The translations under genes were made by a program, and so were the position numbers. Of a stretch of 64,000 nt of DNA, positions 1 to 64,000 are shown one piece after another. The notes under the pieces were generated by a model. The model was not told the DNA's origin. It was given only the letters and a program-made list of their open reading frames with translations, and made no database searches. The DNA is from Streptomyces sp. YIM 121038 (lineage in GTDB: Bacteria; Actinomycetota; Actinomycetes; Streptomycetales; Streptomycetaceae). The number at the start of each line of letters is the position of its first letter. Within the stretch, counting starts at the first letter, position 1. The stretch is taken from NCBI RefSeq assembly GCF_006088715.1, contig NZ_CP030772.1, positions 620,001 to 684,000 on the forward strand. The letters run 5' to 3'.

Positions 1-1270
1 AGGTCTGGGCGTCCTTGAGCTGGCGCTCGACGGCTTTGACCAGGGCGGGGAGTGCGGGCAGGAGGGTGCGGGTGCGCTGGTCCATGGCCGCTTTGCGGCG
101 GGCGCGGTTCTTGGTGTGGTCGGTGTCGCTGTCGCGGACCGGGCAGGGAGCGACCCACGGGCCCCACCGTGCCGGCTCTTCGGCGGCCCAGCGGGCGAGA
201 TCCTGGTAGAACGCCCGGACCCAGCTGAAGACGGTGTGCGCGTTGACCCGCGGCCGGATGGGGATGCCGTGACGGTCACGGACCATGCGGACGCGTTCCC
301 GCCAGGCCGTGACGGTATCGGCGTCCAGCCGCAACGAGTCGATCCCGGGGTGGTGTTTCTCCATGTCACGCCAGAACAGTCCGGCGAGCGAGCGGGCCAT
401 GTCCTCGAGCGTGGTGTAGTCGACGTCCACCGCGCGCTCGGTGAGGTAGTCGACCAGGAGGTCGCGTATCGCGGTGCAGGTAATGCCCTGCCGGTCGACC
501 AGGGCCGCCGGTGTCAACTGCCCCGGCAGCATCACGGTCTTCAGCCGGGCGGGGGCGTCGGGTCCGAAGGCACCGAGCCTTGCGAGGAGTTGGTAGAAGA
601 GGTGCTTGCCGTGGTGGCCGTTGGTCTGGTGCTCGCCGATGGCGTGCTGCAGCTCGACGCAGTCGCCGATGGTGACGTCGTGAACGGTGCTGCCCTTGCG
701 GGTCACGATCCAGGTGACGCGGTTGAGGGCGTTGTTGCAGTCGTTGGCCCCCGTGTGGCCGGTGGCCGTGTACCGGTCCTTGAGCGCCGCGAAACCGTCG
801 GGATCGGTGACGCTACGGATGTGCGCCAGCAGTTGAGAAGGGCGCTGCCGGAGCAGCCACCGGTAGGCGGGGCGTACGACTTGTCCGCCCAGCAGCGGGA
901 TCATGCCGCAGCACAGATCGGCACGGTCGTACTTGCGCGCCCGCTGGTGCTCGGCGAGCCACTGCATCGGCAGCCGCGGCCACTCCCGCCCGGCCTCCTC
1001 GGCTCCGCTGGCCGTCCAGCGTTCCTGCCAGGTGCGGCCGGGCTGGTCCTCCAGCCAGTCGAGCAGCTTGATCAGACCGCGGCGGCGCGTGCGCTGGTTG
1101 GTGTCCGTGTCCGCGGTGAACGGCAGCGCGAGCGTGCGCTCCAGCACCTTCTCGCGCGATTCCTCCGTCTGCCACCAGGACGTCGGTACTTCCCGTATCT
1201 CCTGGCCAGGAGGCAAGGGAGCGTGGCGAACAGGTGCGGAGGGGCGGGCGGTCACTGTCTCGGTGGTCAT
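1..1270 (-). CDS. Tn554-type recombinase partner (TnpB-like), 3' end outside the window
   Basis: The reading frame is open for at least 423 codons from an ATG at 1270 and runs off the left edge. It begins MTTETVTARPSAPVRHAP and has Trp- and Arg-rich helical stretches (for example WWQTEESREKVLERT, then KLLDWLEDQPGRTWQERW). Its start overlaps the stop of the upstream recombinase by ATGA, so the two are translationally coupled. A roughly 420-residue tyrosine recombinase followed by a much larger protein is the order of tnpA-tnpB in Tn554-type elements, and that context is the main reason for the call. The catalytic C-terminal domain would lie outside the window, so recombinase activity is inferred. 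Confidence 0.7.
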   Translation of the reverse strand, partial: MTTETVTARPSAPVRHAPLPPGQEIREVPTSWWQTEESREKVLERTLALPFTADTDTNQRTRRRGLIKLLDWLEDQPGRTWQERWTASGAEEAGREWPRLPMQWLAEHQRARKYDRADLCCGMIPLLGGQVVRPAYRWLLRQRPSQLLAHIRSVTDPDGFAALKDRYTATGHTGANDCNNALNRVTWIVTRKGSTVHDVTIGDCVELQHAIGEHQTNGHHGKHLFYQLLARLGAFGPDAPARLKTVMLPGQLTPAALVDRQGITCTAIRDLLVDYLTERAVDVDYTTLEDMARSLAGLFWRDMEKHHPGIDSLRLDADTVTAWRERVRMVRDRHGIPIRPRVNAHTVFSWVRAFYQDLARWAAEEPARWGPWVAPCPVRDSDTDHTKNRARRKAAMDQRTRTLLPALPALVKAVERQLKDAQT

Positions 1271-2529
1271 GCCGGGCCTACGCCGAGGGCGGCCGGGCCG
1301 AGCAGTGTCTGGAGGACCTCGGAACGGTAGCCCGGGGCGGGCATCACCGGCTTGACCGGCTCCGCAGCCTGCCGGGCGTGGTGTGCCAGTACGTTCGCGA
1401 CGACCTCGCCCTGGGCGGGTTCGAGGTACTGCTCCGTGGTGCTGATGTGGAGATGCCCGAGGACCCATTGGACGTCGGTGAGCGAGAGCTTGGGGTCGCG
1501 CACCATCCTCTTCGCCGCGCTGTGTCGCAGGTCATGCAGGGTCCAGTTCGCCCCCAAGGTCTCGTTGGCCCGGGTGAACACCATGCGGGCCGCGTCGTAG
1601 CTCAACGGCCTGATCGGACGCCGCAGAGTCCACCACAGAGGCTCGTCCGGCCCGTCGAGAGGTTGCGGGCGGATCTGCTGCTGGTAGAGACGCAGCCAAA
1701 CGAACGCGTCGCTGGAGGCGGGAATCCACTGCAGAGCCCGGGAGCCCTTGCGGATGACGCCGACCGTCTGGTCACCGGGGCTGACCCGGTCCCGGCTGAC
1801 GCCGAGGAGCTCGGAGGCGCGCGGGCCGGCCGAGATGTAGAAGGCGACCAGCGCGCGGTCGCGGTGCGAGGGAAGAGCCGCGAACAACTCGTTGAACGCC
1901 TGGTCAGGGATACCGCGCGGGGTTCGCCGGGGTTCCTTCGGCTGGTAGGGAGCCCGGCGAGTGGGGTGCCGATAGGCGTGCATCGGGTTGTGGTGGACGT
2001 TGAGATGCTCGTCCTCGGCACGCTTGCTCTTCGGGAACGGGTTGAGCAGCGGCCGTCCGTGCATGTCGCGGTGGTACTCGTGGAAGCTGCGGACCACCGC
2101 CCGCGCGTGCCGCCGGGTGCGGGGCGCGTAGTTCTCACCCGCGTACCGCTTGCTGGTCACCGGGTTAACCGACCCAGGCGCCGGAGCATCCGGCCGTCGA
2201 GGCCGCGGTGGCTTCTTGACCAGCCTCAGCCACAGCGCGAAGTCCCGGGCATCCGCACGACTTGCCCGGTCCCACGGCACGTCGACGGCCCACAAGAACC
2301 GGAACCAGGCCAGCAGTTCGTACACGTACGAACGAAGCGAAGCTGGACTGTCGTCGTCAGCGAGCATGTCGAGCAGGAACTCGCTGACCGCCGACACCTC
2401 GACGCCGTCCCCATCCAGCAGCCGGAACGGTAGGGCCGGGTCGCCGGTCTCCTCGACCCGGCCGACCCTCGGCACCGCAAGTGCTGTGACATCCCGTAAC
2501 TCCGTACGTTCCTGCACCTGATCCTCCAC
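1267..2529 (-). CDS. Tyrosine recombinase (site-specific integrase, TnpA-like)
   Basis: A 420-residue phage-integrase-family protein that would cut and rejoin DNA through a covalent phosphotyrosine. The catalytic set is visible: Arg about 237 in SAGPRASELLG, His332 and Arg335 in LHDLRHSAAKRM, the GH pair at 358-359 and the nucleophile Tyr about 368 in STTEQYLEP. The N-terminal 150 residues form the SAM-like core-binding region. It overlaps the next gene by ATGA, consistent with a two-gene transposition module. Its 5' end lies about 160 bp from the broken end of a Tn3 transposase, so the element probably inserted there. The family is clear; the Tn554 assignment rests on gene order. Confidence 0.9.
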   Translation of the reverse strand: MEDQVQERTELRDVTALAVPRVGRVEETGDPALPFRLLDGDGVEVSAVSEFLLDMLADDDSPASLRSYVYELLAWFRFLWAVDVPWDRASRADARDFALWLRLVKKPPRPRRPDAPAPGSVNPVTSKRYAGENYAPRTRRHARAVVRSFHEYHRDMHGRPLLNPFPKSKRAEDEHLNVHHNPMHAYRHPTRRAPYQPKEPRRTPRGIPDQAFNELFAALPSHRDRALVAFYISAGPRASELLGVSRDRVSPGDQTVGVIRKGSRALQWIPASSDAFVWLRLYQQQIRPQPLDGPDEPLWWTLRRPIRPLSYDAARMVFTRANETLGANWTLHDLRHSAAKRMVRDPKLSLTDVQWVLGHLHISTTEQYLEPAQGEVVANVLAHHARQAAEPVKPVMPAPGYRSEVLQTLLGPAALGVGPA

Positions 2530-2686
2530 GAGCCGCTGTGGTCTCCAACGACTCGTGATGACAGCACATGAGGACGGTCGTACGGGAAGGCTTCGCGGGG
2601 AGTGCGCTGGGCCGACCGGCCGATCTCGTCACCGTGCGTCGAACTCCGGGGACGCTCCACCTCACCCCTCGGTAGTTCGGTCAACA

Positions 2687-3986
2687 GGTCTTCCATCCCG
2701 TCGCGGTATGACTGCCGCAGTTCGCCCTTCTGTCCGTGGAAGATCTTCCGGGCGAGTTCGTGACGCGATTCCTGCCGGTTGAGCTGGGTGTTGACTCTCC
2801 GGCGCAGCAGTTCGTCGGTGAAGTACGAGGACAGATACGCGCTGCGGTCAAGGCGGCCGAGTTCCATGACGGCCTTGCCGGTCGGGGTGGGCTTTCCGCC
2901 GGGCGCCAGGACGCGCAGCGCCTCGGAGGCTTTGATCGTGCCGGAGTGCAGGGACCCTGCCAGGCGGAGCATCTCGTCCCAGTGCGCGGTGATCTGCTTG
3001 AGTTTGATCTTGTCGCGGGTGACCGGGTTGAGCGGCCCGTAGTCGGCGTCCGGATCGACGCGGTAGAGGGTGGCGCTGCCGACGTCGGCCAGGCGCGGGG
3101 AGAACTGGTAACCCATGAGGCGGAAGAGCCCGAAGACGATCTCGCTGGCGCCGTGCGTGTCCGAGGTGATCTCGACCGGGCGCAGGGCCGTCTCCTGTTC
3201 CAGGAGGCCGTCGAGGATGAAGAAGGAATCGCGCTGGGTGCCGGGGATCAGGATGCCGTGCAGGCCGCTGAACTGGTCCGAGAGGAAATTGTAGAACGTC
3301 ACTCCGCGCCGGCGGGTGCCGAAGTACTTGGGGTTCGGCCCGGAGTTGAGGGTGCGGATCGGGGTGACGAAGCGCAGTCCGTCGGCGGAGGCCAATTCCC
3401 CTCCGCCCCACGCCTGCACCAGGGGCAGGCGCATGTGGTAGTCGACCAGGCGTGCGTTGGCTGCAGAGAGAGTCGACGCGCGAATGTAGTTCTGCTCGAC
3501 CCAGAACAGCCGGTCGCGGTTGAGGGCGTCGACGCCGTCGTGGACGATCGGCTCGATGCCGACGTTGGTGGCCTCTGAGGTGAGGACCGCAGCCACGGAC
3601 AGCTCGAGGTTGTCCATGCGCGAGTTGGCCTCGGAGACGTGGGTGAAGTCGGACAGGTAGGGCACCCAGGAGTCGACCTCCAGCACGATCTCGGGCAGGT
3701 CGACGGCGGGCATGCGCGCCTCGATCTCCTTGTTCAGCTCGATCAGGGATTCGGGTTCGTCCAGGCGATCCAGGCCGGTGAGGATGATGCGGTCGCGGCC
3801 GCCCTGCTGCTCGATGCGGACGTTGGGGTTGGCAGCCAGGCCGTCGGCGAACTCCCGGTGGGCCTTGTCGAGCCGGCCGGTCCACTCGGCGAGGATCTTG
3901 TCGGGCTTGAGGTCGAGGTCGAGTTCCTCGCAGACCCGGGCGCGGGCCGCCTCCCACAGCTCGACGGCCCGGAGCACGCCCGGCAA
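2687..3986 (-). pseudogene. Tn3-family transposase fragment (catalytic half)
   Basis: Translation on the minus strand gives the C-terminal catalytic part of a Tn3-family transposase: VSEANSRMDNLELSVAAVL, HDGVDALNRDRLFWVEQNY, QFSGLHGILIPGTQRDSF, ITSDTHGASEIVFGLFRLMG, then the tail ending QSYRDGMED. The N-terminal half is missing because at about 3987 the sequence joins a cytochrome P450 gene on the other strand. The C-terminus breaks off at about 2687 and is replaced by unrelated sequence ahead of the recombinase gene, although the frame stays open to 2226. It is therefore a remnant cut at both ends, not a working transposase. Confidence 0.88.
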
Positions 3987-4907
3987 CGCCGCCTGACCGT
4001 GCCCGCCTTACGCCCCGTCTTCGCCGATCGCCTGCGGCCGCTGATGCGCGAGGTCATGCACGAGCTGCTCGACCAGGTCCCGTCCACGGGTATCTGCGAC
4101 GCGGTCACCAGCCTTGCCCGCCCCTGCACCGTCCCCGTGATCTGCGCCGCCCTCGGTGTTCCCACCAGCGACACCGCACTGTTCTCCCGCGTCGCCGACG
4201 CCTGGACCCGTGCCTTCTTCGACTCCGCCGCTGTTCCCGAAGCCCTGGACGCCCACCAGGCCATCGACACCTACACCGCGCGTCTGATCGACCAGCGCCG
4301 GGGTGCCCCGGGCCGCGACCTCATCAGTGAACTCCTCGCGCAGGAGACCGGCTGCGGCATCTGGGAGCCGCGGACCCTCATTGAGTTGCTCTCCGCACTC
4401 ATCGTCGCCGGCACCGACACCACCCGCGTGCAGCTCGCAAGCATCATCGAACACCTCGCCCGCCGCCCCCAGCAGTGGCAGGCGTTGCGCAAGGATCCCG
4501 CCCGGATCCCGGCCACCGCGGAGGAGATCATCCGCCTCACCCCGGTGGCCAGTCTCCTGCGCAGAACTGCCACCGCAGACGTCGACCTCGGCGGGCTCGC
4601 CATCCCGACGGGCACCATCGTCACGCTGGCCATCCCGACCATGAACCGTGATCCCGACGTCTTTCCCGATCCGTACCGCATCGACCTCACACGCCCCAAC
4701 GCCCAAGCGCACCTGTCCTTCGGCGGTGGCGCCCACTTCTGCCTCGGCAACGCCCTGGGGCGCGCTGAGATCCACGAAGCCCTCGCCGTGCTCACCGAAC
4801 GCATCACCCACCTCACCCCCCTGCGGCCTGCGACCTGGCGGCCTCCGAACTCCCTGCAGGGCCCCACCGAACTGCCGATGCGCATCTCCCCCAGCCGCGG
4901 AGCCTGA
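3987..4907 (+). pseudogene. Cytochrome P450, 5'-truncated
   Basis: About 306 residues matching the central and C-terminal parts of a bacterial class I P450. Visible are the I-helix motif IVAGTDTTRVQL, the K-helix ExxR in AEEIIRLTPVAS, and the heme-binding loop SFGGGAHFCLGNALG with its Cys ligand. The first 90 or so residues (helices A-B') are absent: similarity begins at RRLTVPALRPVFADRL, exactly where the antisense Tn3 remnant ends. The frame stays open upstream through the Tn3 fragment, but that part is antisense noise. The protein was probably a monooxygenase paired with the intact P450 20 bp downstream. Without its N-terminal region it is unlikely to fold. Confidence 0.85.
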
Positions 4908-4927
4908 CACCGAGGCGAGGAGGCCCC

Positions 4928-6154
4928 ATGCACTGGACCGAACCCGTTGACGTCCTGCACTTGATGCGGCAGCACGAGATACGGGAGAACCCCTACCCGC
5001 TGTACAGCTGGCTGCGGGCGAACCATCCCGTCTACCTCAACCCCACCGGCAACATTGCCCTGATCAGCGCCTGGCGCCATGCCCGCATCATGAAAGACCC
5101 CGCTCTACGCGGCATGAGCCAGGACCGGCTGGCCGGCGCCAACCCCCGCTACGCCACCTCCCATACCCTGCGCATCATGATGAACTCCGTCGTCAATAAG
5201 AACCGCCCCGAACACACACGACTGCGCAAGGTCCTCTCCCCGCTGTACGCCCCGGCCACCGTGGAGCGACTCCGCGTACAGGTCACCGAGAACCTCAACC
5301 GGCGCATCCTCGGGATCAAGCAGCGGCTGCTCGACGGCCAAACCGTCGACCTGCACACCGAGTTGACGTCTCCGTTCGTCGCCGACGCCGTCGGCGCCCA
5401 CGTCGGCATCCCCGAACCCGACCGCGTTCCGCTGCAGCACTACGTCCACAGCGCCTTCGCGGCCTTCCACCCCGCTGCCACCGACGCCGTCCACTGCCAG
5501 GCAGACCAGGCCACCTCCCACCTGTACGCCTACTACGCCGACCTCATGGACAGGGAAGATCCCCCTCCCGGGACCGCCCTGGACATGCTGGGCAGACCAG
5601 ACGCTCCGGCCCGCTGCCACATCACCGAAGAAGAACGGCAGAACCTGCTGTGGGTGGTGTGGATGGGGGCTCACGAATCCTCCATCGCTGCCCTCGATCA
5701 CGCACTCATCACCTACGTCGCCCACCCCCAGCACGCCCCCCTGGTCTCCATGCCGGACACCCTCACGAACTACATTCACGAATGCCTCCGCTACGAAGCG
5801 CCACTCATGATCAATGCCTCGCGCATCGCCGCCGTGAAAGACCTTGACATCGCCGGAGTGCACGTCCCCGAAGGATGCGGCGTCCACTTCCTGCCCGGCG
5901 CCATCAACCGCGACCCGCAGCAGTACGACAACCCGGACACCTTCATCCCTCAACGCACCAACGCCGAGACCCACATCAGCTTCTCCCTCGGAATCCACCG
6001 CTGCGCCGGAGCATCACTGGCCACGCTGGAAATGACGATCCTGCTTCCGGCCTTCCACCGCCATCTCGGTGCTCTCGCCCCGGCCCTCACCCCCGATTAC
6101 GCCCTGGGCACTACCCAACGCACTCTGAAACACCTCTGGGCACAACTTGCGTAA
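4928..6154 (+). CDS. Cytochrome P450 monooxygenase
   Basis: A 408-residue soluble bacterial P450. The ATG is preceded by GAGGAGG at a good distance. Landmarks are the N-terminal region RENPYPLYSWLRANHP, an I-helix in which the usual AGxET is replaced by GAHESS, the K-helix ExxR as ECLRYEAP, and the heme loop FSLGIHRCAG with Cys at about 359. The Ser in place of the conserved Thr of the acid-alcohol pair is mildly unusual and could alter proton delivery. It lies 20 bp after a truncated P450 and 57 bp before an aldolase-family gene, so the three probably formed a tailoring operon. The substrate cannot be read from sequence; the isoprenoid operon elsewhere in the window makes a terpenoid plausible, as inference only. 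Confidence 0.92.
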   Translation: MHWTEPVDVLHLMRQHEIRENPYPLYSWLRANHPVYLNPTGNIALISAWRHARIMKDPALRGMSQDRLAGANPRYATSHTLRIMMNSVVNKNRPEHTRLRKVLSPLYAPATVERLRVQVTENLNRRILGIKQRLLDGQTVDLHTELTSPFVADAVGAHVGIPEPDRVPLQHYVHSAFAAFHPAATDAVHCQADQATSHLYAYYADLMDREDPPPGTALDMLGRPDAPARCHITEEERQNLLWVVWMGAHESSIAALDHALITYVAHPQHAPLVSMPDTLTNYIHECLRYEAPLMINASRIAAVKDLDIAGVHVPEGCGVHFLPGAINRDPQQYDNPDTFIPQRTNAETHISFSLGIHRCAGASLATLEMTILLPAFHRHLGALAPALTPDYALGTTQRTLKHLWAQLA

Positions 6155-6211
6155 CCCGCCATCAAGACGACAACGGCCGGCGGCCCGCTCCCGACCCGAA
6201 GGAGAAACCCA

Positions 6212-7000
6212 GTGACGATCAACAAGCCGGGCGAGATGCCACCGGACAGCTTCTTCCTCCACCCCCCGGCCTTCCCCAACCATGGCGAACACCGCACCCA
6301 TCTCAAGCAGCGCCTGGCAGCGGCGTTCCGCCACTTCGGCCGCCTCGGCTTCGATGAGGGCATCGCAGGGCACATCACCGTGCAAGACCCCGAGCACACC
6401 GGGACCTTCTGGGCCAATCCGCTGGGCGTCCCCTTCCTCCACATCACCCCGCACCATCTGGTCCGGGTCGACGGAGACACCGCACGTACCGTGGAAGGCG
6501 GGCACGTCGTCAACATCGGCGCCTTCTACATCCACGCCGAGATCCACGCCGCCCGGCCCGACGTCCAAGCCGTCGTCCACCTGCACTCCACCTACGGGCG
6601 CGCATGGTCCGCACTCGGAGAACCACTCGCCCCCATCACCCAGGACCACTGCCCGTTCTTCGAAGACCACACCGTCTTCAACGACTACAACGGCATCGTC
6701 CTAGACCGAACCGAAGGCAAACGCATCGCCACCGCCCTGGGACCGAGGAAAGCCCTCATCCTGCGCAACCACGGCCTACTCACCGCAGCCGAAACCCTCG
6801 ACGCCGCCGCGTGGTGGTTCACCCTCATGGACAAAGCCTGCGAGATCAGCCTCCTCGCCCACGCCGCGGGCCGCCCCGTCCTCATCCCGGACGAAGCGGC
6901 CCGCGCCACCCGCGACCAGATCGGCACCCACCTCATCGGCTACAACAGCGCCCAGCCACTCCTCACCCTCGCCGACGAAACCCTCCACGACAGCCGATGA
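6212..7000 (+). CDS. Class II aldolase/adducin-family protein
   Basis: A 262-residue protein with a GTG start behind AAGGAG. It has the family core: an N-terminal helix (HFGRLGFDEGIAGHITV), the zinc-site region AVVHLHSTYGRAWSALG with paired His residues, and the conserved NHGLLTAAETLDAAAWWF near residue 190. Members are zinc-dependent sugar-phosphate aldolases or epimerases, or related decarboxylases and dehydratases. This one resembles the unspecific actinobacterial group found beside oxidative genes. It follows the P450 in the same direction and likely shares its transcript. After it comes only decayed IS5 sequence, so the operon may have been longer. The family is secure; the reaction is unknown. 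Confidence 0.88.
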   Translation: MTINKPGEMPPDSFFLHPPAFPNHGEHRTHLKQRLAAAFRHFGRLGFDEGIAGHITVQDPEHTGTFWANPLGVPFLHITPHHLVRVDGDTARTVEGGHVVNIGAFYIHAEIHAARPDVQAVVHLHSTYGRAWSALGEPLAPITQDHCPFFEDHTVFNDYNGIVLDRTEGKRIATALGPRKALILRNHGLLTAAETLDAAAWWFTLMDKACEISLLAHAAGRPVLIPDEAARATRDQIGTHLIGYNSAQPLLTLADETLHDSR

Positions 7001-7107
7001 ACGCACCATCCGGCAGCACCTCGCTCAAAACGCTGTGGCCTCGACTCGCCTCACACACACCCAATACGAGAGCCGAGGCATCTCCCCCGCATCCCCGGTG
7101 ACGCCCG

Positions 7108-7390
7108 AGATGGATCATCCGCATCTGCGAGCGCCAGGGCGGTCCCATCCTGGCCAATCTCGCCTACCAGGGCGGGCCCCTGGCTGACCACGGGCATCAA
7201 ACGCAGACCCCTGCAGGAACTCACCCCCACCGAGAAAACCGTCAACCGGGCCCTGGCCACAGCACGGGCACCGGTCGAACGCGGCATCACCCGCCTGAAG
7301 TCCTGGCAGACCTTCCACAGATCCCGATACAACCCCAACCGCATGACGTCCATCGCCAAAGCCGTCCTCACCCTGGAGCGGCACAGCTGA
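7108..7390 (+). pseudogene. IS5-like transposase 3' fragment
   Basis: The plus strand encodes WIIRICERQGGPILANLAYQ and, after a small deletion that shifts the frame, RRPLQELTPTEKTVNRALA to a stop at 7390. This is the same C-terminal region as the IS5-type transposase at 11133-11570 on the other strand (IIRICERQGVPILADLAYQG). Similarity continues a few bases past the stop into a shared GAGCTCAGTG-like end. Only the last third of the gene survives, with no 5' part. It is a remnant of a second copy. Confidence 0.85.
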
Positions 7391-7601
7391 AGGAGCTCAG
7401 TGCCTCAAGCGCCCCATCTGCCGCTAGCTCTTCAAGATCCTGGAACACCCCAGACACGGCAGCGAAGCGAATCCTGACGATCTCCCTCAAGCAGCTTGAC
7501 GCGATATAGCAGCCTCGGGGGCAGGCTGGTGAACTGGGCGAGTCAGTCCTGGCCAGCGGGTGTGTTCGGTGGGGCGCGCGTTACTGATCGCGGTGGGGTG
7601 G

Positions 7602-8552
7602 TCAGCGCAGCCAGCCGCGGCGGCGGATGTACCAGAGCGGGATGAGCGCGGCGACGAAGGTCAGCAGGGTAGTGATCAGGAAGCCGTGTTCCCAGTTGAG
7701 TTCGGGCATGTTGGTGAAGTTCATGCCGTAGAACGTGGCGATCAGGGTGGGCGGCAGGAAGACCGCCGTGATGATTGTGAAAACCTTGACGATCTGGTTC
7801 TGCTTCACATCCAGCGAGGTCATGATGGACTGCTGGAGGTAACGGACCTTGTCGTGCTCGTAGCTGGCATGGTCCTTGACACTGTTGATGTCCGCGACCA
7901 GGACGTCGATCTGTGCGGCGAGGGCGTCGTCGGCGGCGCTGGTCTCGGTGCGCAGGTGGCGGGCGGCGCGGGCCAGCATCAGCTGGGACTCTTGGCAGCG
8001 AGAGACGATCTCCTCGGCCAGGTTCATGCGTTTGATGGTGTCCTGCATGTCGCTGACGCCGATGTCGGTGCCGTGCTCGTCGTAGCCGTCGGTGGCGAGC
8101 TGGATCTCCTCGCTCATATCCTCCAGGACGTCGCTGGCGTGGTCGATGACGTGCTCCTGCGCCTCGTTGAGGGCATACAGCAGCGCGTACATCACGCCCT
8201 GTGCACTCTCAGCCAGGTGCGGAAGCCGCCGCAGGCGAGCCAGAGCCTTGCCGAACGCGGCAAACGGGGTGGCGGGCTGGAGCGTGACCAGGACGTCCCC
8301 GCCCAGCGCGAAGACGATCCGCTCGCGCCGGACGGTCTCCCCGTTGCGGATGTTGACCACGACGGGCAGGTAGATGAAGGTGTCGGACTCCCACACCCGG
8401 CTTCCGGCAGTGTCGAACTCGACCCCGGTGACGTCCTGGGCCTTGGTCATAGCGTCGAGGTCACCGGCGGCGACCTGGAGCCAGCGCATACGCAGGCTCG
8501 CGACGGCGCAGCCATGGTCCGCGACGGTGGCCGTGAGCTTCTCATCGGTCAT
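7602..8552 (-). CDS. corA: CorA-family divalent cation transporter
   Basis: A 316-residue CorA-type channel for Mg2+ (or Co2+/Ni2+) uptake in the cytoplasmic membrane. The signature YGMN loop is present (ATFYGMNFTNMPELNW) after the first membrane helix (IVKVFTIITAVFLPPTLI). A second helix (FLITTLLTFVAALIPLWYI) and a short basic tail follow. The long N-terminal cytoplasmic domain includes the stalk helix. TGAGGAGGG sits just before the ATG. A small membrane-protein gene lies 44 bp upstream in the same direction. Whether it imports or exports cannot be decided from sequence. Confidence 0.93.
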   Translation of the reverse strand: MTDEKLTATVADHGCAVASLRMRWLQVAAGDLDAMTKAQDVTGVEFDTAGSRVWESDTFIYLPVVVNIRNGETVRRERIVFALGGDVLVTLQPATPFAAFGKALARLRRLPHLAESAQGVMYALLYALNEAQEHVIDHASDVLEDMSEEIQLATDGYDEHGTDIGVSDMQDTIKRMNLAEEIVSRCQESQLMLARAARHLRTETSAADDALAAQIDVLVADINSVKDHASYEHDKVRYLQQSIMTSLDVKQNQIVKVFTIITAVFLPPTLIATFYGMNFTNMPELNWEHGFLITTLLTFVAALIPLWYIRRRGWLR

Positions 8553-8596
8553 GATGTCCCTCCTCAGGGTTGTTGTGTGCGAGTCACATGGGCGGC

Positions 8597-8785
8597 CTAC
8601 GGGTTGTAGGGGGAGGTAGACGACGAGCCGCTGTCCTTCTCGGTCGGCGGCTCCGGTGCGCCATAGTGGATAATCAACAGGGCGGCGCAGATGAACAGGT
8701 ACAGAGCGACGGTGAAGGCGATCGCCTGGCGTTCCAGGTTGGGCCGCTTCTTCGGCGGCGTCGCGATCTTGTTGAGCATGACCAT
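8597..8785 (-). CDS. Small single-span membrane protein upstream of corA
   Basis: A 62-residue protein starting at 8785, chosen because AAAGGAGGTGA ends a few bases before ATGGTCATG; the longer in-frame ORF to 8938 lacks such a site. It has a basic N-terminus (KIATPPKKRPNLERQ), one strongly hydrophobic helix (AIAFTVALYLFICAALLII) and a Ser/Pro-rich acidic tail. It precedes corA by 44 bp and is probably co-transcribed. No family is recognised. A role as an accessory or regulatory peptide of the transporter is only a guess from position, size and the very strong ribosome-binding site. Confidence 0.7.
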   Translation of the reverse strand: MVMLNKIATPPKKRPNLERQAIAFTVALYLFICAALLIIHYGAPEPPTEKDSGSSSTSPYNP

Positions 8786-9326
8786 CGAGGTCACCTCCTT
8801 TGGGTGAGGTAATAGCAGGGCAGATGCCCCGAGCTGCAACGCGGGCAAGCCGTGCGCAGGGCAGGGAACGGTGCCGCCGGCAAGCAGGCGCCGCCCAGGA
8901 GAAACGGGTGCTTCACCCAGCATTGAGGCGCGGGCCACGCGGCAGCACGTGCACGGGCATAGATCCGCAAGGCCGCCGGGGCAGCATCAGGAAATCCGGT
9001 TAGGCGCGGGCTTCCGGATGCGGAGCCAGGCTATGCCCCGGACTGCAACTATCCATGTCTGTCCCTCTCAGCCGGGCGCGGGTTGGTCCCCACGCGGAAT
9101 TCTGCGGACCAGCCCTCTCAGGACACGCCATACAGGCAGCGCACACCGGGCCGGGCACTCGACCATACTTGCACATCTACGCAACAAGCAGCAAAGGCTC
9201 CCGGCCGACACGACGCAAAGACTTTCAATCTGCCGCGTGACAGGAGGTGGCCGCCCCGTCGGCAGTCAGCGCGTGCGACCAAGACGTTTGCGTACCGGTT
9301 CCCGTATGCAATTCAAGTACGTCACT
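8786..9326. other. Intergenic leader upstream of the corA operon
   Basis: About 540 bp without a convincing gene. Part of it is presumably the 5' untranslated region of the small membrane protein/corA operon on the minus strand. I looked for an M-box like the one at the right end of the window and did not find its conserved segments. No tRNA is seen. The right limit is the terminal repeat of the IS1182 element. Confidence 0.5.
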
Positions 9327-11121
9327 GAGCGACTCTGTCGGGGATCTTGAGGTTCGTCGGCGCGATCGCGTGATCACGAGGCATGCTCGGGACGGTTTTG
9401 TAGGTTGCTGCCGTTGTTGAGGTGCCCGATGTCCGTCCGTCCCCGTGCCTGTGTGCAGGTCCCGCCCCTGACCGCGCAGGTCGCGCGGGCGAGCAACCCC
9501 CGTGGGGCGACGGCCATGTGGGTATACGACCGGCTGGACGGACTATGGCATGACGAGGACTTCACGGCGTGGTACCCACGCGACGGGCGGCCCGGGCTAT
9601 CGCCGGCCCAGTTCGCCACCGTCTCCGTCCTCCAGTTCCTGCTCAACCTGTCGGACCGTCAGGCAGCGGAGGCGGTCCGCTGCCGCATTGACTTCAAATA
9701 TGCCCTCGCGCTGGAGCTGGACGACCCCGGCTTCCACCACAGTGTGCTGTCCGACTTCCGTGACCGGCTTGCCCAGGAAGATCGTGCCGACCGTCTGTTT
9801 GATCTCGCACTGCAGCGGCTGACAGCAGCAGGATTGGTCCAGCAGCGTGGGCGCCAGCGCACCGACTCCACGCACATTCTTGCTGCTGCGCGGGAACTGA
9901 CCCGCCTGGAACTGGTCCTGGAGGCGGTACGCGCCGCCCTGGAAGAGATCGCACGCACCGCCCCGGAAGTACTCGATCGCCTGGTCACGGCTGAATGGGG
10001 CGAACGCTATGGGCGTCAGGTGCGTATGTGCAGCCAGCCCAGTCACCCGGCTCACTCAGGCCGGTACTGATGCCCGCGACCTGCTGACCGCCGTCCATGC
10101 ACACGCCTCGTGGTGCGAGAGGGGACGGCAGGTGACGGTACTGAGCCGGATCCTGCTGCAGCAGTTCTACGTCGATGCCCGCGACCGGCTGCGTCCCCGC
10201 GATGAGAAAGCCGGCCTGCCGCCGGCAGGTCTTCGGATCGAATCTCCGTACGACACCGCGGCTCACCACGTCAGCCGGAACGACAAGAAGTGGACCGGCT
10301 ACCACGCCCATGTCACCGAGACCTGCGACGACGGGAGGGTGAACGTGATCACGGACGTGGTCTCGGCCGCAGACATCAAGGCCCTGCCCAGCATCCACCA
10401 GCGGCTGAGCAGGCGGCGTCTGCTGCCCGAAGAACACCTGGTGGACAGCGGATACACCTCAGCCGCGGCCATCGACACCGCAGCCCGCGAGCACGGCGTC
10501 GAGCTGGTCGGTCCCCTCCCCGCCAGGGGACGAAGCTGGCAGCGCAAGCAGCAGACCGGCTTCGCCCGCGAGGACTTCGTCATCGACTTCGATCGGCGCA
10601 CCGTCACTCGCCCCCAAGGCAAGGTCACCGGCCGCTGGGCCCAGGCCCCGGCCATGGCCCCCCTACACCGCGGCCCGTTTCCACCAGACCCATTGCACTC
10701 CATGCCCAGTGCGTTCCTCCTGCACCAGCGGAACCTCGCCCCGGACCGTCAACTTCCTCCCGCGGCATCTGCATGAGCTCCAACCCAAGAATCGCTCTGA
10801 CCAGCAGGATCCCGCATGGCGGCGACTCTACGGCTGCCGGTCCGGGATCGAGGGCACCGTGAACGAGATCGTCAACGGCCATCGGATGCGCCGCTGCCGC
10901 TGCCGCTGCCACGGACTGGCCAAGACCCACGTTCAGCACATCCTGACCGCGATCGCCATCAACGCCGAACGTCTCAGCGAACAGAGCGCAGAGCCCTCCC
11001 CTACCGTCCCCGCCCCCCGACCACGTTCCAGCGCTACCTCGAAGAGCGAGGACTGCCCCGACCGCTGTGGTGGCGCCAAGGCAAATGATCAGGACTGCCA
11101 AGATCCCCGACAGAGTCGCTC
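9327..11121 (+). mobile_element. IS1182-family insertion sequence with 23-bp perfect terminal repeats
   Basis: The ends at 9327-9349 and 11099-11121 are perfect inverted repeats beginning GAGCGACTCTGTCGGGG. Both ends are flanked by ACT (9324-9326 and 11122-11124), which could be a short target duplication or chance. The single gene inside is frameshifted, so the element is probably immobile by itself. Confidence 0.88.
9429..11088 (+). pseudogene. IS1182-family transposase, frameshifted
   Basis: The frame opens at ATG 9429 (MSVRPRACVQVPPLTAQVARA) and covers the N-terminal part with the motif SVLQFLLNLSDRQAAEAVR. It shifts near 10010 to a second frame carrying KWTGYHAHVTETC and HLVDSGYTSAAA, parts of the DDE core. 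It shifts again near 10720 for the C-terminal segment GIEGTVNEIVNGHRMRRCR. An unbroken relative lies at 36070-37716 on the other strand. At least two frameshifts separate conserved blocks, so the gene is inactive. Confidence 0.87.
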
Positions 11122-11132
11122 ACTGAGCTTCT

Positions 11133-11881
11133 TCAGCGTTGCCGCTCCAGGGTGAGGACGGCTTTGGCGATGGACATCATGCGGCTGGGGCTGCCTCGGG
11201 ATCTGCGGAAGATCCGCCAGGACTTCAGGCGGGCGATGCCGCGTTCGATGGGTGCGCGTACTGCGGCCAGGGCCCGGTTAACGGTTTTCTCGGTGGGGGT
11301 CAGTTCCTGCAGAGGCCTGCGTTTGACGCCGGTAGTCAGCCACGGACCGGCGCCCTGGTAGGCGAGATCGGCCAGGATGGGAACGCCCTGGCGCTCGCAG
11401 ATTCGGATGATCCGGTGGGTGCGGGCGGCGGTCAGGTCGTGGGTGCGGCCCGGCAGAGAGGGCGAGAGCCACAGGAGCCGGCCGCCGGGATCGGTGACAA
11501 CCTGCACGTTCACGCCGTGGCGTCGGTGCTTGTGGGAGTAGTCGGCCCGGCCGTCGCCGACCCGTCGCATTCGGCGGGAGTGGCGTCGGGCAGGACGAAG
11601 TCGGGATCATGCTCGCGCAGCGTCTTCAGCAGACCAGGAGCACGCTCGGCGAGCAGGTGGATGACCGCACGGGTATAGGCATAGGCGGTGGACTCGCTGA
11701 TCCCGAACCCGGCAGCGATCTTCGCCAGAGTGGTGTGCTCGCGCAGGTACACCAGTGCCACCATCGCGCGCTGTGACGGGCGGAGCTTGCAGCGCCGGTC
11801 GCCCTCACGCGTGACGATCAGCATGGTGACCCACTCCACGAGTGCATGAGGCAGGTCGAGTGCGGCAGGATGCATGACCAA
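11133..11881 (-). pseudogene. IS5-family (HARBI1-like) transposase in two overlapping frames
   Basis: The first frame (from 11881) has the helix-turn-helix part, ending [12 protein letters not shown]. The second (to 11133) carries [20 protein letters not shown] and THDLTAARTHRIIRICE. Family members read ...[14 protein letters not shown] through this point, and the DNA lacks one base between the Asp and Val codons, shifting the frame. Several IS5 subgroups use programmed frameshifting, but here the junction looks like a simple 1-bp loss inside a conserved segment. The element abuts the IS1182 copy on its left. Its 3' end is shared with the remnant at 7108-7390. Confidence 0.82.
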
Positions 11882-11899
11882 CGAGGCCCCCGAGCAGCG

Positions 11900-12199
11900 T
11901 TGTTGAGACGTCAGACATCTCGATCAACAGCCCGGAGGCCTCGCTCGTTGCGCTTCACGGACCGTCACCCAAACGGTGGCCACATCGAAGAAGCTCAATG
12001 AGTGGTCATCGGAGCTTCGTTGGGTACGGGAATGCCAACGTGAAGATTAGTCACATCTCCATGACCTGCAGCTTCTCGCGGCCACCGCGAATAAGAATAG
12101 CCCTGCTGAATGGCCTTCCAAGTACCCTCGCGCCCCAGTGTATGCACCATCATCCACGCTATACAGTGCGGGGTCGCATCAGGCGAGTGTAGCTGGCGC
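11900..12199. other. Intergenic region, AT-richer than its surroundings
   Basis: About 300 bp between the IS5 copy and the secreted-protein gene. I see no gene, RNA or clear repeat in it. Confidence 0.4.
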
Positions 12200-13396
12200 C
12201 TACGGCTTCGGGGCCTGCGCCGATTCATAGACGGAGCTCATCCTTTTGATAAGTTCATCCATTTCCGCAGCTATCCGCTTCTCTTCGTCTGCATCCGTGG
12301 CGCTGTTGTACCTGTCCTTGAGGGCGTCGTACTGCTTCCACAGGGATCGGAGCCCCTCCGGGGCATTGGTCTCAGCGCGCCGGATGGACATGACCCCCTC
12401 GACTGTCGGAAGGTCCTTACCGGGTGCCTTCACCGCCGCCTGCATAGGGTACAACTCAACGATATCGTTGGTGTTGTAGGCCGTTAGGGTCGGCATGCTC
12501 CACTGAGCCATGCGCCTGACTTCCAGCGGTAGTTTCTGCTGGCTCACCCTGATGGATTCCGCAGGATGTACCACCGCGATGTATCCGGCGTAGACACCAC
12601 CGACAAAGCGCGACTGACCTGAGGCCTGATGGTAGCTGGGGACGGGCAGTTCTTGAGCAACGCTGCGGGTGGTGCCGTATGCGTGCGCATCCGTCGTCGA
12701 CCTGTTGTAGGTGAACGTGAACCCGCCCTTGCCTCCCTGATCTGAGATCTTGGGGGACAGCTCCACGGTGCCACCGATGCTGAATCCCCTGGTTTCGGTC
12801 CGGGTCTTCGTCTCATTCCAGCCCTCAGTGACCGTGAGCTTACCCTTACCGCTTCCAGTCGTGACGGCTCCGCTGTCAGCCAGCTTCGGACCCGCCTCGA
12901 TCAGCCTGCCGGTAAAGCCGCAGTTGTTTGCATCCTGACCGCAGTAGTCAGTCAAACTTCTACCTGCAGCCTTGTGAATAAGACTCTCCTCGTCCCAGCT
13001 GTTGTGCACAACGAGGTCGTATTTGCCAGTCGTGGGTGCCTTCATGCCCGGGCTCTGCTCATTCAGCTGGCGGAGCACCTCAGAATAGCGGGTGGCAGTA
13101 TTGACCGTGTGCTGTTCCGGGCTCCCGGCTGCGTCTTGCAGCGTCGTCTTCTTGGTTAGTTTATCGTCGAGCTCGGGCAAGCCCTTGAAGCCAGTGATCC
13201 CGGGCAGCTTGGTGGGCATTTTCCATTTATCGCCATAGGGAAGGTCAATGATGGTGTCGCTGCTAGTGTCGGTCGTGCCGCTGCCCTCCTGGTAATCGAT
13301 TGCGAAGGCGTTGCCCTGGGTGGCGAGGCCTGCGACGAGGGTGCTGGCGAGCAGCACCGACGCGCTGACACGGCGAGCCGTGGTGGTCTTGCGCAT
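12200..13396 (-). CDS. Secreted protein with an aerolysin/ETX-MTX2-like beta-hairpin region
   Basis: A 398-residue protein with a Sec signal peptide: basic MRKTTTARR, a hydrophobic stretch SVLLASTLVAGLA and a likely cut after NAFA. GGGAAGG precedes the ATG. The mature protein has two Cys (in YCGQDANNCGF), which could form a disulfide. Residues about 190-285 show alternating Ser/Thr/Tyr strands around a Gly-rich turn (WNETKTRTETRGFSIGG, GGFTFTYNRSTTDAHAYG, SVAQELPVPS), the pattern of the membrane-insertion region in aerolysin-type pore-forming toxins. The C-terminus is a charged coiled coil (YDALKDRYNSATDADEEKR). Toxin function is inferred from this pattern only. It stands alone between IS5 elements. 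Confidence 0.72.
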   Translation of the reverse strand: MRKTTTARRVSASVLLASTLVAGLATQGNAFAIDYQEGSGTTDTSSDTIIDLPYGDKWKMPTKLPGITGFKGLPELDDKLTKKTTLQDAAGSPEQHTVNTATRYSEVLRQLNEQSPGMKAPTTGKYDLVVHNSWDEESLIHKAAGRSLTDYCGQDANNCGFTGRLIEAGPKLADSGAVTTGSGKGKLTVTEGWNETKTRTETRGFSIGGTVELSPKISDQGGKGGFTFTYNRSTTDAHAYGTTRSVAQELPVPSYHQASGQSRFVGGVYAGYIAVVHPAESIRVSQQKLPLEVRRMAQWSMPTLTAYNTNDIVELYPMQAAVKAPGKDLPTVEGVMSIRRAETNAPEGLRSLWKQYDALKDRYNSATDADEEKRIAAEMDELIKRMSSVYESAQAPKP

Positions 13397-13559
13397 GAAA
13401 TTTTCCTTCCCTGATGGTGCTGGCAGAATCTATCTCAGGGCACAGACTAAACCGCCCTGAGATCGTGGAGGTTGTGGGGGTGGCTTGCATCTTGTAGAGA
13501 AAATTTCACTGAGCTAGGGTTTGCGGGCCAAGAGCGTCCGCCGGTAGGCATTGAGGTGT

Positions 13560-14045
13560 GGTTATCGGATGCGGGGGCTAGTGGTCAGGTGCCCCAGGCG
13601 TGGATGTACTGGCACCCAGCCCGGCGGATCAGGCTGCGCAGGGTGATGATGGCGGTAGCCAGGGCGACGTAGAATTCAGCGCACACACGCCATCGTTCCT
13701 TCAGTGTTGCCTCGGAGCTTACCGACAACATTCATCCAGGAGTTCGTCTGCTCGTACACCCAGCGGCCGTCGGTCTGGATGGGAACCTTGGCACCATGTT
13801 TGGTGATCCTCCTGATGTACTGCGCTCGGCAAGGTCGGCACACATGGGTCGGTACTCGAAGTCGGGGTCCAGGCTCAGCTGCGGGTTTTGTGGGACATGG
13901 ACGAGCCAGCAGTTCAGTTCGGCAAAGCCGCCGAGGGTATCGAGCAGCAGCGTGTGGTCTCAGGCATGGGCTCCGGCCAGGACGGCGACCACCGGTAAGC
14001 CGTAGCTGTCGGTCACCTGGGGCCGCTTCAGCCCTGCTTGCCCCG
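13560..14045 (-). pseudogene. IS5-family transposase remnant
   Basis: Short blocks in different minus-strand frames match the C-terminal half of an IS5-type transposase: QAGLKRPQVTDSYGLPVVAV, then KHGAKVPIQTDGRWVYEQTN, then a degraded segment ending with similarity to TLRSLIRRA. Internal stops and shifts separate them. No terminal repeat is seen, and its right edge abuts the intact-ended IS5 element at 14052. Confidence 0.7.
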
Positions 14046-14051
14046 GTCAGC

Positions 14052-14910
14052 TAAGAGGTTGTCTTACGTGGTGAGTTTTGTGAGCTTTTTGTAGCAGGTG
14101 AGGGCGGCTGCGAGGCCGAGGAAGTGGCTGCCCTTTCGTTCGTATCGGACGGTGAGGCAGCGATAGCCGAAGGCCCAGGCGATGGACCGTTCGATCTTCC
14201 AGCGGTGTCGGCCGAGTCGTTCGCCGGACTCGGTTCCTGGACGCGCGATACGCGGGAACCGGAACCGGTCCCGGAGCCAGGCAACGAGAAGTACGCCTTG
14301 TCCGCGCGGATCTTGACCGGTCGTCGGCGGCGCGGCCCGCGCCGGGAACGGATAGCGGGTATGCCGCAGATCAGGGGCTTGAGGGCGAGACTGTCGTACA
14401 TGTTCGCGCCGGACACGGCGACGGCGAGCGGGATGCCCTGGGCCTCGGACAGCACGTGCAGCTTGCTGCCCTTCTTGCCGCGGTCAACCGGATTCGGCCC
14501 CGGTCAGCGGACCCCCCTTTTCGCCCGCACCGACGCGGCGTCGACGATCACCGAGTTCCAGTCGATCTCGCCCCGGGCGCCGAGTCCGTCCAGGACTCCC
14601 CGGTGCAAGCGGCGCCACAAGCCCGCCCCGGTCCACGCGGTGAACCGGCGGTGTGCCGTGCGGGCTCCGAACGTCTCCGGCAGATACCGCCAGGCACACC
14701 CGCTGGTTAGCACGTACACCATCGCTGTGAACACCGACCGCTCGTCCAGTGGGGCAGTCCCGCCGGCCTGCGGACGGGAGTTGAACGGCGGCGGCCAAGG
14801 TTGCGACGAGTTCCCATAGTCCCTCAGGAACCAACCGCTGCGACAGATCGGCACTCACAAAGACACATCATGCCTCGGCTCACACCATCACCACGTGAGA
14901 CAACCTCTTA
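14052..14910 (-). mobile_element. IS5-family element with 23-bp inverted repeats
   Basis: The ends read TAAGAGGTTGTCTTACGTGG on the left and TAAGAGGTTGTCTCACGTGG on the right (reverse complement), one mismatch in about 23 bases. The outermost TAA/TTA fits the TNA target preference of this IS5 subgroup. The element carries one degenerate transposase gene on the minus strand. Confidence 0.86.
14066..14858 (-). pseudogene. IS5-family transposase, several frameshifts
   Basis: Minus-strand frames in order: MSADLSQRLVPEGLWELVA (from 14858), then a shift to RSVFTAMVYVLTSGCAWRYL and IDWNSVIVDAASVRAKRG. After that comes the usual switch seen in two-frame IS5 elements to SKLHVLSEAQGIPLAVAVS and RRGPRRRRPVKIRADKAY. 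A further shift scrambles the catalytic Glu region (GRHRWKIERSIAWAFGYR is found only in another frame). The middle switch could be natural frameshifting; the first and last look like decay. Confidence 0.8.
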
Positions 14911-14919
14911 CTGTCACGT

Positions 14920-15156
14920 CTATGACCTACCGACGGACGTCTTTTGAACTTCATGACCGGCGAAGGTTACGGAGGCTGAGCCACCCAGGTATAGGTCGGA
15001 AAGGCTCTCTTGCTGGTGGGCTTTTACCTCACGGCACTGACACATGGCGAGTGTGGCTTCAGCCAGAATCGCCACGATGATCAGCACGGCTCCGGCACAG
15101 ATCGCTAGTGCGGCCAGCGTGGTTAGCTGGGATGGTCTCCTCGGAGGTCGTGGCAT
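14920..15156 (-). CDS. Small putative membrane protein
   Basis: 78 residues from an ATG behind AAGGAAGG. A basic, Pro-rich N-terminus (MPRPPRRPSQ) is followed by one hydrophobic helix (LAALAICAGAVLIIVAILAEA) and a polar, Ser-rich C-terminal domain with a Cys-x-Cys. No family is recognised. An overlapping ORF (15059-15364) in another frame shares 98 bp. This one is favoured because of its ribosome-binding site and its clean membrane helix. Confidence 0.5.
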   Translation of the reverse strand: MPRPPRRPSQLTTLAALAICAGAVLIIVAILAEATLAMCQCREVKAHQQESLSDLYLGGSASVTFAGHEVQKTSVGRS

Positions 15157-15364
15157 GGTCCTTCCTTGTCACTGTCAGGGCGGGGGTATCTGCACAGACA
15201 GCGCACCCGCTATCAGCTTCTTCTGCTCTTTGGAGGTATAGGTGCTTGTTAGTCAGCGTGGTGTCCGGGCTGTGGTCAGATAGCAATACCGGTTCAGAGT
15301 CGGACACTGCTGCGATCAGTACACGATAGGCAAGGCACTCAGCAGGGCTCTGCTGGGGTACCAC
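15059..15364 (-). CDS. Hypothetical protein, doubtful
   Basis: A 101-codon frame with a GTG start and GGGGGAG about 10 bases upstream. The sequence has no recognisable domain; it contains a CAVC pair near residue 55. Its 3' part overlaps the small membrane-protein ORF in a different frame by 98 bp, so probably only one of the two is real, or this one truly ends earlier. Listed because its first two thirds look like ordinary protein. Confidence 0.3.
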   Translation of the reverse strand: MVPQQSPAECLAYRVLIAAVSDSEPVLLSDHSPDTTLTNKHLYLQRAEEADSGCAVCADTPALTVTRKDHATTSEETIPANHAGRTSDLCRSRADHRGDSG

Positions 15365-16357
15365 GTTGCACAGCTCCCCCGCTCCGACTGGCAGAAAATC
15401 AGCCTAAGTGGGTTGTCACCCTTGAGTGCAGCTTGCGGACCGGGCTGATGTGAACGGCTGACGAATTCGAACCAGCCCTGGGAGCCGATTCAAAACTCTC
15501 TGCATCACGAGAAGGCAGGAATCATATCGGTGATTCGATCAATGTCTCATCGCTGGCGGGCGCCCTGATAAAGCGGCCTCCGTCTGCGCGAGGGCCCCTG
15601 AGGAGAACCCCCACCTCCGACGCGCATAAAAGGCTCCCTGGGTTCTGTTGCTCAATTCACAGGATCTGCGGATCTGGCTGATCTTGGTCGCCAGGCAAAC
15701 TATGCCGATACAGGTCTTGGCAGTCGATTCGGCTGCTACGAGGTATGCAGCAAAAGAGTCGCCCCGAGCTGGCTGGATAAGCGAGGTGATATCAGGGTGT
15801 TTGTCAAATACCTCTATTCTGCACGTCATGAAGGAGGCTGGTGAAGGCGATGGAGTCTCCCAGGTGTTACCAACGGTGTCTCGGGGAGAGGCAGTCGCCG
15901 GTGAAAGCCTGCAGGTGCCCGTGCGGGTTGTCGTAGACCAGGGGTATGCAACTCGGCGTGTGCCCCATAAGGTGGCGTGCGATCAGCTCGACGTGCCCGC
16001 GCGGTGGTAGTGTCCCGGTCGTCGACGTGAACGTTGATGGGGGCAGTGACCCACTCAGCACTGTCGCCCTCTCTTGTTGCTGAGCGCGTATTCATCGCAT
16101 TCACAATTTTTCGCAGCGCCCCAACTGATCCTCGTGCCGGCGCGCACTCAGGACGGAATCCAGACCGCCACCAATCGTCCGCAGGCTGTGCCCGGTTCGG
16201 TAGCCGCATCGATAAGCAGTTCTCGCCGGTGGCCTGGCAACGCGCAGGCAGGTGTTGTTGTTCCAGAGGACCTACCGCGACCCGCAATGCCCAGGTTGCC
16301 AAGGTGACGACCGCTGCCGAGCCGCCAACCGTGGCTAGTCCGCCACCATAGCAGGCC
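15365..16357. other. Roughly 1 kb without a convincing intact gene
   Basis: Several short ORFs occur on both strands but none has a domain and good initiation signals. Around 15870-16080 on the minus strand two adjacent frames (EWVTAPINVHVDD, then ELIARHLMGHTPSCIPLVYD) look like one broken small gene separated by a frameshift. Near 16270-16340 the minus strand could encode a short hydrophobic helix. I regard the stretch as decayed DNA. Confidence 0.4.
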
Positions 16358-16690
16358 TTATGCAGGGCATGGAGTGACCTCGCCCATCTTATCCCAGCCG
16401 TTCCCTCCCGGGATTTCGGTGTAGACGATCTGCGGAGTCATGGCGACCGCGTACGATATGTCCTCCATGGCTTTCTTGAAGTACGTGGATTCCACGTGTT
16501 CCCGGCCCGCCTCTCTGTCACGGAACGCCTCCACCAGGAAGAACTGGTGGGGGTTGTCGAGGCTGTGGGACCACTCGAAGAAGAGGTTGCCGGGCTCCCG
16601 ACGGGTAGCTTGGGTGAAGCTGTCGACGAGGTCCAGCCAATCGTCGGCACGCTCGGGAAGGATAGTGAACTTGACAGTAATGAATATCAC
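16358..16690 (-). CDS. Antibiotic-biosynthesis-monooxygenase (YgiN-like) domain protein
   Basis: 110 residues forming one ABM ferredoxin-like domain: ITVKFTILPERADDWLDLV, PGNLFFEWSHSLDNPHQFFL, EAFRDREAGREHVESTYFKK. Relatives such as YgiN oxidise quinols without a cofactor or act on electrophiles. It is the last gene of a minus-strand group with DUF2180, DJ-1 and RpiB genes, which suggests a redox or carbonyl-stress role. The substrate is unknown. Confidence 0.87.
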   Translation of the reverse strand: MIFITVKFTILPERADDWLDLVDSFTQATRREPGNLFFEWSHSLDNPHQFFLVEAFRDREAGREHVESTYFKKAMEDISYAVAMTPQIVYTEIPGGNGWDKMGEVTPCPA

Positions 16691-16747
16691 AGCAATGCCT
16701 TCTTTTCAGAGAAAAGGGGTTCAAAGGGAGAGAGCGGGAGCTCTGTT

Positions 16748-16954
16748 TTATGCAGCCCGGTAGGCTCCGTAACAGATTCGGCAGGTGATGCGCCGGGCCG
16801 GGACGGGCGAGGAGGCCCGTCCCATGCCTACTGTGTAGCGCACATCACGCCCGGTGGTGATGCTGTGCTGCTGACACAAAGCCGCGCCGCACCCGGTGCA
16901 GATCGCAGTCGCCACCGTGTCGTGACCGCTCGAGGCGCAGTCGAAGCACCCCAT
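16748..16954 (-). CDS. DUF2180-family zinc-ribbon protein
   Basis: 68 residues with two CxxC-type pairs and paired His/Cys (MGCFDCA, CTGCGAALCQQH, RRITCRICYGAY) in the arrangement of DUF2180, a small actinobacterial family that probably binds zinc. Its start overlaps the stop of the DJ-1-family gene as TGATG, so translation is coupled. Function unknown. Confidence 0.85.
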   Translation of the reverse strand: MGCFDCASSGHDTVATAICTGCGAALCQQHSITTGRDVRYTVGMGRASSPVPARRITCRICYGAYRAA

Positions 16955-17529
16955 CAGTCTGTGAGTGGGGCACTCTGCCGCAGGAGCTTCAGGAACTCGC
17001 GGAAGAGTTGCGGGTTTTCGGACCAGTCGCGGGCACCGACGAGATTGCCGTCGACGACAGGAGCCGCGTCGACGAATGTGCCGCCGCCAAGCTCTACCTC
17101 GGGGGCAACCTGCGGGAACGTGGTTGTTGTTCGCCCCTTGAGAACGCCGAGCGGCGCGAGGGCGATCGCAGCGTGGCAGGTGTGGGCCACGGGCTTGTTA
17201 GCAGTGAAGAATGCCATGACGACGCGTCGAAAGTCAGCATTGTGGCGCAGGTGTTCGGGCGCACGGCCTCCGGGCACGAACAATCCAGCGTAGTCCTCGG
17301 GATTGACGTCCGCGAAGGCTATGTCAGCGGGCCAGGACTTTCCGGGGAACTCGGTGTATGTGTCCTCGTAGGTGCCGTCGAAGTCATGTGAAACGAGCTT
17401 GAGCTTCTTCGCCTTAGGGGCGGCGATGGTGACCTGATATCCCTCTTCAGTCAGGCGCTGCATTCCATAGAACAGCTCCAAGTCCTCGGTGGCGTCACCG
17501 GCGACTATGAGGATCTTCGAGGCTGGCAT
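16954..17529 (-). CDS. DJ-1/PfpI-family protein
   Basis: 191 residues of the class I glutamine-amidotransferase-like fold. The nucleophile elbow is visible as AHTCHAAIALAPLG (Cys about 130), with the upstream acidic strand AGDATEDLELFYGMQ and the glycine-rich PGGRAPEHLR. Members are glyoxalases or deglycases, chaperones or proteases. The AxTCHA elbow resembles the carbonyl-detoxifying branch. Coupled to the DUF2180 gene and probably co-transcribed with the ABM gene. Confidence 0.9.
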   Translation of the reverse strand: MPASKILIVAGDATEDLELFYGMQRLTEEGYQVTIAAPKAKKLKLVSHDFDGTYEDTYTEFPGKSWPADIAFADVNPEDYAGLFVPGGRAPEHLRHNADFRRVVMAFFTANKPVAHTCHAAIALAPLGVLKGRTTTTFPQVAPEVELGGGTFVDAAPVVDGNLVGARDWSENPQLFREFLKLLRQSAPLTD

Positions 17530-17650
17530 GAGAGGTACTCCTTACGTTGCAGGGCTGCCGGGCAGCGGGAAGGGAGGCGCGGTAGGACGGTGGGGCGGGA
17601 CGATGCCGGGGATGAGCACGCGTCTGAGAGGGATGCGCGTCTGCTCTCGG

Positions 17651-18181
17651 TCAGGGCGTGGGGACACCACAGGAGACGGCGGCTTGGCGCCGACCGGTCT
17701 GGCCGCTGGTCTTCTTGGTGTACTCGGCCTCGTAGTTGACCATCGCGTCTATCAAGGGCGCCCACTCACAGGTGGGGTCGTAGCGCAGGCCAAGCCACTG
17801 GTCCACCAGGGCCAAGGCGTGGTGCAGGCTCACACTCATCTGCCCCATGGCCATCACTTGGGCGTTGTTGAGGAGTACCGAACCCTCCACCTGGTAAGCG
17901 TCGTTGACGGTCACGGCACGGATGCCCGGGACCAGACCCGCGCTGATGGCCATGCCGAGGCCTGTACCGCAGATCAGCAGGGCTCGGTCGGCCTCTCCGT
18001 CGGCGACGATCTCAGCGGCGTCCACGGCAATGTGCGGGTAGCCGGTATCGGTGTCCTTGGTGGTGCCGACGTCCTGCACGCACTCTACGCGCTGGTCATT
18101 GCTGAGGAACTCCTTGATGGCCTCCTTGTATTCAAAACCACGGAAATCGCTTCCGATGACAATGCGCAACTGGCCACTCAT
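17651..18181 (-). CDS. rpiB: RpiB/LacAB-family sugar-phosphate isomerase
   Basis: 176 residues from ATG 18181 (GAAGGGA upstream). The longer ORF to 18223 lacks a good site. The RpiB/LacAB signatures are IGSDFRGFEYKEAIKEFL at the N-terminus, DVGTTKDTDTGYPHIAV, and the CGTGLGMAISA loop holding the catalytic Cys (about residue 73). These enzymes interconvert aldose and ketose phosphates (ribose-5-phosphate/ribulose-5-phosphate or tetrulose phosphates). The 120-bp gap to the DJ-1 gene and the divergent MmyB-type regulator upstream suggest a regulated carbohydrate or carbonyl cluster. The exact sugar is unknown. Confidence 0.88.
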   Translation of the reverse strand: MSGQLRIVIGSDFRGFEYKEAIKEFLSNDQRVECVQDVGTTKDTDTGYPHIAVDAAEIVADGEADRALLICGTGLGMAISAGLVPGIRAVTVNDAYQVEGSVLLNNAQVMAMGQMSVSLHHALALVDQWLGLRYDPTCEWAPLIDAMVNYEAEYTKKTSGQTGRRQAAVSCGVPTP

Positions 18182-18249
18182 GACATTCCCTTCAGGGGCC
18201 AGGGAACTTCTAGATAGTCCCACTGGATTCCCGATCCAATTTCAACGAT

Positions 18250-18269
18250 GTGTCCACTGTGTGGGCACA
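18250..18269. promoter_or_regulatory. Imperfect palindrome in the divergent promoter region
   Basis: TGTCCAC-TGT-GTGGGCACA is an inverted repeat between the rpiB-like gene and the regulator at 18400. It is a candidate operator for the MmyB-type protein, which typically controls a divergent neighbour. Confidence 0.4.
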
Positions 18270-18322
18270 TCCATCCGAAAACAAGCCCCCAGGTAGGCCT
18301 GCTGCTCCCCTCGGTTTGTAAG

Positions 18323-18337
18323 TGCCAGTCTCTGGCA
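18323..18337. promoter_or_regulatory. Perfect palindrome TGCCAG-TCT-CTGGCA
   Basis: A 15-bp perfect inverted repeat 63 bp ahead of the regulator start and 142 bp ahead of the rpiB-like gene. Position and symmetry make it the best operator candidate for this locus; no binding data are implied. Confidence 0.5.
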
Positions 18338-18399
18338 TCCATGGGTGCAGCGTTCCTGGGTCTCTTGGTACCACCCGCAGCGCACGGCATGATGGGGGC

Positions 18400-19260
18400 A
18401 TGGATCGTCGATCGGAATTGCGTGAGTTCCTGCGTTCACGACGGGCCCGGGTGCGGCCTCAGGACATAGGCATGAAGGGCTATGGCGTCCGCCGCCGGGT
18501 GCCAGGACTGCGCCGCGAGGAACTGGCGCAGCTCGCCGGTGTGAGCGTGGACTACTACATACGTCTGGAGCAGGGACGCGGCGGCAAGGTATCCATCGAG
18601 GTCCTCGACGCCATCGCCCTGGCACTGCAACTGGATGACACTGAGCGGCAGCACTTGCACTCCCTGGTGCACCACGGCAGCGGCACCACCAAGACGAAGG
18701 AGGGGTACGCCACACAGCAACAGCACGTCAGGCCCGGCCTGCGATGCATCCTCGACACTCTAGAAAATGCACCTGCTTATGTGGTCGGCCGACGCCTGCA
18801 AATCCTCGCCTGGAATGACCTGGCCCGCATACTCATCGCCGATTTCCCCAGCCTGCCGCTTGAGCGCCGCAACCTGGCACGCCTGACGTTCCTCGACGAG
18901 ACGGCACGGCAGCGGTACGTCAACTGGCAGAAGAAAGCCGATGACACGGTGGCGTTCCTTAGGGTCGACGCGGGCCGCCATCCACACGACGATGAAGTGG
19001 TGAAGCTGATCGCCGAACTCTCCGAAAAGAGTGAGGACTTCCGCCGGATGTGGGCAGACCATACCGTCCGAGACGAGACGCACGGCCACAAGCCCTTGTA
19101 CCACCCAGCCGTCGGCAAACTCGACCTGTCCTTTGAGACCTTCCGTATCCCCGACGACCCGGACCAGGCACTGACCGTCTACACTGCCGTACCCGGCTCA
19201 CCAGCCGCGAGCAGCTTGCGCGAACTGGCTGCAACCGCACAAGCCGGGGAGTGGGGGTAG
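18400..19260 (+). CDS. MmyB-type XRE-family transcriptional regulator
   Basis: 286 residues from ATG 18400. An in-frame upstream start at 18322 lies on the palindrome and is unlikely. The N-terminal helix-turn-helix is clear (GVRRRVPGLRREELAQLAGV, then VDYYIRLEQG). The rest is the MmyB ligand-binding domain (YVVGRRLQILAWNDLARIL; a final part with FRRMWADHTVRD), a PAS-like fold thought to sense a fatty-acid-like ligand. It is divergent from the RpiB/DJ-1 cluster, the usual arrangement for this family, so it probably controls that cluster and itself. Confidence 0.9.
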   Translation: MDRRSELREFLRSRRARVRPQDIGMKGYGVRRRVPGLRREELAQLAGVSVDYYIRLEQGRGGKVSIEVLDAIALALQLDDTERQHLHSLVHHGSGTTKTKEGYATQQQHVRPGLRCILDTLENAPAYVVGRRLQILAWNDLARILIADFPSLPLERRNLARLTFLDETARQRYVNWQKKADDTVAFLRVDAGRHPHDDEVVKLIAELSEKSEDFRRMWADHTVRDETHGHKPLYHPAVGKLDLSFETFRIPDDPDQALTVYTAVPGSPAASSLRELAATAQAGEWG

Positions 19261-19264
19261 GGCC

Positions 19265-19303
19265 CTACGACACCGACGCCCACACACCGGCACGGTGTCG
19301 TAG
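19265..19303 (+). terminator. Stem-loop terminator after the MmyB-type regulator
   Basis: CTACGACACCG and its perfect complement CGGTGTCGTAG, separated by 17 bases, start 4 bases after the stop codon. There is no long T tract, which is common in high-GC actinobacteria. Confidence 0.7.
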
Positions 19304-20462
19304 AACACGCCACCCTCGGGGCCGTGGACCACCCGCCATCGCTAACCTCGCGCTTTCACTTGGGGTGAGTGCGGTCACCGTGTTGTGAACGCGAAAGTGC
19401 CTCCTGACCAGGGACGATGAGACTTGTTGAGGGTCTCTGCTGTCTCGGTTGGAAGGCACTTTCTGCGTGAAGGCTATCGGTTCGCGTCCCAAGGTCCATG
19501 TCACGGCGGACGGTTCGGGGGTGGTCGGGCATGCCGGGGCACGCCTGCTCGTGGATCTCGCCGATGCGACGGGACTGACGGCGGCGTACTCGAGCGTGCT
19601 GGGTTCGCTGCGGCCACGCGGGACCGGCCACGATCCCGGCCGGGTCGCCGTGGACCTTGCGGTGATGATCGCCGACGGCGGCGAGACGATCACCGATCTC
19701 GCGGTACTGCGGGACCAGGGCGAGGTGTTCGGACCGGTGGCGTCCACAGCCACCGCCTGGCGGCTGCTCGCCCAAATCGACGACAAGGTGCTCACCCGGG
19801 TGCGGACAGCTCGCGCCCAGGCCCGGGAGATAGCCTGGCTGCAGGCCGCCGAGAGCGGCGAAGGCATTCCCACAGTACGAGCCGGCGGACGCGAGGTGCC
19901 CGGTCTCGTGCTGGACCTCGATGCCACCCTGGTGACCTGCCATTCCGAGAAGCAGGACACCGCGCCGGCATACAAGGGCGGCTTCGGCTACCACCCGCTG
20001 CTGTGCTTCCCGGCCAGCACCCGCGGTGCCCTGGCCGGACGACTGCGTCCCGGAAACGCCGGGGCGAACACCGCGAGCGATCACATCACCGTGCTCGACG
20101 ATGCCCTCGCTCAGCTCCCCGACGCCCACCGGCACGGCACCGACATCCTGATCCGCACCGACAGCGCCGGATGCTCCAAGCTGTTCCTCGCGCACATCCG
20201 TGACCTGCGCGAGCGCGGGATACGTACGTTCTTTTCGGTTGGCCATGCCGTCACCGAGCCCATCCGCAGGGCGATTCGCGCTGTTCCCGACCGGTTGTGG
20301 CATCCGGCCCTCGACCAGGACGGCAGCCTGCGCGAGGGCGCCGAGGCCGCCGAGCTGACCGGCATGGTCAGCCTGGTGGGCTATCCGGCCGGAACCCGGA
20401 TCATCGTGCGCCGTGAACGCCCGCACCCCGGCGCCCAGCTCTCCTTGCTCGACACCGTCGAG

Positions 20463-21842
20463 TAGGACTTTGTTAGGTGGGTTGGCGTAGTTCGGGGTTG
20501 GTTGTTGGCTGGGGGTATGACTCCGGAGGAGCTTGCCGGGTGCCGGGACCGGTTGGAGGAGTTCGCGGCGGAGGTGTTCGCTCCGCTGGTGCGGTCGGAC
20601 CAGCGGGCCAAGGGCGGGTTGTATCTGCGGGGCCTGCTGCTGGACGGGCGGCGCAAGTCGATGCAGCCGATGGCCCGCCGCCTCGGTGTTGATCACCAGC
20701 GGTTGCAGCAGTTCGTCACGTCGTCGACCTGGCTGGCCGCTGTGGTTCAGCGGCGGCTGGCCAGGCGGGCGGTGGCCGCGGTCTGTCCGGAAGTGTGGGT
20801 GGTGGATGACACCGCCTTCCCCAAGGATGGTGATCACTCGCCGGCGGTGGCAGTGCAGTACTGCGGCACGCTGGGCAAGAAGGCCAACTGCCAGGTCGCG
20901 GTGAGCGTGCACGCGGCCACCGATGCCGCTTCCTGCCCGCTGGCCTGGCGGCTGTTCGTGCCTGCGTGCTGGGACGGGCCAGCGGCCGCCGAGCGGCGCC
21001 GGCGCTGCCGGATCCCGCCCATGGTGCGTCACCGGCCCAAGTGGCAGCTGGCGCTGGACATGCTGGATGACCTGGCCGGGACCGGACTGCGGCCGCCAGT
21101 GGTGACCGCGGATGCCGCCTACGGCAGCAACGCCGCCTTCCGCACCGGGCTGGAGGAACGGCACCTGGCCTACGTGCTCCAGGTCAAAGGCGAGCTGACG
21201 GCCTATGCGGCGGACGCCCAGCCGGTGACACCGCCCTATGGCGGGCGGAGACCACGCCCGCTGTCCCGCTACCGCACCCGTCCGCTCAGCCTGCGCGGCC
21301 ATGTGCTGACCGCCGGCCGCCGCCAGGCCGTCACCATCACCTGGCGCCACGGCTCCAAAGACCGTATGCGGTCCCGGTTCGTACTCCTTCGCGTCCGCCC
21401 GGCCGGGCGCCGCCCCCGGCCCGCCGCCGACGGCACCCTCTCCCTGCGCTGGCTGATCGCCCAGTGGCCCCCGGACGCCGACGAGCCGGTCAGGTACTGG
21501 CTGTCCAACCTGCCCGCCGACCTCCCGCCCAGTGTCCTGGTCCGGCTGGCCAAGACACGCTGGCGCATCGAGCACGACTACCGCGAACTGAAGACCGCCC
21601 TAGGTCTGGACCACTTCGAAGGCCGCAGCTGGAACGGCTGGCACCGCCACGTCACCCTCGTGACCGCCGCCCACCTCTTCCTGACCGAACAGCGCACCGA
21701 CCCAAAAGCCCCTGCCAGGGCCTGACCCTCTACCAGGCCCTCGACCTCCTCCAGCACCTCCTCGCGACCTGGAACGGCCGCTGCCCCACCTGCAACCAAC
21801 CCGCCCCCTGGCAGCCCTACGACACCACCTAACAAAGTCCTA
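20463..21842 (+). mobile_element. IS701-family element inserted in the IS1380 transposase gene
   Basis: The termini are TAGGACTTTGTTAGGTGG and its exact complement, flanked on both sides by CGAG (20459-20462 and 21843-21846), a 4-bp target duplication. Length is 1380 bp with one transposase gene. Confidence 0.93.
20502..21725 (+). CDS. IS701-family transposase
   Basis: 407 residues. DDE landmarks: VWVVDDTAFPKDGDHS (first Asp), VTADAAYGSNAAFR (second Asp) and RLAKTRWRIEHDYRELKTAL with the catalytic Glu. The C-terminus ends early as TDPKAPARA. In the -1 frame a further tail follows (LTLYQALDLLQHLLATWNG), a pattern repeated in the other IS701 elements of this window. The core is intact, so it may be active. 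Confidence 0.9.
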   Translation: MLAGGMTPEELAGCRDRLEEFAAEVFAPLVRSDQRAKGGLYLRGLLLDGRRKSMQPMARRLGVDHQRLQQFVTSSTWLAAVVQRRLARRAVAAVCPEVWVVDDTAFPKDGDHSPAVAVQYCGTLGKKANCQVAVSVHAATDAASCPLAWRLFVPACWDGPAAAERRRRCRIPPMVRHRPKWQLALDMLDDLAGTGLRPPVVTADAAYGSNAAFRTGLEERHLAYVLQVKGELTAYAADAQPVTPPYGGRRPRPLSRYRTRPLSLRGHVLTAGRRQAVTITWRHGSKDRMRSRFVLLRVRPAGRRPRPAADGTLSLRWLIAQWPPDADEPVRYWLSNLPADLPPSVLVRLAKTRWRIEHDYRELKTALGLDHFEGRSWNGWHRHVTLVTAAHLFLTEQRTDPKAPARA

Positions 21843-22389
21843 CGAGGGCCTGCGCCACCAGGTCTTCCTCACCGACACCCCCGTCGCGGGGAGTGGACCG
21901 GCCCAGTTCCCGGAAGTACGCCACCGCGGACATGCCACCGTGGAGGATCGCATCCGCTGCGGGAAGGACACCGGCCTCGGCCGTTTTCCCTCCCGCCAGT
22001 TCAACATCAACACCGCCTGGCTCGAACTGTCCCTGGCCGCCGGCGACCTGATCGCCTGGACACAGCTCCTGCTGCTGGACGGCGAACTGGCCACCGCCGA
22101 GCCGAAGCGACTCCGCTACCAGTTCCTCCACCTCGCCGCCCGCCCCACCCGCAGCTGCCGCCGTCTCCGCCTGCGGATCTCCGCGACCTGGTCCTGGCGA
22201 AATGAACTGGCCGACGCCTTCCATCGGCTCGCCGCCCTGCCCCGACCCGCCGGCTGAACGGTGCACCCCTGACCGCCCACGACCTCAAGGATCTCGAAGA
22301 CCCGGCCACCGCGCCGGAACTCAGCCATGCCCCACGGCCCGAACTCATCGGGGCCACCCACAAATTAACGATCAGCAGCACCCCACCAC

Positions 22390-22666
22390 CCCAAGTGAAA
22401 GAGCCAGGCTAGCCCTGCGTGATGCGGCGCCCCGGCATGCGGCCATCCTGCGCCGACAGGTCGGCAACCCCCACCTCACCGAGCCGGAGGCCACACAGAT
22501 TCGCGAGATCCTCACCGTCACTGGAGTCCGCAAACACGTCGAGCACATGATCAGCCAACGGCGCGAGCAAGTCCTGCGACTGCTCACCACGTCGCACACC
22601 CTCCGCCCTGACGCCCAGCAGGCCCTGCGCAAGCTGGCCGACATCACGACCAGACGGACCTCATGA
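22390..22666 (+). pseudogene. Polyprenyl synthase 3' fragment
   Basis: About 90 codons reading SERARLALRDAAPRHAAIL, VGNPHLTEPEATQIREIL, VEHMISQRREQVLRLL, ending KLADITTRRTS. This matches the C-terminal segment of the polyprenyl synthase at 54-55 kb (EAAPRHAAILRRQIGNPQL) with many substitutions, so it comes from a diverged second copy. The 5' two thirds of the gene are missing; the fragment follows IS1380 debris. Confidence 0.8.
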
Positions 22667-22795
22667 GCACCCCCGTCGGCTCCACCCACAGGCAGATGCT
22701 GCTGGCCACGCCGCACCCACCTGCGCCGACGTCGTCCACGCCATCACCGCCGTCGAGAAGGCCCTGGGAGACCTACGGCCCACCCATCTACATGC
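22664..22795 (+). pseudogene. ispH: ispH (lytB) 5' fragment with frameshifts
   Basis: The ATG overlaps the stop of the polyprenyl synthase fragment as ATGA. Blocks in three frames rebuild the N-terminus of 4-hydroxy-3-methylbut-2-enyl diphosphate reductase: RQMLLATP, then CADVVHAITAVEKAL (normally CAGVxRAVxxVEKAL, containing the first Fe-S Cys), then ETYGPPIYMRH. The rest of the gene is gone. Order and coupling show that the ancestral operon continued from polyprenyl synthase into ispH. Confidence 0.7.
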
Positions 22796-22972
22796 GCCAC
22801 GTTCCCGAACCTTCTGTCCCCACCGAGCGATGACATCTGCAGTCGTATCGCTGACACACCCTTCCGCGCGACATTGCCTGACCTTGAGAGCTCCGTCACC
22901 CGGCAACAGAGGCGGTCTGGACATCGGCGTCCGGTCCTCCCCCCTCCCCGACACATGTGAGGGCGCCCCACG

Positions 22973-25714
22973 TCACGAATCGCACAGCAGTTTCGGCCGC
23001 AGGCCAGGCTTGGGATGCCGAGTTGGCAGAGACCAGTTCATCACCGCGCGTACCCGGTCGGCCTGCACCTCATACGGGTCCGCCTCTGCTTCCAACTCGA
23101 GGGCTCGCGCCCGGGTAGCGCGGACCTCGTGGAGGTGCTGTTCGAGAAGGTGGTGCGCAGTCTTCCACCGAGCGGTCTCGGAGGCTTCCCAGGCTGCTTC
23201 TTTGGCCGCTTCCCAACTGCCGTGGTTGTGGCGGCAGCGCATCTCGGCCGCGAAGACGCGTTCGGCCTCTCTACCCGCAGTGTCCCCGGTGGCTAGGCAG
23301 TGGAGCGCCTTTTCACGCACGGCATGTAGCTGGGATTGGATAGCCAACCGCTCGGCCAGGTCCAGGGCCTCGGATTCGTTTGTGCCCGCATGGCGCAGGT
23401 CCCGTAGCACTTGCTCAACCGCTTGTTGTAGGTCCCCTCTAGTCTGCTCGGCGAACTGCTGAGCCTGTTCCTTGGACGAACGGCCCCAGGTCGCCACCGC
23501 AATGTCGACGGCCTCGTCCTTGAACGCCAGGAGCTGACGTCCATCACGGCATCTCCCACAGAGTCCTGCCGACTGAGGATGCCCGCAGTCGACACAAGGC
23601 TGAGCTTTCGAGACGGTGAAGCGGCCCTGAAGCTTGGCATCGTGTTCGGCTGCGGCGGCCGCTGTGGTTTCCCGCATGCGGATGGTCCGCGCGTGCCGGG
23701 CGGCGGTTGCTTTAGCCTCACGCAGCCACAGCGCACGCAATTCGCTGTCCCTGACGGCCTTGGGCACATCCCCGTCGCCGTGGACAGGTACCGATGCCAG
23801 CTGTGCGGCGCGCGCGCGCAGGGTACGCCTGTCGAGGATGTGCAGATTACAGGCCTGGCAGTCGGCCCGGGAGTCCATCCGGCGTCCGTCATCGCAGCGG
23901 GACTCCAGGCACACCGACCGGCGAGGCAGGGCACGGCTCATCAACCACCCCACAGGGTCGGTGATCTGGATATGCCCCTGCTCGGCGAGGCGGCGCTTGA
24001 GCCGCTCCCGCAGCACTCCTTCGGCATCCGCGTCCGGGCCGCATACGCTGAGGACCTCGCAGAGATGGCGTCGGACAGCCTTGATGAGCATCCTTCGAGC
24101 ACCCACGCGGTCGACACGGCCCCAGACCATGGCTACCGGCTCCAGCACATTCTCCAGGCCAGTAGGAAGCGGCGCCCACACCCGCGGCGGGCCTCCAGTG
24201 ACAGAACGCCAGGAGTCCAACGCTTTCGCCGCAGTGGCCAGCCCCGTCTCCACTCCCCCGTCAGATGCCTCGCGGTTTTCCCCGCGCAGCGGGCCTCCAG
24301 TGTCGGGAGCTGCCAGTACTGGGGAAGCGGCTGAACCCAACTGATTCTCGCGAGCGCTCGTGCGTCCCCGCAATGACGAGCAACCCCCAACGGCAAAGCC
24401 GGAAAAACTTCCCATGGAGCGCGCAAGAATCGCAGAGGGAGTAACCCCAGGTGCGTGGTCCGTGTGGAGATGCGCACTGGTTTCTGCCAACGAACTATCC
24501 GCAAAAATGGCTTTGACCTGCTGTGATGCATCAGAGTCAGGGCCCAGTAGCGGGGTTTGATCTCCACATGCACTACCGGTCTGTTCCACCTCAGCCGTCA
24601 CATCCTCAAACGAAAGCTGCGCCCACCCCTCCCCCTCGAGCGCCATCTCGTCGCCCGTGTCCTGGAAGCCAGTAGCATCTGCGCACCGAGTGCATGACGA
24701 TGCCCGCGAAGGTGCTGTGCCCTCCCCTGTGGGGGGCTCCTGTGGCACTGACGTCTCGTCAACTCGCCGACGTGCACGATCGAAGGCCTCCCGCACTGTG
24801 GGGATCACCAGGCGCTGCTCGCCGTGGACCCCAGGCCGGTCCCATGCCAGCACGCCAGAATCCAGTAGTCGCTGTAGCACCGCAGCACCAACCTCGGGCG
24901 GACGGCGCAGCAGCCGCGCCACGGTGACCTCGGCACGGCTGTATCCGGCGGGCAGGCGACCGGGAGCCATGCGGACCCGCCCATCCTGACGGCCCTCGAG
25001 AACGAGCAGCAGCATCGCCAGCCGGTCCGATGCCGAGCCCTTTGCCGGCCGATGGACAGCCATGAAGCCCGCAGGCGTCGCCTCCTTGTCCTTGGGGTTC
25101 CAGCCGGGGCAGAACACTGCCTCACAGAGACTGAGCATGGTGGCCAGTTCCCGGCGCATCAGCACAGACAACGGCGTCACAGCTGCGGAGGCGCGGGCCT
25201 CACGCAAGGGCAGCAGCTCCAACCGCAAACGCTCGACCCGACCCGTCGGACCTCGCTTGACCTCGCAGGTGAGAGCCTCATTGCCTCGCACGCGGGGAAC
25301 GACGGTGTGCGCGACGTGGGAGAGCCCGTAGCCGAGCCACCCGCCGAGGTCCCGCTGCGACATCATCACGACCGCGGACGAGACCGGAGCCTTGGCCAAC
25401 AGCACTACACAGACCAAGCGGACGAGATCACAGGCTTCTGCCAGGCGTGAGTCATCCAGAAGGGAGCGCACGGCAGACCGAAGAGCTGTACGCATGCTGC
25501 GAGTGAGCAGCAGTGCCTCGTCTGAGGCACGAACAGTGGACGGGAGGCTGGCTGTACCTGTGCGGGAATGGAAACGGGAAGGGCCATGAGGTGCGGCGCG
25601 GGGTGAAGTTGTGGCTGGCGTGCTCGTCTGACCTGAATCAGGCATAAGTGAACCAGCCCTCTGACGGGTAGCTATGATCTGCTCCTGTCGAGGAGGTGAA
25701 AGGGAAACCCTCAT
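22973..25714 (-). CDS. Large plasmid-type protein with winged-helix region and zinc finger
   Basis: 913 residues, not assigned to a named family. Residues about 90-320 look like paired winged-helix domains (SQRDLGGWLGYGLSHVAHTV; SRAEVTVARLLRRPPEVGAA). A low-complexity linker (340-500) follows, then a domain with a Cys/His-rich stretch (ESRCDDGRRMDSRADCQACN). A treble-clef-like CVDCGHPQSAGLCGRC comes next, then long charged helices to the end. Very large DNA-binding proteins of this type are seen on Streptomyces linear plasmids, so a replication or maintenance role is possible. The start is uncertain: MRVSLSPPRQ has no good ribosome-binding site, and MPDSGQTS at about residue 24 is an alternative. 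Confidence 0.75.
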   Translation of the reverse strand: MRVSLSPPRQEQIIATRQRAGSLMPDSGQTSTPATTSPRAAPHGPSRFHSRTGTASLPSTVRASDEALLLTRSMRTALRSAVRSLLDDSRLAEACDLVRLVCVVLLAKAPVSSAVVMMSQRDLGGWLGYGLSHVAHTVVPRVRGNEALTCEVKRGPTGRVERLRLELLPLREARASAAVTPLSVLMRRELATMLSLCEAVFCPGWNPKDKEATPAGFMAVHRPAKGSASDRLAMLLLVLEGRQDGRVRMAPGRLPAGYSRAEVTVARLLRRPPEVGAAVLQRLLDSGVLAWDRPGVHGEQRLVIPTVREAFDRARRRVDETSVPQEPPTGEGTAPSRASSCTRCADATGFQDTGDEMALEGEGWAQLSFEDVTAEVEQTGSACGDQTPLLGPDSDASQQVKAIFADSSLAETSAHLHTDHAPGVTPSAILARSMGSFSGFAVGGCSSLRGRTSARENQLGSAASPVLAAPDTGGPLRGENREASDGGVETGLATAAKALDSWRSVTGGPPRVWAPLPTGLENVLEPVAMVWGRVDRVGARRMLIKAVRRHLCEVLSVCGPDADAEGVLRERLKRRLAEQGHIQITDPVGWLMSRALPRRSVCLESRCDDGRRMDSRADCQACNLHILDRRTLRARAAQLASVPVHGDGDVPKAVRDSELRALWLREAKATAARHARTIRMRETTAAAAAEHDAKLQGRFTVSKAQPCVDCGHPQSAGLCGRCRDGRQLLAFKDEAVDIAVATWGRSSKEQAQQFAEQTRGDLQQAVEQVLRDLRHAGTNESEALDLAERLAIQSQLHAVREKALHCLATGDTAGREAERVFAAEMRCRHNHGSWEAAKEAAWEASETARWKTAHHLLEQHLHEVRATRARALELEAEADPYEVQADRVRAVMNWSLPTRHPKPGLRPKLLCDS

Positions 25715-26254
25715 CGCCGACTGGCTCTGCCTGTAGGAGGTAGGGAAGTCAGCCGTGCGACGGTATTTAGCTAGGTGTTAGAGGGTTCACCTCTTTCTGG
25801 ACAACGTGGGTGGTCTGGGACTGGGGGTCCCAGGCGCTCCGCATGCGATGGAGTTTGCGTCGCCGACCACACGGAGAGCGCGAGCATCCCCCGTCAGCAG
25901 CGGTCGGCGAGGGCTCATGAGACAAGCCCAGGAGCTGTGATGAGCTCCCGGGCTGCCGAGGGGTGGGCGTGCCAGCCTGTTCGGAGAGCACGGTATGTGC
26001 GGGGCGGGCTCACCAGGCTTGGATCAAACGATGCGGGGAACCCTGTGTGAGTTCCATCACGTGTTGGTGATGACAGCATGGGCTACCAGTTCCGGTGCGT
26101 CGTGATGGGCAAAACACATCGAGCCGGGACCCCTGGGCGTAGAGACGTCTCGGCTGGATGGCTGGTAACCTCAAGGTGGCGAGAGAGGCTACTTGGCCTT
26201 TTCGAGACGGCACCCACTCTGTTTGCGGCAGGTATGTGGGTGCCGTTCTGTTTT
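25715..26254. other. Intergenic region between two plasmid genes
   Basis: About 540 bp without a supported gene. It contains an inverted repeat CTGGGAC-TGGGG-GTCCCAG at 25817-25835 and a strong stem-loop at 26207-26246 (listed separately). It could hold the promoter of the 913-residue protein or a replication region, but I see no clear iteron array here. Confidence 0.4.
26207..26246 (+). terminator. Strong stem-loop with T-rich 3' flank
   Basis: ACGGCACCCAC and its perfect complement GTGGGTGCCGT enclose an 18-base loop and are followed on the plus strand by TCTGTTTTC. It lies 9 bp beyond the stop of the minus-strand HTH gene and may serve it, but the T-rich side suits plus-strand transcription, where no protein gene precedes it. 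Confidence 0.65.
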
Positions 26255-26764
26255 CTATGCGGCTATGTGCCCCTCCTCTTCGAACGGCGACGAGAGGCGT
26301 GCCTGAAGGTCGGCATGCCAGGCCCCGACTGGCAGGACATCAACTGCGCACTGCTGCTCCAGAGCCTGCTCGCTGAGATGGAGCAACTCATAGTCCTGTT
26401 GGATCAGGTAAGCGGACTCAGGAAAGGCCACCAAGCGAGTTCGGGGGTGCACCTCGACGTCCGTGCTGGGGTCATCGGCTGCGATGAGTAGCTCCATCAC
26501 GACGCGAACGGCGTCCCAGTCACGCTGGAAGGCAGTATTGGTTCTTTCGCCCTGCTGGGTATCCCGGTTTGTCGAGCGTGTCGCCCCGAGTGCCGCGGCC
26601 ACTCGGGCAACGACGACATCGTTCGGACGAAGCTGATTCGCGTCGGGTAGCAGGCCAATACGAGCCAAGTTCTTGAGTGTGCCTGCGCTGACGCCAGACC
26701 ACTCGGACACGGTTCGCTGGGACATGGTCCCGTTTCGGCGCACGGGCGAGCGTCGTGGTGACAC
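26255..26764 (-). CDS. Small HTH DNA-binding protein, plasmid-associated
   Basis: 169 residues from a GTG start 7 bases after GGGAGG. Residues about 14-55 form a MerR-like winged helix (SQRTVSEWSGVSAGTLKNLA, RIGLLPDANQLRPNDVVVARV). The remainder is helical and acidic without a known domain. It is on the same strand as and upstream of the 913-residue protein, so the two may be part of one maintenance locus. Function not recognised. Confidence 0.7.
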   Translation of the reverse strand: MSPRRSPVRRNGTMSQRTVSEWSGVSAGTLKNLARIGLLPDANQLRPNDVVVARVAAALGATRSTNRDTQQGERTNTAFQRDWDAVRVVMELLIAADDPSTDVEVHPRTRLVAFPESAYLIQQDYELLHLSEQALEQQCAVDVLPVGAWHADLQARLSSPFEEEGHIAA

Positions 26765-27617
26765 CTGAACCTCCCTCGGTGTGCAGAGAATCGTTCCGAT
26801 ATGAGCGCAGCACGAGCGTACTCAACCCACACCGCGAATCATACGACCCTCGTGCACCTTCGCTGCAAAACGCCCCTTGCTCCGCGTGTCGACTCTCTGG
26901 ACGGGCGCGCCGAGTTCAAACCTGACGAGAAGGCATTGATGCAGGTAGGCGAGGTGGAGCACAAGTGTTGCTGGCCTAGGTGCGGTGATTGCCTCGGAGT
27001 CGGCTCGGCCAGGAAACCAGCTCGCGATGACGAAGGTTTGAGCAGGGTGCACGAGGGTCGCGCAGCGCCAACGGCAACAGTGGGGCGTTGGCTTCGTGAA
27101 GCGCGGCAAGATGCCGCGAAGCGTCAAGCCGCGAGCCGCGCCCTGAGGAGAAGCGCCGCAGCCCGCAGTCTTACTGCAGCGTGGACGTGGACAGAGGGGG
27201 CGCGGAAGGCTGCCGTGTCCTCGTGTTCTCTCGCGTGTCCCGACGTGTAGCCCGCATTGCGCAATTGTGAACACAGGATGGGGGAAGGTCATTTGAAGTC
27301 GGTGGATCTTTTGTGGAGTTGACCGCTGAACGCAAGATCGGTCCCCTCGGCCTAGCGTGTGAAATGACAACCAGCACACGCTCGTTCGTGGGCCGATGCG
27401 TTTCCACCGTACTGTCGGGCTGAGTCCGCATCAGCTGCCGTTGCTCATCGGTCGGGTGGAACGAGGACTCCCGGGCGGGGACGGGTTGACAGGCCGTCAA
27501 TGCCCTCGCGCTGTGGGGATCTTTCGAGTGGCCAGTTCCATCGTGGGGTCGGTGAGCTACCCCGGCGGTGTGGACACTCTGATAATCGGATCTTGTGGTC
27601 CGAGGAAGGGTGTCCTA
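26765..27617. other. Non-coding stretch with CGTGTCC repeats
   Basis: About 850 bp. ORFs exist on both strands but none shows a domain or good initiation signals. It holds the repeat cluster at 27214-27250 and, to its right, a region (GTGAACACAGGATGGGGGAAG onward) that resembles sequence near the par locus only in its repeats. The right end includes the left terminus of an IS3 element. Confidence 0.45.
27214..27250 (+). repeat. Iterated CGTGTCC motifs, cluster A
   Basis: CGTGTCC at 27214 and 27234, CGTGTTC at 27222 and CGTGTAG at 27244: four copies at 8-12 bp spacing in the same orientation. The motif recurs at 33957-33995 next to parA and, inverted, at 34397-34411. Candidate binding array for a plasmid protein such as the ParB-like or HTH protein. 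Confidence 0.6.
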
Positions 27618-27941
27618 GTGGGACGTAGGTCTCCGTATCCGGTGGAGTTCAGGAAGGATGCGGTGGCGTTGTACCGCGTGGAGGGCGGGGAGCGCACGTA
27701 TGCGGCGGTCGCGGCCGATGTCGGGGTGACCGGCGAGACATTACGCAGTTGGGTGCGCCAGGCCGGCGAACTGGCCGGCCGCGGCACGCGTGGTGAACAG
27801 CCCGTCGAGAGCCGGGACGAGGAACTGGCCCGGCTGCGGGCGGAGAACGGCCGACTGCGCGTGGCCGAGAAGGAATGGGGACTCGAGCGGGAGATCCTGC
27901 GCCGGGCGGCCCAGTATTTCGCGCGGGAGATGAGGGCGTGA
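27618..27941 (+). CDS. IS3-family transposase OrfA
   Basis: 107 residues from GTG 27618. The helix-turn-helix is YPVEFRKDAVALYRVEGGER, then AAVAADVGVTGETLRSWVRQ. It is followed by the leucine-zipper segment ELARLRAENGRLRVAEKEWG that multimerises OrfA with OrfB. OrfB begins at its 3' end, overlapping by GTGA at 27938. The partner is broken, so OrfA is probably a leftover. Confidence 0.88.
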   Translation: MGRRSPYPVEFRKDAVALYRVEGGERTYAAVAADVGVTGETLRSWVRQAGELAGRGTRGEQPVESRDEELARLRAENGRLRVAEKEWGLEREILRRAAQYFAREMRA

Positions 27942-28626
27942 CCCGCCGCTGGGACTTCATCTCCCGTGAGCGCGCCGCCTTCGGCGTGAAGCGGTTGTGC
28001 CGGGTCCCAAGGTCTCGCGGTCCGGCTTCTACCGGCACCTGGCCTCGGCGGAGTCCAGGGCGGCCAGACGGCGGGGCGAGGAGGAACTCGTCGGAGAGAT
28101 ACGCAAGATACACGCCAGCCACAGGGGCGTCTACGGAGTGCGGCGCGTCCATGCCGAGCTGCGGGGCTTCGGGCACACAGTCAACCGCAAGCGCGTCGAA
28201 CGGCTCATGCGGCGTGAGGGGATCGAAGGCCGGCACCTGCGGCGGCGCAAGCGCACCACGGTCCCCGACCGCCTCGCGCCACCCGCCCCCGATCTTGTCC
28301 AGCGAGACTTCACCGCCGGGCTGTTGGATGAGAAGTGGTGCGGGGACATTACATACGTGCAGGTCGGCGGCGCGTGGCTGTATCTCGCCTGCGTCCTGGA
28401 CATCTGCTCGCGCCGCGTACTGGGCTGGTCGATGGCCTCGCACATACGCGCCGAACTGGTCATCGACGCGCTGAAGATGGCCGTGACGGCCCGGGGCGGC
28501 CGCGTGACCGGAGTGATCTTTCACGCGGACAGGGGATCCCAGTACACCTCCGCCGCGTTCGCCCAGGTCAGCGACCAGCTCGGGATCCGCAGGAGCATGG
28601 GTCGGGCCGGCTCGAGCTATGACTGT

Positions 28627-29950
28627 GAGGATGATCAGGTGCCGCTTCGGGCGGTGGCCTGACCCGAGTTACGACTGGCGTTGTTACCTTGGCGTTGATC
28701 TGTCGGCCACTGCCGGGAGCGGCATTCGCTGCCGCCGGGCAGGGGACGTGTCCCGATAGGGGCCTTCGCGACAGGCACGTCACAGTCTTGACCGCCCCGG
28801 CCCGGCGACGGCCACCCGTATCCGAGGCGATCAGGAGACAGGCAACCTTGCCCAGCATCACGCAGCCCACGGCCCGATGTCACATACCGGCCCATTCCAC
28901 CGAGGAAGTCCTGCTCGGCGTCGACACCCACAAGGATGTTCACGCCGTGGCCGTCATCACCACACTCGGCGCCACCCTGGACGGCCGCAGCTTCCCGGCG
29001 ACCGCCGAGGGCTATCGCCAACTCATCTCCTGGGCCCGTGCGTTCGGCGTTCTGCGACGTGCTGGGGTAGAGTGCACCGGCTCCTACGGGGCCGCCCTGA
29101 CACGGCATCTGCGGGCCGAAGGCATCAAGGTGACCGAGGTCAACCAGCCGACGTCACGGCAAGACCGACGCCGTCGACGCCGAAGCCGCTGCCCGAGCCA
29201 TGCTGTCCGGCCGGGCCACGGCGAAGGCGAGCGACGGCCCGGTGGAGATGCTGCGGCTGGTCAAGCTCGCCAAAGGCTCGGCGGTCACGGCCCGCACCCA
29301 GGCCATCAACCAGCTCGAGAGCGTCCTGGTCCGCGCCGATGCCGAACTCCGGGAATTCCTGGCCGGGCTGAGCAACCCCAAGCTGTTCCAGCAGTGCGCC
29401 ACCGGCCCGGAATCTGCCGTCTCCGGGCCGGCAGGGGCCGCGCGGCATACCCCTGAGACTGCTGGCCCGCCGTATCCAGAGCCTGACCGAGGAGATCAAC
29501 GACCTCACCCAGCGGATAGCAGAAACGATCACCGCGAGTACCCCTGCTCTGCTCGACGTGAACGGTGTCGGCCCGGACAGCGCGGCGGCCCCGCTCATCT
29601 CCGCCGGTGACAACCCAGAACGCCTCGACAGCGAGGTGTCCTTCGCGGCCCTGTGCGGCACCAGCCCGGTCGAGGCCTCCTCTGGAAAGACCCAGCGCCG
29701 CAGGCTCAACCGCGGCGGCGACCGCCAGGCCAACGCCGCCCTGTTCCGGATCGTCCTCTGCCGTCTGCGCTGGGAGGAGCGTTCCCGGGAGTACATGCGG
29801 CGACGCCTCGCCGGGGCAAGACGCGCAAAGAGATCATCCGCTTTCTCAAGCGGTACGTCGCACGAGAGATCTATCGAATCATCGTTCTCAAGAGCATCGT
29901 GCCAGACCGCACGTGACCGGCCCGAGACGCTACTTGACATCCATAGGGGC
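28627..29950 (+). mobile_element. IS110-family element inserted in IS3 orfB
   Basis: Both edges are defined by the interrupted IS3 coding sequence: GSSYD ends at about 28625 and NALAESF resumes at about 29953. No inverted repeats are seen at these edges, as expected for IS110. Exact ends are uncertain by a few bases. Confidence 0.82.
28848..29916 (+). pseudogene. IS110-family transposase, frameshifted
   Basis: The RuvC-like DEDD part reads EVLLGVDTHKDVHAVAVI, with ECTGSYGAALTRHLRAEGI. A shift near 29150 leads to AVDAEAAARAMLSGRATA and SAVTARTQAINQLESVLV. Another shift near 29430 leads to the C-terminal domain PALLDVNGVGPDSAAAPLI and SFAALCGTSPVEASSGKTQ (catalytic Ser region). At least two frameshifts, so not functional as it stands. 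Confidence 0.85.
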
Positions 29951-30092
29951 ATCAACGCCCTCGCCGAGAGCTTCTGGCAGGGACTCAAGAGGGAGACGAT
30001 GCGCCGGGCGAGGCTGGAGATCTTCCAGCGGCTCACGTACTACAACGCCCGCAGGTGCCACTGTCCGTCCTCTCTGTGTGTGGAGGGTTTCG

Positions 30093-30995
30093 TTAAGTGG
30101 CCTGGGGCTGTTGTTCTGTGGTGTGGTGTCGGTTCTCGTGGTCGATGGGTGACGGCTGGTCGCAGGCTGAGTGTCTGCGGCGGGGGTTGTGCCAGTCGGT
30201 GGTGCAGGTCGCGGTCTTGATTGGGGCCTCGGCCCGTGTCGTGAAACGGCGCGGGTGGATGGACTCGGTCTTCAGGGTCGAGTTGGTCGCCTCGGCGGCC
30301 GCGTTGTCCAGGGCGGAGCCGGCACGTCCCGTGGGTTGCACCACGCCCAGGCGGTCACATGCCTCGCCGGAGATCCTGGGCGTACTCGCTGCCCCGGTCC
30401 GTGTGCGTGATGACGCGGTGCGCGTTGCCGCCGCGGGTGGCGGCGGCCATGTGCAGGGCGCCGACGGCGGGTCCGGTGTCGTGGCGGGTGTCCGTCGCGT
30501 GGCGGAGCAGGCGGCGGGAGTGTGTAGGTCGATGACGGTGGCGAGGCAGAGCTTTGCCTCGTCGGTGGAGATCTCGGTCATGTCGCCGCACCAGGCGGCG
30601 TCCGGGGCCGGCGCGGTGAACTTGCGCCGGGCCAGGTCCGGGGCGACGGGCCGTTTGCCCTGCCGGGTCAGTGACCGCCGTCGCTTCCTGGCCCGGCCGG
30701 CCAGGCCGAGCTCGGCCATGACCTTCGCGACCGTGTTCTTCGACATCCGCCAGCCCTTCGCCTGCGGCTCGATGCGGACACGCGGGGAGCCGCAGGTGCC
30801 TCCCGGGGCGTCGAAGACTCCGCGGATCGCCAGGGCGAGATCGGCGCGGGTGGTCGGGGCTCGTCCCAGCCACTTGCGGAACCAGGACTGCGAGACCTCA
30901 AGGGCCCGGCACGAGACGGCGTGCGGCACGTTGTGGTCGGCCCTCCGGGAGGCGATGAAGTCCGCAACCGTCACTTCGTCGCCTCCTTGACCCAC
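30093..30995 (-). pseudogene. IS3-family OrfB with compensating frameshifts
   Basis: 300 codons with no stop, but the middle is out of frame. The start (IRGVFDAPGGTCGSPRVRI, APDAAWCGDMTEISTDEAKL with the first Asp) and the end (SGEACDRLGVVQPTGRAGSA, TNSTLKTESIHPRR with the Glu) are normal. From about 30570 to 30370 the conserved MAAATRGGN...HTDRGSEYA block, including the second Asp, is found only in another frame. Two opposite-sign indels thus keep an open ORF that encodes a catalytically dead protein. It overlaps OrfA by 25 bp. Confidence 0.82.
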
Positions 30996-31258
30996 AGGAG
31001 CACCGATCGCTTGAGCACGTCACGCTCCATGCGCAGCTCGTGGTTCTCCCCGCGCAACCGCTGCAGCTCAGCGCGTTCACTCGGGGCCAGGCCGGCCCGG
31101 GACGTCTCCTCCTTCCGGGAGATCCACGTGGCCAGCGTGCCCTCGCTGACCCCGAGGCCCCCCGCAACCCGGGCGATCGGCTTCCCGGCCTCACGGACGA
31201 TCCGGACGGCCCCGGCCCAGAACTCCGCCTCGAACCTCTTGCACATCTCTGCCATCAA
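30971..31258 (-). CDS. IS3-family transposase OrfA
   Basis: 95 residues: an HTH (RFEAEFWAGAVRIVREAGK, ARVAGGLGVSEGTLATWI) and a coiled coil (SERAELQRLRGENHELRMER). The 3' overlap with orfB fits the -1 frameshift used by IS3 elements. Terminal repeats are imperfect, near 30065 (CTGTCCGTCCTCTCTGTG) and 31295 (complement of CTCCTACGAGG-type sequence). Confidence 0.85.
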   Translation of the reverse strand: MMAEMCKRFEAEFWAGAVRIVREAGKPIARVAGGLGVSEGTLATWISRKEETSRAGLAPSERAELQRLRGENHELRMERDVLKRSVLLWVKEATK

Positions 31259-31309
31259 ACTTCCTCATAGCGGACATCTCCAACACTACGAGGAGAGAGA
31301 CAGCGAGCC

Positions 31310-31400
31310 GTACGTGCCACCCGGCGCGTCGAAGACCTGCCGGATCGCGGCGGCCGGCTTCCCGCGCCGCACCCCGCGGAGAACTCAAGAACGAGCGCGT
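31310..31400 (-). pseudogene. Short remnant of another IS3 orfB
   Basis: The minus strand reads AAIRQVFDAPGGTYGSL, the same segment as IRGVFDAPGGTCGSP in the adjacent element. The IS3 at 30.07-31.3 kb therefore seems to have landed in, or recombined with, a relative. Confidence 0.6.
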
Positions 31401-31547
31401 GTTTGCTGGCACTTCACACGATACGCCGAGGGGACCGATCGAACTTGGGGCTCACCGCCACCGCAACGAAGTGAGCAACGGTTTTGAGATTGCTTCGGGG
31501 TGGGACCTCAGAGGAGATCCCACCCCAGCAAGCACAGCGTGTATGCG

Positions 31548-32612
31548 TCAGCCTTTTTGCGGACCTTCGAACTGGTCCAAGTAGGCCTTGATGATGACGT
31601 TGATCATGTGACCGTGCAGACCTGTGGTGTTCGCTAGGAGAAGCTCATCCACCATGTGGTCGAGCCAGGCGTAGTTTCCAAGACTGATGCTGTAGTGGTT
31701 CGGAGAGGCGAGGACGTCCTTTTCTCCAAGATGGCTGTCCCGAAACTCGTCGGCCGCCCTGATCAGATCCGAAACCGAGACGCCCTGAGCAAGAGTGATG
31801 GCTGCGTCGACGTACTGACTGCTCTTGAGGTCCGTCAAGCCCAGCATGCGCTTGTCAGAGACGAGTTGGTGGTTCAGACGCTGAACCACCTCTTGATGCA
31901 GTCTGATGTTCCGTTTCCTCGTAGGCTTGACGCCTCTACGAGTCGACTTTGCGATGCGGTAGCTCTTTGCTAGCTCCTCGTATACCAGGGGAAGCCCGTC
32001 GATCTTGTTAGCGAGTGCCTCCGGAAGGGCCTTCTGCATGCCTGACTCGGAGTAGCCGGAGGTGCTGAGGAGAGGAGCAGAAGCGACTGCCCGAACCGCC
32101 AACGAGGACCCATCAGACTGAGAGGCCTCGTGCCTGAGGTCAGATTCCGGTTGCTGGAGACGGTGTACTGGCCCCAGACCCAGTGTCGCGGCAGACCGGT
32201 CCACTCCCGAAGTCGATTGCACCGTAGGAGGTTCCGGCGAAGCCGACTGAACACTTACATCTTGCGTGGGGAGTACATCTTCCAGCGCAGGATCAGTGAT
32301 GTGAGATGCATGTTCCGCAGCAGGTGACGGCGCCGGAGCATGGTGATCCTCCGAGCTGGGAGACGGCACACGCAGGGCGTTGACCTCTGGCGGCGTAGAA
32401 GGCTCCTTGGCAGCCTCTGGCGACGGCGAATTTGAGATGGCCATCGCCGAGGCCTCTGGAGAAACTACCAGGGACTCCTCCCCGGGAGCTTGGGGGGAAG
32501 CCTTGTCGATAGCCCGAAGCGCTCCGCTCGACGAGAGGGCGTTCAACCTGCCGAAGGCGGCGCTAGCGGGTGGCTTCTTCCGCCCTGAAGTGCTTTTCTT
32601 GCTCGTCGCCAT
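31548..32612 (-). CDS. ParB-like partner of ParA (putative centromere-binding protein)
   Basis: 354 residues, starting 2 bp after the parA stop. The first 200 residues are low-complexity, rich in Ser, Pro, Ala and Glu (likely disordered). The last 150 are a folded, basic, helical domain (KSTRRGVKPTRKRNIRLHQE, VVQRLNHQLVSDKRMLGLT, SQYVDAAITLAQGVSVSDLI). I see no canonical ParB nuclease-type domain, so this is a non-standard ParB analogue identified by position behind parA. It may bind the CGTGTCC arrays nearby. Confidence 0.65.
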   Translation of the reverse strand: MATSKKSTSGRKKPPASAAFGRLNALSSSGALRAIDKASPQAPGEESLVVSPEASAMAISNSPSPEAAKEPSTPPEVNALRVPSPSSEDHHAPAPSPAAEHASHITDPALEDVLPTQDVSVQSASPEPPTVQSTSGVDRSAATLGLGPVHRLQQPESDLRHEASQSDGSSLAVRAVASAPLLSTSGYSESGMQKALPEALANKIDGLPLVYEELAKSYRIAKSTRRGVKPTRKRNIRLHQEVVQRLNHQLVSDKRMLGLTDLKSSQYVDAAITLAQGVSVSDLIRAADEFRDSHLGEKDVLASPNHYSISLGNYAWLDHMVDELLLANTTGLHGHMINVIIKAYLDQFEGPQKG

Positions 32613-32614
32613 TG

Positions 32615-33526
32615 CTACTGCTCCTCAAGTGAAGCCAGCCACTTGGCTTCGCGCTCTACGATCACTGCTCGCGGTACACCCAGTGCCTCCGCAAGAACAG
32701 AGCCGAAGTGGGAGAAGTCATCCGGAATCGATCCCCAGGTCTCGGCGATGTCTTCCAGGAGCGGGACGGTGGTCTCCAAGAGGCCCACCGAGGGTAGGCC
32801 ATCAGGGTGATCGGCGCTCCTGCCTTCGATGAGGTCGACCACGTAGTTCCGGGCGTTTGTGTAGCTACGGCGCTTAGGGAAGGACTTGGCCAACATGACG
32901 CTGAGGTCAATTGGCTCGCCCATCTCTTCAAGGAGGGCAAAGGTCGTGGGTAGCTGAACGACGTCGCCGACGTGCTGTTGGGTAGGCACAATACCGCGCT
33001 TCGTGAGCATCCAGGCGGTCTTGAGGACACCGACGTCCTGTGGGCCGACGTCAATGATGAGGTGTTTGAAGCCGCGAGCCATCAGGTCGTTTACCTGCTT
33101 AGCCATGGCAGGACTCGTGTACCCGACGACCGTGATTGAGGACGGCCAGTCCTCGCCAGCGGCAATTTGCCACTTGAGGCATGTCTTGTTGGTGCCATCC
33201 GCGTCCACGAGGAGGACTGGCTCCCCGGTCAGGGCAAGGATGAGTGCGATGTACACCGATAGCGTTGTCTTCATAACGCCGCCCTTGGCGTTTCCCATGG
33301 TGAAGCTGACTCCGTCGGGGGTGTTGACGGCGGCAACCACAGCAGTCCGAAGAGGCTCGGGCAGCCCTTCGATGATGCTACGGACCTCAGGGGCAAGGTC
33401 ATCCGGGAGCGCCAGAGAGGGAGTAGCTCTTTGCTCGGGGAGGAATGCCTCTGGGACGAGCTCGGTGGAGGGAGCCGCTGCGGCTGCGGCCCCCCCGGTC
33501 GGCTCCTGAGTGATTTGCTCAGGCAT
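32615..33526 (-). CDS. parA: ParA-family partition ATPase
   Basis: 303 residues. A deviant Walker A is visible as GNAKGGVMKTTLSVYIALIL, with a Met where small residues are usual. Then come LLVDADGTNKTCLKWQIA and the Walker B-like HLIIDVGPQDVGVLKTAW. The C-terminal part (VMLAKSFPKRRSYTNARNYV) is typical of ParA/MinD proteins. A disordered Ala/Pro-rich N-terminus of about 65 residues precedes the fold. With the downstream partner gene it should segregate the replicon; repeat arrays lie about 430 bp upstream. Confidence 0.88.
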   Translation of the reverse strand: MPEQITQEPTGGAAAAAAPSTELVPEAFLPEQRATPSLALPDDLAPEVRSIIEGLPEPLRTAVVAAVNTPDGVSFTMGNAKGGVMKTTLSVYIALILALTGEPVLLVDADGTNKTCLKWQIAAGEDWPSSITVVGYTSPAMAKQVNDLMARGFKHLIIDVGPQDVGVLKTAWMLTKRGIVPTQQHVGDVVQLPTTFALLEEMGEPIDLSVMLAKSFPKRRSYTNARNYVVDLIEGRSADHPDGLPSVGLLETTVPLLEDIAETWGSIPDDFSHFGSVLAEALGVPRAVIVEREAKWLASLEEQ

Positions 33527-33956
33527 ATCTGATGTCTACCTGCTTCTTGTTGGGCGAGTTAGTACTTGGCGCCCCTTAGGGGCTGGTTGTGCGAGGCGGT
33601 CCGCTTCGCAAGGTTGGTGCTGCTGAGGCCCTCAAGTTGCGGTGAGTTCCATCGCTTCGGTGATGCCCCTCAAGCTGTGCCTGAGTGAAGACATTCCTGC
33701 ATCTCACCTCTTCAAGCGCTGGTCGGCCTTAGCGGCATCGGCTCGCGTTAGCGGACTGCCCGCCACCACTCCTGCTGGGAAGTTGCGTAGACACGCTAGC
33801 AGAGCGCCGCGTGCCCTCTCAGCTGGACGTGGCCGTTGAGGGGCGCAGGAGACCTCAGATGCGCCTAGGGGGATGCCCCCTGAGGGAGTCGCATCCCCTC
33901 AAGGAGGCAGGAGTCGAGTTGGTCCGCCAGTTGATTTCGTGCGCTAGATCGCAAGT

Positions 33957-33995
33957 TGTGTCCCCGTGTCCTTCCGCGTGTCTCCCCTCGTGTCC
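33957..33995 (+). repeat. Iterated CGTGTCC motifs, cluster B
   Basis: TGTGTCC at 33957, CGTGTCC at 33965, CGTGTCT at 33977 and CGTGTCC at 33989. Four same-direction copies 8-12 bp apart, matching cluster A in sequence and spacing. Location upstream of parA suggests a centromere-like (parS) function. Confidence 0.65.
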
Positions 33996-34396
33996 CGATT
34001 AGTGAATATGTGAAAGCGCAGGTCAAGGGGCATTCCTTGCTCTCTCTTTGCAATTCCTGAGTCCCTTTGGATCGCGGAACTTCTTGCACAAAACAGATCT
34101 TCGCGGCATCTAGCTGCAAGTGGCATGAATCTTCTGTTCTTCTCCATGGGCCCAAACCCAACGCGAGTTGGATGCCATAGGCTAGGGCGGTCTCGACTCT
34201 GGGGCGATGCTCATCCTCAGCTGGCGGGCCGAATGAACGTGCCTGGCGGTGCCGTCATGTGACGTGCTGCCAGTGCGCGAAGTGCCAGAGTGACGCCTGA
34301 CGGGAGATAGTCATCCCCCTGTGCCCTCACTGGTGGAGCCGTTCAAGACATACTTCACAAAGGCGCATTCTGGAACACAGGGCGGGCTACAAAGCG

Positions 34397-34411
34397 GGAC
34401 ACGAGGACACG
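34397..34411 (-). repeat. Inverted pair of CGTGTCC motifs, cluster C
   Basis: GGACACG at 34397 and 34405, i.e. two CGTGTCC copies on the minus strand with 8-bp spacing. The following minus-strand bases (TTTGTAGCCCGC) resemble those after cluster A (GTGTAGCCCGC), so A and C may be copies of one longer site. Confidence 0.55.
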
Positions 34412-34574
34412 AGTGGAGGGCCGCCAGGCCCGTTTGTGGCCCTCGCGGTGGATGCCGCATGCCGAGGACGTTCCATGTAAAGAGGCGCGAGGTAGCGCTC
34501 CTTGCTGGCATGTGTCATCCCGCCGATGTTGCACACACATGCTCGCGAGTGCGTCTATGGAGGAGGGATGACAC

Positions 34575-35110
34575 ATGAAGATGTCGGCGACCAGCCACTC
34601 GACCCTCTGTAGGGCCTTCGATCGGGACAGGGTGACCAGGCGCCGCCGGTCGGCCTTGTGGATTCCCGTGGGCGAGCTGAACTGTTCCAGCAGCGTGAGC
34701 ACGGTCGAATACTGGATGCGTGGGCCCAGACCTCGTTTCAGGTGCGGGTGGATCTGGGCGAGCAGGCTACGGAGCCGGTTGGTGACGCGGGTGGCCTCGC
34801 CTACGAGGCCGTCGTCGAACCCGACGATAATGTGGAGTTCGGTGACGGCCTCATTCGCCAACTCGATGGGGTGGAGTGCGTGGGACATGGTGCGGGCGGC
34901 GTCCGCGATGATTGCCGCGTCGCGGACGCCGGTCTTGCCCTCACCGGGGTAGAGGTCGGTGGTCCGCCGCATGGTCAGTCCCGGAAGATGGGCGGCTTCA
35001 CCACTGCCTGCGTCGCGGGCCGGGTCACGGCCAGCGGCAGGGCGCCGATCGAGGCGGGCTGGTCGACCGCCACGAGCACGCGGTGGCACTTCTTGTCAAG
35101 CATGGTCCGC
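34575..35110 (-). pseudogene. IS110-family transposase remnant
   Basis: Two frames carry family sequence: CHRVLVAVDQPASIGALPLA (degenerate) and GLTMRRTTDLYPGEGKTGVR, AAIIADAARTMSHALHPIEL, then LRSLLAQIHPHLKRGLGPRI. The text stops at about VADIF (34575), where unrelated sequence starts. No active site is complete. Confidence 0.8.
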
Positions 35111-35194
35111 ATCTTCGGGCTCGCTGTTGGGCAGTGGCTTGTCGATGACCTGCCGGTGGCTTGCGGGCCGGTGATCAGTCGGCCACTGGTTTTG

Positions 35195-35480
35195 TGTCAG
35201 CGTAGTGTGCTGCCTCGTACTCGGTGGGGCTGATCATGCCAAACTGGAATGCAGGCGGCGGTTGTTGTACCACTCGACCTACGAGGCTGTGGCGTACTCG
35301 ACGTCGGCGACGGTCCGCCAGGGTCCGTCGTGGAAGACCTTCGTGTGTATGCGCTCGCCTTTGTAGAGGCCGTTGATTGTCTCCATCAGCGCGTTGTCGT
35401 AAGCATCTCCGACGCTGCCGATCGACGGGCGGATGCCCTCGATGTGCAGGTGCTCGGTGAAGCGCACCCTCGCGTATTGG
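35195..35480 (-). pseudogene. IS3-family OrfB 3' end
   Basis: The minus strand reads VRFTEHLHIEGIRPSIGSVG, DAYDNALMETINGLYKGERI (catalytic Glu) and WYNNRRLHSSL, the end of an IS3 orfB. The orfA of an IS3 copy on the same strand lies at 37851-38096, so this may be the other end of that copy, split by the IS30 and IS1182 insertions between. Confidence 0.8.
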
Positions 35481-35523
35481 GCGGATTCATCTGATCGTCG
35501 TAACACCTCTGTGAGCTGGGGGT

Positions 35524-36030
35524 TTGCGGTTGGGTGTGGGGAATCGGCAGGGGGCGGCGCGGGAGTATCGCGGGCGGGTGCCTTTGCCGGGTCGGCCGGG
35601 TGTGGCCTGGTGTGAGGACCGGGTCGGGTTCTGGCAGGCGATTGCGCGAGGGCTGAGCTCGGTGGACGCGGTGGCCGCGATCGGGGTCTCCCCGGCCGTG
35701 GGGTCGCGGTGGTTTCGGCATGCTGGCGGGGTGGATCCGTGTCTTGCGCCGACTGTCCCGGGCCGATATCCGTCGTTCGCCGAGTGGGAGGAGATCGCTC
35801 TGCTGCGGGTCCGGGACCTGGGCGTCCGTGCGATCGCGCGGTGTCTGGGGCGTTCGCCCTCGGCGGTCTCACGGGAGCTGCGGCGCAATGCCTCGGCCCG
35901 GAGCTGCCACGTGGAGTACCGGGCCTCGCTGGCGCAGTGGCGTGCTGAGCGGCGTGCGCGGTGGCCGGAGACTGCGAAGCTGGTGGCCAGCCAGCGTCTG
36001 CGTGGCTACGTGCAGGATCGGCTGGGATGG
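35524..36030 (+). pseudogene. IS30-family transposase 5' fragment
   Basis: Reads VGFWQAIARGLSSVDAVAAI, GVSPAVGSRWFRHAGG and RYPSFAEWEEIALLRVRDLG, then VRAIARCLGRSPSAVSRELR, the N-terminal HTH domains of IS30 transposases. It is cut at about LRGYVQDRLG by the IS1182 element at 36031, and the catalytic half is missing. Confidence 0.85.
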
Positions 36031-37825
36031 TGTCCCACTGGGGACACCGTTGGCGAATTCGGCGGTGTCTCATGCGGGGCGAAGGCGCGTGAAGCGTGAG
36101 GTTCGGGTCTTGGCGAGTGGGGTCTGGGTCAGCCAGGCGTCCGTGCGGATGAGGTTGAGGGCGGTGGCGGTGAGTACGTGCTGGAGGCGGGTCTTGTGCA
36201 GGCCGGTGAAGCGGCTTCTGCGCAGGCCGCAGCGGCGTAACCCCTGGGCGAGGGTGCCTTCGACGCCGGCTCGGGTGGCTTAGTGGCTCCGCCACTGGTC
36301 GGTTTCCTGGAGCTGTCGCCTGGCGCGGATCGCTTCGTGTTCCTCGCGCGGGGCCAGGGAGAGTTTGCGTGGCTCGGTCTTCGAGCGGGTGCATTTCGAC
36401 CGTACCGGGCAGGCGGCGCAGTCGTGGCGGGCGAAGAACACGTCGGACTGCCAGTAGCCGGGCCGCTGCTGGTGGGGTTTCCAGCGGACGCTGCGGTGCC
36501 CTTGCGGGCAGACGGCCGTGCGGGTGTCCCAGTCGATGAGGAAGCCGTCGATGGAGAAGCCCTCGTTGGCCCTGCCCTGCCAGGTGATGTCGTGGCGGAT
36601 CGGGCCGGTCAGTTCCACGCCGTGGCTGGAGACGCTGGTGGCCAGCAGTTTGGCGCTGACATAGCCCCGGTCGACGAAGTGCTCCCCGGCCAGCAGTCCG
36701 GCCCCATCGAGAGTGGCGTGAACCGACTCGGTCACCTCGACATCGGTGACGGTGGCCTCGGTCGTAACGACATGCGTGATCAGGTGCGGGGAGTGCGCGT
36801 CGCAGGTCTCGGTCAGATGGACCTTGTAGCCGGTCCATTCGGTGGCGTTCTTGACGCAGTAGCGGGCCTCGCCGTCGTAGGGGGACTCGATGCGGTCATG
36901 GGAGGGCGGCATGTCCTTCGGGGCGCGCATCCGCACCCGGTCCTGCGTGATGAAGAACTCCTGGACCCAGTAGCGACGCAGGGCCTCAACGGCCGGGATC
37001 TGCCGCAGCCACGACGGGGCGCCGGGATCGTGGATCGCGGTCAGCAGCCGGATGCCGTCCTGGCCGGTCTGCTCCATGTACTGCGTGCGCGGGCCCTCGC
37101 CGCGAGGCAGGCGATAGTCCTCGATGCGCCGCTGGTAGCGGTCGAACCAGTCGGCCGGCGCAGTCCCCAGCAGCCAGTCGGGAGCCGCGGCGGCCAGCGC
37201 GTTCAGGGCGGCGCGCAGGTGTTCCGCGGTGTTCTCCAGGCGGTTCAGCCGTCGCACCGCAGCCAGGACATGCGTGGAATCGGTGCGCTGGCCGCCGGGG
37301 CGCGGCAGCAGACCGGCCTCCCGCAGCCGGTCCAGGACCAGGTCCAGCACCCGCTGTGGTACCCGGTCATTCACCAGACGGTCCCGGAACTCGCTCAGCA
37401 CGGAATGGTCGAATCCGGGATCGGTCAGTTCCAGCCCCAGAAGAAACTTCCAGTCGATGCGTCCACGCAGGGCAGCCGCCGTCTGGCGGTCCGACAGGCC
37501 CTCCGCGAACTGGAGCACCGAAACGATCGCCAACTGGTGGGGCGGCCAGGCGGGTCGACCTCGCTGCGGGAACAGATCCACGAAGTCCTTGTCGGCGAAC
37601 AGCGGCCCGAGCGCCTCCCGGATCCGCATGCACAGACAGCCCTTCGGGAACGCTAGCCGGGCCACCTCGGCGGTCCGGGCCGGAACCTCGCCCGGCAGAC
37701 GTGGACGCAGCGACACGTTGATCACCTCACGCTCGCGCCCCCACGCCGCTCCGGCCATCATCCCGCCACGACAACAGCACGTGAAGGCCGCCGCTGAATT
37801 CACCAACGGTGTCCACTGGGGGACA
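36031..37825 (-). mobile_element. IS1182-family element inserted between IS30 and IS3 fragments
   Basis: Imperfect inverted repeats: TGTCCCACTGGGGACACCGT at the left, TGTCCCCCAGTGGACACCGT (complement) at the right, with similarity continuing into GAATTC. Length 1795 bp, the same as the element at 9327. No obvious target duplication. Confidence 0.87.
36070..37716 (-). pseudogene. IS1182-family transposase with one in-frame stop
   Basis: From GTG 37716 the protein reads SLRPRLPGEVPARTAEVARL and SVLQFAEGLSDRQTAAALRG. Next are DPGFDHSVLSEFRDRL, EWTGYKVHLTETCDAHSPHL and EHFVDRGYVSAKLLATSVS, then a zinc-binding CAACPVRSKCTRS, and reaches QWRSH. A TAA at 36280-36282 stands where relatives have a Tyr codon. 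The same frame then continues ATRAGVEGTLAQGLRRCGLR to a natural stop at 36070. A single base change therefore truncates the last 70 codons. Confidence 0.88.
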
Positions 37826-37850
37826 TGACCTTCAACGAACTGGCAGCGGT

Positions 37851-38096
37851 TCACCAGCGTGCCTCCATCGCGAATTGCCGGGCCGCCTTGCGGAGGATGT
37901 CGCGCTCTTCCTCCAGCTCACGGATCCTTTTCCTGGAGCGGCGCCCGCCGGAGGCCCGGATCCAGTTGCGCAGCGTCGCGGCGTTCACTCCCAGGCCGGC
38001 GGCGACCGACTTGATCGTCGCTCCCGGACGGGACCGGTACAACGCGACCGCGTCCGCCTTGAACTCGGCAGGGCAGTGAGCGTTTTCCAACCTCAC
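37851..38096 (-). pseudogene. IS3-family OrfA, truncated element
   Basis: 81 codons from GTG 38096: ENAHCPAEFKADAVALYRSR, then AAGLGVNAATLRNWIRASGG and the coiled coil RIRELEEERDILRKAARQF. The start of an OrfB (NRCQFVEGH) follows and is cut at 37825 by the IS1182 element. Confidence 0.8.
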
Positions 38097-38104
38097 GCTG
38101 ATGC

Positions 38105-38210
38105 CTGGTGGAGGATGAGGGCGGCCTTCACGACGTCGGTGATGCGGTTGGTGCTGCGGCGGAGTTTCCGCAGGAGGCGCCAGCCTTTGAGAACCGTTCT
38201 CGAATCCGGT
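38105..38210 (-). pseudogene. IS5-type transposase C-terminal remnant
   Basis: Minus strand: TVLKGWRLLRKLRRSTNRIT, then DVVKAALILHQASA and a stop. This is the tail of an IS5-type transposase; the rest is absent. Confidence 0.65.
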
Positions 38211-38306
38211 GACCTTGAAGCGGTCTCTTGATCGTTTTGGCTGGGGAGGGATGGGCGGGGCAGGTTCGGTGCCGTTCATGTCCCCGGCTGACAGGGAGAT
38301 CGGTTC

Positions 38307-38795
38307 GTGTCGCAGCTGACGCGTGACAAGGTCGTCGATGAGTGGCTGGCCGAGGCTGAGTCGGAAGTGCGGGCCGCGCGGGAGGTCGTCGAGGCGGCTG
38401 AGCGGGGACTTCAGGCAGTGCAGGGGCGGTTGGTGCGTCTGCGGGCTGCGCGGGAGATCGCGGCCGGGGCTGATGCGGTGGTGCGGGAGCAGGCCGGCCA
38501 GGTGCCGGAGGGCGGCGTGCCGGAGGCTTCGGCCGAGCAGGCCGTGGTCTCCAAGTGGCGCCCGGAAGCCGATCTTGCGCAGCTGCCGCGGGACTGCCTA
38601 AAGATCGCCTCGGTGGTGAGGGAGGCCGGGCCGGCGGGGATCCGGGTCATCGAGGTGCACCGGCTGCTGGGCCGGCCGGACACCGACAGCTCGCGGCAGA
38701 ACGTGCGGAACCGGCTGCAGCGTCTGACGCAGAAGGGCTGGCTGCGGCTGGTGAGCCGCGGTGTCTGTGCCTGGGCCGGGACGTCCTCGGCCTGA
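38307..38795 (+). CDS. Hypothetical coiled-coil/winged-helix protein
   Basis: 162 residues. The N-terminal half is a charged coiled coil (EAESEVRAAREVVEAAERGL). The C-terminal half has a winged-helix feel (QLPRDCLKIASVVREAGPAG, VIEVHRLLGRPDTDSSRQNV, NRLQRLTQKGWLRLVSRGVC), suggesting DNA binding. No family name can be given. It converges on, and slightly overlaps, the reading frame of the IS5 remnant to its right. The codon pattern supports a real gene. Confidence 0.65.
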   Translation: MSQLTRDKVVDEWLAEAESEVRAAREVVEAAERGLQAVQGRLVRLRAAREIAAGADAVVREQAGQVPEGGVPEASAEQAVVSKWRPEADLAQLPRDCLKIASVVREAGPAGIRVIEVHRLLGRPDTDSSRQNVRNRLQRLTQKGWLRLVSRGVCAWAGTSSA

Positions 38796-39600
38796 GTTCC
38801 GGCGGTGACGCGGCGGGCCATGATGCGGATCATCGCCCGCTTCACCATCGCCTCGTGCACGAGGGGCAGGTACTCGTAATCCCTCGCCAGGCGGCGGGAG
38901 TTGACCAACCACGCGAGTGTGCGCTCCACGATCCACCCGCGCCTGAGCAAGACGAACCCCTTCGCCTCGTCGGGACGGCGGACAATCTCGACGTCCAGCC
39001 CCAGCTTCGCGGCGGCCCATTGGGTCAGCGAGCCGGTGTATCCGCCCTCAGTCCACACCTTGCGAACCGTGGCGAAGCCGCGGCGCAGTCGCGCAAGCAG
39101 GGGCACGGCCACGTCCCGGTCCTGCAGGTCGGCCGTGGTCACCGGCACCACGAGGAGCAGGCCGAGGGTGTCCGCCACCAGGTGCCGCTTACGGCCCGTG
39201 ACCTTCTTCCCGCCATTGAAGGCGCGGGGCTCCGCGGCGACGTGCCAGGACGCCTTCACGCTCTGAGAGTCCACGATCGCGGCCGTCGGCCGCGCCTTCT
39301 TCCCCGCCGCCTTGCGGGCCAGCTCGCGCAGCGCGTCATGCAGACAGTCGGGGAATCCGCACTGCTGCCAACGGCGGAAGAAGCGATAGACCGCCTTCCA
39401 CGCCGCGAAGTCCACCGGCACCTCGCTCCCACTTGACCCCGATGTTCACCAGGTACAACACCGCGTCGATCATGACCCGGTGGCAATAGCCTTCCGGCCG
39501 CCCGCCCCGCCCCCGCAACCACGCCGGCACCGGAATCAGTGCCCGGACCACCCGCCACTGCCGCCGGTTCAGATCCGAGGAGTACACACGCTCACGCTGA
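38796..39600 (-). pseudogene. IS5-family transposase, frameshifted
   Basis: Starts in one frame (YSSDLNRRQWRVVRALIPVP, RVMIDAVLYLVNIGVKWE) and shifts near 39420. It continues with FAAWKAVYRFFRRWQQCGFP, PTAAIVDSQSVKASWHVAAE (first Asp), KRHLVADTLGLLLVVPVTTA and RRGWIVERTLAWLVNSRRLA (Glu). The ORF has no stop at the usual place and reads on across the neighbouring plus-strand gene, so its 3' end is also altered. Confidence 0.82.
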
Positions 39601-39767
39601 GTGCCGTCGGCTGCGTTCCCCGCCCGATGCGCCAGGCAGTCACAGTCGTGACCAGCCGACTTGCCCGACACCGACGACTCGGATGTACTGACGCGCACCA
39701 ACGGGACCTCGGATCCCGCGTGTTGAGGAAGTAGAGACCCCTCACGCCAGAACCAGGTCCCGTCGCC

Positions 39768-40262
39768 ATGCCGCGAACTCTCGCCGCCCGGACCACCTCG
39801 CACAACAGTCCAGATCACACCCTCGCTACCCGGATTCGCGAAGGGTTCTCAAACCCGGAACCCGCCAGTGCCCTGCTCCGTCGTCTGGAGCAGGACACCG
39901 CGATGCCCGGCATCACTTCTGGCCTTGCGTACGGACTCGCTGGTCAGCCGGTCTACGCCCTGGACGAGTTCTGCCGCCTCATCCAGATTCCTGTCGGGTT
40001 CGCACTGTGGGGCTCTAAGTCGCGTACGGCTCAGGCGGTCCTCCGGTTCTTGAGGCAAGCGGCGAACGCGTGGCTGGCCATCACACAACGTGCCGCCGCC
40101 GACGTGGATCTGGCCTCAGTCGATCACTACGCGTTCTTCGGCCCTGTCCCACCCCATGCCGCGTCGCCGTGCGGCATCCTGCGGCTGGCAGTGCCGATCG
40201 TTCCCGGAGCACCCTCCTCCCGGCCATCCCCCTCCCAGAAGGCACTGGCCATCGCCGCGTAG
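39768..40262 (+). CDS. Hypothetical protein
   Basis: 164 residues with normal Streptomyces-like codon choice. Recognisable features are limited: a region GLAYGLAGQPVYALDEFCRL and a Pro/Ser-rich C-terminus. No family recognised. Followed closely by a small membrane-protein gene and a terminator, so the two may be one transcript. Confidence 0.5.
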   Translation: MPRTLAARTTSHNSPDHTLATRIREGFSNPEPASALLRRLEQDTAMPGITSGLAYGLAGQPVYALDEFCRLIQIPVGFALWGSKSRTAQAVLRFLRQAANAWLAITQRAAADVDLASVDHYAFFGPVPPHAASPCGILRLAVPIVPGAPSSRPSPSQKALAIAA

Positions 40263-40286
40263 CCCCCGTGCGGGCCGCGGCCCTGC

Positions 40287-40514
40287 ATGAGGATGAACGT
40301 GAACGCCACCTACCTACTGGTCGCCTTCGCCGCGATCTCAATTCCGCGCGTGGTGAGCTGGTACGGCACCAAGCTCCGGCGGGGTGCCCGCCGACTCCAC
40401 ACGTGGCTGGGTCAGCTGCAGTCCAGGGCTGCTGCGGCGCTGCGGTACCGGCTTCGTCGCTTTCTCACCGAGGAAGACGACGTCAAACGCGCACCTGGAG
40501 TGCCGCGGTCCTGA
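40287..40514 (+). CDS. Small basic protein with N-terminal membrane helix
   Basis: 75 residues: a hydrophobic start (NATYLLVAFAAISIPRVVSW) followed by a strongly basic amphipathic segment (GTKLRRGARRLHTWLGQLQS) and an acidic tail. Could be a membrane-anchored plasmid protein. No family recognised. Terminator 3 bases after the stop. Confidence 0.5.
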   Translation: MRMNVNATYLLVAFAAISIPRVVSWYGTKLRRGARRLHTWLGQLQSRAAAALRYRLRRFLTEEDDVKRAPGVPRS

Positions 40515-40516
40515 GT

Positions 40517-40545
40517 GAGGCCGCCAACCTCCGGTTGGCGGCCTC
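40517..40545. terminator. Perfect 13-bp stem-loop between convergent genes
   Basis: GAGGCCGCCAACC, loop TCC, GGTTGGCGGCCTC. It sits between the 3' ends of a plus-strand and a minus-strand gene and can serve both directions. Confidence 0.85.
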
Positions 40546-40561
40546 TGGTTCAGCAAGCTGC

Positions 40562-40756
40562 TCAGCTCATGGGCCACTCGTCGAACGGCACGGGAGCCTG
40601 ACTGTTCGCCTCGCGGATTGCCTCGTCGGTTCCGCACGCCGTGCAGATCATGACGGCCCTGGCGATGGTGAGACGTGAGCGGGCGGGCCGCTCGCCGAGC
40701 GGTCCGCCGCAGCGGGGGCAGCGGTCTTCGGCCACGTCACTCCTCGGGGTGTTCAC
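40562..40756 (-). CDS. Small zinc-ribbon protein
   Basis: 64 residues with two Cys pairs (CPRCGG and CTACGT) 25 residues apart, a zinc-ribbon arrangement. It overlaps the upstream HTH gene by 20 bp. Such short proteins are common on actinobacterial phages and integrative elements; function unknown. Confidence 0.65.
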   Translation of the reverse strand: MNTPRSDVAEDRCPRCGGPLGERPARSRLTIARAVMICTACGTDEAIREANSQAPVPFDEWPMS

Positions 40757-41390
40757 GGGCCGACTTCAAGATCAGGTTCCAGGTCGGACGGGAGTACGTC
40801 TTCTCGGTCTGGAGCTGGAGCTGGGGGATCAGCTCAGCGTTCGTCGCTCCCGGGTTCGCCGTGATGGCCTTGCGCGCGAGCGCGAGCCGCTCGTCCCCCT
40901 GGTAGGGGTAGGCCAGTCCGCGACGGCCCTTGGGCCGTCCGCCGGCGTGGCCGCGCCCTTTGCGGTTCGCGACGTACTGCCAGAGCTTCCACCGCTTCCA
41001 CTTCGGCCGCTGGCGACCGCTGGGCAGCATGTCGTAGTCGTCGGGGGCAGGCCAGCCCTCGGGCGGGTTCTTGACGTAGTGGGAGACGGTGGCGCTGTCG
41101 GCGAATCCGCAGACGCGTGCTGTTTCGGCGGGGCCCACTTCCTCGTCCGGGTCGTCGGTGAGGTTCGGGGTGTTGGTGGTGACGGCGGCGGCGCGCTGCC
41201 GCTGGAGCTCTTTGTACCAGACCACCCAGGCCGTGCCGTCCCAGTGCATGACGCCGTCGGTGACCTCGTTGTCCGGGTGGCCGTTGTTGGCACGGTCGGT
41301 CCAGAGGTTCTGGAGGGTGGATTCGCTCAGGCCGTGGACCTTCTGTAGATCGGCGCGTGAGTAGAGCGTGCGGCCGTTGTCGCGGTGCAC
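40737..41390 (-). CDS. HTH DNA-binding protein of a mobile element
   Basis: 217 residues with several HTH-like segments: YSRADLQKVHGLSESTLQNL, GPAETARVCGFADSATVSHY and a C-terminal ARKAITANPGATNAELIPQL. A basic central stretch (KGRGHAGGRPKGRRGLA) could grip DNA. Arrangement resembles phage or integrative-element regulators. It heads a minus-strand group with the zinc-ribbon protein. Confidence 0.65.
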   Translation of the reverse strand: MHRDNGRTLYSRADLQKVHGLSESTLQNLWTDRANNGHPDNEVTDGVMHWDGTAWVVWYKELQRQRAAAVTTNTPNLTDDPDEEVGPAETARVCGFADSATVSHYVKNPPEGWPAPDDYDMLPSGRQRPKWKRWKLWQYVANRKGRGHAGGRPKGRRGLAYPYQGDERLALARKAITANPGATNAELIPQLQLQTEKTYSRPTWNLILKSAREHPEE

Positions 41391-41433
41391 GGGGTCTCCT
41401 GTTCGTGCTGGGGATGGCTGGTGACCGGCGGGA

Positions 41434-41712
41434 TCATGTGTCGGCCTCCGGGTCGGCGGCGGGCGACCATGTCCGGGCGCCTGCGGAGCCCAACCTGGTC
41501 AGGCTGGCGACCTCGCGTTCCGAGATGGCCGCGGCCCAGTCCTCGCGGTTCGGGTGGCCGACGGGAAGGTTGAGGACGACGCGCTCGATGCCGGGTGGAA
41601 CGTCCTCGGCGATGACGAAAGCGTCACCTGGCTCCGCGTCGATGCTGTTACCGGCTCTGAGCTGGGCGATGTCTCCGGGGCGGGGACGGTCGGGGTGCGG
41701 GTCGCTTAGCAT
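41434..41712 (-). CDS. Hypothetical protein
   Basis: 92 residues, no recognised domain (GDAFVIAEDVPPGIERVVLN; HPNREDWAAAISEREVASL). Same strand as and 43 bp upstream of the HTH gene, so likely co-transcribed. Confidence 0.55.
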   Translation of the reverse strand: MLSDPHPDRPRPGDIAQLRAGNSIDAEPGDAFVIAEDVPPGIERVVLNLPVGHPNREDWAAAISEREVASLTRLGSAGARTWSPAADPEADT

Positions 41713-42051
41713 GGTGGGGTTCTTTCTGGTGAGAGAACATTGACGGCCAGCGCCTTGTTGCCCTTGTGCGCTGGCCGTCGCTTCATGTCTGGTGAGCCGG
41801 ACGCGGTGGCGCGCCGGTGCCGAGAGGGGGTTACCCTCCCCGTCTCAGCGATGGATTTAAACCACCTTTCTTGATGGGGGTGGGAGACGCGCCCGAAGGT
41901 CGCCTTGAAGGTTCAGAAGAACGCCCCCTGGCCGTTGCTTTCGAACGCCTTGTCCTGATGAGCTTCCGGACACGGAGTTCGTACCGGGAGCGGCGGCTGT
42001 GCGGCAGCTGGTGGAGGTCGGTTCGGTGGCGGGCCCAGACCACTGGTGTCC
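41713..42051. other. Short non-coding gap before the IS cluster
   Basis: About 340 bp with no supported gene. It presumably contains the promoter of the minus-strand small-gene group and ends at the IS630 repeat. Confidence 0.4.
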
Positions 42052-43456
42052 TGCGCCAGAAATCCCGAGGGTTAGTTCTGCTCGGGTTTGTGAGTGTTGG
42101 CTCCGACCTTGGCGAGGTAGTCGGCGAGGGAGTTGAGGATCTCGTCGGCGGTCTTGGTCCAGGTGAAGGGCCGCGGGTTCTCGTTCCAGGTGTCGATCCA
42201 CGCGGTGATGTCGTCCTCCAGGGCCTTCACCGACGTGTGGACGCCCCGGCGGATGAGTTTGTCGGTCAGCAGGCCGAACCACCGCTCGACTTGGTTCATC
42301 CAGGAGGAGCCGGTGGGGGTGAAGTGGACGTGGAAGCGGGGGTGTTTGCCCAGCCACGCCTTGATCTCGGCGGTGTTGTGGGTGGCGTAGTTGTCACAGA
42401 CCAGATGGACGTCGAGGTCGGCCGGCACCGCCTTGTCGATCCGGATCAGGAACTTCTTGAACTCGATGGCCCGGTGGCGGCGGTGCAGTGCCGATATGAC
42501 GGTGCCGTCGGCGATGTTGAAGGCGGCGAACAGGCTGGTGATGCCGTGCCTGTAGTAGTCGTGGGTACGCCGCTCGGGCATGCCCGGCATTATCGGCAGC
42601 ACCAGTTGTGACCGGTCCAGCGCCTGGATCTGGGACTTCTCGTCGACGCACAGCACCACCGCCTTCTCCGGCGGGTGGTGGTACAGCCCGACTACATCGA
42701 CGACCTTCGCGACGAACTGTGGATCGGTGGAGAGCTTGAAGGAATCCTGAAGGTGCGGCTTGAGGTCGAACCGCTTCCAGATCCGCCCGATCGTCGACTT
42801 GGACAGTCCCGAGTGCTTCGCCATCGAAGCCCGTGACCAGTGGGTGTCCTTGCCGGGGCTGGACTCCAAAGTCGCCACGATGACGTCCTCGACCCGGTCG
42901 AGGAGGATCGAGGGCGGCCGGCCCACCCGGGCCTCATCGGACAGACCGTCAAGACGTTTGACGATGAACCGGGCCCGCCAGCGTTCCACCGTCGATTCGT
43001 CGACGCCGAGGTCGGTCGCGGCCTGTCGGTTCGTGCCGCCCTCCGCGCAGCGGAGCACGATTCTTGCGCGCAGCGCCAGGTACTGGGCGGTCCTCGCCCG
43101 CCTCTCCCACCGGATGAGCTGATCCCGTTCACCCTCGCTCAGGACCAGGTCGGCCTTCGGCCGACCGATCGGGCCGGTGTCCTCGAGCCCGGCCATCCGC
43201 TCCATCGCGAAGGCCCCGCGCCACTTCCGTACCGTCTTGAGCGCAACGCCAACGGCCCGCGCGGCGCCCGCATTCGACATCCCATCGGCACACGCCAGGA
43301 TGATCCGGGCCCGCTCGGCGGGCCGCCGATCCGGCGACCCCGCCCGCCGCAGCAACTCGACACGCTCGTCCTCGGACATCGTGATCTCCACCGCGGAAGG
43401 CCCCGGATGCGACATACCAAGCAGGGTACTTACTAACCCTCGGGATTTCTGGCGCA
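42052..43456 (-). mobile_element. IS630-family element with 25-bp perfect inverted repeats
   Basis: The ends at 42052-42076 and 43432-43456 are exact complements beginning TGCGCCAGAAATCCCGAGGG. One intact transposase gene lies inside. Its right end is 6 bp from the next IS630 element. Confidence 0.92.
42072..43415 (-). CDS. IS630-family transposase
   Basis: 447 residues from ATG 43415. Two N-terminal HTH units (RARIILACADGMSNAGAARA; EGGTNRQAATDLGVDESTVE) precede the DDE core: VVLCVDEKSQIQALDRSQL (first Asp), VHLVCDNYATHNTAEIKAWL (second Asp), TPTGSSWMNQVERWFGLLTD (Glu). Complete, so the element may be active. Confidence 0.93.
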   Translation of the reverse strand: MSHPGPSAVEITMSEDERVELLRRAGSPDRRPAERARIILACADGMSNAGAARAVGVALKTVRKWRGAFAMERMAGLEDTGPIGRPKADLVLSEGERDQLIRWERRARTAQYLALRARIVLRCAEGGTNRQAATDLGVDESTVERWRARFIVKRLDGLSDEARVGRPPSILLDRVEDVIVATLESSPGKDTHWSRASMAKHSGLSKSTIGRIWKRFDLKPHLQDSFKLSTDPQFVAKVVDVVGLYHHPPEKAVVLCVDEKSQIQALDRSQLVLPIMPGMPERRTHDYYRHGITSLFAAFNIADGTVISALHRRHRAIEFKKFLIRIDKAVPADLDVHLVCDNYATHNTAEIKAWLGKHPRFHVHFTPTGSSWMNQVERWFGLLTDKLIRRGVHTSVKALEDDITAWIDTWNENPRPFTWTKTADEILNSLADYLAKVGANTHKPEQN

Positions 43457-43462
43457 TCACAC

Positions 43463-44623
43463 TACTGAGTTTTTCGTTAGTTCTGTGGTGGTTTGGGGTG
43501 GAGTGTTAGTCCGGTATGGGTGAGGAAGGACCACGGGAGTTGTTCGTTGGAGCAGATCCGGTGGATGCCGCTTTCGGCGGCGTCGGCGATGTCGGCGAGG
43601 TGGTCGCCGGCGAGGTTGGCCAGCTCGCGGGTCTTGATGGCCGACCACAGCAGTTCCACCGGGTTGAGTTCGGGTGCGTAGGCCGGTAGCCGCTCCAGGG
43701 TCAACCAGTCCTGTTCGGCCGCCCAGGCCCGCATGTCCCGACTCCGGTGGGCCGACAGTCCGTCCCACACCAACACCACCGATTCGCCAGCGTAGAAGGC
43801 CTTGACCTGTTCCAGCACCTCGTTCAAGGAAGTGGTGTTGCAGCTGCCGGGTTTGAGGTGGAAGCACATTCGCGGGCCGCGTTCGGGGTCCGCGGCGTGG
43901 TAGCCCAGCGCGGCGGCCATCCCGGCGCGCTTCCAGTTCAGCCGGTGCCGCAGGATGGGAGTGTGCCCGCGGGGTGCGTAGGTGCGGCGTACCTGGGGCA
44001 GCAGCGACACGCCTGATTCGTCGAAGAATACGATCCAGGCACGTTTCTTCACCGCCCCTTTTTGATGCGTGGCCACTCCTTGGCGACCCATCGGGCGATC
44101 TCGGGCTCGTCCCGCTCGACGGCCTGACGTCGGGGACGCTGCAGACTCCACCCCAGCCGCCCGGTCAGCAGCCGCCACACGGATGCCCGGGCCAGCCTCA
44201 CCCCGGTCACCCGCTCCACCAGCACGCCGACCCGTTCCAGGGTCCACAGATCCGCCTCGAACCCGTGCGCCTGGGCGCCTTGTTCCAACGCGGCCCGCAC
44301 CAGCCCGACTTGGGGGTCATCCAGCTTGGGCGGCCGGCCGGTGGCAGGCCGCCGCCGCAGAGCTTGAGCTCCACCCTGCTCCCACAGGCGTCTCCACCGG
44401 CGCACGCTCTCGGGATGCATCCCCACCATCCGCGCGACCTCGGATGTAGAACGTCCCAGTTCGAACAACTCGACCGCGCGCATGCGACGGGCCTCGGCCA
44501 ACTGCGGCCGCGTCAAAGGCAGAACGGAGACATCGGAAACAACAGCCTGCGACTCGGAAGACACACCAGCATGCTCACACCGCCGAAGCCCCTGCACTCA
44601 CAGAACCAACGAAAAACTCAGTA
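43463..44623 (-). mobile_element. IS630-family element, two-frame type
   Basis: The inverted repeats TACTGAGTTTTTCGTTAGTT (left) and TACTGAGTTTTTCGTTGGTT (right, complement) define a 1161-bp element whose ends carry TA, the usual IS630 target. Confidence 0.88.
43477..44597 (-). CDS. IS630-family transposase expressed by -1 frameshifting
   Basis: The first frame (44597 to 44049) gives HTH domains (LAEARRMRAVELFELGRSTS, VARMVGMHPESVRRWRRLWE) ending WPRIKKGR. The second (to 43477) gives the DDE core: AWIVFFDESGVSLLPQVRR, ESVVLVWDGLSAHRSRDMRA, YAPELNPVELLWSAIKTRE. The frames join at CAAAAAGGGG, where a -1 slip on AAA-AAG reads through into KGAVKKRAW. This is a recognised IS630 arrangement, so the gene is probably functional. 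Confidence 0.85.
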
Positions 44624-46125
44624 ACGGTAGTTCGTTAAATCCGGCGGTAGAGGTCGAGGGGTTTGCCGGTGGTGACCGCGTCGATCAGGGACTGGAGGTG
44701 AGCGGGTGGGTCCTTGTCGGTCCAGGCCTGCCACCAGCGTTGCAGGGTGGTGGCGGGGGTGAGCCAGGCCCGGATGGCGCGTAAAGCCCTGGGCCAGCAG
44801 GGCAGTTGGGGCTGGTGGGGCATGGGGGTGCCCCCTCTCTGCCCGGTCGTCGGGGCAGGGGTCGGGAGCGGTGGTGTCCACGGGTCCGGGTGGGGCGAAC
44901 CATTGGTCCCAGCAGAAGGAGAACGCGCAGTTCACCAGGGTCTGGTGACGTGCGATAGCGCGGGCGGACCGGACCTGGAAGTCGGCCCACCCGAGCTCGT
45001 CCTTGATCTGTTTGTAGCTCTGCTCGATCCAGGGCCGCAACCCGTACAGCCGGACGATCTCGGCGAGGTCGGCGGGCGGGTGGGGGTCGGTGGCGGCGTG
45101 GGGTGCGTCGGGGTGGGGCAGGTTGGTGGCCAGGTACCAGGTGGCCTTGGGCGGCAGGGTGGCCGGGTCGGTGGTGGCCACGACCAGCCGTACCCGGTTA
45201 TGGGGTCCCCAGCCGCTCAGGCGGGCGTCGGCGGCCCACCAGGTCTCGGTGTGCCCGTCGCGGAAGTGGCGCTCAACCGGTGTCCAGTCGCCGGGGTGTT
45301 CGGGGTCGTGCCAGGCCAGGGCGCTGGCGGCGTCGACGGGGGTGTGCGGCTGGTGGGCGGGTGCCCAGGTGCCGCGGTGCGGCTTGAGGTGAACCACGTA
45401 GGGCAGGCGGGCCTCGCGCAGCGCGAGATACCAGTCGTCGCTGACGGAGTAGGCGCAGTCGGCCACCACCGCCCGGCACGCGAAGCCCGCCTCCTTGCCC
45501 CGGGCCGTAAGAGCTGCGGCGATCTGCGGCTTGGTGCGGAAGGCGGGATCACGCCGGCCGCGCGGGAAGTGGTGGGCGGGGGTGTAGGGCTGGGCGTGCA
45601 GCGGGTAGTACACCCGCCCATCGGTCCATACCGTGGTCACTGTGACGATGCAGTTGTCTGTCTTGCCGTACCGGCCCAGCCACTGCCGGCCCACGTGGGC
45701 GGTGGCCGTGCCGTCCTTGCGGTCTCCGGAATCGTCGATCACGATGACCCCGCCCGGGTGCGGAGCGGTTTCCGGCTGCTCGCGCAGCAACTCAAGCCGT
45801 CTGCTGTTGACTTGCCCGGCGTCCCAGGCAGACTCGGACAGGAAGAACTGCAACCGTTGCACCGCCGGGTTGCGGGCACCGACGACCGGTTCCGCACCGG
45901 CCAGACAGGTCAGCGTCTTGTTCCGGTCCCGCGGCGCCAGCAGGCCCGTGAGGTACTCGCGGAATCCCCGCCGTTGGGCCAGGGAGGCGAACAGGTCGTC
46001 GAAGCACGCGGCATACCTCTCCAGCGGTCCCGGCGCCGGTGGACACGGGCGACGAGCGGTCATCGTCACCACCCCCACCATCCGGACTACCGCTGCCCTG
46101 CCCCCAAGTCAACGAACTACCGGTA
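44624..46125 (-). mobile_element. IS701-family element
   Basis: The ends CGGTAGTTCGTTAAATCC (left) and CCGGTAGTTCGTTGACTT (right, complement) form a short repeat of about 13-14 bases. It abuts the IS630 element on the left and the IS5 element on the right without spacer DNA. Confidence 0.75.
44638..46081 (-). CDS. IS701-family transposase, C-terminus in another frame
   Basis: The core is intact: GGVIVIDDSGDRKDGTATAH (first Asp), AVVADCAYSVSDDWYLALR (second Asp), YGLRPWIEQSYKQIKDELGW (Glu). After AFSFCWDQWFAPPG the main frame becomes low-complexity. The expected tail (RAIRAWLTPATTLQRWWQAW, ending LDLYRRI at 44638) lies in a different frame after the run AGAGGGGGCACC. Either a single indel or recoding; see findings. 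Confidence 0.8.
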
Positions 46126-46976
46126 AGAGATCATCTCATTTGGCCAGTCGGCGATAGCGGATGAGGGTGCAGGCGATGCTGGCGAAGGCAGGGAAATGGA
46201 TGGCTTTGCGTTCGTAGCGGCGGTGGAGTCGGCGGCATCCTGCGGGCCAGGACATGGTGCGCTCAATGGTCCAGCGGTGGCGTCCGAGTCGTTCTGAGGA
46301 CTCGATGCCTTTGCGGGCGATGCGGGGTGTGATGTGCCGGGACCGGAGCCATTGCCGCAGGCGGCGGTTGTCGCAGGCCTTGTCCGCATGCAGTTTGGCG
46401 GGGCGGCGCCGGCGGGGTCCGCGGCGGGACCGGATGGGCGGGATGCCTCGGACGAGCGGTTCGAGTGCCTGGCTGTCATGGAGGTTCGCGCCCGAGATAC
46501 CGGCCGGAAGGGGCAGGCCGGTCCGCTCGGTGATCAAGTGGATCTTCGAGCCGTACTTGCCCCGGTCCAACGGATTCGGACCCCTCAGGTCCCCTTTTCC
46601 AGGGCGCGCATGTTCACCGAGTCGATCGCGCACCGCGACCAGTCCAGCTCGCCACGGGCGCCGAGGCCATCCAGCACCAGCCGGTGCAGCTTCGCCCACA
46701 CCCGCAGCCGGCCCCGCTCCATGAACCGGCGGTGCGCCGTTACCCCGGACGGCCCGAACACCGCCGGGACCTGCGACCACGCGCATCCCGCCGTCGCCAC
46801 GAAGAGGATCGCCGCCAGCACCTCACGGCCCCCGTACCGACGCCGCCCACCGCCCTGCGGACGCGACGGCGCCTCCGGCACCACCCGCTGAAACAACTCC
46901 CACAACCCGTCCGGCACCAACCACTCAACCATCAACACCCAGACAGACTACCGGCACCCCAAATGAGATGATCTCT
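46126..46976 (-). mobile_element. IS5-family element with 18-bp repeats and TAA duplication
   Basis: AGAGATCATCTCATTTGG at 46126 and its exact complement at 46959-46976, with TAA on both sides consistent with a 3-bp target duplication. It interrupts a Tn3-family transposase gene at its right side. Confidence 0.9.
46136..46938 (-). CDS. IS5-family transposase in two overlapping frames
   Basis: Frame one (46938 to 46585): LVPDGLWELFQRVVPEAPSR, AILFVATAGCAWSQVPAVFG, CAIDSVNMRALEKGT. Frame two: GPNPLDRGKYGSKIHLITER, SGANLHDSQALEPLVRGI, GRHRWTIERTMSWPAGCRRL, RYERKAIHFPAFASIACTLI. They join near GAAAAGGGGACC by a -1 shift, as in many IS5 elements. Both halves are well preserved. Confidence 0.85.
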
Positions 46977-47642
46977 AAACCGCGACCACGTCGCCCGCCG
47001 CCCCGGCTCCTTCATCACATCGAACCCACTACACCGCTCACCCGCCGGCACCACCAGCAGGTTCGCGATCCGGGCGAGGGTGGCCTCGCTCATCCGCCCC
47101 ACGATCCCCGCACAGATCTCCCCTTCCACCCGCGCCCGGACCGACGCCGCCATCCGGTCCAGCGTGGAGAACCCCGGCAGCTCCAGCCGCGCCCGTACCA
47201 GCTCCTCCAGCGCCACATTCACCAGATCCGCCGCATGCGCCCGCACCGGCGCCGCCGCCTCCATCGCCCCCGCCGCAACCTCCCGCGCCCGCGCCGGATC
47301 CCGCACCAGACCGATACGTTCACGGATCCAGGAGCGGTAGCGCTCCTGCGACCGGGACGAGCCGGACTCCAGCGGCACCCCGGGCGCCAGCGCCAAGACA
47401 GCGAGTACCTGCTCGGTGACCGCATCAGGCACCTGTTCCAGGTCCGGGAAGTGCCCCAGCCGCCCGCAGGACTTCAACAACACCAGCAACGTGAGCATCC
47501 GCCCCGGCCGGTGGTGCGTACGCTCCGCCGCCCACCCCACCTCCTCCACGGACGGCGTGAAGAATTCCCGCAACTCCCGCGCCGACGTGATCCGCTTGAA
47601 GCGCGGATACGCCGTCCGCTCCACCGACGCCACGCCACACAC
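46977..47642 (-). pseudogene. Tn3-family transposase N-terminal fragment (DUF4158)
   Basis: The minus strand encodes VASVERTAYPRFKRITSARE, AERTHHRPGRMLTLLVLLKS, CGRLGHFPDLEQVPDAVTEQ, HAADLVNVALEELVRARLEL and PGFSTLDRMAASVRARVEGE, the N-terminal domain of a Tn3 transposase. The IS5 insertion at 46976 ends it, and the remainder is not on the other side. The catalytic half at 2.7-4.0 kb is on the same strand and could derive from a related copy. Confidence 0.88.
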
Positions 47643-47954
47643 CCCACAAGATCACGAACAGGATGTGTGCACCGTAACCGCCCCGGAAACTCCCACCCCA
47701 GGCGGCCCCAGCAGCGACACCAATCACTACACACAGCACGCAAAGCTAACCTAACGTCATCAAGTGGCGGGTCTCACACGTATCTCCTCCGACTCCCTGA
47801 CACAGGCCGTACGCTCCAGGCCCCAGGACGGGAAACTGTGGGCCCCGTCCGGGCGCCTTCTATCAGGTGCGGCCGCCGTGCCTGGGCGTTTCCCGGATTT
47901 CCGCGCCTGGTGTACAGCGCCGCCTCTACTGTCCAGCCCGATACCAGGTACGGG
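47643..47954. other. Gap between two Tn3-transposase starts
   Basis: About 310 bp, no gene supported. It separates two Tn3 N-terminal fragments transcribed in opposite directions, so it may include promoter and end sequences of Tn3-type elements. Confidence 0.4.
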
Positions 47955-48135
47955 GTTGGCGGAAGGGGCTGTGGAGTGGGGCGGGATCTGGGTCTGGACG
48001 GGGTGGTGGACCACTTCACCCTGTCCGGCGACGAGGCGGGATGGTTACGGAACAAGACCGGGGCCACGAGGTTGGGCTTCGCCGTTCAGCTGAAGTTCCT
48101 CCTCTGGCGCGGCCGGTTCCCCAAGATGCGCCTAG
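47955..48135 (+). pseudogene. Second Tn3-family transposase N-terminal fragment
   Basis: Plus strand: VDHFTLSGDEAGWLRNKTGA, TRLGFAVQLKFLLWRGRFPK. This is the DUF4158 start of a Tn3 transposase, cut at MRL by the first of three IS701 elements at the CTAG at 48132. Confidence 0.82.
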
Positions 48136-49709
48136 TACTCCAGCAGCGGTTCGCTATCTGGCCTGGTCGAAGGCGTCGTCGGGAGTGTAGTGGTTTGGTC
48201 GTGGGTCGGGGGTGGTCTGGCCGGACCGCCCCTCCAACGTGTGGAGTCGTCGCTGGTAGTGGCAGCGGCGGGAGACGGCCTGGTGTCTGCGGCGCCAGCG
48301 AGACCAGTTCAGAGCGTGCGTGCGAAGCGGCCGCCCGGTTTGGCGGTTCGGGCCGAGGCGAAGTGCCAGGAGCCGGCGGACTTCTGCCACGGTGAGCGGA
48401 GCCAGGGTGCCGGAAGCGTTTCTGCACCCCCCTTTCCCGCCGCGTCGGCTGCCATGACCGCGAGGTAGGCGTGAGCGAGCATGGCCAGGGTGATGTGCCG
48501 GAACCAGCCGACGTAGCGGCGGACCTCGTACTGGTCCAGGCCGCACTCGTTCTTTGCCGCCTGGAAGCACTCCTCGATCTGCCAGCGCATCCCGGCGATC
48601 CTCACCAGGTCGGCCACTGTGGTCTCCCGCGGTGCGTAGGCGAGGAAGTAGGCGATCTCCTGGGACTTGCTGATGCTGCGGCGGGCCAGTGCCCAGCGTC
48701 GGCGTACGGGGGCCTCGCCCTGGCAGTCGAACTCGGCCACCGTGGGCAGCTCCAGTGCCGCCCAGTGGTAGCGCCTTGGTCCTTTGGCGCCGTCACCGCA
48801 CGAGATCGTCTCCCACGCCTCGCCGGGGGCCTGGGCAAACAGGTAGTCGATGCGCGGGCCGAAGACCTGCTGGGACTTGGGCACTGCGAGCACGTAGCCG
48901 AGGCCGGACTGCTCGATCAGGCGACGAAAGCGTCCCTCCTGCCCGTAGGCGGAGTCCGCAGCCACCCACGCAAGAGGGAGATCCGAGGCCAGAGCACGCA
49001 GCACCAGGCGCTTGGCCAGCTCGCCCTTCGTGGCGAAGCCTCGTTCGTCGGGGACCTTCGCCGCCCGGCAGCGTTCCCGGTCCTCCGTCCAGGACTTGGG
49101 CAGGTAGAGCTCCTGGTCCACCAGGGCGCGGCCGCGGGTGGTGGCGTAGGCGGCGAAGACGCCGATCTGGCAGTTCTCGGTGCGGCCGGCGGTGCCGGAG
49201 TACTGACGCTGCACCCCGGCGGAGGTGGTGCCCTTCTTGACGAAGCCGGTGTCATCGATGACGAGCACCCCGCCGTCTACGCCGAGGTGCTCGGCGACGT
49301 ATGCCTGAAGGTCGTCGCGGACGTCGTCGGCATCCCAGTTCGCCGCGTTCAGCAGCCGCTGGAAGCCATCAGGGGTGTGGTGCCCGGCGAACTCGGCCAG
49401 CTGCCAGCCGTTTTTACGGCTGACGGGAGCGAGAAGCCCCCGCACATAGTCCCGCATCCGACGCCGCAGGTCCGCGCGGCCGAAGCGGTGGCCAATGCGC
49501 AAGAAGAGAGTGTCGAGTTCCCGCTCCCAGGTCACGTCCGCATGCTCGTCGATCACCTTGGAAGGCTGTCGGCACCGGAGTCGGCCAGCCAAATCCTGAC
49601 CCACACGTGGGAGGGGCGGTCCGGCCAGACCACCCCCGACCCACGACCAAACCACTACACTCCCGACGACGCCTTCGACCAGGCCAGATAGCGAACCGCT
49701 GCTGGAGTA
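48136..49709 (-). mobile_element. IS701-family element A, 100-bp perfect terminal inverted repeats
   Basis: The first and last 100 bases are exact complements (outer end TACTCCAGCAGCGGTTCGCT). CTAG flanks both sides (48132-48135 and 49710-49713). The right-hand CTAG is shared with the next element. Confidence 0.93.
48309..49556 (-). CDS. IS701-family transposase (element A)
   Basis: About 415 residues from GTG 49556 (IDEHADVTWERELDTLFLRI). The longer ORF starts inside the terminal repeat. DDE core: GVLVIDDTGFVKKGTTSAGV, LAWVAADSAYGQEGRFRRLI, IAGMRWQIEECFQAAKNECG. The frame ends in a poor tail (GGRFARTL). The family's usual tail (LAPLTVAEVRRLLALRLG, WSRWRRRHQAVSRRCHYQR) lies in the -1 frame after the slippery run AAGGGGGGT. 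Confidence 0.9.
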   Translation of the reverse strand: MIDEHADVTWERELDTLFLRIGHRFGRADLRRRMRDYVRGLLAPVSRKNGWQLAEFAGHHTPDGFQRLLNAANWDADDVRDDLQAYVAEHLGVDGGVLVIDDTGFVKKGTTSAGVQRQYSGTAGRTENCQIGVFAAYATTRGRALVDQELYLPKSWTEDRERCRAAKVPDERGFATKGELAKRLVLRALASDLPLAWVAADSAYGQEGRFRRLIEQSGLGYVLAVPKSQQVFGPRIDYLFAQAPGEAWETISCGDGAKGPRRYHWAALELPTVAEFDCQGEAPVRRRWALARRSISKSQEIAYFLAYAPRETTVADLVRIAGMRWQIEECFQAAKNECGLDQYEVRRYVGWFRHITLAMLAHAYLAVMAADAAGKGGAETLPAPWLRSPWQKSAGSWHFASARTAKPGGRFARTL

Positions 49710-49713
49710 CTAG

Positions 49714-51244
49714 TACTCCAGTTGCAGTTCGCTATTCCTGCTGTTCAGGAGCCTGTTTCCGAGTGTAGCGAGCTGACGTTCCGTCATGTTGCTGGAGTTC
49801 GTGACTGGCAGCGCGTGATTGCTGTTGTGCTGATCATGCAAGACGATGTGCGGCCTGATGTCTGGGCGAGGGAGCTGGAGGAGATGCTGCTGCGGGTCGG
49901 TCACCGGTTCGGCCGGGCCGACCTGCGGCGGCGGATGCGCGCGTATGTGCACGGGCTGCTGGGGTCGGTGGGCCGGAAGAACAGCTGGCAACTCGCAGAA
50001 CATGCAGGTCACAACACACCACATGGGCTCCAGAACCTCCTGAACCGGGCCCGGTGGGACGCGGATGAGATCCGCGACGACGTGCAGGCATACGTCGCCG
50101 AACGGCTCGGCGAGGACGGCGGCGTACTCGTGAGCGACGAGACGGGCTTCCTCAAGAAGGGCGACACCTCAGCCGGGGTGCAACGGCAGTACTCGGGCAC
50201 GGCAGGACGTACCGAGAACTGCCAAGTCGCCGTGTTCGCCGCCTATACCTCGTCCCGGGGACGCACCCTGGTGGACCGGGAGCTCTACCTGCCCAAGTCC
50301 TGGACATCCGACCGCGAACGGTGCCGGGCGGCAAAGGTGCCCGACGACCGCGGCTTCGCCACCAAGACCGAGCTGGCCCGAACCCTGGTCACCAGGGCGC
50401 TGTCCTCACCACTGCCCGTCTCATGGGTGACCGCGGACGCGCTCTACGGCCAGGACTGGCACTTCCGCCGCATGATCGAGGAGGCTGGCCTCGGTTACGT
50501 CGTCGCCGTGCCGAAATCGCAGCAGGTCAAATCGCTTGCGGGATGCTGGCGCATCGACCAGCTCGTCGTCGACGCACCCGATGACGCCTGGGAACGGCTC
50601 TCGTGCGGAGACGGCGTCAAGGGCCCGCGTGTCTACGACTGGGCGGCCGCGCAGCTGCCGGCCGTCCCGTTCTTCGACGGCGGTGAGCCCTCCCACCGCG
50701 GGTGGGTGATGGCCCGCCGCAGCATCGCCCGGCCCGACGAGATCGCCTACTACCTCGCCCACGCACCCACCGGCACCACCGCGGACCAGCTGGTCACCGT
50801 GGCCGGCAGCCGCTGGTCCATCGAATCCTGCTTCCAGAACGCGAAGAACGAGTGCGGCCTGGATGAGTACGAAGTCCGCCGCTACGTGGGCTGGTACCGG
50901 CACATCACCCTCGCCATGCTCGCACACGCCTTCCTCGCCGTCATGACGGCCCAGGCCAGAACCGAAAGGGGGGCCGCAGAAACGGATCACCCCTCGCCCC
51001 GCTCAGCCTGGCAGAAATCCGCAGGATCATGGCAACTTGCGGCACCGGCCACCACCGCCCTCGCCACACCGGTCACGCACTGAGATGGTCCCACTGGCGC
51101 AGCCAACACCAGGCCACCGCCATGCGCTGCCACTATCACCGACGCACCCGGTATCACGAACTCCAGCAACATGACGGAACGTCAGCTCGCTACACTCGGA
51201 AACAGGCTCCTGAACAGCAGGAATAGCGAACTGCAACTGGAGTA
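49714..51244 (+). mobile_element. IS701-family element B, about 91-bp perfect terminal inverted repeats
   Basis: The outer ends TACTCCAGTTGCAGTTCGCT are exact complements for about 91 bases. It is bounded by CTAG at 49710-49713 and 51245-51248, both shared with neighbours. The transposase is on the opposite strand from element A. Confidence 0.93.
49836..51083 (+). CDS. IS701-family transposase (element B)
   Basis: 415 residues from ATG 49836 (QDDVRPDVWARELEEMLLRV). DDE core: GVLVSDETGFLKKGDTSAGV (Asp in SDETG rather than IDDTG), VSWVTADALYGQDWHFRRMI, VAGSRWSIESCFQNAKNECG. Closely similar to the element A protein. The tail [40 protein letters not shown] is in the -1 frame after AAAGGGGGG, exactly as in A. 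Confidence 0.9.
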   Translation: MQDDVRPDVWARELEEMLLRVGHRFGRADLRRRMRAYVHGLLGSVGRKNSWQLAEHAGHNTPHGLQNLLNRARWDADEIRDDVQAYVAERLGEDGGVLVSDETGFLKKGDTSAGVQRQYSGTAGRTENCQVAVFAAYTSSRGRTLVDRELYLPKSWTSDRERCRAAKVPDDRGFATKTELARTLVTRALSSPLPVSWVTADALYGQDWHFRRMIEEAGLGYVVAVPKSQQVKSLAGCWRIDQLVVDAPDDAWERLSCGDGVKGPRVYDWAAAQLPAVPFFDGGEPSHRGWVMARRSIARPDEIAYYLAHAPTGTTADQLVTVAGSRWSIESCFQNAKNECGLDEYEVRRYVGWYRHITLAMLAHAFLAVMTAQARTERGAAETDHPSPRSAWQKSAGSWQLAAPATTALATPVTH

Positions 51245-51248
51245 CTAG

Positions 51249-52648
51249 TACTGCAACGGTGCTTGCTGTGATTGGTGGCCAGTTCGGTCGTTGGCGTGGT
51301 TATGGGTGGAGACCTTGCTGATGTCAGGTTGTGGGCGGGTGAGCTCGAGGTGGTGCATGAGCGGTTCGTGCATCGGTTCAGCCGGGAGGAGCCGTGTCAG
51401 TCGGCGCTGGCGTATATGCGGGGGCTGGTTGCTCCGCTGGAGCGTAAGAACGGCTGGACACTGGCGGAGGAGGCCGGGCATAGCGGTCCCGATCGCATCC
51501 ACCGGCTGCTGAACTGCATCGAGTGGGATGCCGACGAGGTCCGTGACTACGTCCGTGACTACGTCGTCGAGCACCTCGGAGACGAAGGCGCCATTCTGAT
51601 CGTTGATGACACCGGCTTCCTCAAGAAGGGCATCCGCTCGGCCGGGGTCCAGCGGCAGTACTCCGGCACCGCGGGACGCACCGAGAACTCCCAGATCGGC
51701 GTGTTTCTCGCCTACGCCACCGGCCAAGGACGCACGCTCATCGACCGGCGGTTGTATCTGCCCACCTCCTGGACGGACGACCGCGAACGCTGCCGCCGGG
51801 CCGGCATCGACGACGACGTCGCCTTTGAGACGAAGGTGGCCATGGCCAAGGCAATGGTCCGCCGCGCGATTGCGGACCGGGTTCCGTTTCGGTGGGTGAC
51901 CGCGGATGCCGCCTACGGCTTTTCCAAGGGCTGGCGTTTTGAGCTGGAGCAGGCCGATGTCTTCCACGTCATGGCCACCACCCGGCACGACACCGTCGTC
52001 ACCCGCTGGGCGATCGACCACCCCGTCCACGAGCTGTTCACCAGGCTCCCCCGCCAGAAGTGAAAGCGCCGGTCCTGCGGCAGCGGGGCTCACGGCCTAC
52101 GGATCTACAACTGGGCACGCGTCGAGGTCAGGCCCTGGCACCGGCCCGACCGCCGCCACTGGGTCCTCGCGCGCCGCAGCGTCAGCCGGCCTGGAGAGGT
52201 CTCCTACTACATCGCCTACTGCCCCGCCCGGACCACCCTCGACGACCTGATCCGCATCGCGGGCAGCAGATGGGCGATCGAGGAATGCTTCCAGAGCGCG
52301 AAGCAGGAGTGCGGCTGGACGACTACCAGGTCCGCCGCTACCCCGGCTGGCACCGCCACATGACCCTGGCCATGGCCGCCCACGCCACCTTGACCATCCT
52401 GCGGGCCCGCGAACTCGACACGGACAAAGCAGAAACGGATCCTCCGACCTCATCCACCTCAGCCTCGCCGAGATCAGACGCCTGACCTACCGCCTCACCC
52501 AACGCCGGCCCGTATCCGTCGAGTGCATCCTGCACTGGTCCCGCTGGCGCCGGAAAAGGCAGTACCAAGCCCGCCGCAGCCACTACAAACGACGCGGCCA
52601 CACACCACCAGAAACTGCCCACCCGTCACAGCAAGCACCGTTGCAGTA
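51249..52648 (+). mobile_element. IS701-family element C, 23-bp terminal repeats
   Basis: TACTGCAACGGTGCTTGCTG is repeated inverted at both ends (23 perfect bases). The left target is CTAG shared with element B; the right flank is CTAC, one base changed from CTAG. 1400 bp long. Confidence 0.9.
51302..52485 (+). pseudogene. IS701-family transposase (element C), inactivated
   Basis: From ATG 51302 (GGDLADVRLWAGELEVVHER). The core GAILIVDDTGFLKKGIRSAG and [20 protein letters not shown] is present. A TGA at 52061 replaces a Trp codon in KWKRRSCG. The frame continues [20 protein letters not shown] and [20 protein letters not shown], where one missing base shifts it to [20 protein letters not shown]. 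Two lesions make it inactive. Confidence 0.87.
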
Positions 52649-53126
52649 CTACGGCATCGCCACCAAGCTGGGCCTCGATAAGAAGGACTTCCAAGGCCCG
52701 GCTGACAAGGGGCGCGTGCCCGGCGTGCTGCCGCTGGCCCAGGACAAGAAGGTCATGGTGCTCGGCGGCGGTGGAGTGGGCGAGTCCGCGAAGGCCACGG
52801 CCCGCACCGCGATCGTGGACCTGGACGGCCCCCGGCCGGCCTTCAGGCCCGGCCCCCGACTGCCGGAGAAGAGCCGTTACCCGAACAGCGTGATCCTCCC
52901 CGACGGCACGCTGTTCACGACCGGTGGCAGTCGTGGCTACCCGGGCCGGAGCCGGGGCGGAAGCGACATCCTGCGCGCGCAGATCTACCACCCCGCCACC
53001 AAAACCTTCACCCGGGCGGCAGCCCCCGCGGTGGGCCGCAACTATCACACCGAGGCGCTGCTCCTGCCCGACGGGCGGGTCGCCGCCTTCGGCTCCGACC
53101 CCCTCGGCCCCGACTGGACGGCGTGA
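52649..53126 (+). pseudogene. glxA: GlxA-like galactose oxidase fragment
   Basis: About 160 codons: GRVPGVLPLAQDKKVMVLGG, GGVGESAKATARTAIVDL, RYPNSVILPDGTLFTTGGSR, ILRAQIYHPATKTFTRAAAP, VGRNYHTEALLLPDGRVAAF. This is the kelch-repeat middle of GlxA, the secreted mononuclear copper-radical oxidase of Streptomyces, normally beside a cellulose-synthase-like gene. The N-terminal half is replaced by the IS701 array and the C-terminal copper domain is absent after GSDPLGPDW. Confidence 0.85.
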
Positions 53127-53254
53127 CTGCTTCGACGCGAACTTCGGACAGCGACCGCATCCGTCGAAGGCGCGATGTGTGCACGTCCGGCAGGCGCGAC
53201 AGGCGTCGGCGCGCCTGCCGGTACGGGGGCCGAGGGGGCACGTGAGAGCACCGG

Positions 53255-53510
53255 TCAGACGACGTGCGAGGCTGGCGCGTCCGCCCACCCCAGCGGGCAC
53301 ACGGTCGGGCTGCCCGCTGGGGTGGCGGGGGGCTCGCCGCCCGCCTCGTTGAAGGCGGTGAGCGCCTCGACGAGAGCCGCGCGCGGCTCCGGCTCCATGC
53401 GTTCGACGATCGAAGCGATCTCCTGATGGCGCCGCGCGGTGACGTTCTCGACCGCGAGCCGTCTTGCGTCGGTGAGTTCCAGCAGCGTCTCGCGCCGGTT
53501 CGCCGGGTTG
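53255..53510 (-). pseudogene. MarR-family regulator C-terminal fragment
   Basis: Minus strand: NPANRRETLLELTDARRLAV, ARRHQEIASIVERMEPEPRA, ALVEALTAFNEAGGEPPA. This is the wing and last helix of a MarR regulator, fused upstream to IS30 sequence, so it has no start of its own. Confidence 0.72.
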
Positions 53511-53641
53511 AGCCGCCGGTGCGCCAGGCGGCTTTGCTGCTGTAGCCCTGCTCCATGAGCTGGAAGTATGCGGCCCGTTCCCGGGTCAGCTTCTTCCTGC
53601 CCTGCGGCTTCGTCCGGTCCTTGCGGATCTCGAACTCCATC
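53511..53641 (-). pseudogene. IS30-family transposase N-terminal fragment
   Basis: MEFEIRKDRTKPQGRKKLTR, ERAAYFQLMEQGYSSKAA, the start of an IS30 transposase, interrupted after about 40 codons by the MarR fragment. It is a different copy from the one at 35.5 kb. Confidence 0.72.
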
Positions 53642-53783
53642 GAGCACCCCTGTGAACTGGGGTGTTGCGACAACCGCTAGAACTCAAGGCCGGGAGGCGG
53701 GGCCTTTTCGTGTTCTCCGTAACCGTCGGCGGGCATACGCTGGACATCCAAGAGCACGACACCACACGCACTAGGCGGGGACC

Positions 53784-54167
53784 ATGAGCGCTCTAGGGGA
53801 GAACGTCAGGAAGCACCGGCGGCTTGCCGGACTCACACAAGAAGAACTGGCCCACGCGGCCGGGGTCGCGCCGTCGACGGTAAGGAAGCTGGAACAGGGC
53901 GGAAACGTCCGTATCGAAACGCTTCACATTCTGGCTCGCGCACTGCACCTGAAGACCTCACAGCTTATGGCGTCAGGTACACCAGAACCTGTGCGCGCGG
54001 AAGATCCGACGCGCGTAGGGTTGGCCGAACTACGGAGTGCGCTCAATCCTGCTGCAAGCCTGACCAACACCGGAGGCGAACGGCCGAACGAAGATCCGAA
54101 CCTCCCGGCACTATTGGAAGTAGTTCGCGCTGGTTCCGCTGCGTACGACTCGGACAACTTCGATTGA
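53784..54167 (+). CDS. XRE-family regulator, probably truncated
   Basis: 127 residues: a clear HTH (ALGENVRKHRRLAGLTQEEL, AHAAGVAPSTVRKLEQGG) and a linker. Streptomyces relatives with this N-terminus are usually several hundred residues with a C-terminal TPR-like domain. This one stops at SAAYDSDNFD where it meets the 3' end of the polyprenyl synthase on the opposite strand. Likely a 3'-truncated gene, possibly still binding DNA. Confidence 0.75.
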   Translation: MSALGENVRKHRRLAGLTQEELAHAAGVAPSTVRKLEQGGNVRIETLHILARALHLKTSQLMASGTPEPVRAEDPTRVGLAELRSALNPAASLTNTGGERPNEDPNLPALLEVVRAGSAAYDSDNFD

Positions 54168-54235
54168 GTCGCCGGAAAGATGCCTCAGATCATCCGCGAT
54201 GCGGATTCCGCTGTTGCCCACTTCGACAATGGAGA

Positions 54236-54389
54236 TGACCTGTTCGCGCCGTTCCCTGATCATGTGCTCGACGTGTGTGCGGGTTCCGGTGATGGTGAGG
54301 ATGTCGCGGATCTGGGCGGCCTCGGCTTCGGTCAGCTGTGGGTTGCCGATCTGTCGGCGAAGGATGGCCGCGTGCCGGGGTGCGGCCTC
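54236..54389 (-). pseudogene. Polyprenyl synthase tail beyond the internal stop
   Basis: In frame with the upstream gene after a TAA: EAAPRHAAILRRQIGNPQLT, EAEAAQIRDILTITGTRTHV, EHMIRERREQV. It then diverges from the 22-kb copy and runs on as foreign sequence to a TAG at 54111. It shows that the family's normal C-terminus was once here. Confidence 0.8.
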
Positions 54390-55235
54390 TTAGAGGGCGA
54401 GGGCGACGAGAAGGGTGTGTTTGCCCTCGCGGAGGTCTTCCAGGCGGGACTTGCCGGTGGTCTTCGGGTCGCCGAAGACACCCAGGAGGTCATCGCGTAA
54501 TTGGAAGGCTTCGCCGAGTGGGAGTGCGTATGCGGACAGCTCCTTGAGCAGTTGCGGGGAGGTACCGGCGAGGGTGGCGCCGATGCGCAGGGGCCGTTCG
54601 ATCGTGTATTTGGCGGTCTTGTAGCGGATGATGCCCAGGGCGCGTTCCAGGTCCGGGGTGGGGGTGCCGGTGGCGGTGACGTCCAGGTACTGGCCGTAGA
54701 TCACCTCGGTGCGCATGGTGTCCATCACCGGTAGGACGGCGGCGAGTTGGGGACCGGTCAGACCGGCGGTGTGCAGGAGTTCACCGCTCCAGGCCAGGGC
54801 CAGGTCCCCGATCAGGAGGGCGCAGGAGGCGCCCAGGTGCTCGGCGGGTGGGTCATGGCGGCCGGCTGTATGCCGTGCGGTGAGGGTGCGGTGCATGGTG
54901 GGGGCGCCGCGGCGGGTGGTGGAGTTGTCGATGATGTCGTCGTGGATGAGGCAGAAGGCGTGGAACATCTCCAGGGCGGCCGCCGCGCGTATCACCGCCC
55001 GGGTGGGCGGCTGTGCGGTGGCCGCCTGCCAGCCCAGCACACACAGGATGGGGCGCAGCCGCTTACCCCCTGCGGCCAGGAACTTGGCCGTCATGTGGGC
55101 GGCTTCGTCCGGCAGGTCGTGCGCGAGCGCGGCTGCCGCCTTGCCAGCCAGAAATTCCTCAAGCACCTTTTCGACATGGCGGCGTACGTCGGTGAGGTCA
55201 AGCGGCTGCGGACAGAGTGCGGGAGTGGTGGTCAT
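54390..55235 (-). CDS. Polyprenyl (isoprenyl diphosphate) synthase, cut short by an in-frame stop
   Basis: 281 residues of an all-alpha prenyl transferase that joins isopentenyl diphosphate to allylic diphosphates. Both Mg2+-binding Asp motifs are present: [13 protein letters not shown] (first) and [17 protein letters not shown] (second). So are [11 protein letters not shown] and the KT/Q region [15 protein letters not shown] at 54390-54392 interrupts the conserved segment LAL-x-EAAPRHAA, where the 22-kb relative has an Arg codon, removing about 80 residues. All catalytic Asp residues survive, so residual activity is conceivable, but loss of the final helices probably destabilises it. Its start overlaps the ispG stop by ATGA. 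Product length (C15-C20) is not readable. Confidence 0.85.
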
Positions 55236-56392
55236 GCTCGCTCACCCGCCCCAGCCTGACCGTCGGTGCTTTCGGCGAGCTTGAGGGCTTCGGCAAGGAG
55301 GGTGTCAACGATGCGGGATTCGGGGACGGTCTTGATCACGTGGCCGTGGCGGTAGATCTGGCCTTTGCCGTTGCCGCAGGAGACGCCGAGGTCGGCTTCG
55401 CGGGATTCGCCGGGTCCGTTGACGACGCAGCCCATCACCGCGATGCGCAGGGGGTGGGGAAAGCCAGTGAAGGCGGCCTCGACCTGGGCGGCCAGTTTGT
55501 GGATGCCGACCTGGAGGCGGCCGCAGCCGGGACAGGAGACGATCTCCAGTGCCCGGGGGCGCAGGCCCAGGGAGGCCAGGATGTGGTTGCCTGCCTTGAC
55601 CTGCTCGACCGGGTCGGCCGACAGGGAGACTCGGATGGTGTCCCCGATGCCCTCCGCCAGCAGGATGCCGAAGGCGACGGCGGATTTGATGGCGCCCTGG
55701 AAGGCGGGACCGGCTTCGGTGACGCCCAAGTGGAGGGGGTAGTCGCAGCGTTTGGCCAGCAGCCGGTTCGCCGCGATCACCGTGAGGGGGTCATGATGCT
55801 TCACCGCGATCTTGAGATCGGTGAACCCGTGTTCCTCGAACAGGGAGCACTCCCACAGCGCGGACTCCACCAGGGCTTCCGGAGTGGCAGCCCCGTACTT
55901 CGCGAGGAGGCGGGCGTCGAGGGAGCCTGCGTTGACCCCGATCCGGATCGGCACGCCCGCGGCTGCGGCGGCTTTGGCGATGTCGCCCACGCGGTCGTCG
56001 AATTTCTTGATGTTGCCGGGGTTGACGCGGACGGCGGCGCAGCCGGCGTCGAGGGCGGCGAAGACGTAGCGGGGCTGGAAGTGGATGTCGGCGATCACCG
56101 GGATCGGCGATCTCGCCGCGATCTTGGGGAGGGCGTTGGCGTCGTCCTGGGTGGGGACGGCGACGCGGACGATGTCGCAGCCGGCGGTGGTGACCTCGGC
56201 GATCTGTTGCAGGGTGGCGTCCACGTCGGCGGTCAGGGTGGTGGTCATGGTCTGCACGCTGATGGGTGCGCCGCCGCCGACGGGCACCGACCCGACGCGG
56301 AGTTGACGGGTGGGGCGACGGCGCACCGGAACCGGAACAGGCGGGGCAGACGGGGTGGGTGGGGTGGGCATGCCGATGTTGATCGTGGTCAT
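55232..56392 (-). CDS. ispG: 4-hydroxy-3-methylbut-2-enyl-diphosphate synthase
   Basis: 386 residues. IspG converts MEcPP to HMBPP in the MEP isoprenoid pathway using a 4Fe-4S cluster. The cluster ligands are visible: [16 protein letters not shown] (two Cys) and [20 protein letters not shown] (third Cys, and the Glu of NGPGE). The TIM-barrel part has [20 protein letters not shown] and [15 protein letters not shown]. Coupled by 4-bp overlaps to dxs upstream and the polyprenyl synthase downstream. Probably a pathway-dedicated extra copy beside the chromosomal one. Confidence 0.95.
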
Positions 56393-58245
56393 CGGGCCCT
56401 CCCGGAGGCAGTGGGAGTAGGACCTGCGGCGGTGTGGCCTGGACGGTGGCCGGTGAGGGCATCCAGCACCGTCCGGGCGATGCCCGGCCCGTCCAATCCG
56501 GCCCGGGCCAGCAGCGTGGTGCGGGAGCCGTGGGGGATGAAGGCGCGGGGCAAGCCAAGCGTGAGCATCGGGGTAGTGACGTGGGCGTCACGGCAGGCCT
56601 GAGCCACCGCCGATCCCACCCCGCCCGTGCGGATGCCGTCCTCGATGGTGACGGCCAAGCGGTGGCGGGCCACCAGCGCGGGCAGGGCCGGGTTGACGGG
56701 GAGTACCCATCCCGGATCGGCCACTGTCACACCCAGCCCCTGCTCTTCCAGCAGTACGGCGGCCTCGAGGGCAGCGGAGGCCAGGGGGCCGATGGGGATG
56801 AGGAGGATGTCGAGGGGGCGGTGGGGGCTGCGGTACAGGATGTCGATGCCGCCGATGCGGGCCACCGCTTCGATATCGGGCCCGGCGGTAGTTTTGGGGA
56901 TGCGTAGTGCGGTGGGCCCGTCCTGCACCTGGCAGGCGGCCTTCAGCAGGGACCGCAGCCGAGCCGGATCACGGGGAGCGGCGATGCGCAGGCCGGGCAC
57001 CGCGGAGAGCAGGGCCAGGTCCCACATGCCGTGGTGGGAGGGCCCGTCGGGGCCGGTGATGCCGGCCCGGTCCGCCACGAAGGTGACCGGCAGGCGGTGC
57101 AGGGCAACATCCATGAGAACCTGGTCGACGGCCCGGTTAAGGAACGTGGCGTAGAGGGCGACGACGGGGTGGAAGCCGCCCATCGCCAGCCCCGCCGCGC
57201 AGGTGACCGCATGCTGCTCGGCGATCCCGACATCGAAGACCCGCCCGGGGAAGCGTTGCGCCATCAGGTGCAGGCCGGTGGGACGGAGCATCGCCGCGGT
57301 CAGTGCGACCACGTCCTGCTGCCCGGCCGCGATCTCCGCCAGCGTCTGCCCGAACACGTCGGTCCACGACAGCCCCGACGGTGTGTGGGGTGCGCCGGTG
57401 GCCGGATCGACGGATCCGACCGCGTGCAGGCAGTCCGCCTCATCCGCCTCCGCCGGACCGTAGCCCTTGCCCTTGACTGTTATCGCATGCACCATCACCG
57501 GACGGCCCAGCGCCCGCGCCCGCCGCAGCACGGCTTCCACCTCCGCGACGTTGTGGCCGTCGACGGGCCCGAAATAGGTGAAACCCAGATCGGTGAACAC
57601 GTTCCGGCACGCCTGCATGCCACCGTCCTGTCTCAGCGCCGCCAGGTGGGCGGCCAGGGCGCCGGTGGTGGGGGCGTACGAGCGGCCGTTGTCGTTGAGG
57701 ACCACGACCACCGGACGCCCGGAGGCGGCACCGATGTTGTTCAAAGCCTCCCACGCCATCCCACCGGTCAACGCCCCGTCACCGATCACCGCGACCACCG
57801 CCCGGTCGCCCTGGCCGCTCAGGGCATATGCCTTGGCCAGCCCGTCCGCGTACGACAGAGCGGTGGAGGCGTGCGAGTTCTCCACCAGATCGTGCACCGA
57901 CTCCGCCCGCGACGGGTACCCGGACAGGCCCCCCTGCTGCCGCAGCGTGCCGAAACCCTCACGACGGCCGGTCAGGATCTTGTGCACATACGCCTGATGC
58001 CCCGTGTCGAACACCAGCGCATCCCGCGGGGAATCGAAGACCCGGTGCAGGGCCAGGGTGAGCTCCACCATCCCCAAATTCGGCCCCAGATGCCCACCCA
58101 TGGCGCACACCTTCTCGATCAGGAACGCCCGGACCTCCCCCGCCAGCCGCGGCAGATCTCCCACCGGCACCGCCCGCAACTTCCCGGGACCGTCAAGGCC
58201 CGACAACACCGGGGCGCTCGTCTGCACAGGCGAGGACACGGCCAT
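56389..58245 (-). CDS. dxs: 1-deoxy-D-xylulose-5-phosphate synthase
   Basis: 618 residues. DXS makes DXP from pyruvate and glyceraldehyde 3-phosphate with thiamine diphosphate, the entry step of the MEP pathway. Motifs: [17 protein letters not shown], the ThDP/Mg loop [33 protein letters not shown], the catalytic Glu region [18 protein letters not shown], and [19 protein letters not shown]. First gene of the operon, GAGAGGG before the ATG. A second dxs is often used to boost precursor supply for a terpenoid cluster. Confidence 0.95.
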
Positions 58246-58656
58246 CAGGACCCTCTCTTCAACCGAGGTAGGGGTACCGGCGGCCGGGCCTCACCCGGAT
58301 GCGTCATCCACCCGCTCCCGCCACAGCGACAGCGGACCAGAGCCCGACCGGCTATCACGCATCAAGCCGGAGGAAGGATCCCCACCCGGAGCGAACACGC
58401 AAACGAAAGGGGCACGTTCATCGGGAGCGCGGGGAGCACGCGGCGCATCCACCCCCGCCTGCATGTACCCCTGGCCTATAGTGTGCGCCCCGACACCCCC
58501 TCAACCGCCCCCGCACGCCCCGCCCGGCCACCCAACGGCAGGCTCCTCTGCGCGGCCGATTGCCGGCGGGGGGCACGTGCACCGTGTGGCGTAGCGGTGG
58601 GGAGTTGGCCTTGAGCGTCGTGGTCGGTGCAGATCTCGCGTCCATGCTTCCAGCTC
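58246..58656. other. Upstream region of the isoprenoid operon
   Basis: About 400 bp holding the probable dxs promoter (listed) and a long leader on the minus strand of about 230 bp. No gene is supported; short ORFs on both strands lack domains. Confidence 0.5.
58475..58504 (-). promoter_or_regulatory. Candidate sigma-70-type promoter for dxs-ispG-pps
   Basis: On the minus strand TTGAGG, 18 bases, TATAGG, followed by the dxs start about 230 bp on. It is among the few AT-rich hexamer pairs in this GC-rich stretch. Confidence 0.5.
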
Positions 58657-58800
58657 ATGACGGACATCTGCCGCTTCGCTTTCCTCATCGACGACTTCGT
58701 TGGCGGACCCGTCCCCGTCGAGGGGATGTCCGGGGACATGCGAACCGTGCCGCAGGTCTGCCATGCCTCCCTCCAGGTGCTGAAGGAACCAGACTCCCGC
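58657..58800 (+). pseudogene. Short fragment, possibly from a terpene cyclase
   Basis: Plus strand: MTDICRFAFLIDDFVGGPVP, then VPQVCHASLQVLKEP. The FAFLIDDF segment resembles the Asp-rich metal-binding motif of class I terpene cyclases, which would fit the adjacent isoprenoid operon. The fragment is far too short to be sure. It is broken at about 58800, where Uma2-like sequence begins on the other strand. Confidence 0.3.
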
Positions 58801-59060
58801 ACTGAACAAGCAGCACCGTCAGATCGGGCGTGGCGTAATCGTCCGAGTCTTCCAGCATCGCGACCGACGACATCTCGTACGGGGCCAACGTCTCGGGGAG
58901 GCGGGGTTCGATCTGCACCCGCAGACGGCGGGTGGTACCCGCACGCTTGCCACGCGGGGCGGGGGACACCACGAGGCTGCCTCCGATGATCAGGCCCGTC
59001 GACACCTCGATCCGCTCAGCGACCTCACGCAGATTCCCCGGCGCGGATGCAGCACGGAAG
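58800..59060 (-). pseudogene. Uma2-family (DUF820) nuclease fragment
   Basis: Minus strand: VAERIEVSTGLIIGGSLVVS, APRGKRAGTTRRLRVQIEPR, ETLAPYEMSSVAMLEDSDDY, ATPDLTVL. This is the core of a Uma2-type restriction-endonuclease-like protein, ending in DxxxPDLTVL. Both ends are missing. Confidence 0.7.
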
Positions 59061-59314
59061 CATCACAGCTGCCCACCTCCTCAACGGCGGCCGGTCAATC
59101 GTTACGGAACCGGCCCAGACCCCGCACGGCAGACACAAGCCAAACGGGCAACCGTGAGCCGCGAGAGCCTAGGAGATCCACCAGGAGAGCACGGGAACAA
59201 ACAAACCCCAAAAATCACGGGCCCCTGCCACTCCCAGCGAGCACTACCGCGCCCACTGATGGGCACAAAAAGTACCCTCCGAAGCCGCGTTTCCGCAGGT
59301 CAGAGGGCATTTGA

Positions 59315-59340
59315 TGGTGGAGCCTAGGGGAGTCGAACCC
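59315..59340 (-). repeat. tRNA-Ala 3'-end fragment (probable attachment site)
   Basis: On the minus strand GGGTTCGACTCCCCTAGG followed by CTCCACCA: the T-loop, 3' half of the T-stem, acceptor strand and CCA of an actinobacterial tRNA-Ala. The rest of the tRNA is absent; the sequence diverges just inside the T-stem. Such 3' ends mark integration by tyrosine recombinases. Confidence 0.75.
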
Positions 59341-59401
59341 GGAACTGAGACCCTTCTCACCTGCGGTCTTACCCAAGAACCCGAACAATACAGCCCTCTT
59401 G

Positions 59402-59437
59402 TATCCTGCTGCGTCCTGTTGAGTCCTGCTCTGTTGG
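59402..59437 (+). repeat. Three direct TCCTGxTG repeats
   Basis: TCCTGCTG, TCCTGTTG and TCCTGCTC recur at about 10-bp (one helical turn) spacing, 60 bp from the tRNA fragment. Candidate integrase arm-type sites. Confidence 0.5.
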
Positions 59438-59443
59438 GGAAGG

Positions 59444-59461
59444 GTGCCCACTCGTGGGCAC
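59444..59461. repeat. Perfect palindrome GTGCCCAC-TC-GTGGGCAC
   Basis: An 8-bp perfect inverted repeat with 2-base loop next to the direct repeats. It could be a protein-binding site or a stem-loop. Confidence 0.5.
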
Positions 59462-59527
59462 GGCGCACTCATCCATTGCATCAGCAATCACAGGGCATCG
59501 ATATCCCTTACAAGGAGAGACTCCCCG

Positions 59528-59553
59528 GCGTCATGACGCATATTTGCGCAAAT
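59528..59553. promoter_or_regulatory. Adjacent palindromes GCGTCATGACGC and ATTTGCGCAAAT
   Basis: Two perfect 12-bp palindromes 2 bp apart, about 95 bp beyond the 3' end of the metal-efflux operon. Possible operators; no target gene is evident in the window. Confidence 0.4.
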
Positions 59554-59646
59554 CTTTGTGCCTCGGCCACCAACAGCCTATCGAGACCCCGTCGACCGTG
59601 GGGGCGAGCGGTCGAGCGGTGAACCGACCGGTTTCAGCAGGTGGGC

Positions 59647-60060
59647 TCAGTCGTCGAGTTCATGTTGGACGCGGCGGGAGGGTTGGAAGGTGTAGAGGTC
59701 GAGGATGTCGGGTGGGTCGGCGAGGCCGGGGCCGCCGTTCTTGACCCAAGTGGTGATGTCGGCGGCGGCGTCGGGGTCGGTGACCTGACCGAGCCAGACG
59801 GGTCGCCCACCGGCCTGGCGGCCTTCGGCGGAGGGCTGGATGACGATGACGTTGGCGCGTTCGCAAGCGTCCAGGCAGTCGGTGCGCCGGACCATGGCGA
59901 CCCCGGCCAGGGCGGTGCGCAGGTCGGTGAGCTGGGCTTCGTGGTCGAGGCGGGGGACTTTGGCCTGGGTGCCGCAGCAGCAACCACGGCAGACAGTGAC
60001 GGTGGGTCGGGCCGCTCCTACCTTCGTGGCGGAGACGGCCCGGCGGGTGCGCTTGCTCAT
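59647..60060 (-). CDS. Thioredoxin-like 2Fe-2S ferredoxin-domain protein
   Basis: 137 residues. Cys ligands are spaced as in thioredoxin-like [2Fe-2S] ferredoxins: VTVCRGCCCGTQAKVP near the N-terminus and RRTDCLDACERANVIVIQPS in the middle. Its start overlaps the ATPase stop by ATGA, so the two proteins are made together. A role in iron or redox sensing tied to metal efflux is plausible but unproven. Confidence 0.85.
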   Translation of the reverse strand: MSKRTRRAVSATKVGAARPTVTVCRGCCCGTQAKVPRLDHEAQLTDLRTALAGVAMVRRTDCLDACERANVIVIQPSAEGRQAGGRPVWLGQVTDPDAAADITTWVKNGGPGLADPPDILDLYTFQPSRRVQHELDD

Positions 60061-62051
60061 TGGCCCTCGGTGCCGGCGCGCTTCCAGGCGGCGTCGCGCA
60101 GCAGGCGCAGGCCGTTGAGGCCGACGATGACGGTGGAGCCTTCGTGGCCGAGGACGCCGAGCGGCAGCGGCAGGGTGGCGACGAGGTCCCAGATGACCAG
60201 GCCGGTGATGAACACCCCGGCGATGAGCAGGTTCTGCACCACCAGGCGGCGGGCGGCACGCGACAGGCTCACCACGGTGGGGACGGTGGCGAGCTCGTCG
60301 CGGACAATGACGGCGTCGGCGGTTTCCAGGGCGAGGTCGGAGCCTGCGCGTCCCATGGCGATGCCGGTGTGGGCGGCGGCCAGGGCGGGGGCGTCGTTGA
60401 CGCCGTCGCCGATGACCAGCACCTTGCGTCCTCGGGCCTCCAGGCGGCGTACCGCTTCGACCTTGTCCTGGGGCAGCAGCCCGGCGTGGACGTCGTCGGC
60501 GACGATGGCGACCTCGGCGGCGAGGCGGGCCGCGGCGCGCGGATTGTCGCCGGTCACCAACAGCGGGCTGGTGCCTGTCAGCGTTCTGAGGGCGGCGACC
60601 GTGGTGGCGGCGTCGGGGCGGAGCCGGTCGGCGATGGCGAGGAGCCCGACCGGGATGCCGTCGCGTTCGACGAGCACGGCGGTGCGGCCGCCGTGCTCCA
60701 GCCCCTCGGCGACGGACGCCGCCCTGGCGGAGCGCGCGTCGGTAGCGCCGCCCAGGAGCCGGGCCGGGGCGCCGACCGCAACCGCGGCGCCGTTGATGGT
60801 GGCGGTCACGCCGATGCCGGGGGCGGAGTTGAAGTCCCGCGTCTCCCGGATGTCGAGGCCGCGCTCGCGGGCGGCGTCCACAATGGCGCGGGCCAGGGGG
60901 TGCTCGCTGGGGTGCTCGGCGGCGGCCGCCAGGGCTAGCAGGGCGTCCTCGTCGAGGCTGCTGCCGGTCAGGGGGCGGATGTCTGTGACGCGGGGGGTGC
61001 CTTCGGTCAGGGTGCCGGTCTTGTCCAGGGCGACCGCGTCGACCTGGCCGAGGCGCTCCATGACGACGGCGGATTTCACCAGGACGCCGTGGCGTCCGGC
61101 GTTGGCGATGGCGGACAGTAGCGGCGGCATGGTGGCCAGTACCACGGCGCACGGTGAGGCGACGATCATGAAGGTCATGGCGCGCAGCAGCGAGCTGGTG
61201 AGGTCGGCGCCGAATCCGACGGGGATGGCGAAGACGGCCAGGGTGGCGGTGACCATGCCGAGGGAGTACCGCTGTTCGACCTTCTCGATGAACAGCTGGG
61301 TGGGGGCCTTGGCCGCGGAGGCTTCCTCGACCATGGCCACGATCCGGGCGATCACGGAGTCGGAAGCGTCCCGCTCCACCTTGACCCGCAGGGCGCCGGT
61401 GCCGTTGAGGGTGCCGGCGAAGACCTCGTCACCGGCCTCTTTCGCGACCGGCAGGGGCTCGCCGGTGATCGTGGCCTGGTCGACCTCGCTGGCCCCGTCC
61501 AGGACCCGGCCGTCGGCGCCGACCCGCTCGCCGGGGCGGATGAGGATCGTGTCCCCCACAGCCAGGCCGGCCGTGGCGACCGTCTCTTCACGGCCATCGT
61601 CGCCCAGGCGGGTCGCGGTGGCCGGGGCGAGGTCGAGCAGGCCGCGCACCGCATCCTGCGTGCGGGCGGTGGCCAAAGCCTCCAGGGCGCCGGAGGTGGC
61701 GAAGATGACGATCAGCAGCGCGCCGTCCATCACTTGCCCGATGGCCGCTGCACCGATCGCGGCCACGATCATCAGCAGGTCGACGTCCAGGGTCTTCACA
61801 CACAGCGCCGTGAGCCCGGCCCAGGCAGGCTCCCAGCCGCCCGTCACGTAGGCCAGTGCGTACAGCGGCCCCCACGTCCAGGCCGGGGCCCCGGTCAGCT
61901 GGAGCGGCAGCGCGATCTGGAACAGCACCAGGGCGGCCGCCGCCCAGCGGGCCTCGGCCAGCGCGAACACCCGGGTGCGGCGCTTGGGGGCGGCCGCGCC
62001 GTGCGCAGCCGTTGCCGCAACCGGTGCTGGTTCGGTAAGGGTGGAAGGCAT
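60057..62051 (-). CDS. P1B-4-type heavy-metal ATPase (Co/Ni/Fe/Zn exporter)
   Basis: 664 residues with all P-type ATPase parts: TGE in DQATITGEPLPVAKEA, phosphorylation DKTGTLTEG, the nucleotide-binding HP pair (HPSEHPLARAI) and the hinge VIGDGVNDAPAL. The membrane metal site SPC (MIVASPCAVVLATM) and the late-helix motif HEGSTVIVGLNGLRLL (His about 636) mark the P1B-4 group, which exports Co, Ni, Fe or Zn. There is no N-terminal metal-binding domain. Divergent from an NmtR homologue and coupled to a ferredoxin-like gene. NmtR partnership favours Ni/Co. Confidence 0.93.
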   Translation of the reverse strand: MPSTLTEPAPVAATAAHGAAAPKRRTRVFALAEARWAAAALVLFQIALPLQLTGAPAWTWGPLYALAYVTGGWEPAWAGLTALCVKTLDVDLLMIVAAIGAAAIGQVMDGALLIVIFATSGALEALATARTQDAVRGLLDLAPATATRLGDDGREETVATAGLAVGDTILIRPGERVGADGRVLDGASEVDQATITGEPLPVAKEAGDEVFAGTLNGTGALRVKVERDASDSVIARIVAMVEEASAAKAPTQLFIEKVEQRYSLGMVTATLAVFAIPVGFGADLTSSLLRAMTFMIVASPCAVVLATMPPLLSAIANAGRHGVLVKSAVVMERLGQVDAVALDKTGTLTEGTPRVTDIRPLTGSSLDEDALLALAAAAEHPSEHPLARAIVDAARERGLDIRETRDFNSAPGIGVTATINGAAVAVGAPARLLGGATDARSARAASVAEGLEHGGRTAVLVERDGIPVGLLAIADRLRPDAATTVAALRTLTGTSPLLVTGDNPRAAARLAAEVAIVADDVHAGLLPQDKVEAVRRLEARGRKVLVIGDGVNDAPALAAAHTGIAMGRAGSDLALETADAVIVRDELATVPTVVSLSRAARRLVVQNLLIAGVFITGLVIWDLVATLPLPLGVLGHEGSTVIVGLNGLRLLRDAAWKRAGTEGQ

Positions 62052-62107
62052 GACGAATGGACCCTTCGCGGGCGTGGGGACTGCAATACCCCCACCATAC
62101 AGGAAAG

Positions 62108-62125
62108 AATGAACACCTCTTCATT
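62108..62125. promoter_or_regulatory. Candidate NmtR operator
   Basis: AATGAA-CACCTC-TTCATT, an 18-bp interrupted perfect palindrome in the 96-bp space between the divergent ATPase and nmtR genes. It matches the imperfect 12-2-12-type operators of ArsR/SmtB sensors in style. Confidence 0.65.
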
Positions 62126-62147
62126 AGTTGTCTGTAGGATGGCTGCC

Positions 62148-62552
62148 ATGGGTCATGGAGTCGACGACAAGAACGCTGCCACCCCGCGCGAACGGCTGGA
62201 GGCGGTGGGTGCTGGTGACGTCGCCGCCACATTGCAGGCGCTGGCCACGCCGTCCCGGCTGCGGATCCTCGCGCGCCTCCAGGAGGGCCCCTGCGCAGCC
62301 GGTGAACTGGCCGACGCGGTGGGGATGGAGCAGTCCGCCTGCTCCCACCAGCTGAGGCTGCTGCGCAACCTCGGCCTGGTTACCGGCGAGCGGCGCGGCC
62401 GCTCCATCGTCTACAGCCTGTACGACAACCACGTCGCCGAACTCCTCGACCAGGCGCTGTACCACGTGGAACACCTGAGGCTCGGTCTGCACGACGCCCC
62501 CGCAGGGGCCGATATTCCGGCAGCGGTCGAACCGGCCGTCGCCCCGCACTGA
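62148..62552 (+). CDS. nmtR: NmtR-type ArsR/SmtB metal-sensing repressor
   Basis: 134 residues from ATG 62148, giving MGHGVDDKN. This start is chosen because NmtR of Mycobacterium begins MGHGV and uses its N-terminal His for Ni/Co. The HTH is ALATPSRLRILARLQEGPCA, VGMEQSACSHQLRLLRNLGL. The alpha5 metal site is kept (SLYDNHVAELLDQALYHVEH: Asp, His, His, His), with Arg where NmtR has one further His (EHLRLG). It represses the divergent ATPase until metal binds. Confidence 0.92.
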   Translation: MGHGVDDKNAATPRERLEAVGAGDVAATLQALATPSRLRILARLQEGPCAAGELADAVGMEQSACSHQLRLLRNLGLVTGERRGRSIVYSLYDNHVAELLDQALYHVEHLRLGLHDAPAGADIPAAVEPAVAPH

Positions 62553-62671
62553 CCTCCGCGCCAGCAGGCGTCATCTGTGCCCGAGTGCGCCTTGGGGCTG
62601 CTGCCTGTGTGAACGGCAGCATATGGCAGCGCTCCATGGAGGGTGCCGGTCGAGGTGTGTCGCCGCTGGCG

Positions 62672-63364
62672 TCACAGGGCTTCTGGCGTCTGCCGGGCGG
62701 TGGCCGTCTCGCGGGCGGGCGGGCCGATTGCCGCGCCAAGTACGGCGTTGTTGGGCAGGAGCATCTTGCCGTAGTCGCTGTGGAGTTCGATGAACAGCAG
62801 GGGCATGTCGGTGACTTCGCCCTCGATGCGGCCGCCGAGCGGGCCCGACTGGACACTGATCTTCTCACCGATCGTGAAGGGGTGCGCGACCAGCAGCACC
62901 AGACCGGCGAAGATGTTGCCGAGGACCGGCTGGGCGGCGATGTCCAGGATCACGCCGGTCAGTGCCCCTCCGACCAGGAGTTTTTCCCACGGGACCCGGA
63001 CCAGGCTCAGTGTGCCGAGGATCACGAGTGCGTAGCCGGACAGCAGGCATATCACGCGCAGTGCGGCGGACCGGTTGTCTCTGAGCCGTCCGGTCAGCAG
63101 CTTCACCAGGTCGTCTGTGGCCCCGCGCACCGCGATCAGTGTGCCCACCAGGAAGACTCCCACGCTGATACCGGCGATCACCCGGGAGGTCATCGACTGG
63201 TAGCTGTCCGGATTGCCGAGCAGTCCGCCGAAGTTGAGCGACACGATGAGCCCGCCGCGGGCGAGCGACGTGGAGATGACGGCCCGCCTGGTGCGGATCT
63301 CCCCGCGCCAATGCAGGTGGTGTCCAACGGTGGCACTGCCTGCGGGTTTGTGGTCGTGGTGCAT
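62672..63364 (-). CDS. MscS-family small-conductance mechanosensitive channel
   Basis: About 230 residues from ATG 63364; the ORF extends further but without support. Membrane segments: VIAGISVGVFLVGTLIAV, VICLLSGYALVILGTLSLV and KLLVGGALTGVILDIAAQP, the last being the pore helix running into LGNIFAGLVLLVAHPFTIGE. The beta domain (GEVTDMPLLFIELHSDYGKM, LLPNNAVLG) follows, with a short C-terminus. A pressure valve against osmotic downshock, or a gated ion path. Stands alone. Confidence 0.88.
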   Translation of the reverse strand: MHHDHKPAGSATVGHHLHWRGEIRTRRAVISTSLARGGLIVSLNFGGLLGNPDSYQSMTSRVIAGISVGVFLVGTLIAVRGATDDLVKLLTGRLRDNRSAALRVICLLSGYALVILGTLSLVRVPWEKLLVGGALTGVILDIAAQPVLGNIFAGLVLLVAHPFTIGEKISVQSGPLGGRIEGEVTDMPLLFIELHSDYGKMLLPNNAVLGAAIGPPARETATARQTPEAL

Positions 63365-63485
63365 CGATGGGCCCCCAGCGGCGTGAACGTCGCGGAGCAG
63401 AGTATCCGCGCCCCGGGCCCCGGTTCGATTGCGGTGCCGTCCCACAGGTTGAGCAGTCGGCCCGCGTCAAGAGTTCCCCAAGCAG

Positions 63486-63501
63486 TTGCGTGATCACGCA
63501 A
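63486..63501. promoter_or_regulatory. 16-bp perfect palindrome overlapping a promoter-like element
   Basis: TTGCGTGATCACGCAA, followed 19 bases after TTGCGT by TATGCT, a possible -35/-10 pair. It lies 38 bp before the M-box and could add transcription control to the riboswitch. Confidence 0.5.
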
Positions 63502-63538
63502 GAAGGAGGCTATGCTTCTGGAGGTTTGAAGAAGGCAC

Positions 63539-63693
63539 CTCGTTCGGTGAGGTGTCTGCGCGGACACAGGCCACTGACCCCACGACGTCGAGAGACGCCC
63601 AGGTTCAGGACAGGTCTCCCCGACTTAAGGGGTGACCCCAAGTGGCTTCCCCCGTCCGGGGATTACGCCGTGCAGTGCCAAAGCTCTGACGAG
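63539..63693 (+). ncRNA. M-box (ykoK leader) Mg2+ riboswitch
   Basis: The conserved blocks are in order: TTCGGTGAGG at the 5' end, GAGAGACGCCCAGG, TCAGGACAGG, and GCCGTGCAGTGCCAAAGCTC at the 3' end. The closing helix P1 pairs CTCGT (63539-63543) with ACGAG (63689-63693). M-boxes fold on binding Mg2+ and shut off Mg2+ transporters (mgtE, mgtA or corA types). The controlled gene would begin beyond the window edge. Confidence 0.9.
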
Positions 63694-63702
63694 TCGGGGT
63701 GA

Positions 63703-63719
63703 ACCGGGTCGCACCCGGT
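63703..63719 (+). promoter_or_regulatory. Stem-loop after the M-box (expression platform candidate)
   Basis: ACCGGG-TCGCA-CCCGGT forms a short perfect stem 10 bases after P1 and is followed by CTACTCC. It may be part of a terminator or of a structure shielding the leader ORF. Confidence 0.45.
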
Positions 63720-63779
63720 CTACTCCTTGCTGTGTCGTTCGGCGCCCGCGTGCGCCCTGGCCGGGAGGAGGCGAGAGAC

Positions 63780-63857
63780 ATGGATTGCAGTTGCAGTAGT
63801 CCGGGCCGCAGTAGGCCCCGCACCCGTATGTCTTCTTTGACCTCCGGTACGCGGTAA
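63780..63857 (+). CDS. Leader peptide downstream of the M-box (25 codons)
   Basis: ATG behind GGAGGAGG, encoding MDCSCSSPGRSRPRTRMSSL and five more residues before TAA. It is Ser-, Arg- and Pro-rich with two early Cys. Short ORFs between an Mg2+ riboswitch and its transporter gene can add translation-dependent control, as mgtL does in Salmonella. Function here is inferred from place and ribosome-binding site only. Confidence 0.5.
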   Translation: MDCSCSSPGRSRPRTRMSSLTSGTR

Positions 63858-64000
63858 CCACCTTCCCTGCGCGTCTTCGCGCCCCCCCATGTACCCGTGC
63901 GGCCTTCGCCGTGCCGGGTGTCCGGGTTGCGCGCTCGCAGGGCGGATTGCTGCCGCGTGCCCTCAACACCTCTCCCTGCCAGGGGATTTGGGGGCTCTTG

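Follow-up and report, generated by a model that had tools for sequence, protein, structure and literature searches.

Within the window (the whole stretch of 64,000 nucleotides analysed here), three unlike elements of the IS701 family lie edge to edge at positions 48132-52652, in the order CTAG, A, CTAG, B, CTAG, C, CTAC, with one tetramer at each junction. The question raised by this locus is how such an array comes about: by successive insertion at one site, by survival of harmless insertions, by movement of the whole block, or by insertion directed to the edges of resident elements. The best explanation, which we hold to be probable, is stacking by edge targeting, followed by exchange of the outer flanks through recombination. 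The replicon carrying the window (C2) comprises 967,890 bases of a genome of 11.1 Mb. The genus is taken to be Streptomyces, to which 74 of 76 plasmid records with similar elements belong; in addition, 8 of 8 loci of the genus, each compared with a named locus picked by eye, are the same DNA as Streptomyces records.

Three unlike elements and their boundaries

Element A (48136..49709, minus strand) is bounded by ends of 109 nt with 108 matching positions (48136-48244 and 49601-49709). Its transposase consists of a main ORF (48309..49655, minus strand) and a C-terminal part in the -1 frame (48154..48435, minus strand), with the slippery sequence A_AAG_GGG at 48429-48435 in the sense of A. Element B (49714..51244, plus strand) has perfect ends of 91 nt (49714-49804 and 51154-51244), a main transposase ORF (49722..51083, plus strand) and a C-terminal part in the -1 frame of the same strand that extends to about 51223, after AAAGGGGGG at 50965-50973. 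Element C (51249..52648, plus strand) has 36-nt ends with 3 mismatches; its transposase is dead, as an earlier note on this DNA had claimed, with a TGA at 52061-52063 and a frame break near 52315. The tandem arrangement described in the same note is borne out by the exact tetramers, namely CTAG to the left of A (48132..48135), CTAG common to A and B (49710..49713), CTAG common to B and C (51245..51248), and CTAC to the right of C (52649..52652).

All three transposases belong to the IS701 family, scoring 441 (A, main ORF), 448 (B, main ORF) and 288 bits (C) with model NF033540 against an NCBIfam cut-off of 150; A and B also match the Pfam family DDE_Tnp_1. A and B share 73% identity along 1,270 nt and are therefore, as had been stated, not copies of one another; C resembles both in patches, at about 70-79% identity. 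The ends, described earlier as different, do differ in detail, but the outer 8 nt (TACTCCAG) are common to A and B. The ends TACTCCAG / TACTGCAA hold YACT; the three leading positions of the consensus ---YACT-Y--YR, as given in the accessible part of PMC2266710, were not placed. A and B are each enclosed by CTAG/CTAG, whereas C has CTAG/CTAC, and we put the unequal tetramers of C down to a change of flank, not to membership in another family.

Target sequence and stacking across the genus

Flanking tetramers were surveyed for 51 elements whose two ends were both found in the loci of relatives (NTAN flanks only, copies of one element counted apart). Equal 4-bp flanks are present in 44 of these, and every one reads YTAR (33 CTAG, 8 CTAA, 3 TTAG); judged by these flanks, the duplicated target is a 4-bp YTAR and not CTAG alone. 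The insertion had been called CTAG-specific, which is too narrow, as CTAA and TTAG are also used. CTAG accounts for 35 of the 83 YTAR sites in the window and for 136 of the 265 in the relatives' loci. The boundaries of identical copies, located without the limitation to NTAN, agree with a 4-bp YTAR duplication, and the result is in line with the four-bp target duplication given for IS701 in the accessible part of PMC2266710. Unequal tetramers flank seven of the 51 elements (TTAG/CTAG in 4; CTAG/CTAA, GTAG/CTAG and CTAA/CTAG in 1 each), so that flanks often change. A 2-bp duplication of TA was suggested by one copy of A (L023, GTAG/CTAA) and one of C (L025, GTAG/CTAC); with fixed G and C ends this model is ruled out, as it cannot give 8 CTAA/CTAA and 3 TTAG/TTAG.

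No internal YTAR occurs in A, B or C. For 59 distinct elements (chosen by their TACTSCA-type ends, mostly via the transposase of A or the junction pattern, and not a random sample) the density of YTAR is 0.32 per kb inside versus 0.99 outside. It amounts to 0.17 per kb in the element ORFs (4 sites in 23 kb), to 0.37 in the rest of the elements, and likewise to 0.37 in 38 other ORFs. Self-avoidance of the target is not established, since coding DNA is poor in YTAR anyway. Outside single insertions the base adjoining the tetramer is G at 59 of 107 ends, whereas the edge of an element offers T. Edges thus do not just happen to fit the usual flank well, and this speaks for recognition of the end as such; we infer that the end is recognised during targeting.

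The junctions recur. The sequence GTACTAGTAC is found at four places in the 11.1-Mb genome, which are the four junctions of two A-B-C arrays, and nowhere else; of the 392 genomes of the genus searched, 15 contain TGSAGTACTAGTACTSCA and none its backward control. A search of 150 genomes for two ends joined by YTAR gives 23 junctions in 14 genomes (backward control: 0). An IS701 transposase is detected on both sides of 14 of the 23 junctions, on one side of 7 and on neither side of 2, a tally in which both junctions of the second array are classed with those of the window. These 150 genomes, 42 of which have no match, contain 542 single ends with YTAR (TGSAGTAYTAR), and 46 of these ends (8.5%) abut another end; the 542 may include chance matches, which would only dilute this fraction, and the backward control of the 11-mer is commoner than the pattern itself and gives no usable background. 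Under random choice among YTAR sites, 0.1 junctions are expected at 9,500 sites per genome (about 1.1 per kb), 0.23 at 4,000 sites (nearer the density of coding DNA) and 1.8 at 500. The 23 junctions observed against about 0.1-0.25 expected thus support the repeated targeting that the earlier note had proposed. The stacks, present in 14 of the 150 genomes, mostly join partners that are not identical, and every orientation occurs. The use of element ends as preferred targets is, by genome comparison, a strong statistical excess.

Genomes differ in this respect. In G009, all four copies of one element among the matches listed abut four different IS701-type ends (junction tetramers CTAG, CTAG, CTAG and TTAG), and a neighbouring transposase is detected in three of the four cases. 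No junction was found in 136 of the 150 genomes, including G010, G007, G083, G054, G025, G091, G096 and G036, each of which holds several copies of one element; the stacking habit therefore differs between elements or hosts. The searches of the genus and of named genomes together yield 83 non-redundant junctions, not all of them independent (they include the two arrays of the window genome, G000, and neighbouring junctions in G128). IS701 transposases are detected on both sides in 29, in the orientations ++ (9), -- (8), +- (7) and -+ (5); the partners are near-identical in one case (L076), while in the others the kilobase compared is diverged or cannot be aligned. At the other 54 junctions an IS701 transposase goes undetected on at least one side, in some cases because of contig ends or diverged partners, and the 18-mer alone is therefore no proof of stacking. 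Beyond the actinobacteria, matches to the 18-mer in cyanobacteria, Thiotrichaceae, Aquificaceae and Lachnospiraceae are accompanied by no IS701 transposase detectable with three queries, and are not taken as stacks.

Outer flanks, second array and rival explanations

The outer flanks of the array are parts of different genes. To the left lies the 5' portion of a gene for a Tn3-type transposase, tnpA (47967..48131, plus strand; DUF4158, PF13700, 31.1 bits with a cut-off of 27.4), which matches NF033527 (Tn3) weakly (24 bits versus 500) and shares 90% identity with the tnpA region on a Streptomyces plasmid. To the right lies a fragment of a glxA-like gene (radical copper oxidase; 52649..53126, plus strand; PF13964; NF052501, 195 bits versus a cut-off of 800). 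The 3' remainder of this Tn3 gene adjoins another copy of A (L024, C2:506979), 161 kb away. The left flank in the window, joined to the reverse-complemented left flank of this copy with CTAG counted once, aligns over 647 nt at 90.9% identity to the intact Tn3-type tnpA on a plasmid of Streptomyces sp. NBC_01727, with no break at the junction and in the register of the intact gene. CTAG replaces a single 4-nt stretch, which reads ATGG in this relative and CTGG in two others. A was therefore once a single insertion in the Tn3 gene whose two sides were later parted. The parting itself is shown by the joined alignment; its cause would be, most simply, an exchange by recombination between copies of A or their 109-nt ends.

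On the right side, the intact glxA-like gene on a plasmid of Streptomyces sp. NBC_01431 reads AACTTCTACGGCATCGCC at the boundary. The tetramer CTAC is therefore the gene's own sequence, and the suggestion that a last copy of CTAG had drifted to CTAC has to be given up. By analogy with the left side, the right flank of C was probably exchanged with a copy of C that had once been inserted in the glxA-like gene. A search of the same genome found no other half of this gene next to any copy of C, and returned two hits only, both chromosomal homologues on another contig.

A second A-B-C array, in the same order, is located at C2:381-385.5 kb. Its A, B and C are each 100% identical to those of the window, B is inverted, and the outer flanks differ. 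Full-length B is confined to the two arrays, and its inversion may be due either to recombination between the perfect 91-nt ends or to B having entered an A|C junction on two occasions; A and C are also found without the other elements. Copies of C comprise three of full length and a 1.2-kb partial one, all at 100% identity, as well as pieces of 210 nt (99%) and 149 nt (91%). The TGA is common to all three full-length copies, so that C must have spread when already dead, either in trans or by recombination. The age of its position in the array can therefore not be read from its decay, and the proposal that C is the oldest element is not supported.

Several explanations have to be weighed against these observations. 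According to the model of the earlier note, the elements stacked successively at one ancestral CTAG and were not rearranged afterwards, which would account for the one shared tetramer at both internal junctions and for the recurrence of junctions in other genomes. The same model is at odds with the outer tetramers, which differ, CTAC being native, and with the outer flanks, which are different genes; the left flank already contradicts it, as the rest of the Tn3 gene is found beside another copy of A. We regard this simple form of stacking as very improbable. Transposition of the A-B-C block as a composite transposon, by way of the outer ends of A and C, is quite unlikely: the repetition of the order with different outer flanks is what such movement would produce, but the block is bordered by CTAG and CTAC in the window and by CTAG and TTTC at the other array, neither pair being a matching duplication, B is inverted between the arrays, and A and C also occur singly.

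A further explanation dispenses with any preference: every YTAR is hit alike, and insertions beside an existing insertion sequence survive because they are harmless. The scarcity of YTAR in coding DNA (the 0.37 per kb of the 38 other ORFs) and the 136 of 150 genomes without a stack are compatible with this reading. It would require only about 40 acceptable sites per genome to give the 23 junctions, and about 65 to give the 14 with a transposase on both sides, whereas single insertions occupy many sites (at least 8 loci in G010 alone) and the four listed copies in G009 are all stacked. As a full account it is rather unlikely; a part of the edge preference may nevertheless be such a survival bias, as landing beside an insertion sequence does no harm.

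We prefer edge targeting with later recombination. The IS701-family transposases of A, B and C would cut a 4-bp YTAR target and duplicate it, and each inserted element would thereby offer a fresh YTAR at each of its edges. These edges would be hit far more often than other YTAR sites, as the comparison of stacks suggests, possibly because the ends are recognised, and different IS701 elements stack, as the genome comparison shows, with one tetramer in common between neighbours. Recombination between identical copies of A and C across the replicon, by way of the whole elements or of their long inverted ends, would then have exchanged the outer flanks, leaving half of the Tn3 gene on the left and, presumably, the glxA-like fragment on the right. 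The array also exists a second time with B inverted, by either of the two routes given above.

Transposase reading frames and known systems

The arrangement of reading frames seen in A and B is widespread among their relatives. A motif of the conserved transposase C-terminus (L-T/S-x-x-E-I/V-R-R-L) is found in 55 of the 59 distinct elements and lies, relative to the main ORF, in the -1 frame in 45, in frame in 5 and in the +1 frame in 5. The 45 include loci from Streptomyces, Kitasatospora, Nocardia and Pseudonocardia, and one broken element of a 2-kb type (L190). Four of the in-frame cases are of this longer 2-kb type, and the fifth (L039) contains a run of N and was elsewhere placed in the -1 frame; the +1 group includes the broken element C. 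At the frame change we find C_CCA_AAA (7), A_AAG_GGG (11), A_AAA_GGG (7), A_AGG_GGG (5), N_AAG_GGG (1), a context AAA_GCA_GAA_ACG without a canonical slippery heptamer (11), and nothing recognised (3). Downstream of it, variation at the three codon positions of the -1 frame is 0.28, 0.27 and 0.42 in a DNA alignment (60/337 pairs) and 0.32, 0.28 and 0.47 in a protein alignment (120/337 pairs), third positions being the most variable in both. The 45 elements gave no sign of an RNA stem-loop close to the frame change (mean z -0.01; control stretch -0.10). Of 2763 candidates, 2296 proteins match the C-terminal region at E up to 0.001, and among the 120 matches listed many cover 96-100% of it; relatives with this region in frame thus exist, which weakens the claim of a universal frameshift. 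A programmed -1 frameshift is a candidate and, on these alignments, would be the simplest reading of the frame arrangement; C-type elements would need another signal.

A more far-reaching proposal is offered tentatively, as a possibility we do not favour over its negation: IS701 transposases of actinobacteria may recognise the ends of other IS701 elements, even 50-75% diverged ones, as preferred targets, so that elements dock across types and mixed arrays form, and a conserved programmed -1 frameshift, adding a C-terminal domain, could set the level of the docking-capable form. If the edges of resident elements do attract relatives, insertion sequences would restrain the harm they do while also building up clusters of near-identical DNA that drive later rearrangements; the replicon of the window bears signs of both steps, edge stacking and subsequent rearrangement. 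If the -1 arrangement is programmed, the annotation of many IS701 transposases would lack the true C-terminus.

Open-access searches turned up no published account of the stacking as quantified here or of the -1 arrangement of frames. No paper on IS701 stacking or recoding was found there by title or start of abstract, which is weak evidence, as mention inside papers is possible; neither subject appears in the accessible parts of PMC8024623, PMC2266710 and PMC8944449, and the main text of PMC4066793, of PMC5009743 (first 300,000 characters) and of PMC3711429 does not mention IS701 at all. The elements agree with the IS701 family of the IS4 superfamily, as presented in the accessible part of PMC2266710, in transposase family (NF033540), length (1.4-1.6 kb), YACT-type ends and 4-bp duplication. 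Nothing in the same part concerns a frame change in the transposase gene or unlike members stacked on common tetramers; it lists the "absence of frameshift" among the hallmarks of the IS4 family, the group out of which IS701 was split. Clusters of transposase genes of the DDE_Tnp_1 type with -1 or +1 frame changes are described in the available text of PMC3711429; they could include the IS701 family, which that main text does not name.

A closer parallel to the stacking is IS30, for which, according to the accessible part of PMC9333248, the element's own inverted repeats are preferred targets, giving rise to abutted elements, and the ends are joined by a 2-base bridge in circular or dimer intermediates. 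The present array is unlike IS30 in that unlike elements share one 4-bp duplication; it is known here from genome sequence, where intermediates cannot show. IS231A is said to insert into the ends of the transposon Tn4430, and would thus be an insertion sequence of a related family that prefers the ends of another mobile element. Reportedly, that case involves a different family, a longer target and a different class of partner. The loss of matching flanks by recombination between identical copies, as seen for the outer flanks of the array, has a counterpart in the cases covered by the accessible part of PMC11708052, with the difference that both halves of one original site are found here, beside two different copies of A. 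Target-specific insertion, an IS30-like preference for ends and recombination between insertion sequences are each known parts of the history proposed for this array.

Reading frame of the transposases

Of 55 distinct IS701-type elements, 45 carry the conserved C-terminal part of their transposase in the -1 frame. Within the tandem array, the frame changes at 48429-48435 (minus strand) in element A and at 50965-50973 (plus strand) in element B; the same arrangement is found in the fetched loci L069, L073, L078, L098, L068, L071 and L080. Many IS701-type elements with a -1 frame C-terminal part contain slippery sites, either A_AAG_GGG-like or C_CCA_AAA. Judged from sequence, the arrangement is a candidate programmed frameshift.

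Further copies and neighbouring elements

Unequal target tetramers border a copy of C (L025, 3155-4554; GTAG and CTAC) as well as a copy of A (L023, 2635-4208; GTAG and CTAA), probably reflecting changed flanks. By eye, an inverted copy of A's left flank adjoins a C fragment in L023. The A copy beside the other half of the Tn3-type transposase gene (L024, 3484-8066) is interrupted by approximately 3 kb of inserted DNA.

One and the same 1.2-kb element, named IS630-like by eye from its ORF, sits immediately next to an IS701 element at two sites on the replicon (L024, ~8067-9281; L026, ~5250-6464), in each case at that IS701 element's CTAG edge. Edges of IS701 elements may therefore serve as sites for TA-targeting elements too. 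To the left of the A-B-C array, an ORF at 46136-46786 encodes an IS5-like transposase (likewise named by eye).

The 18-mer junction in other bacteria

The 18-mer junction, a sequence pattern of two end motifs on either side of one tetramer, also occurs in records from cyanobacteria, Aquificaceae and Thiotrichaceae (L053, L062, L081, L074, L094, L059 and L060). No IS701 transposase was detected beside it in these seven loci, and in records from these groups the junction is frequently part of a longer palindrome.
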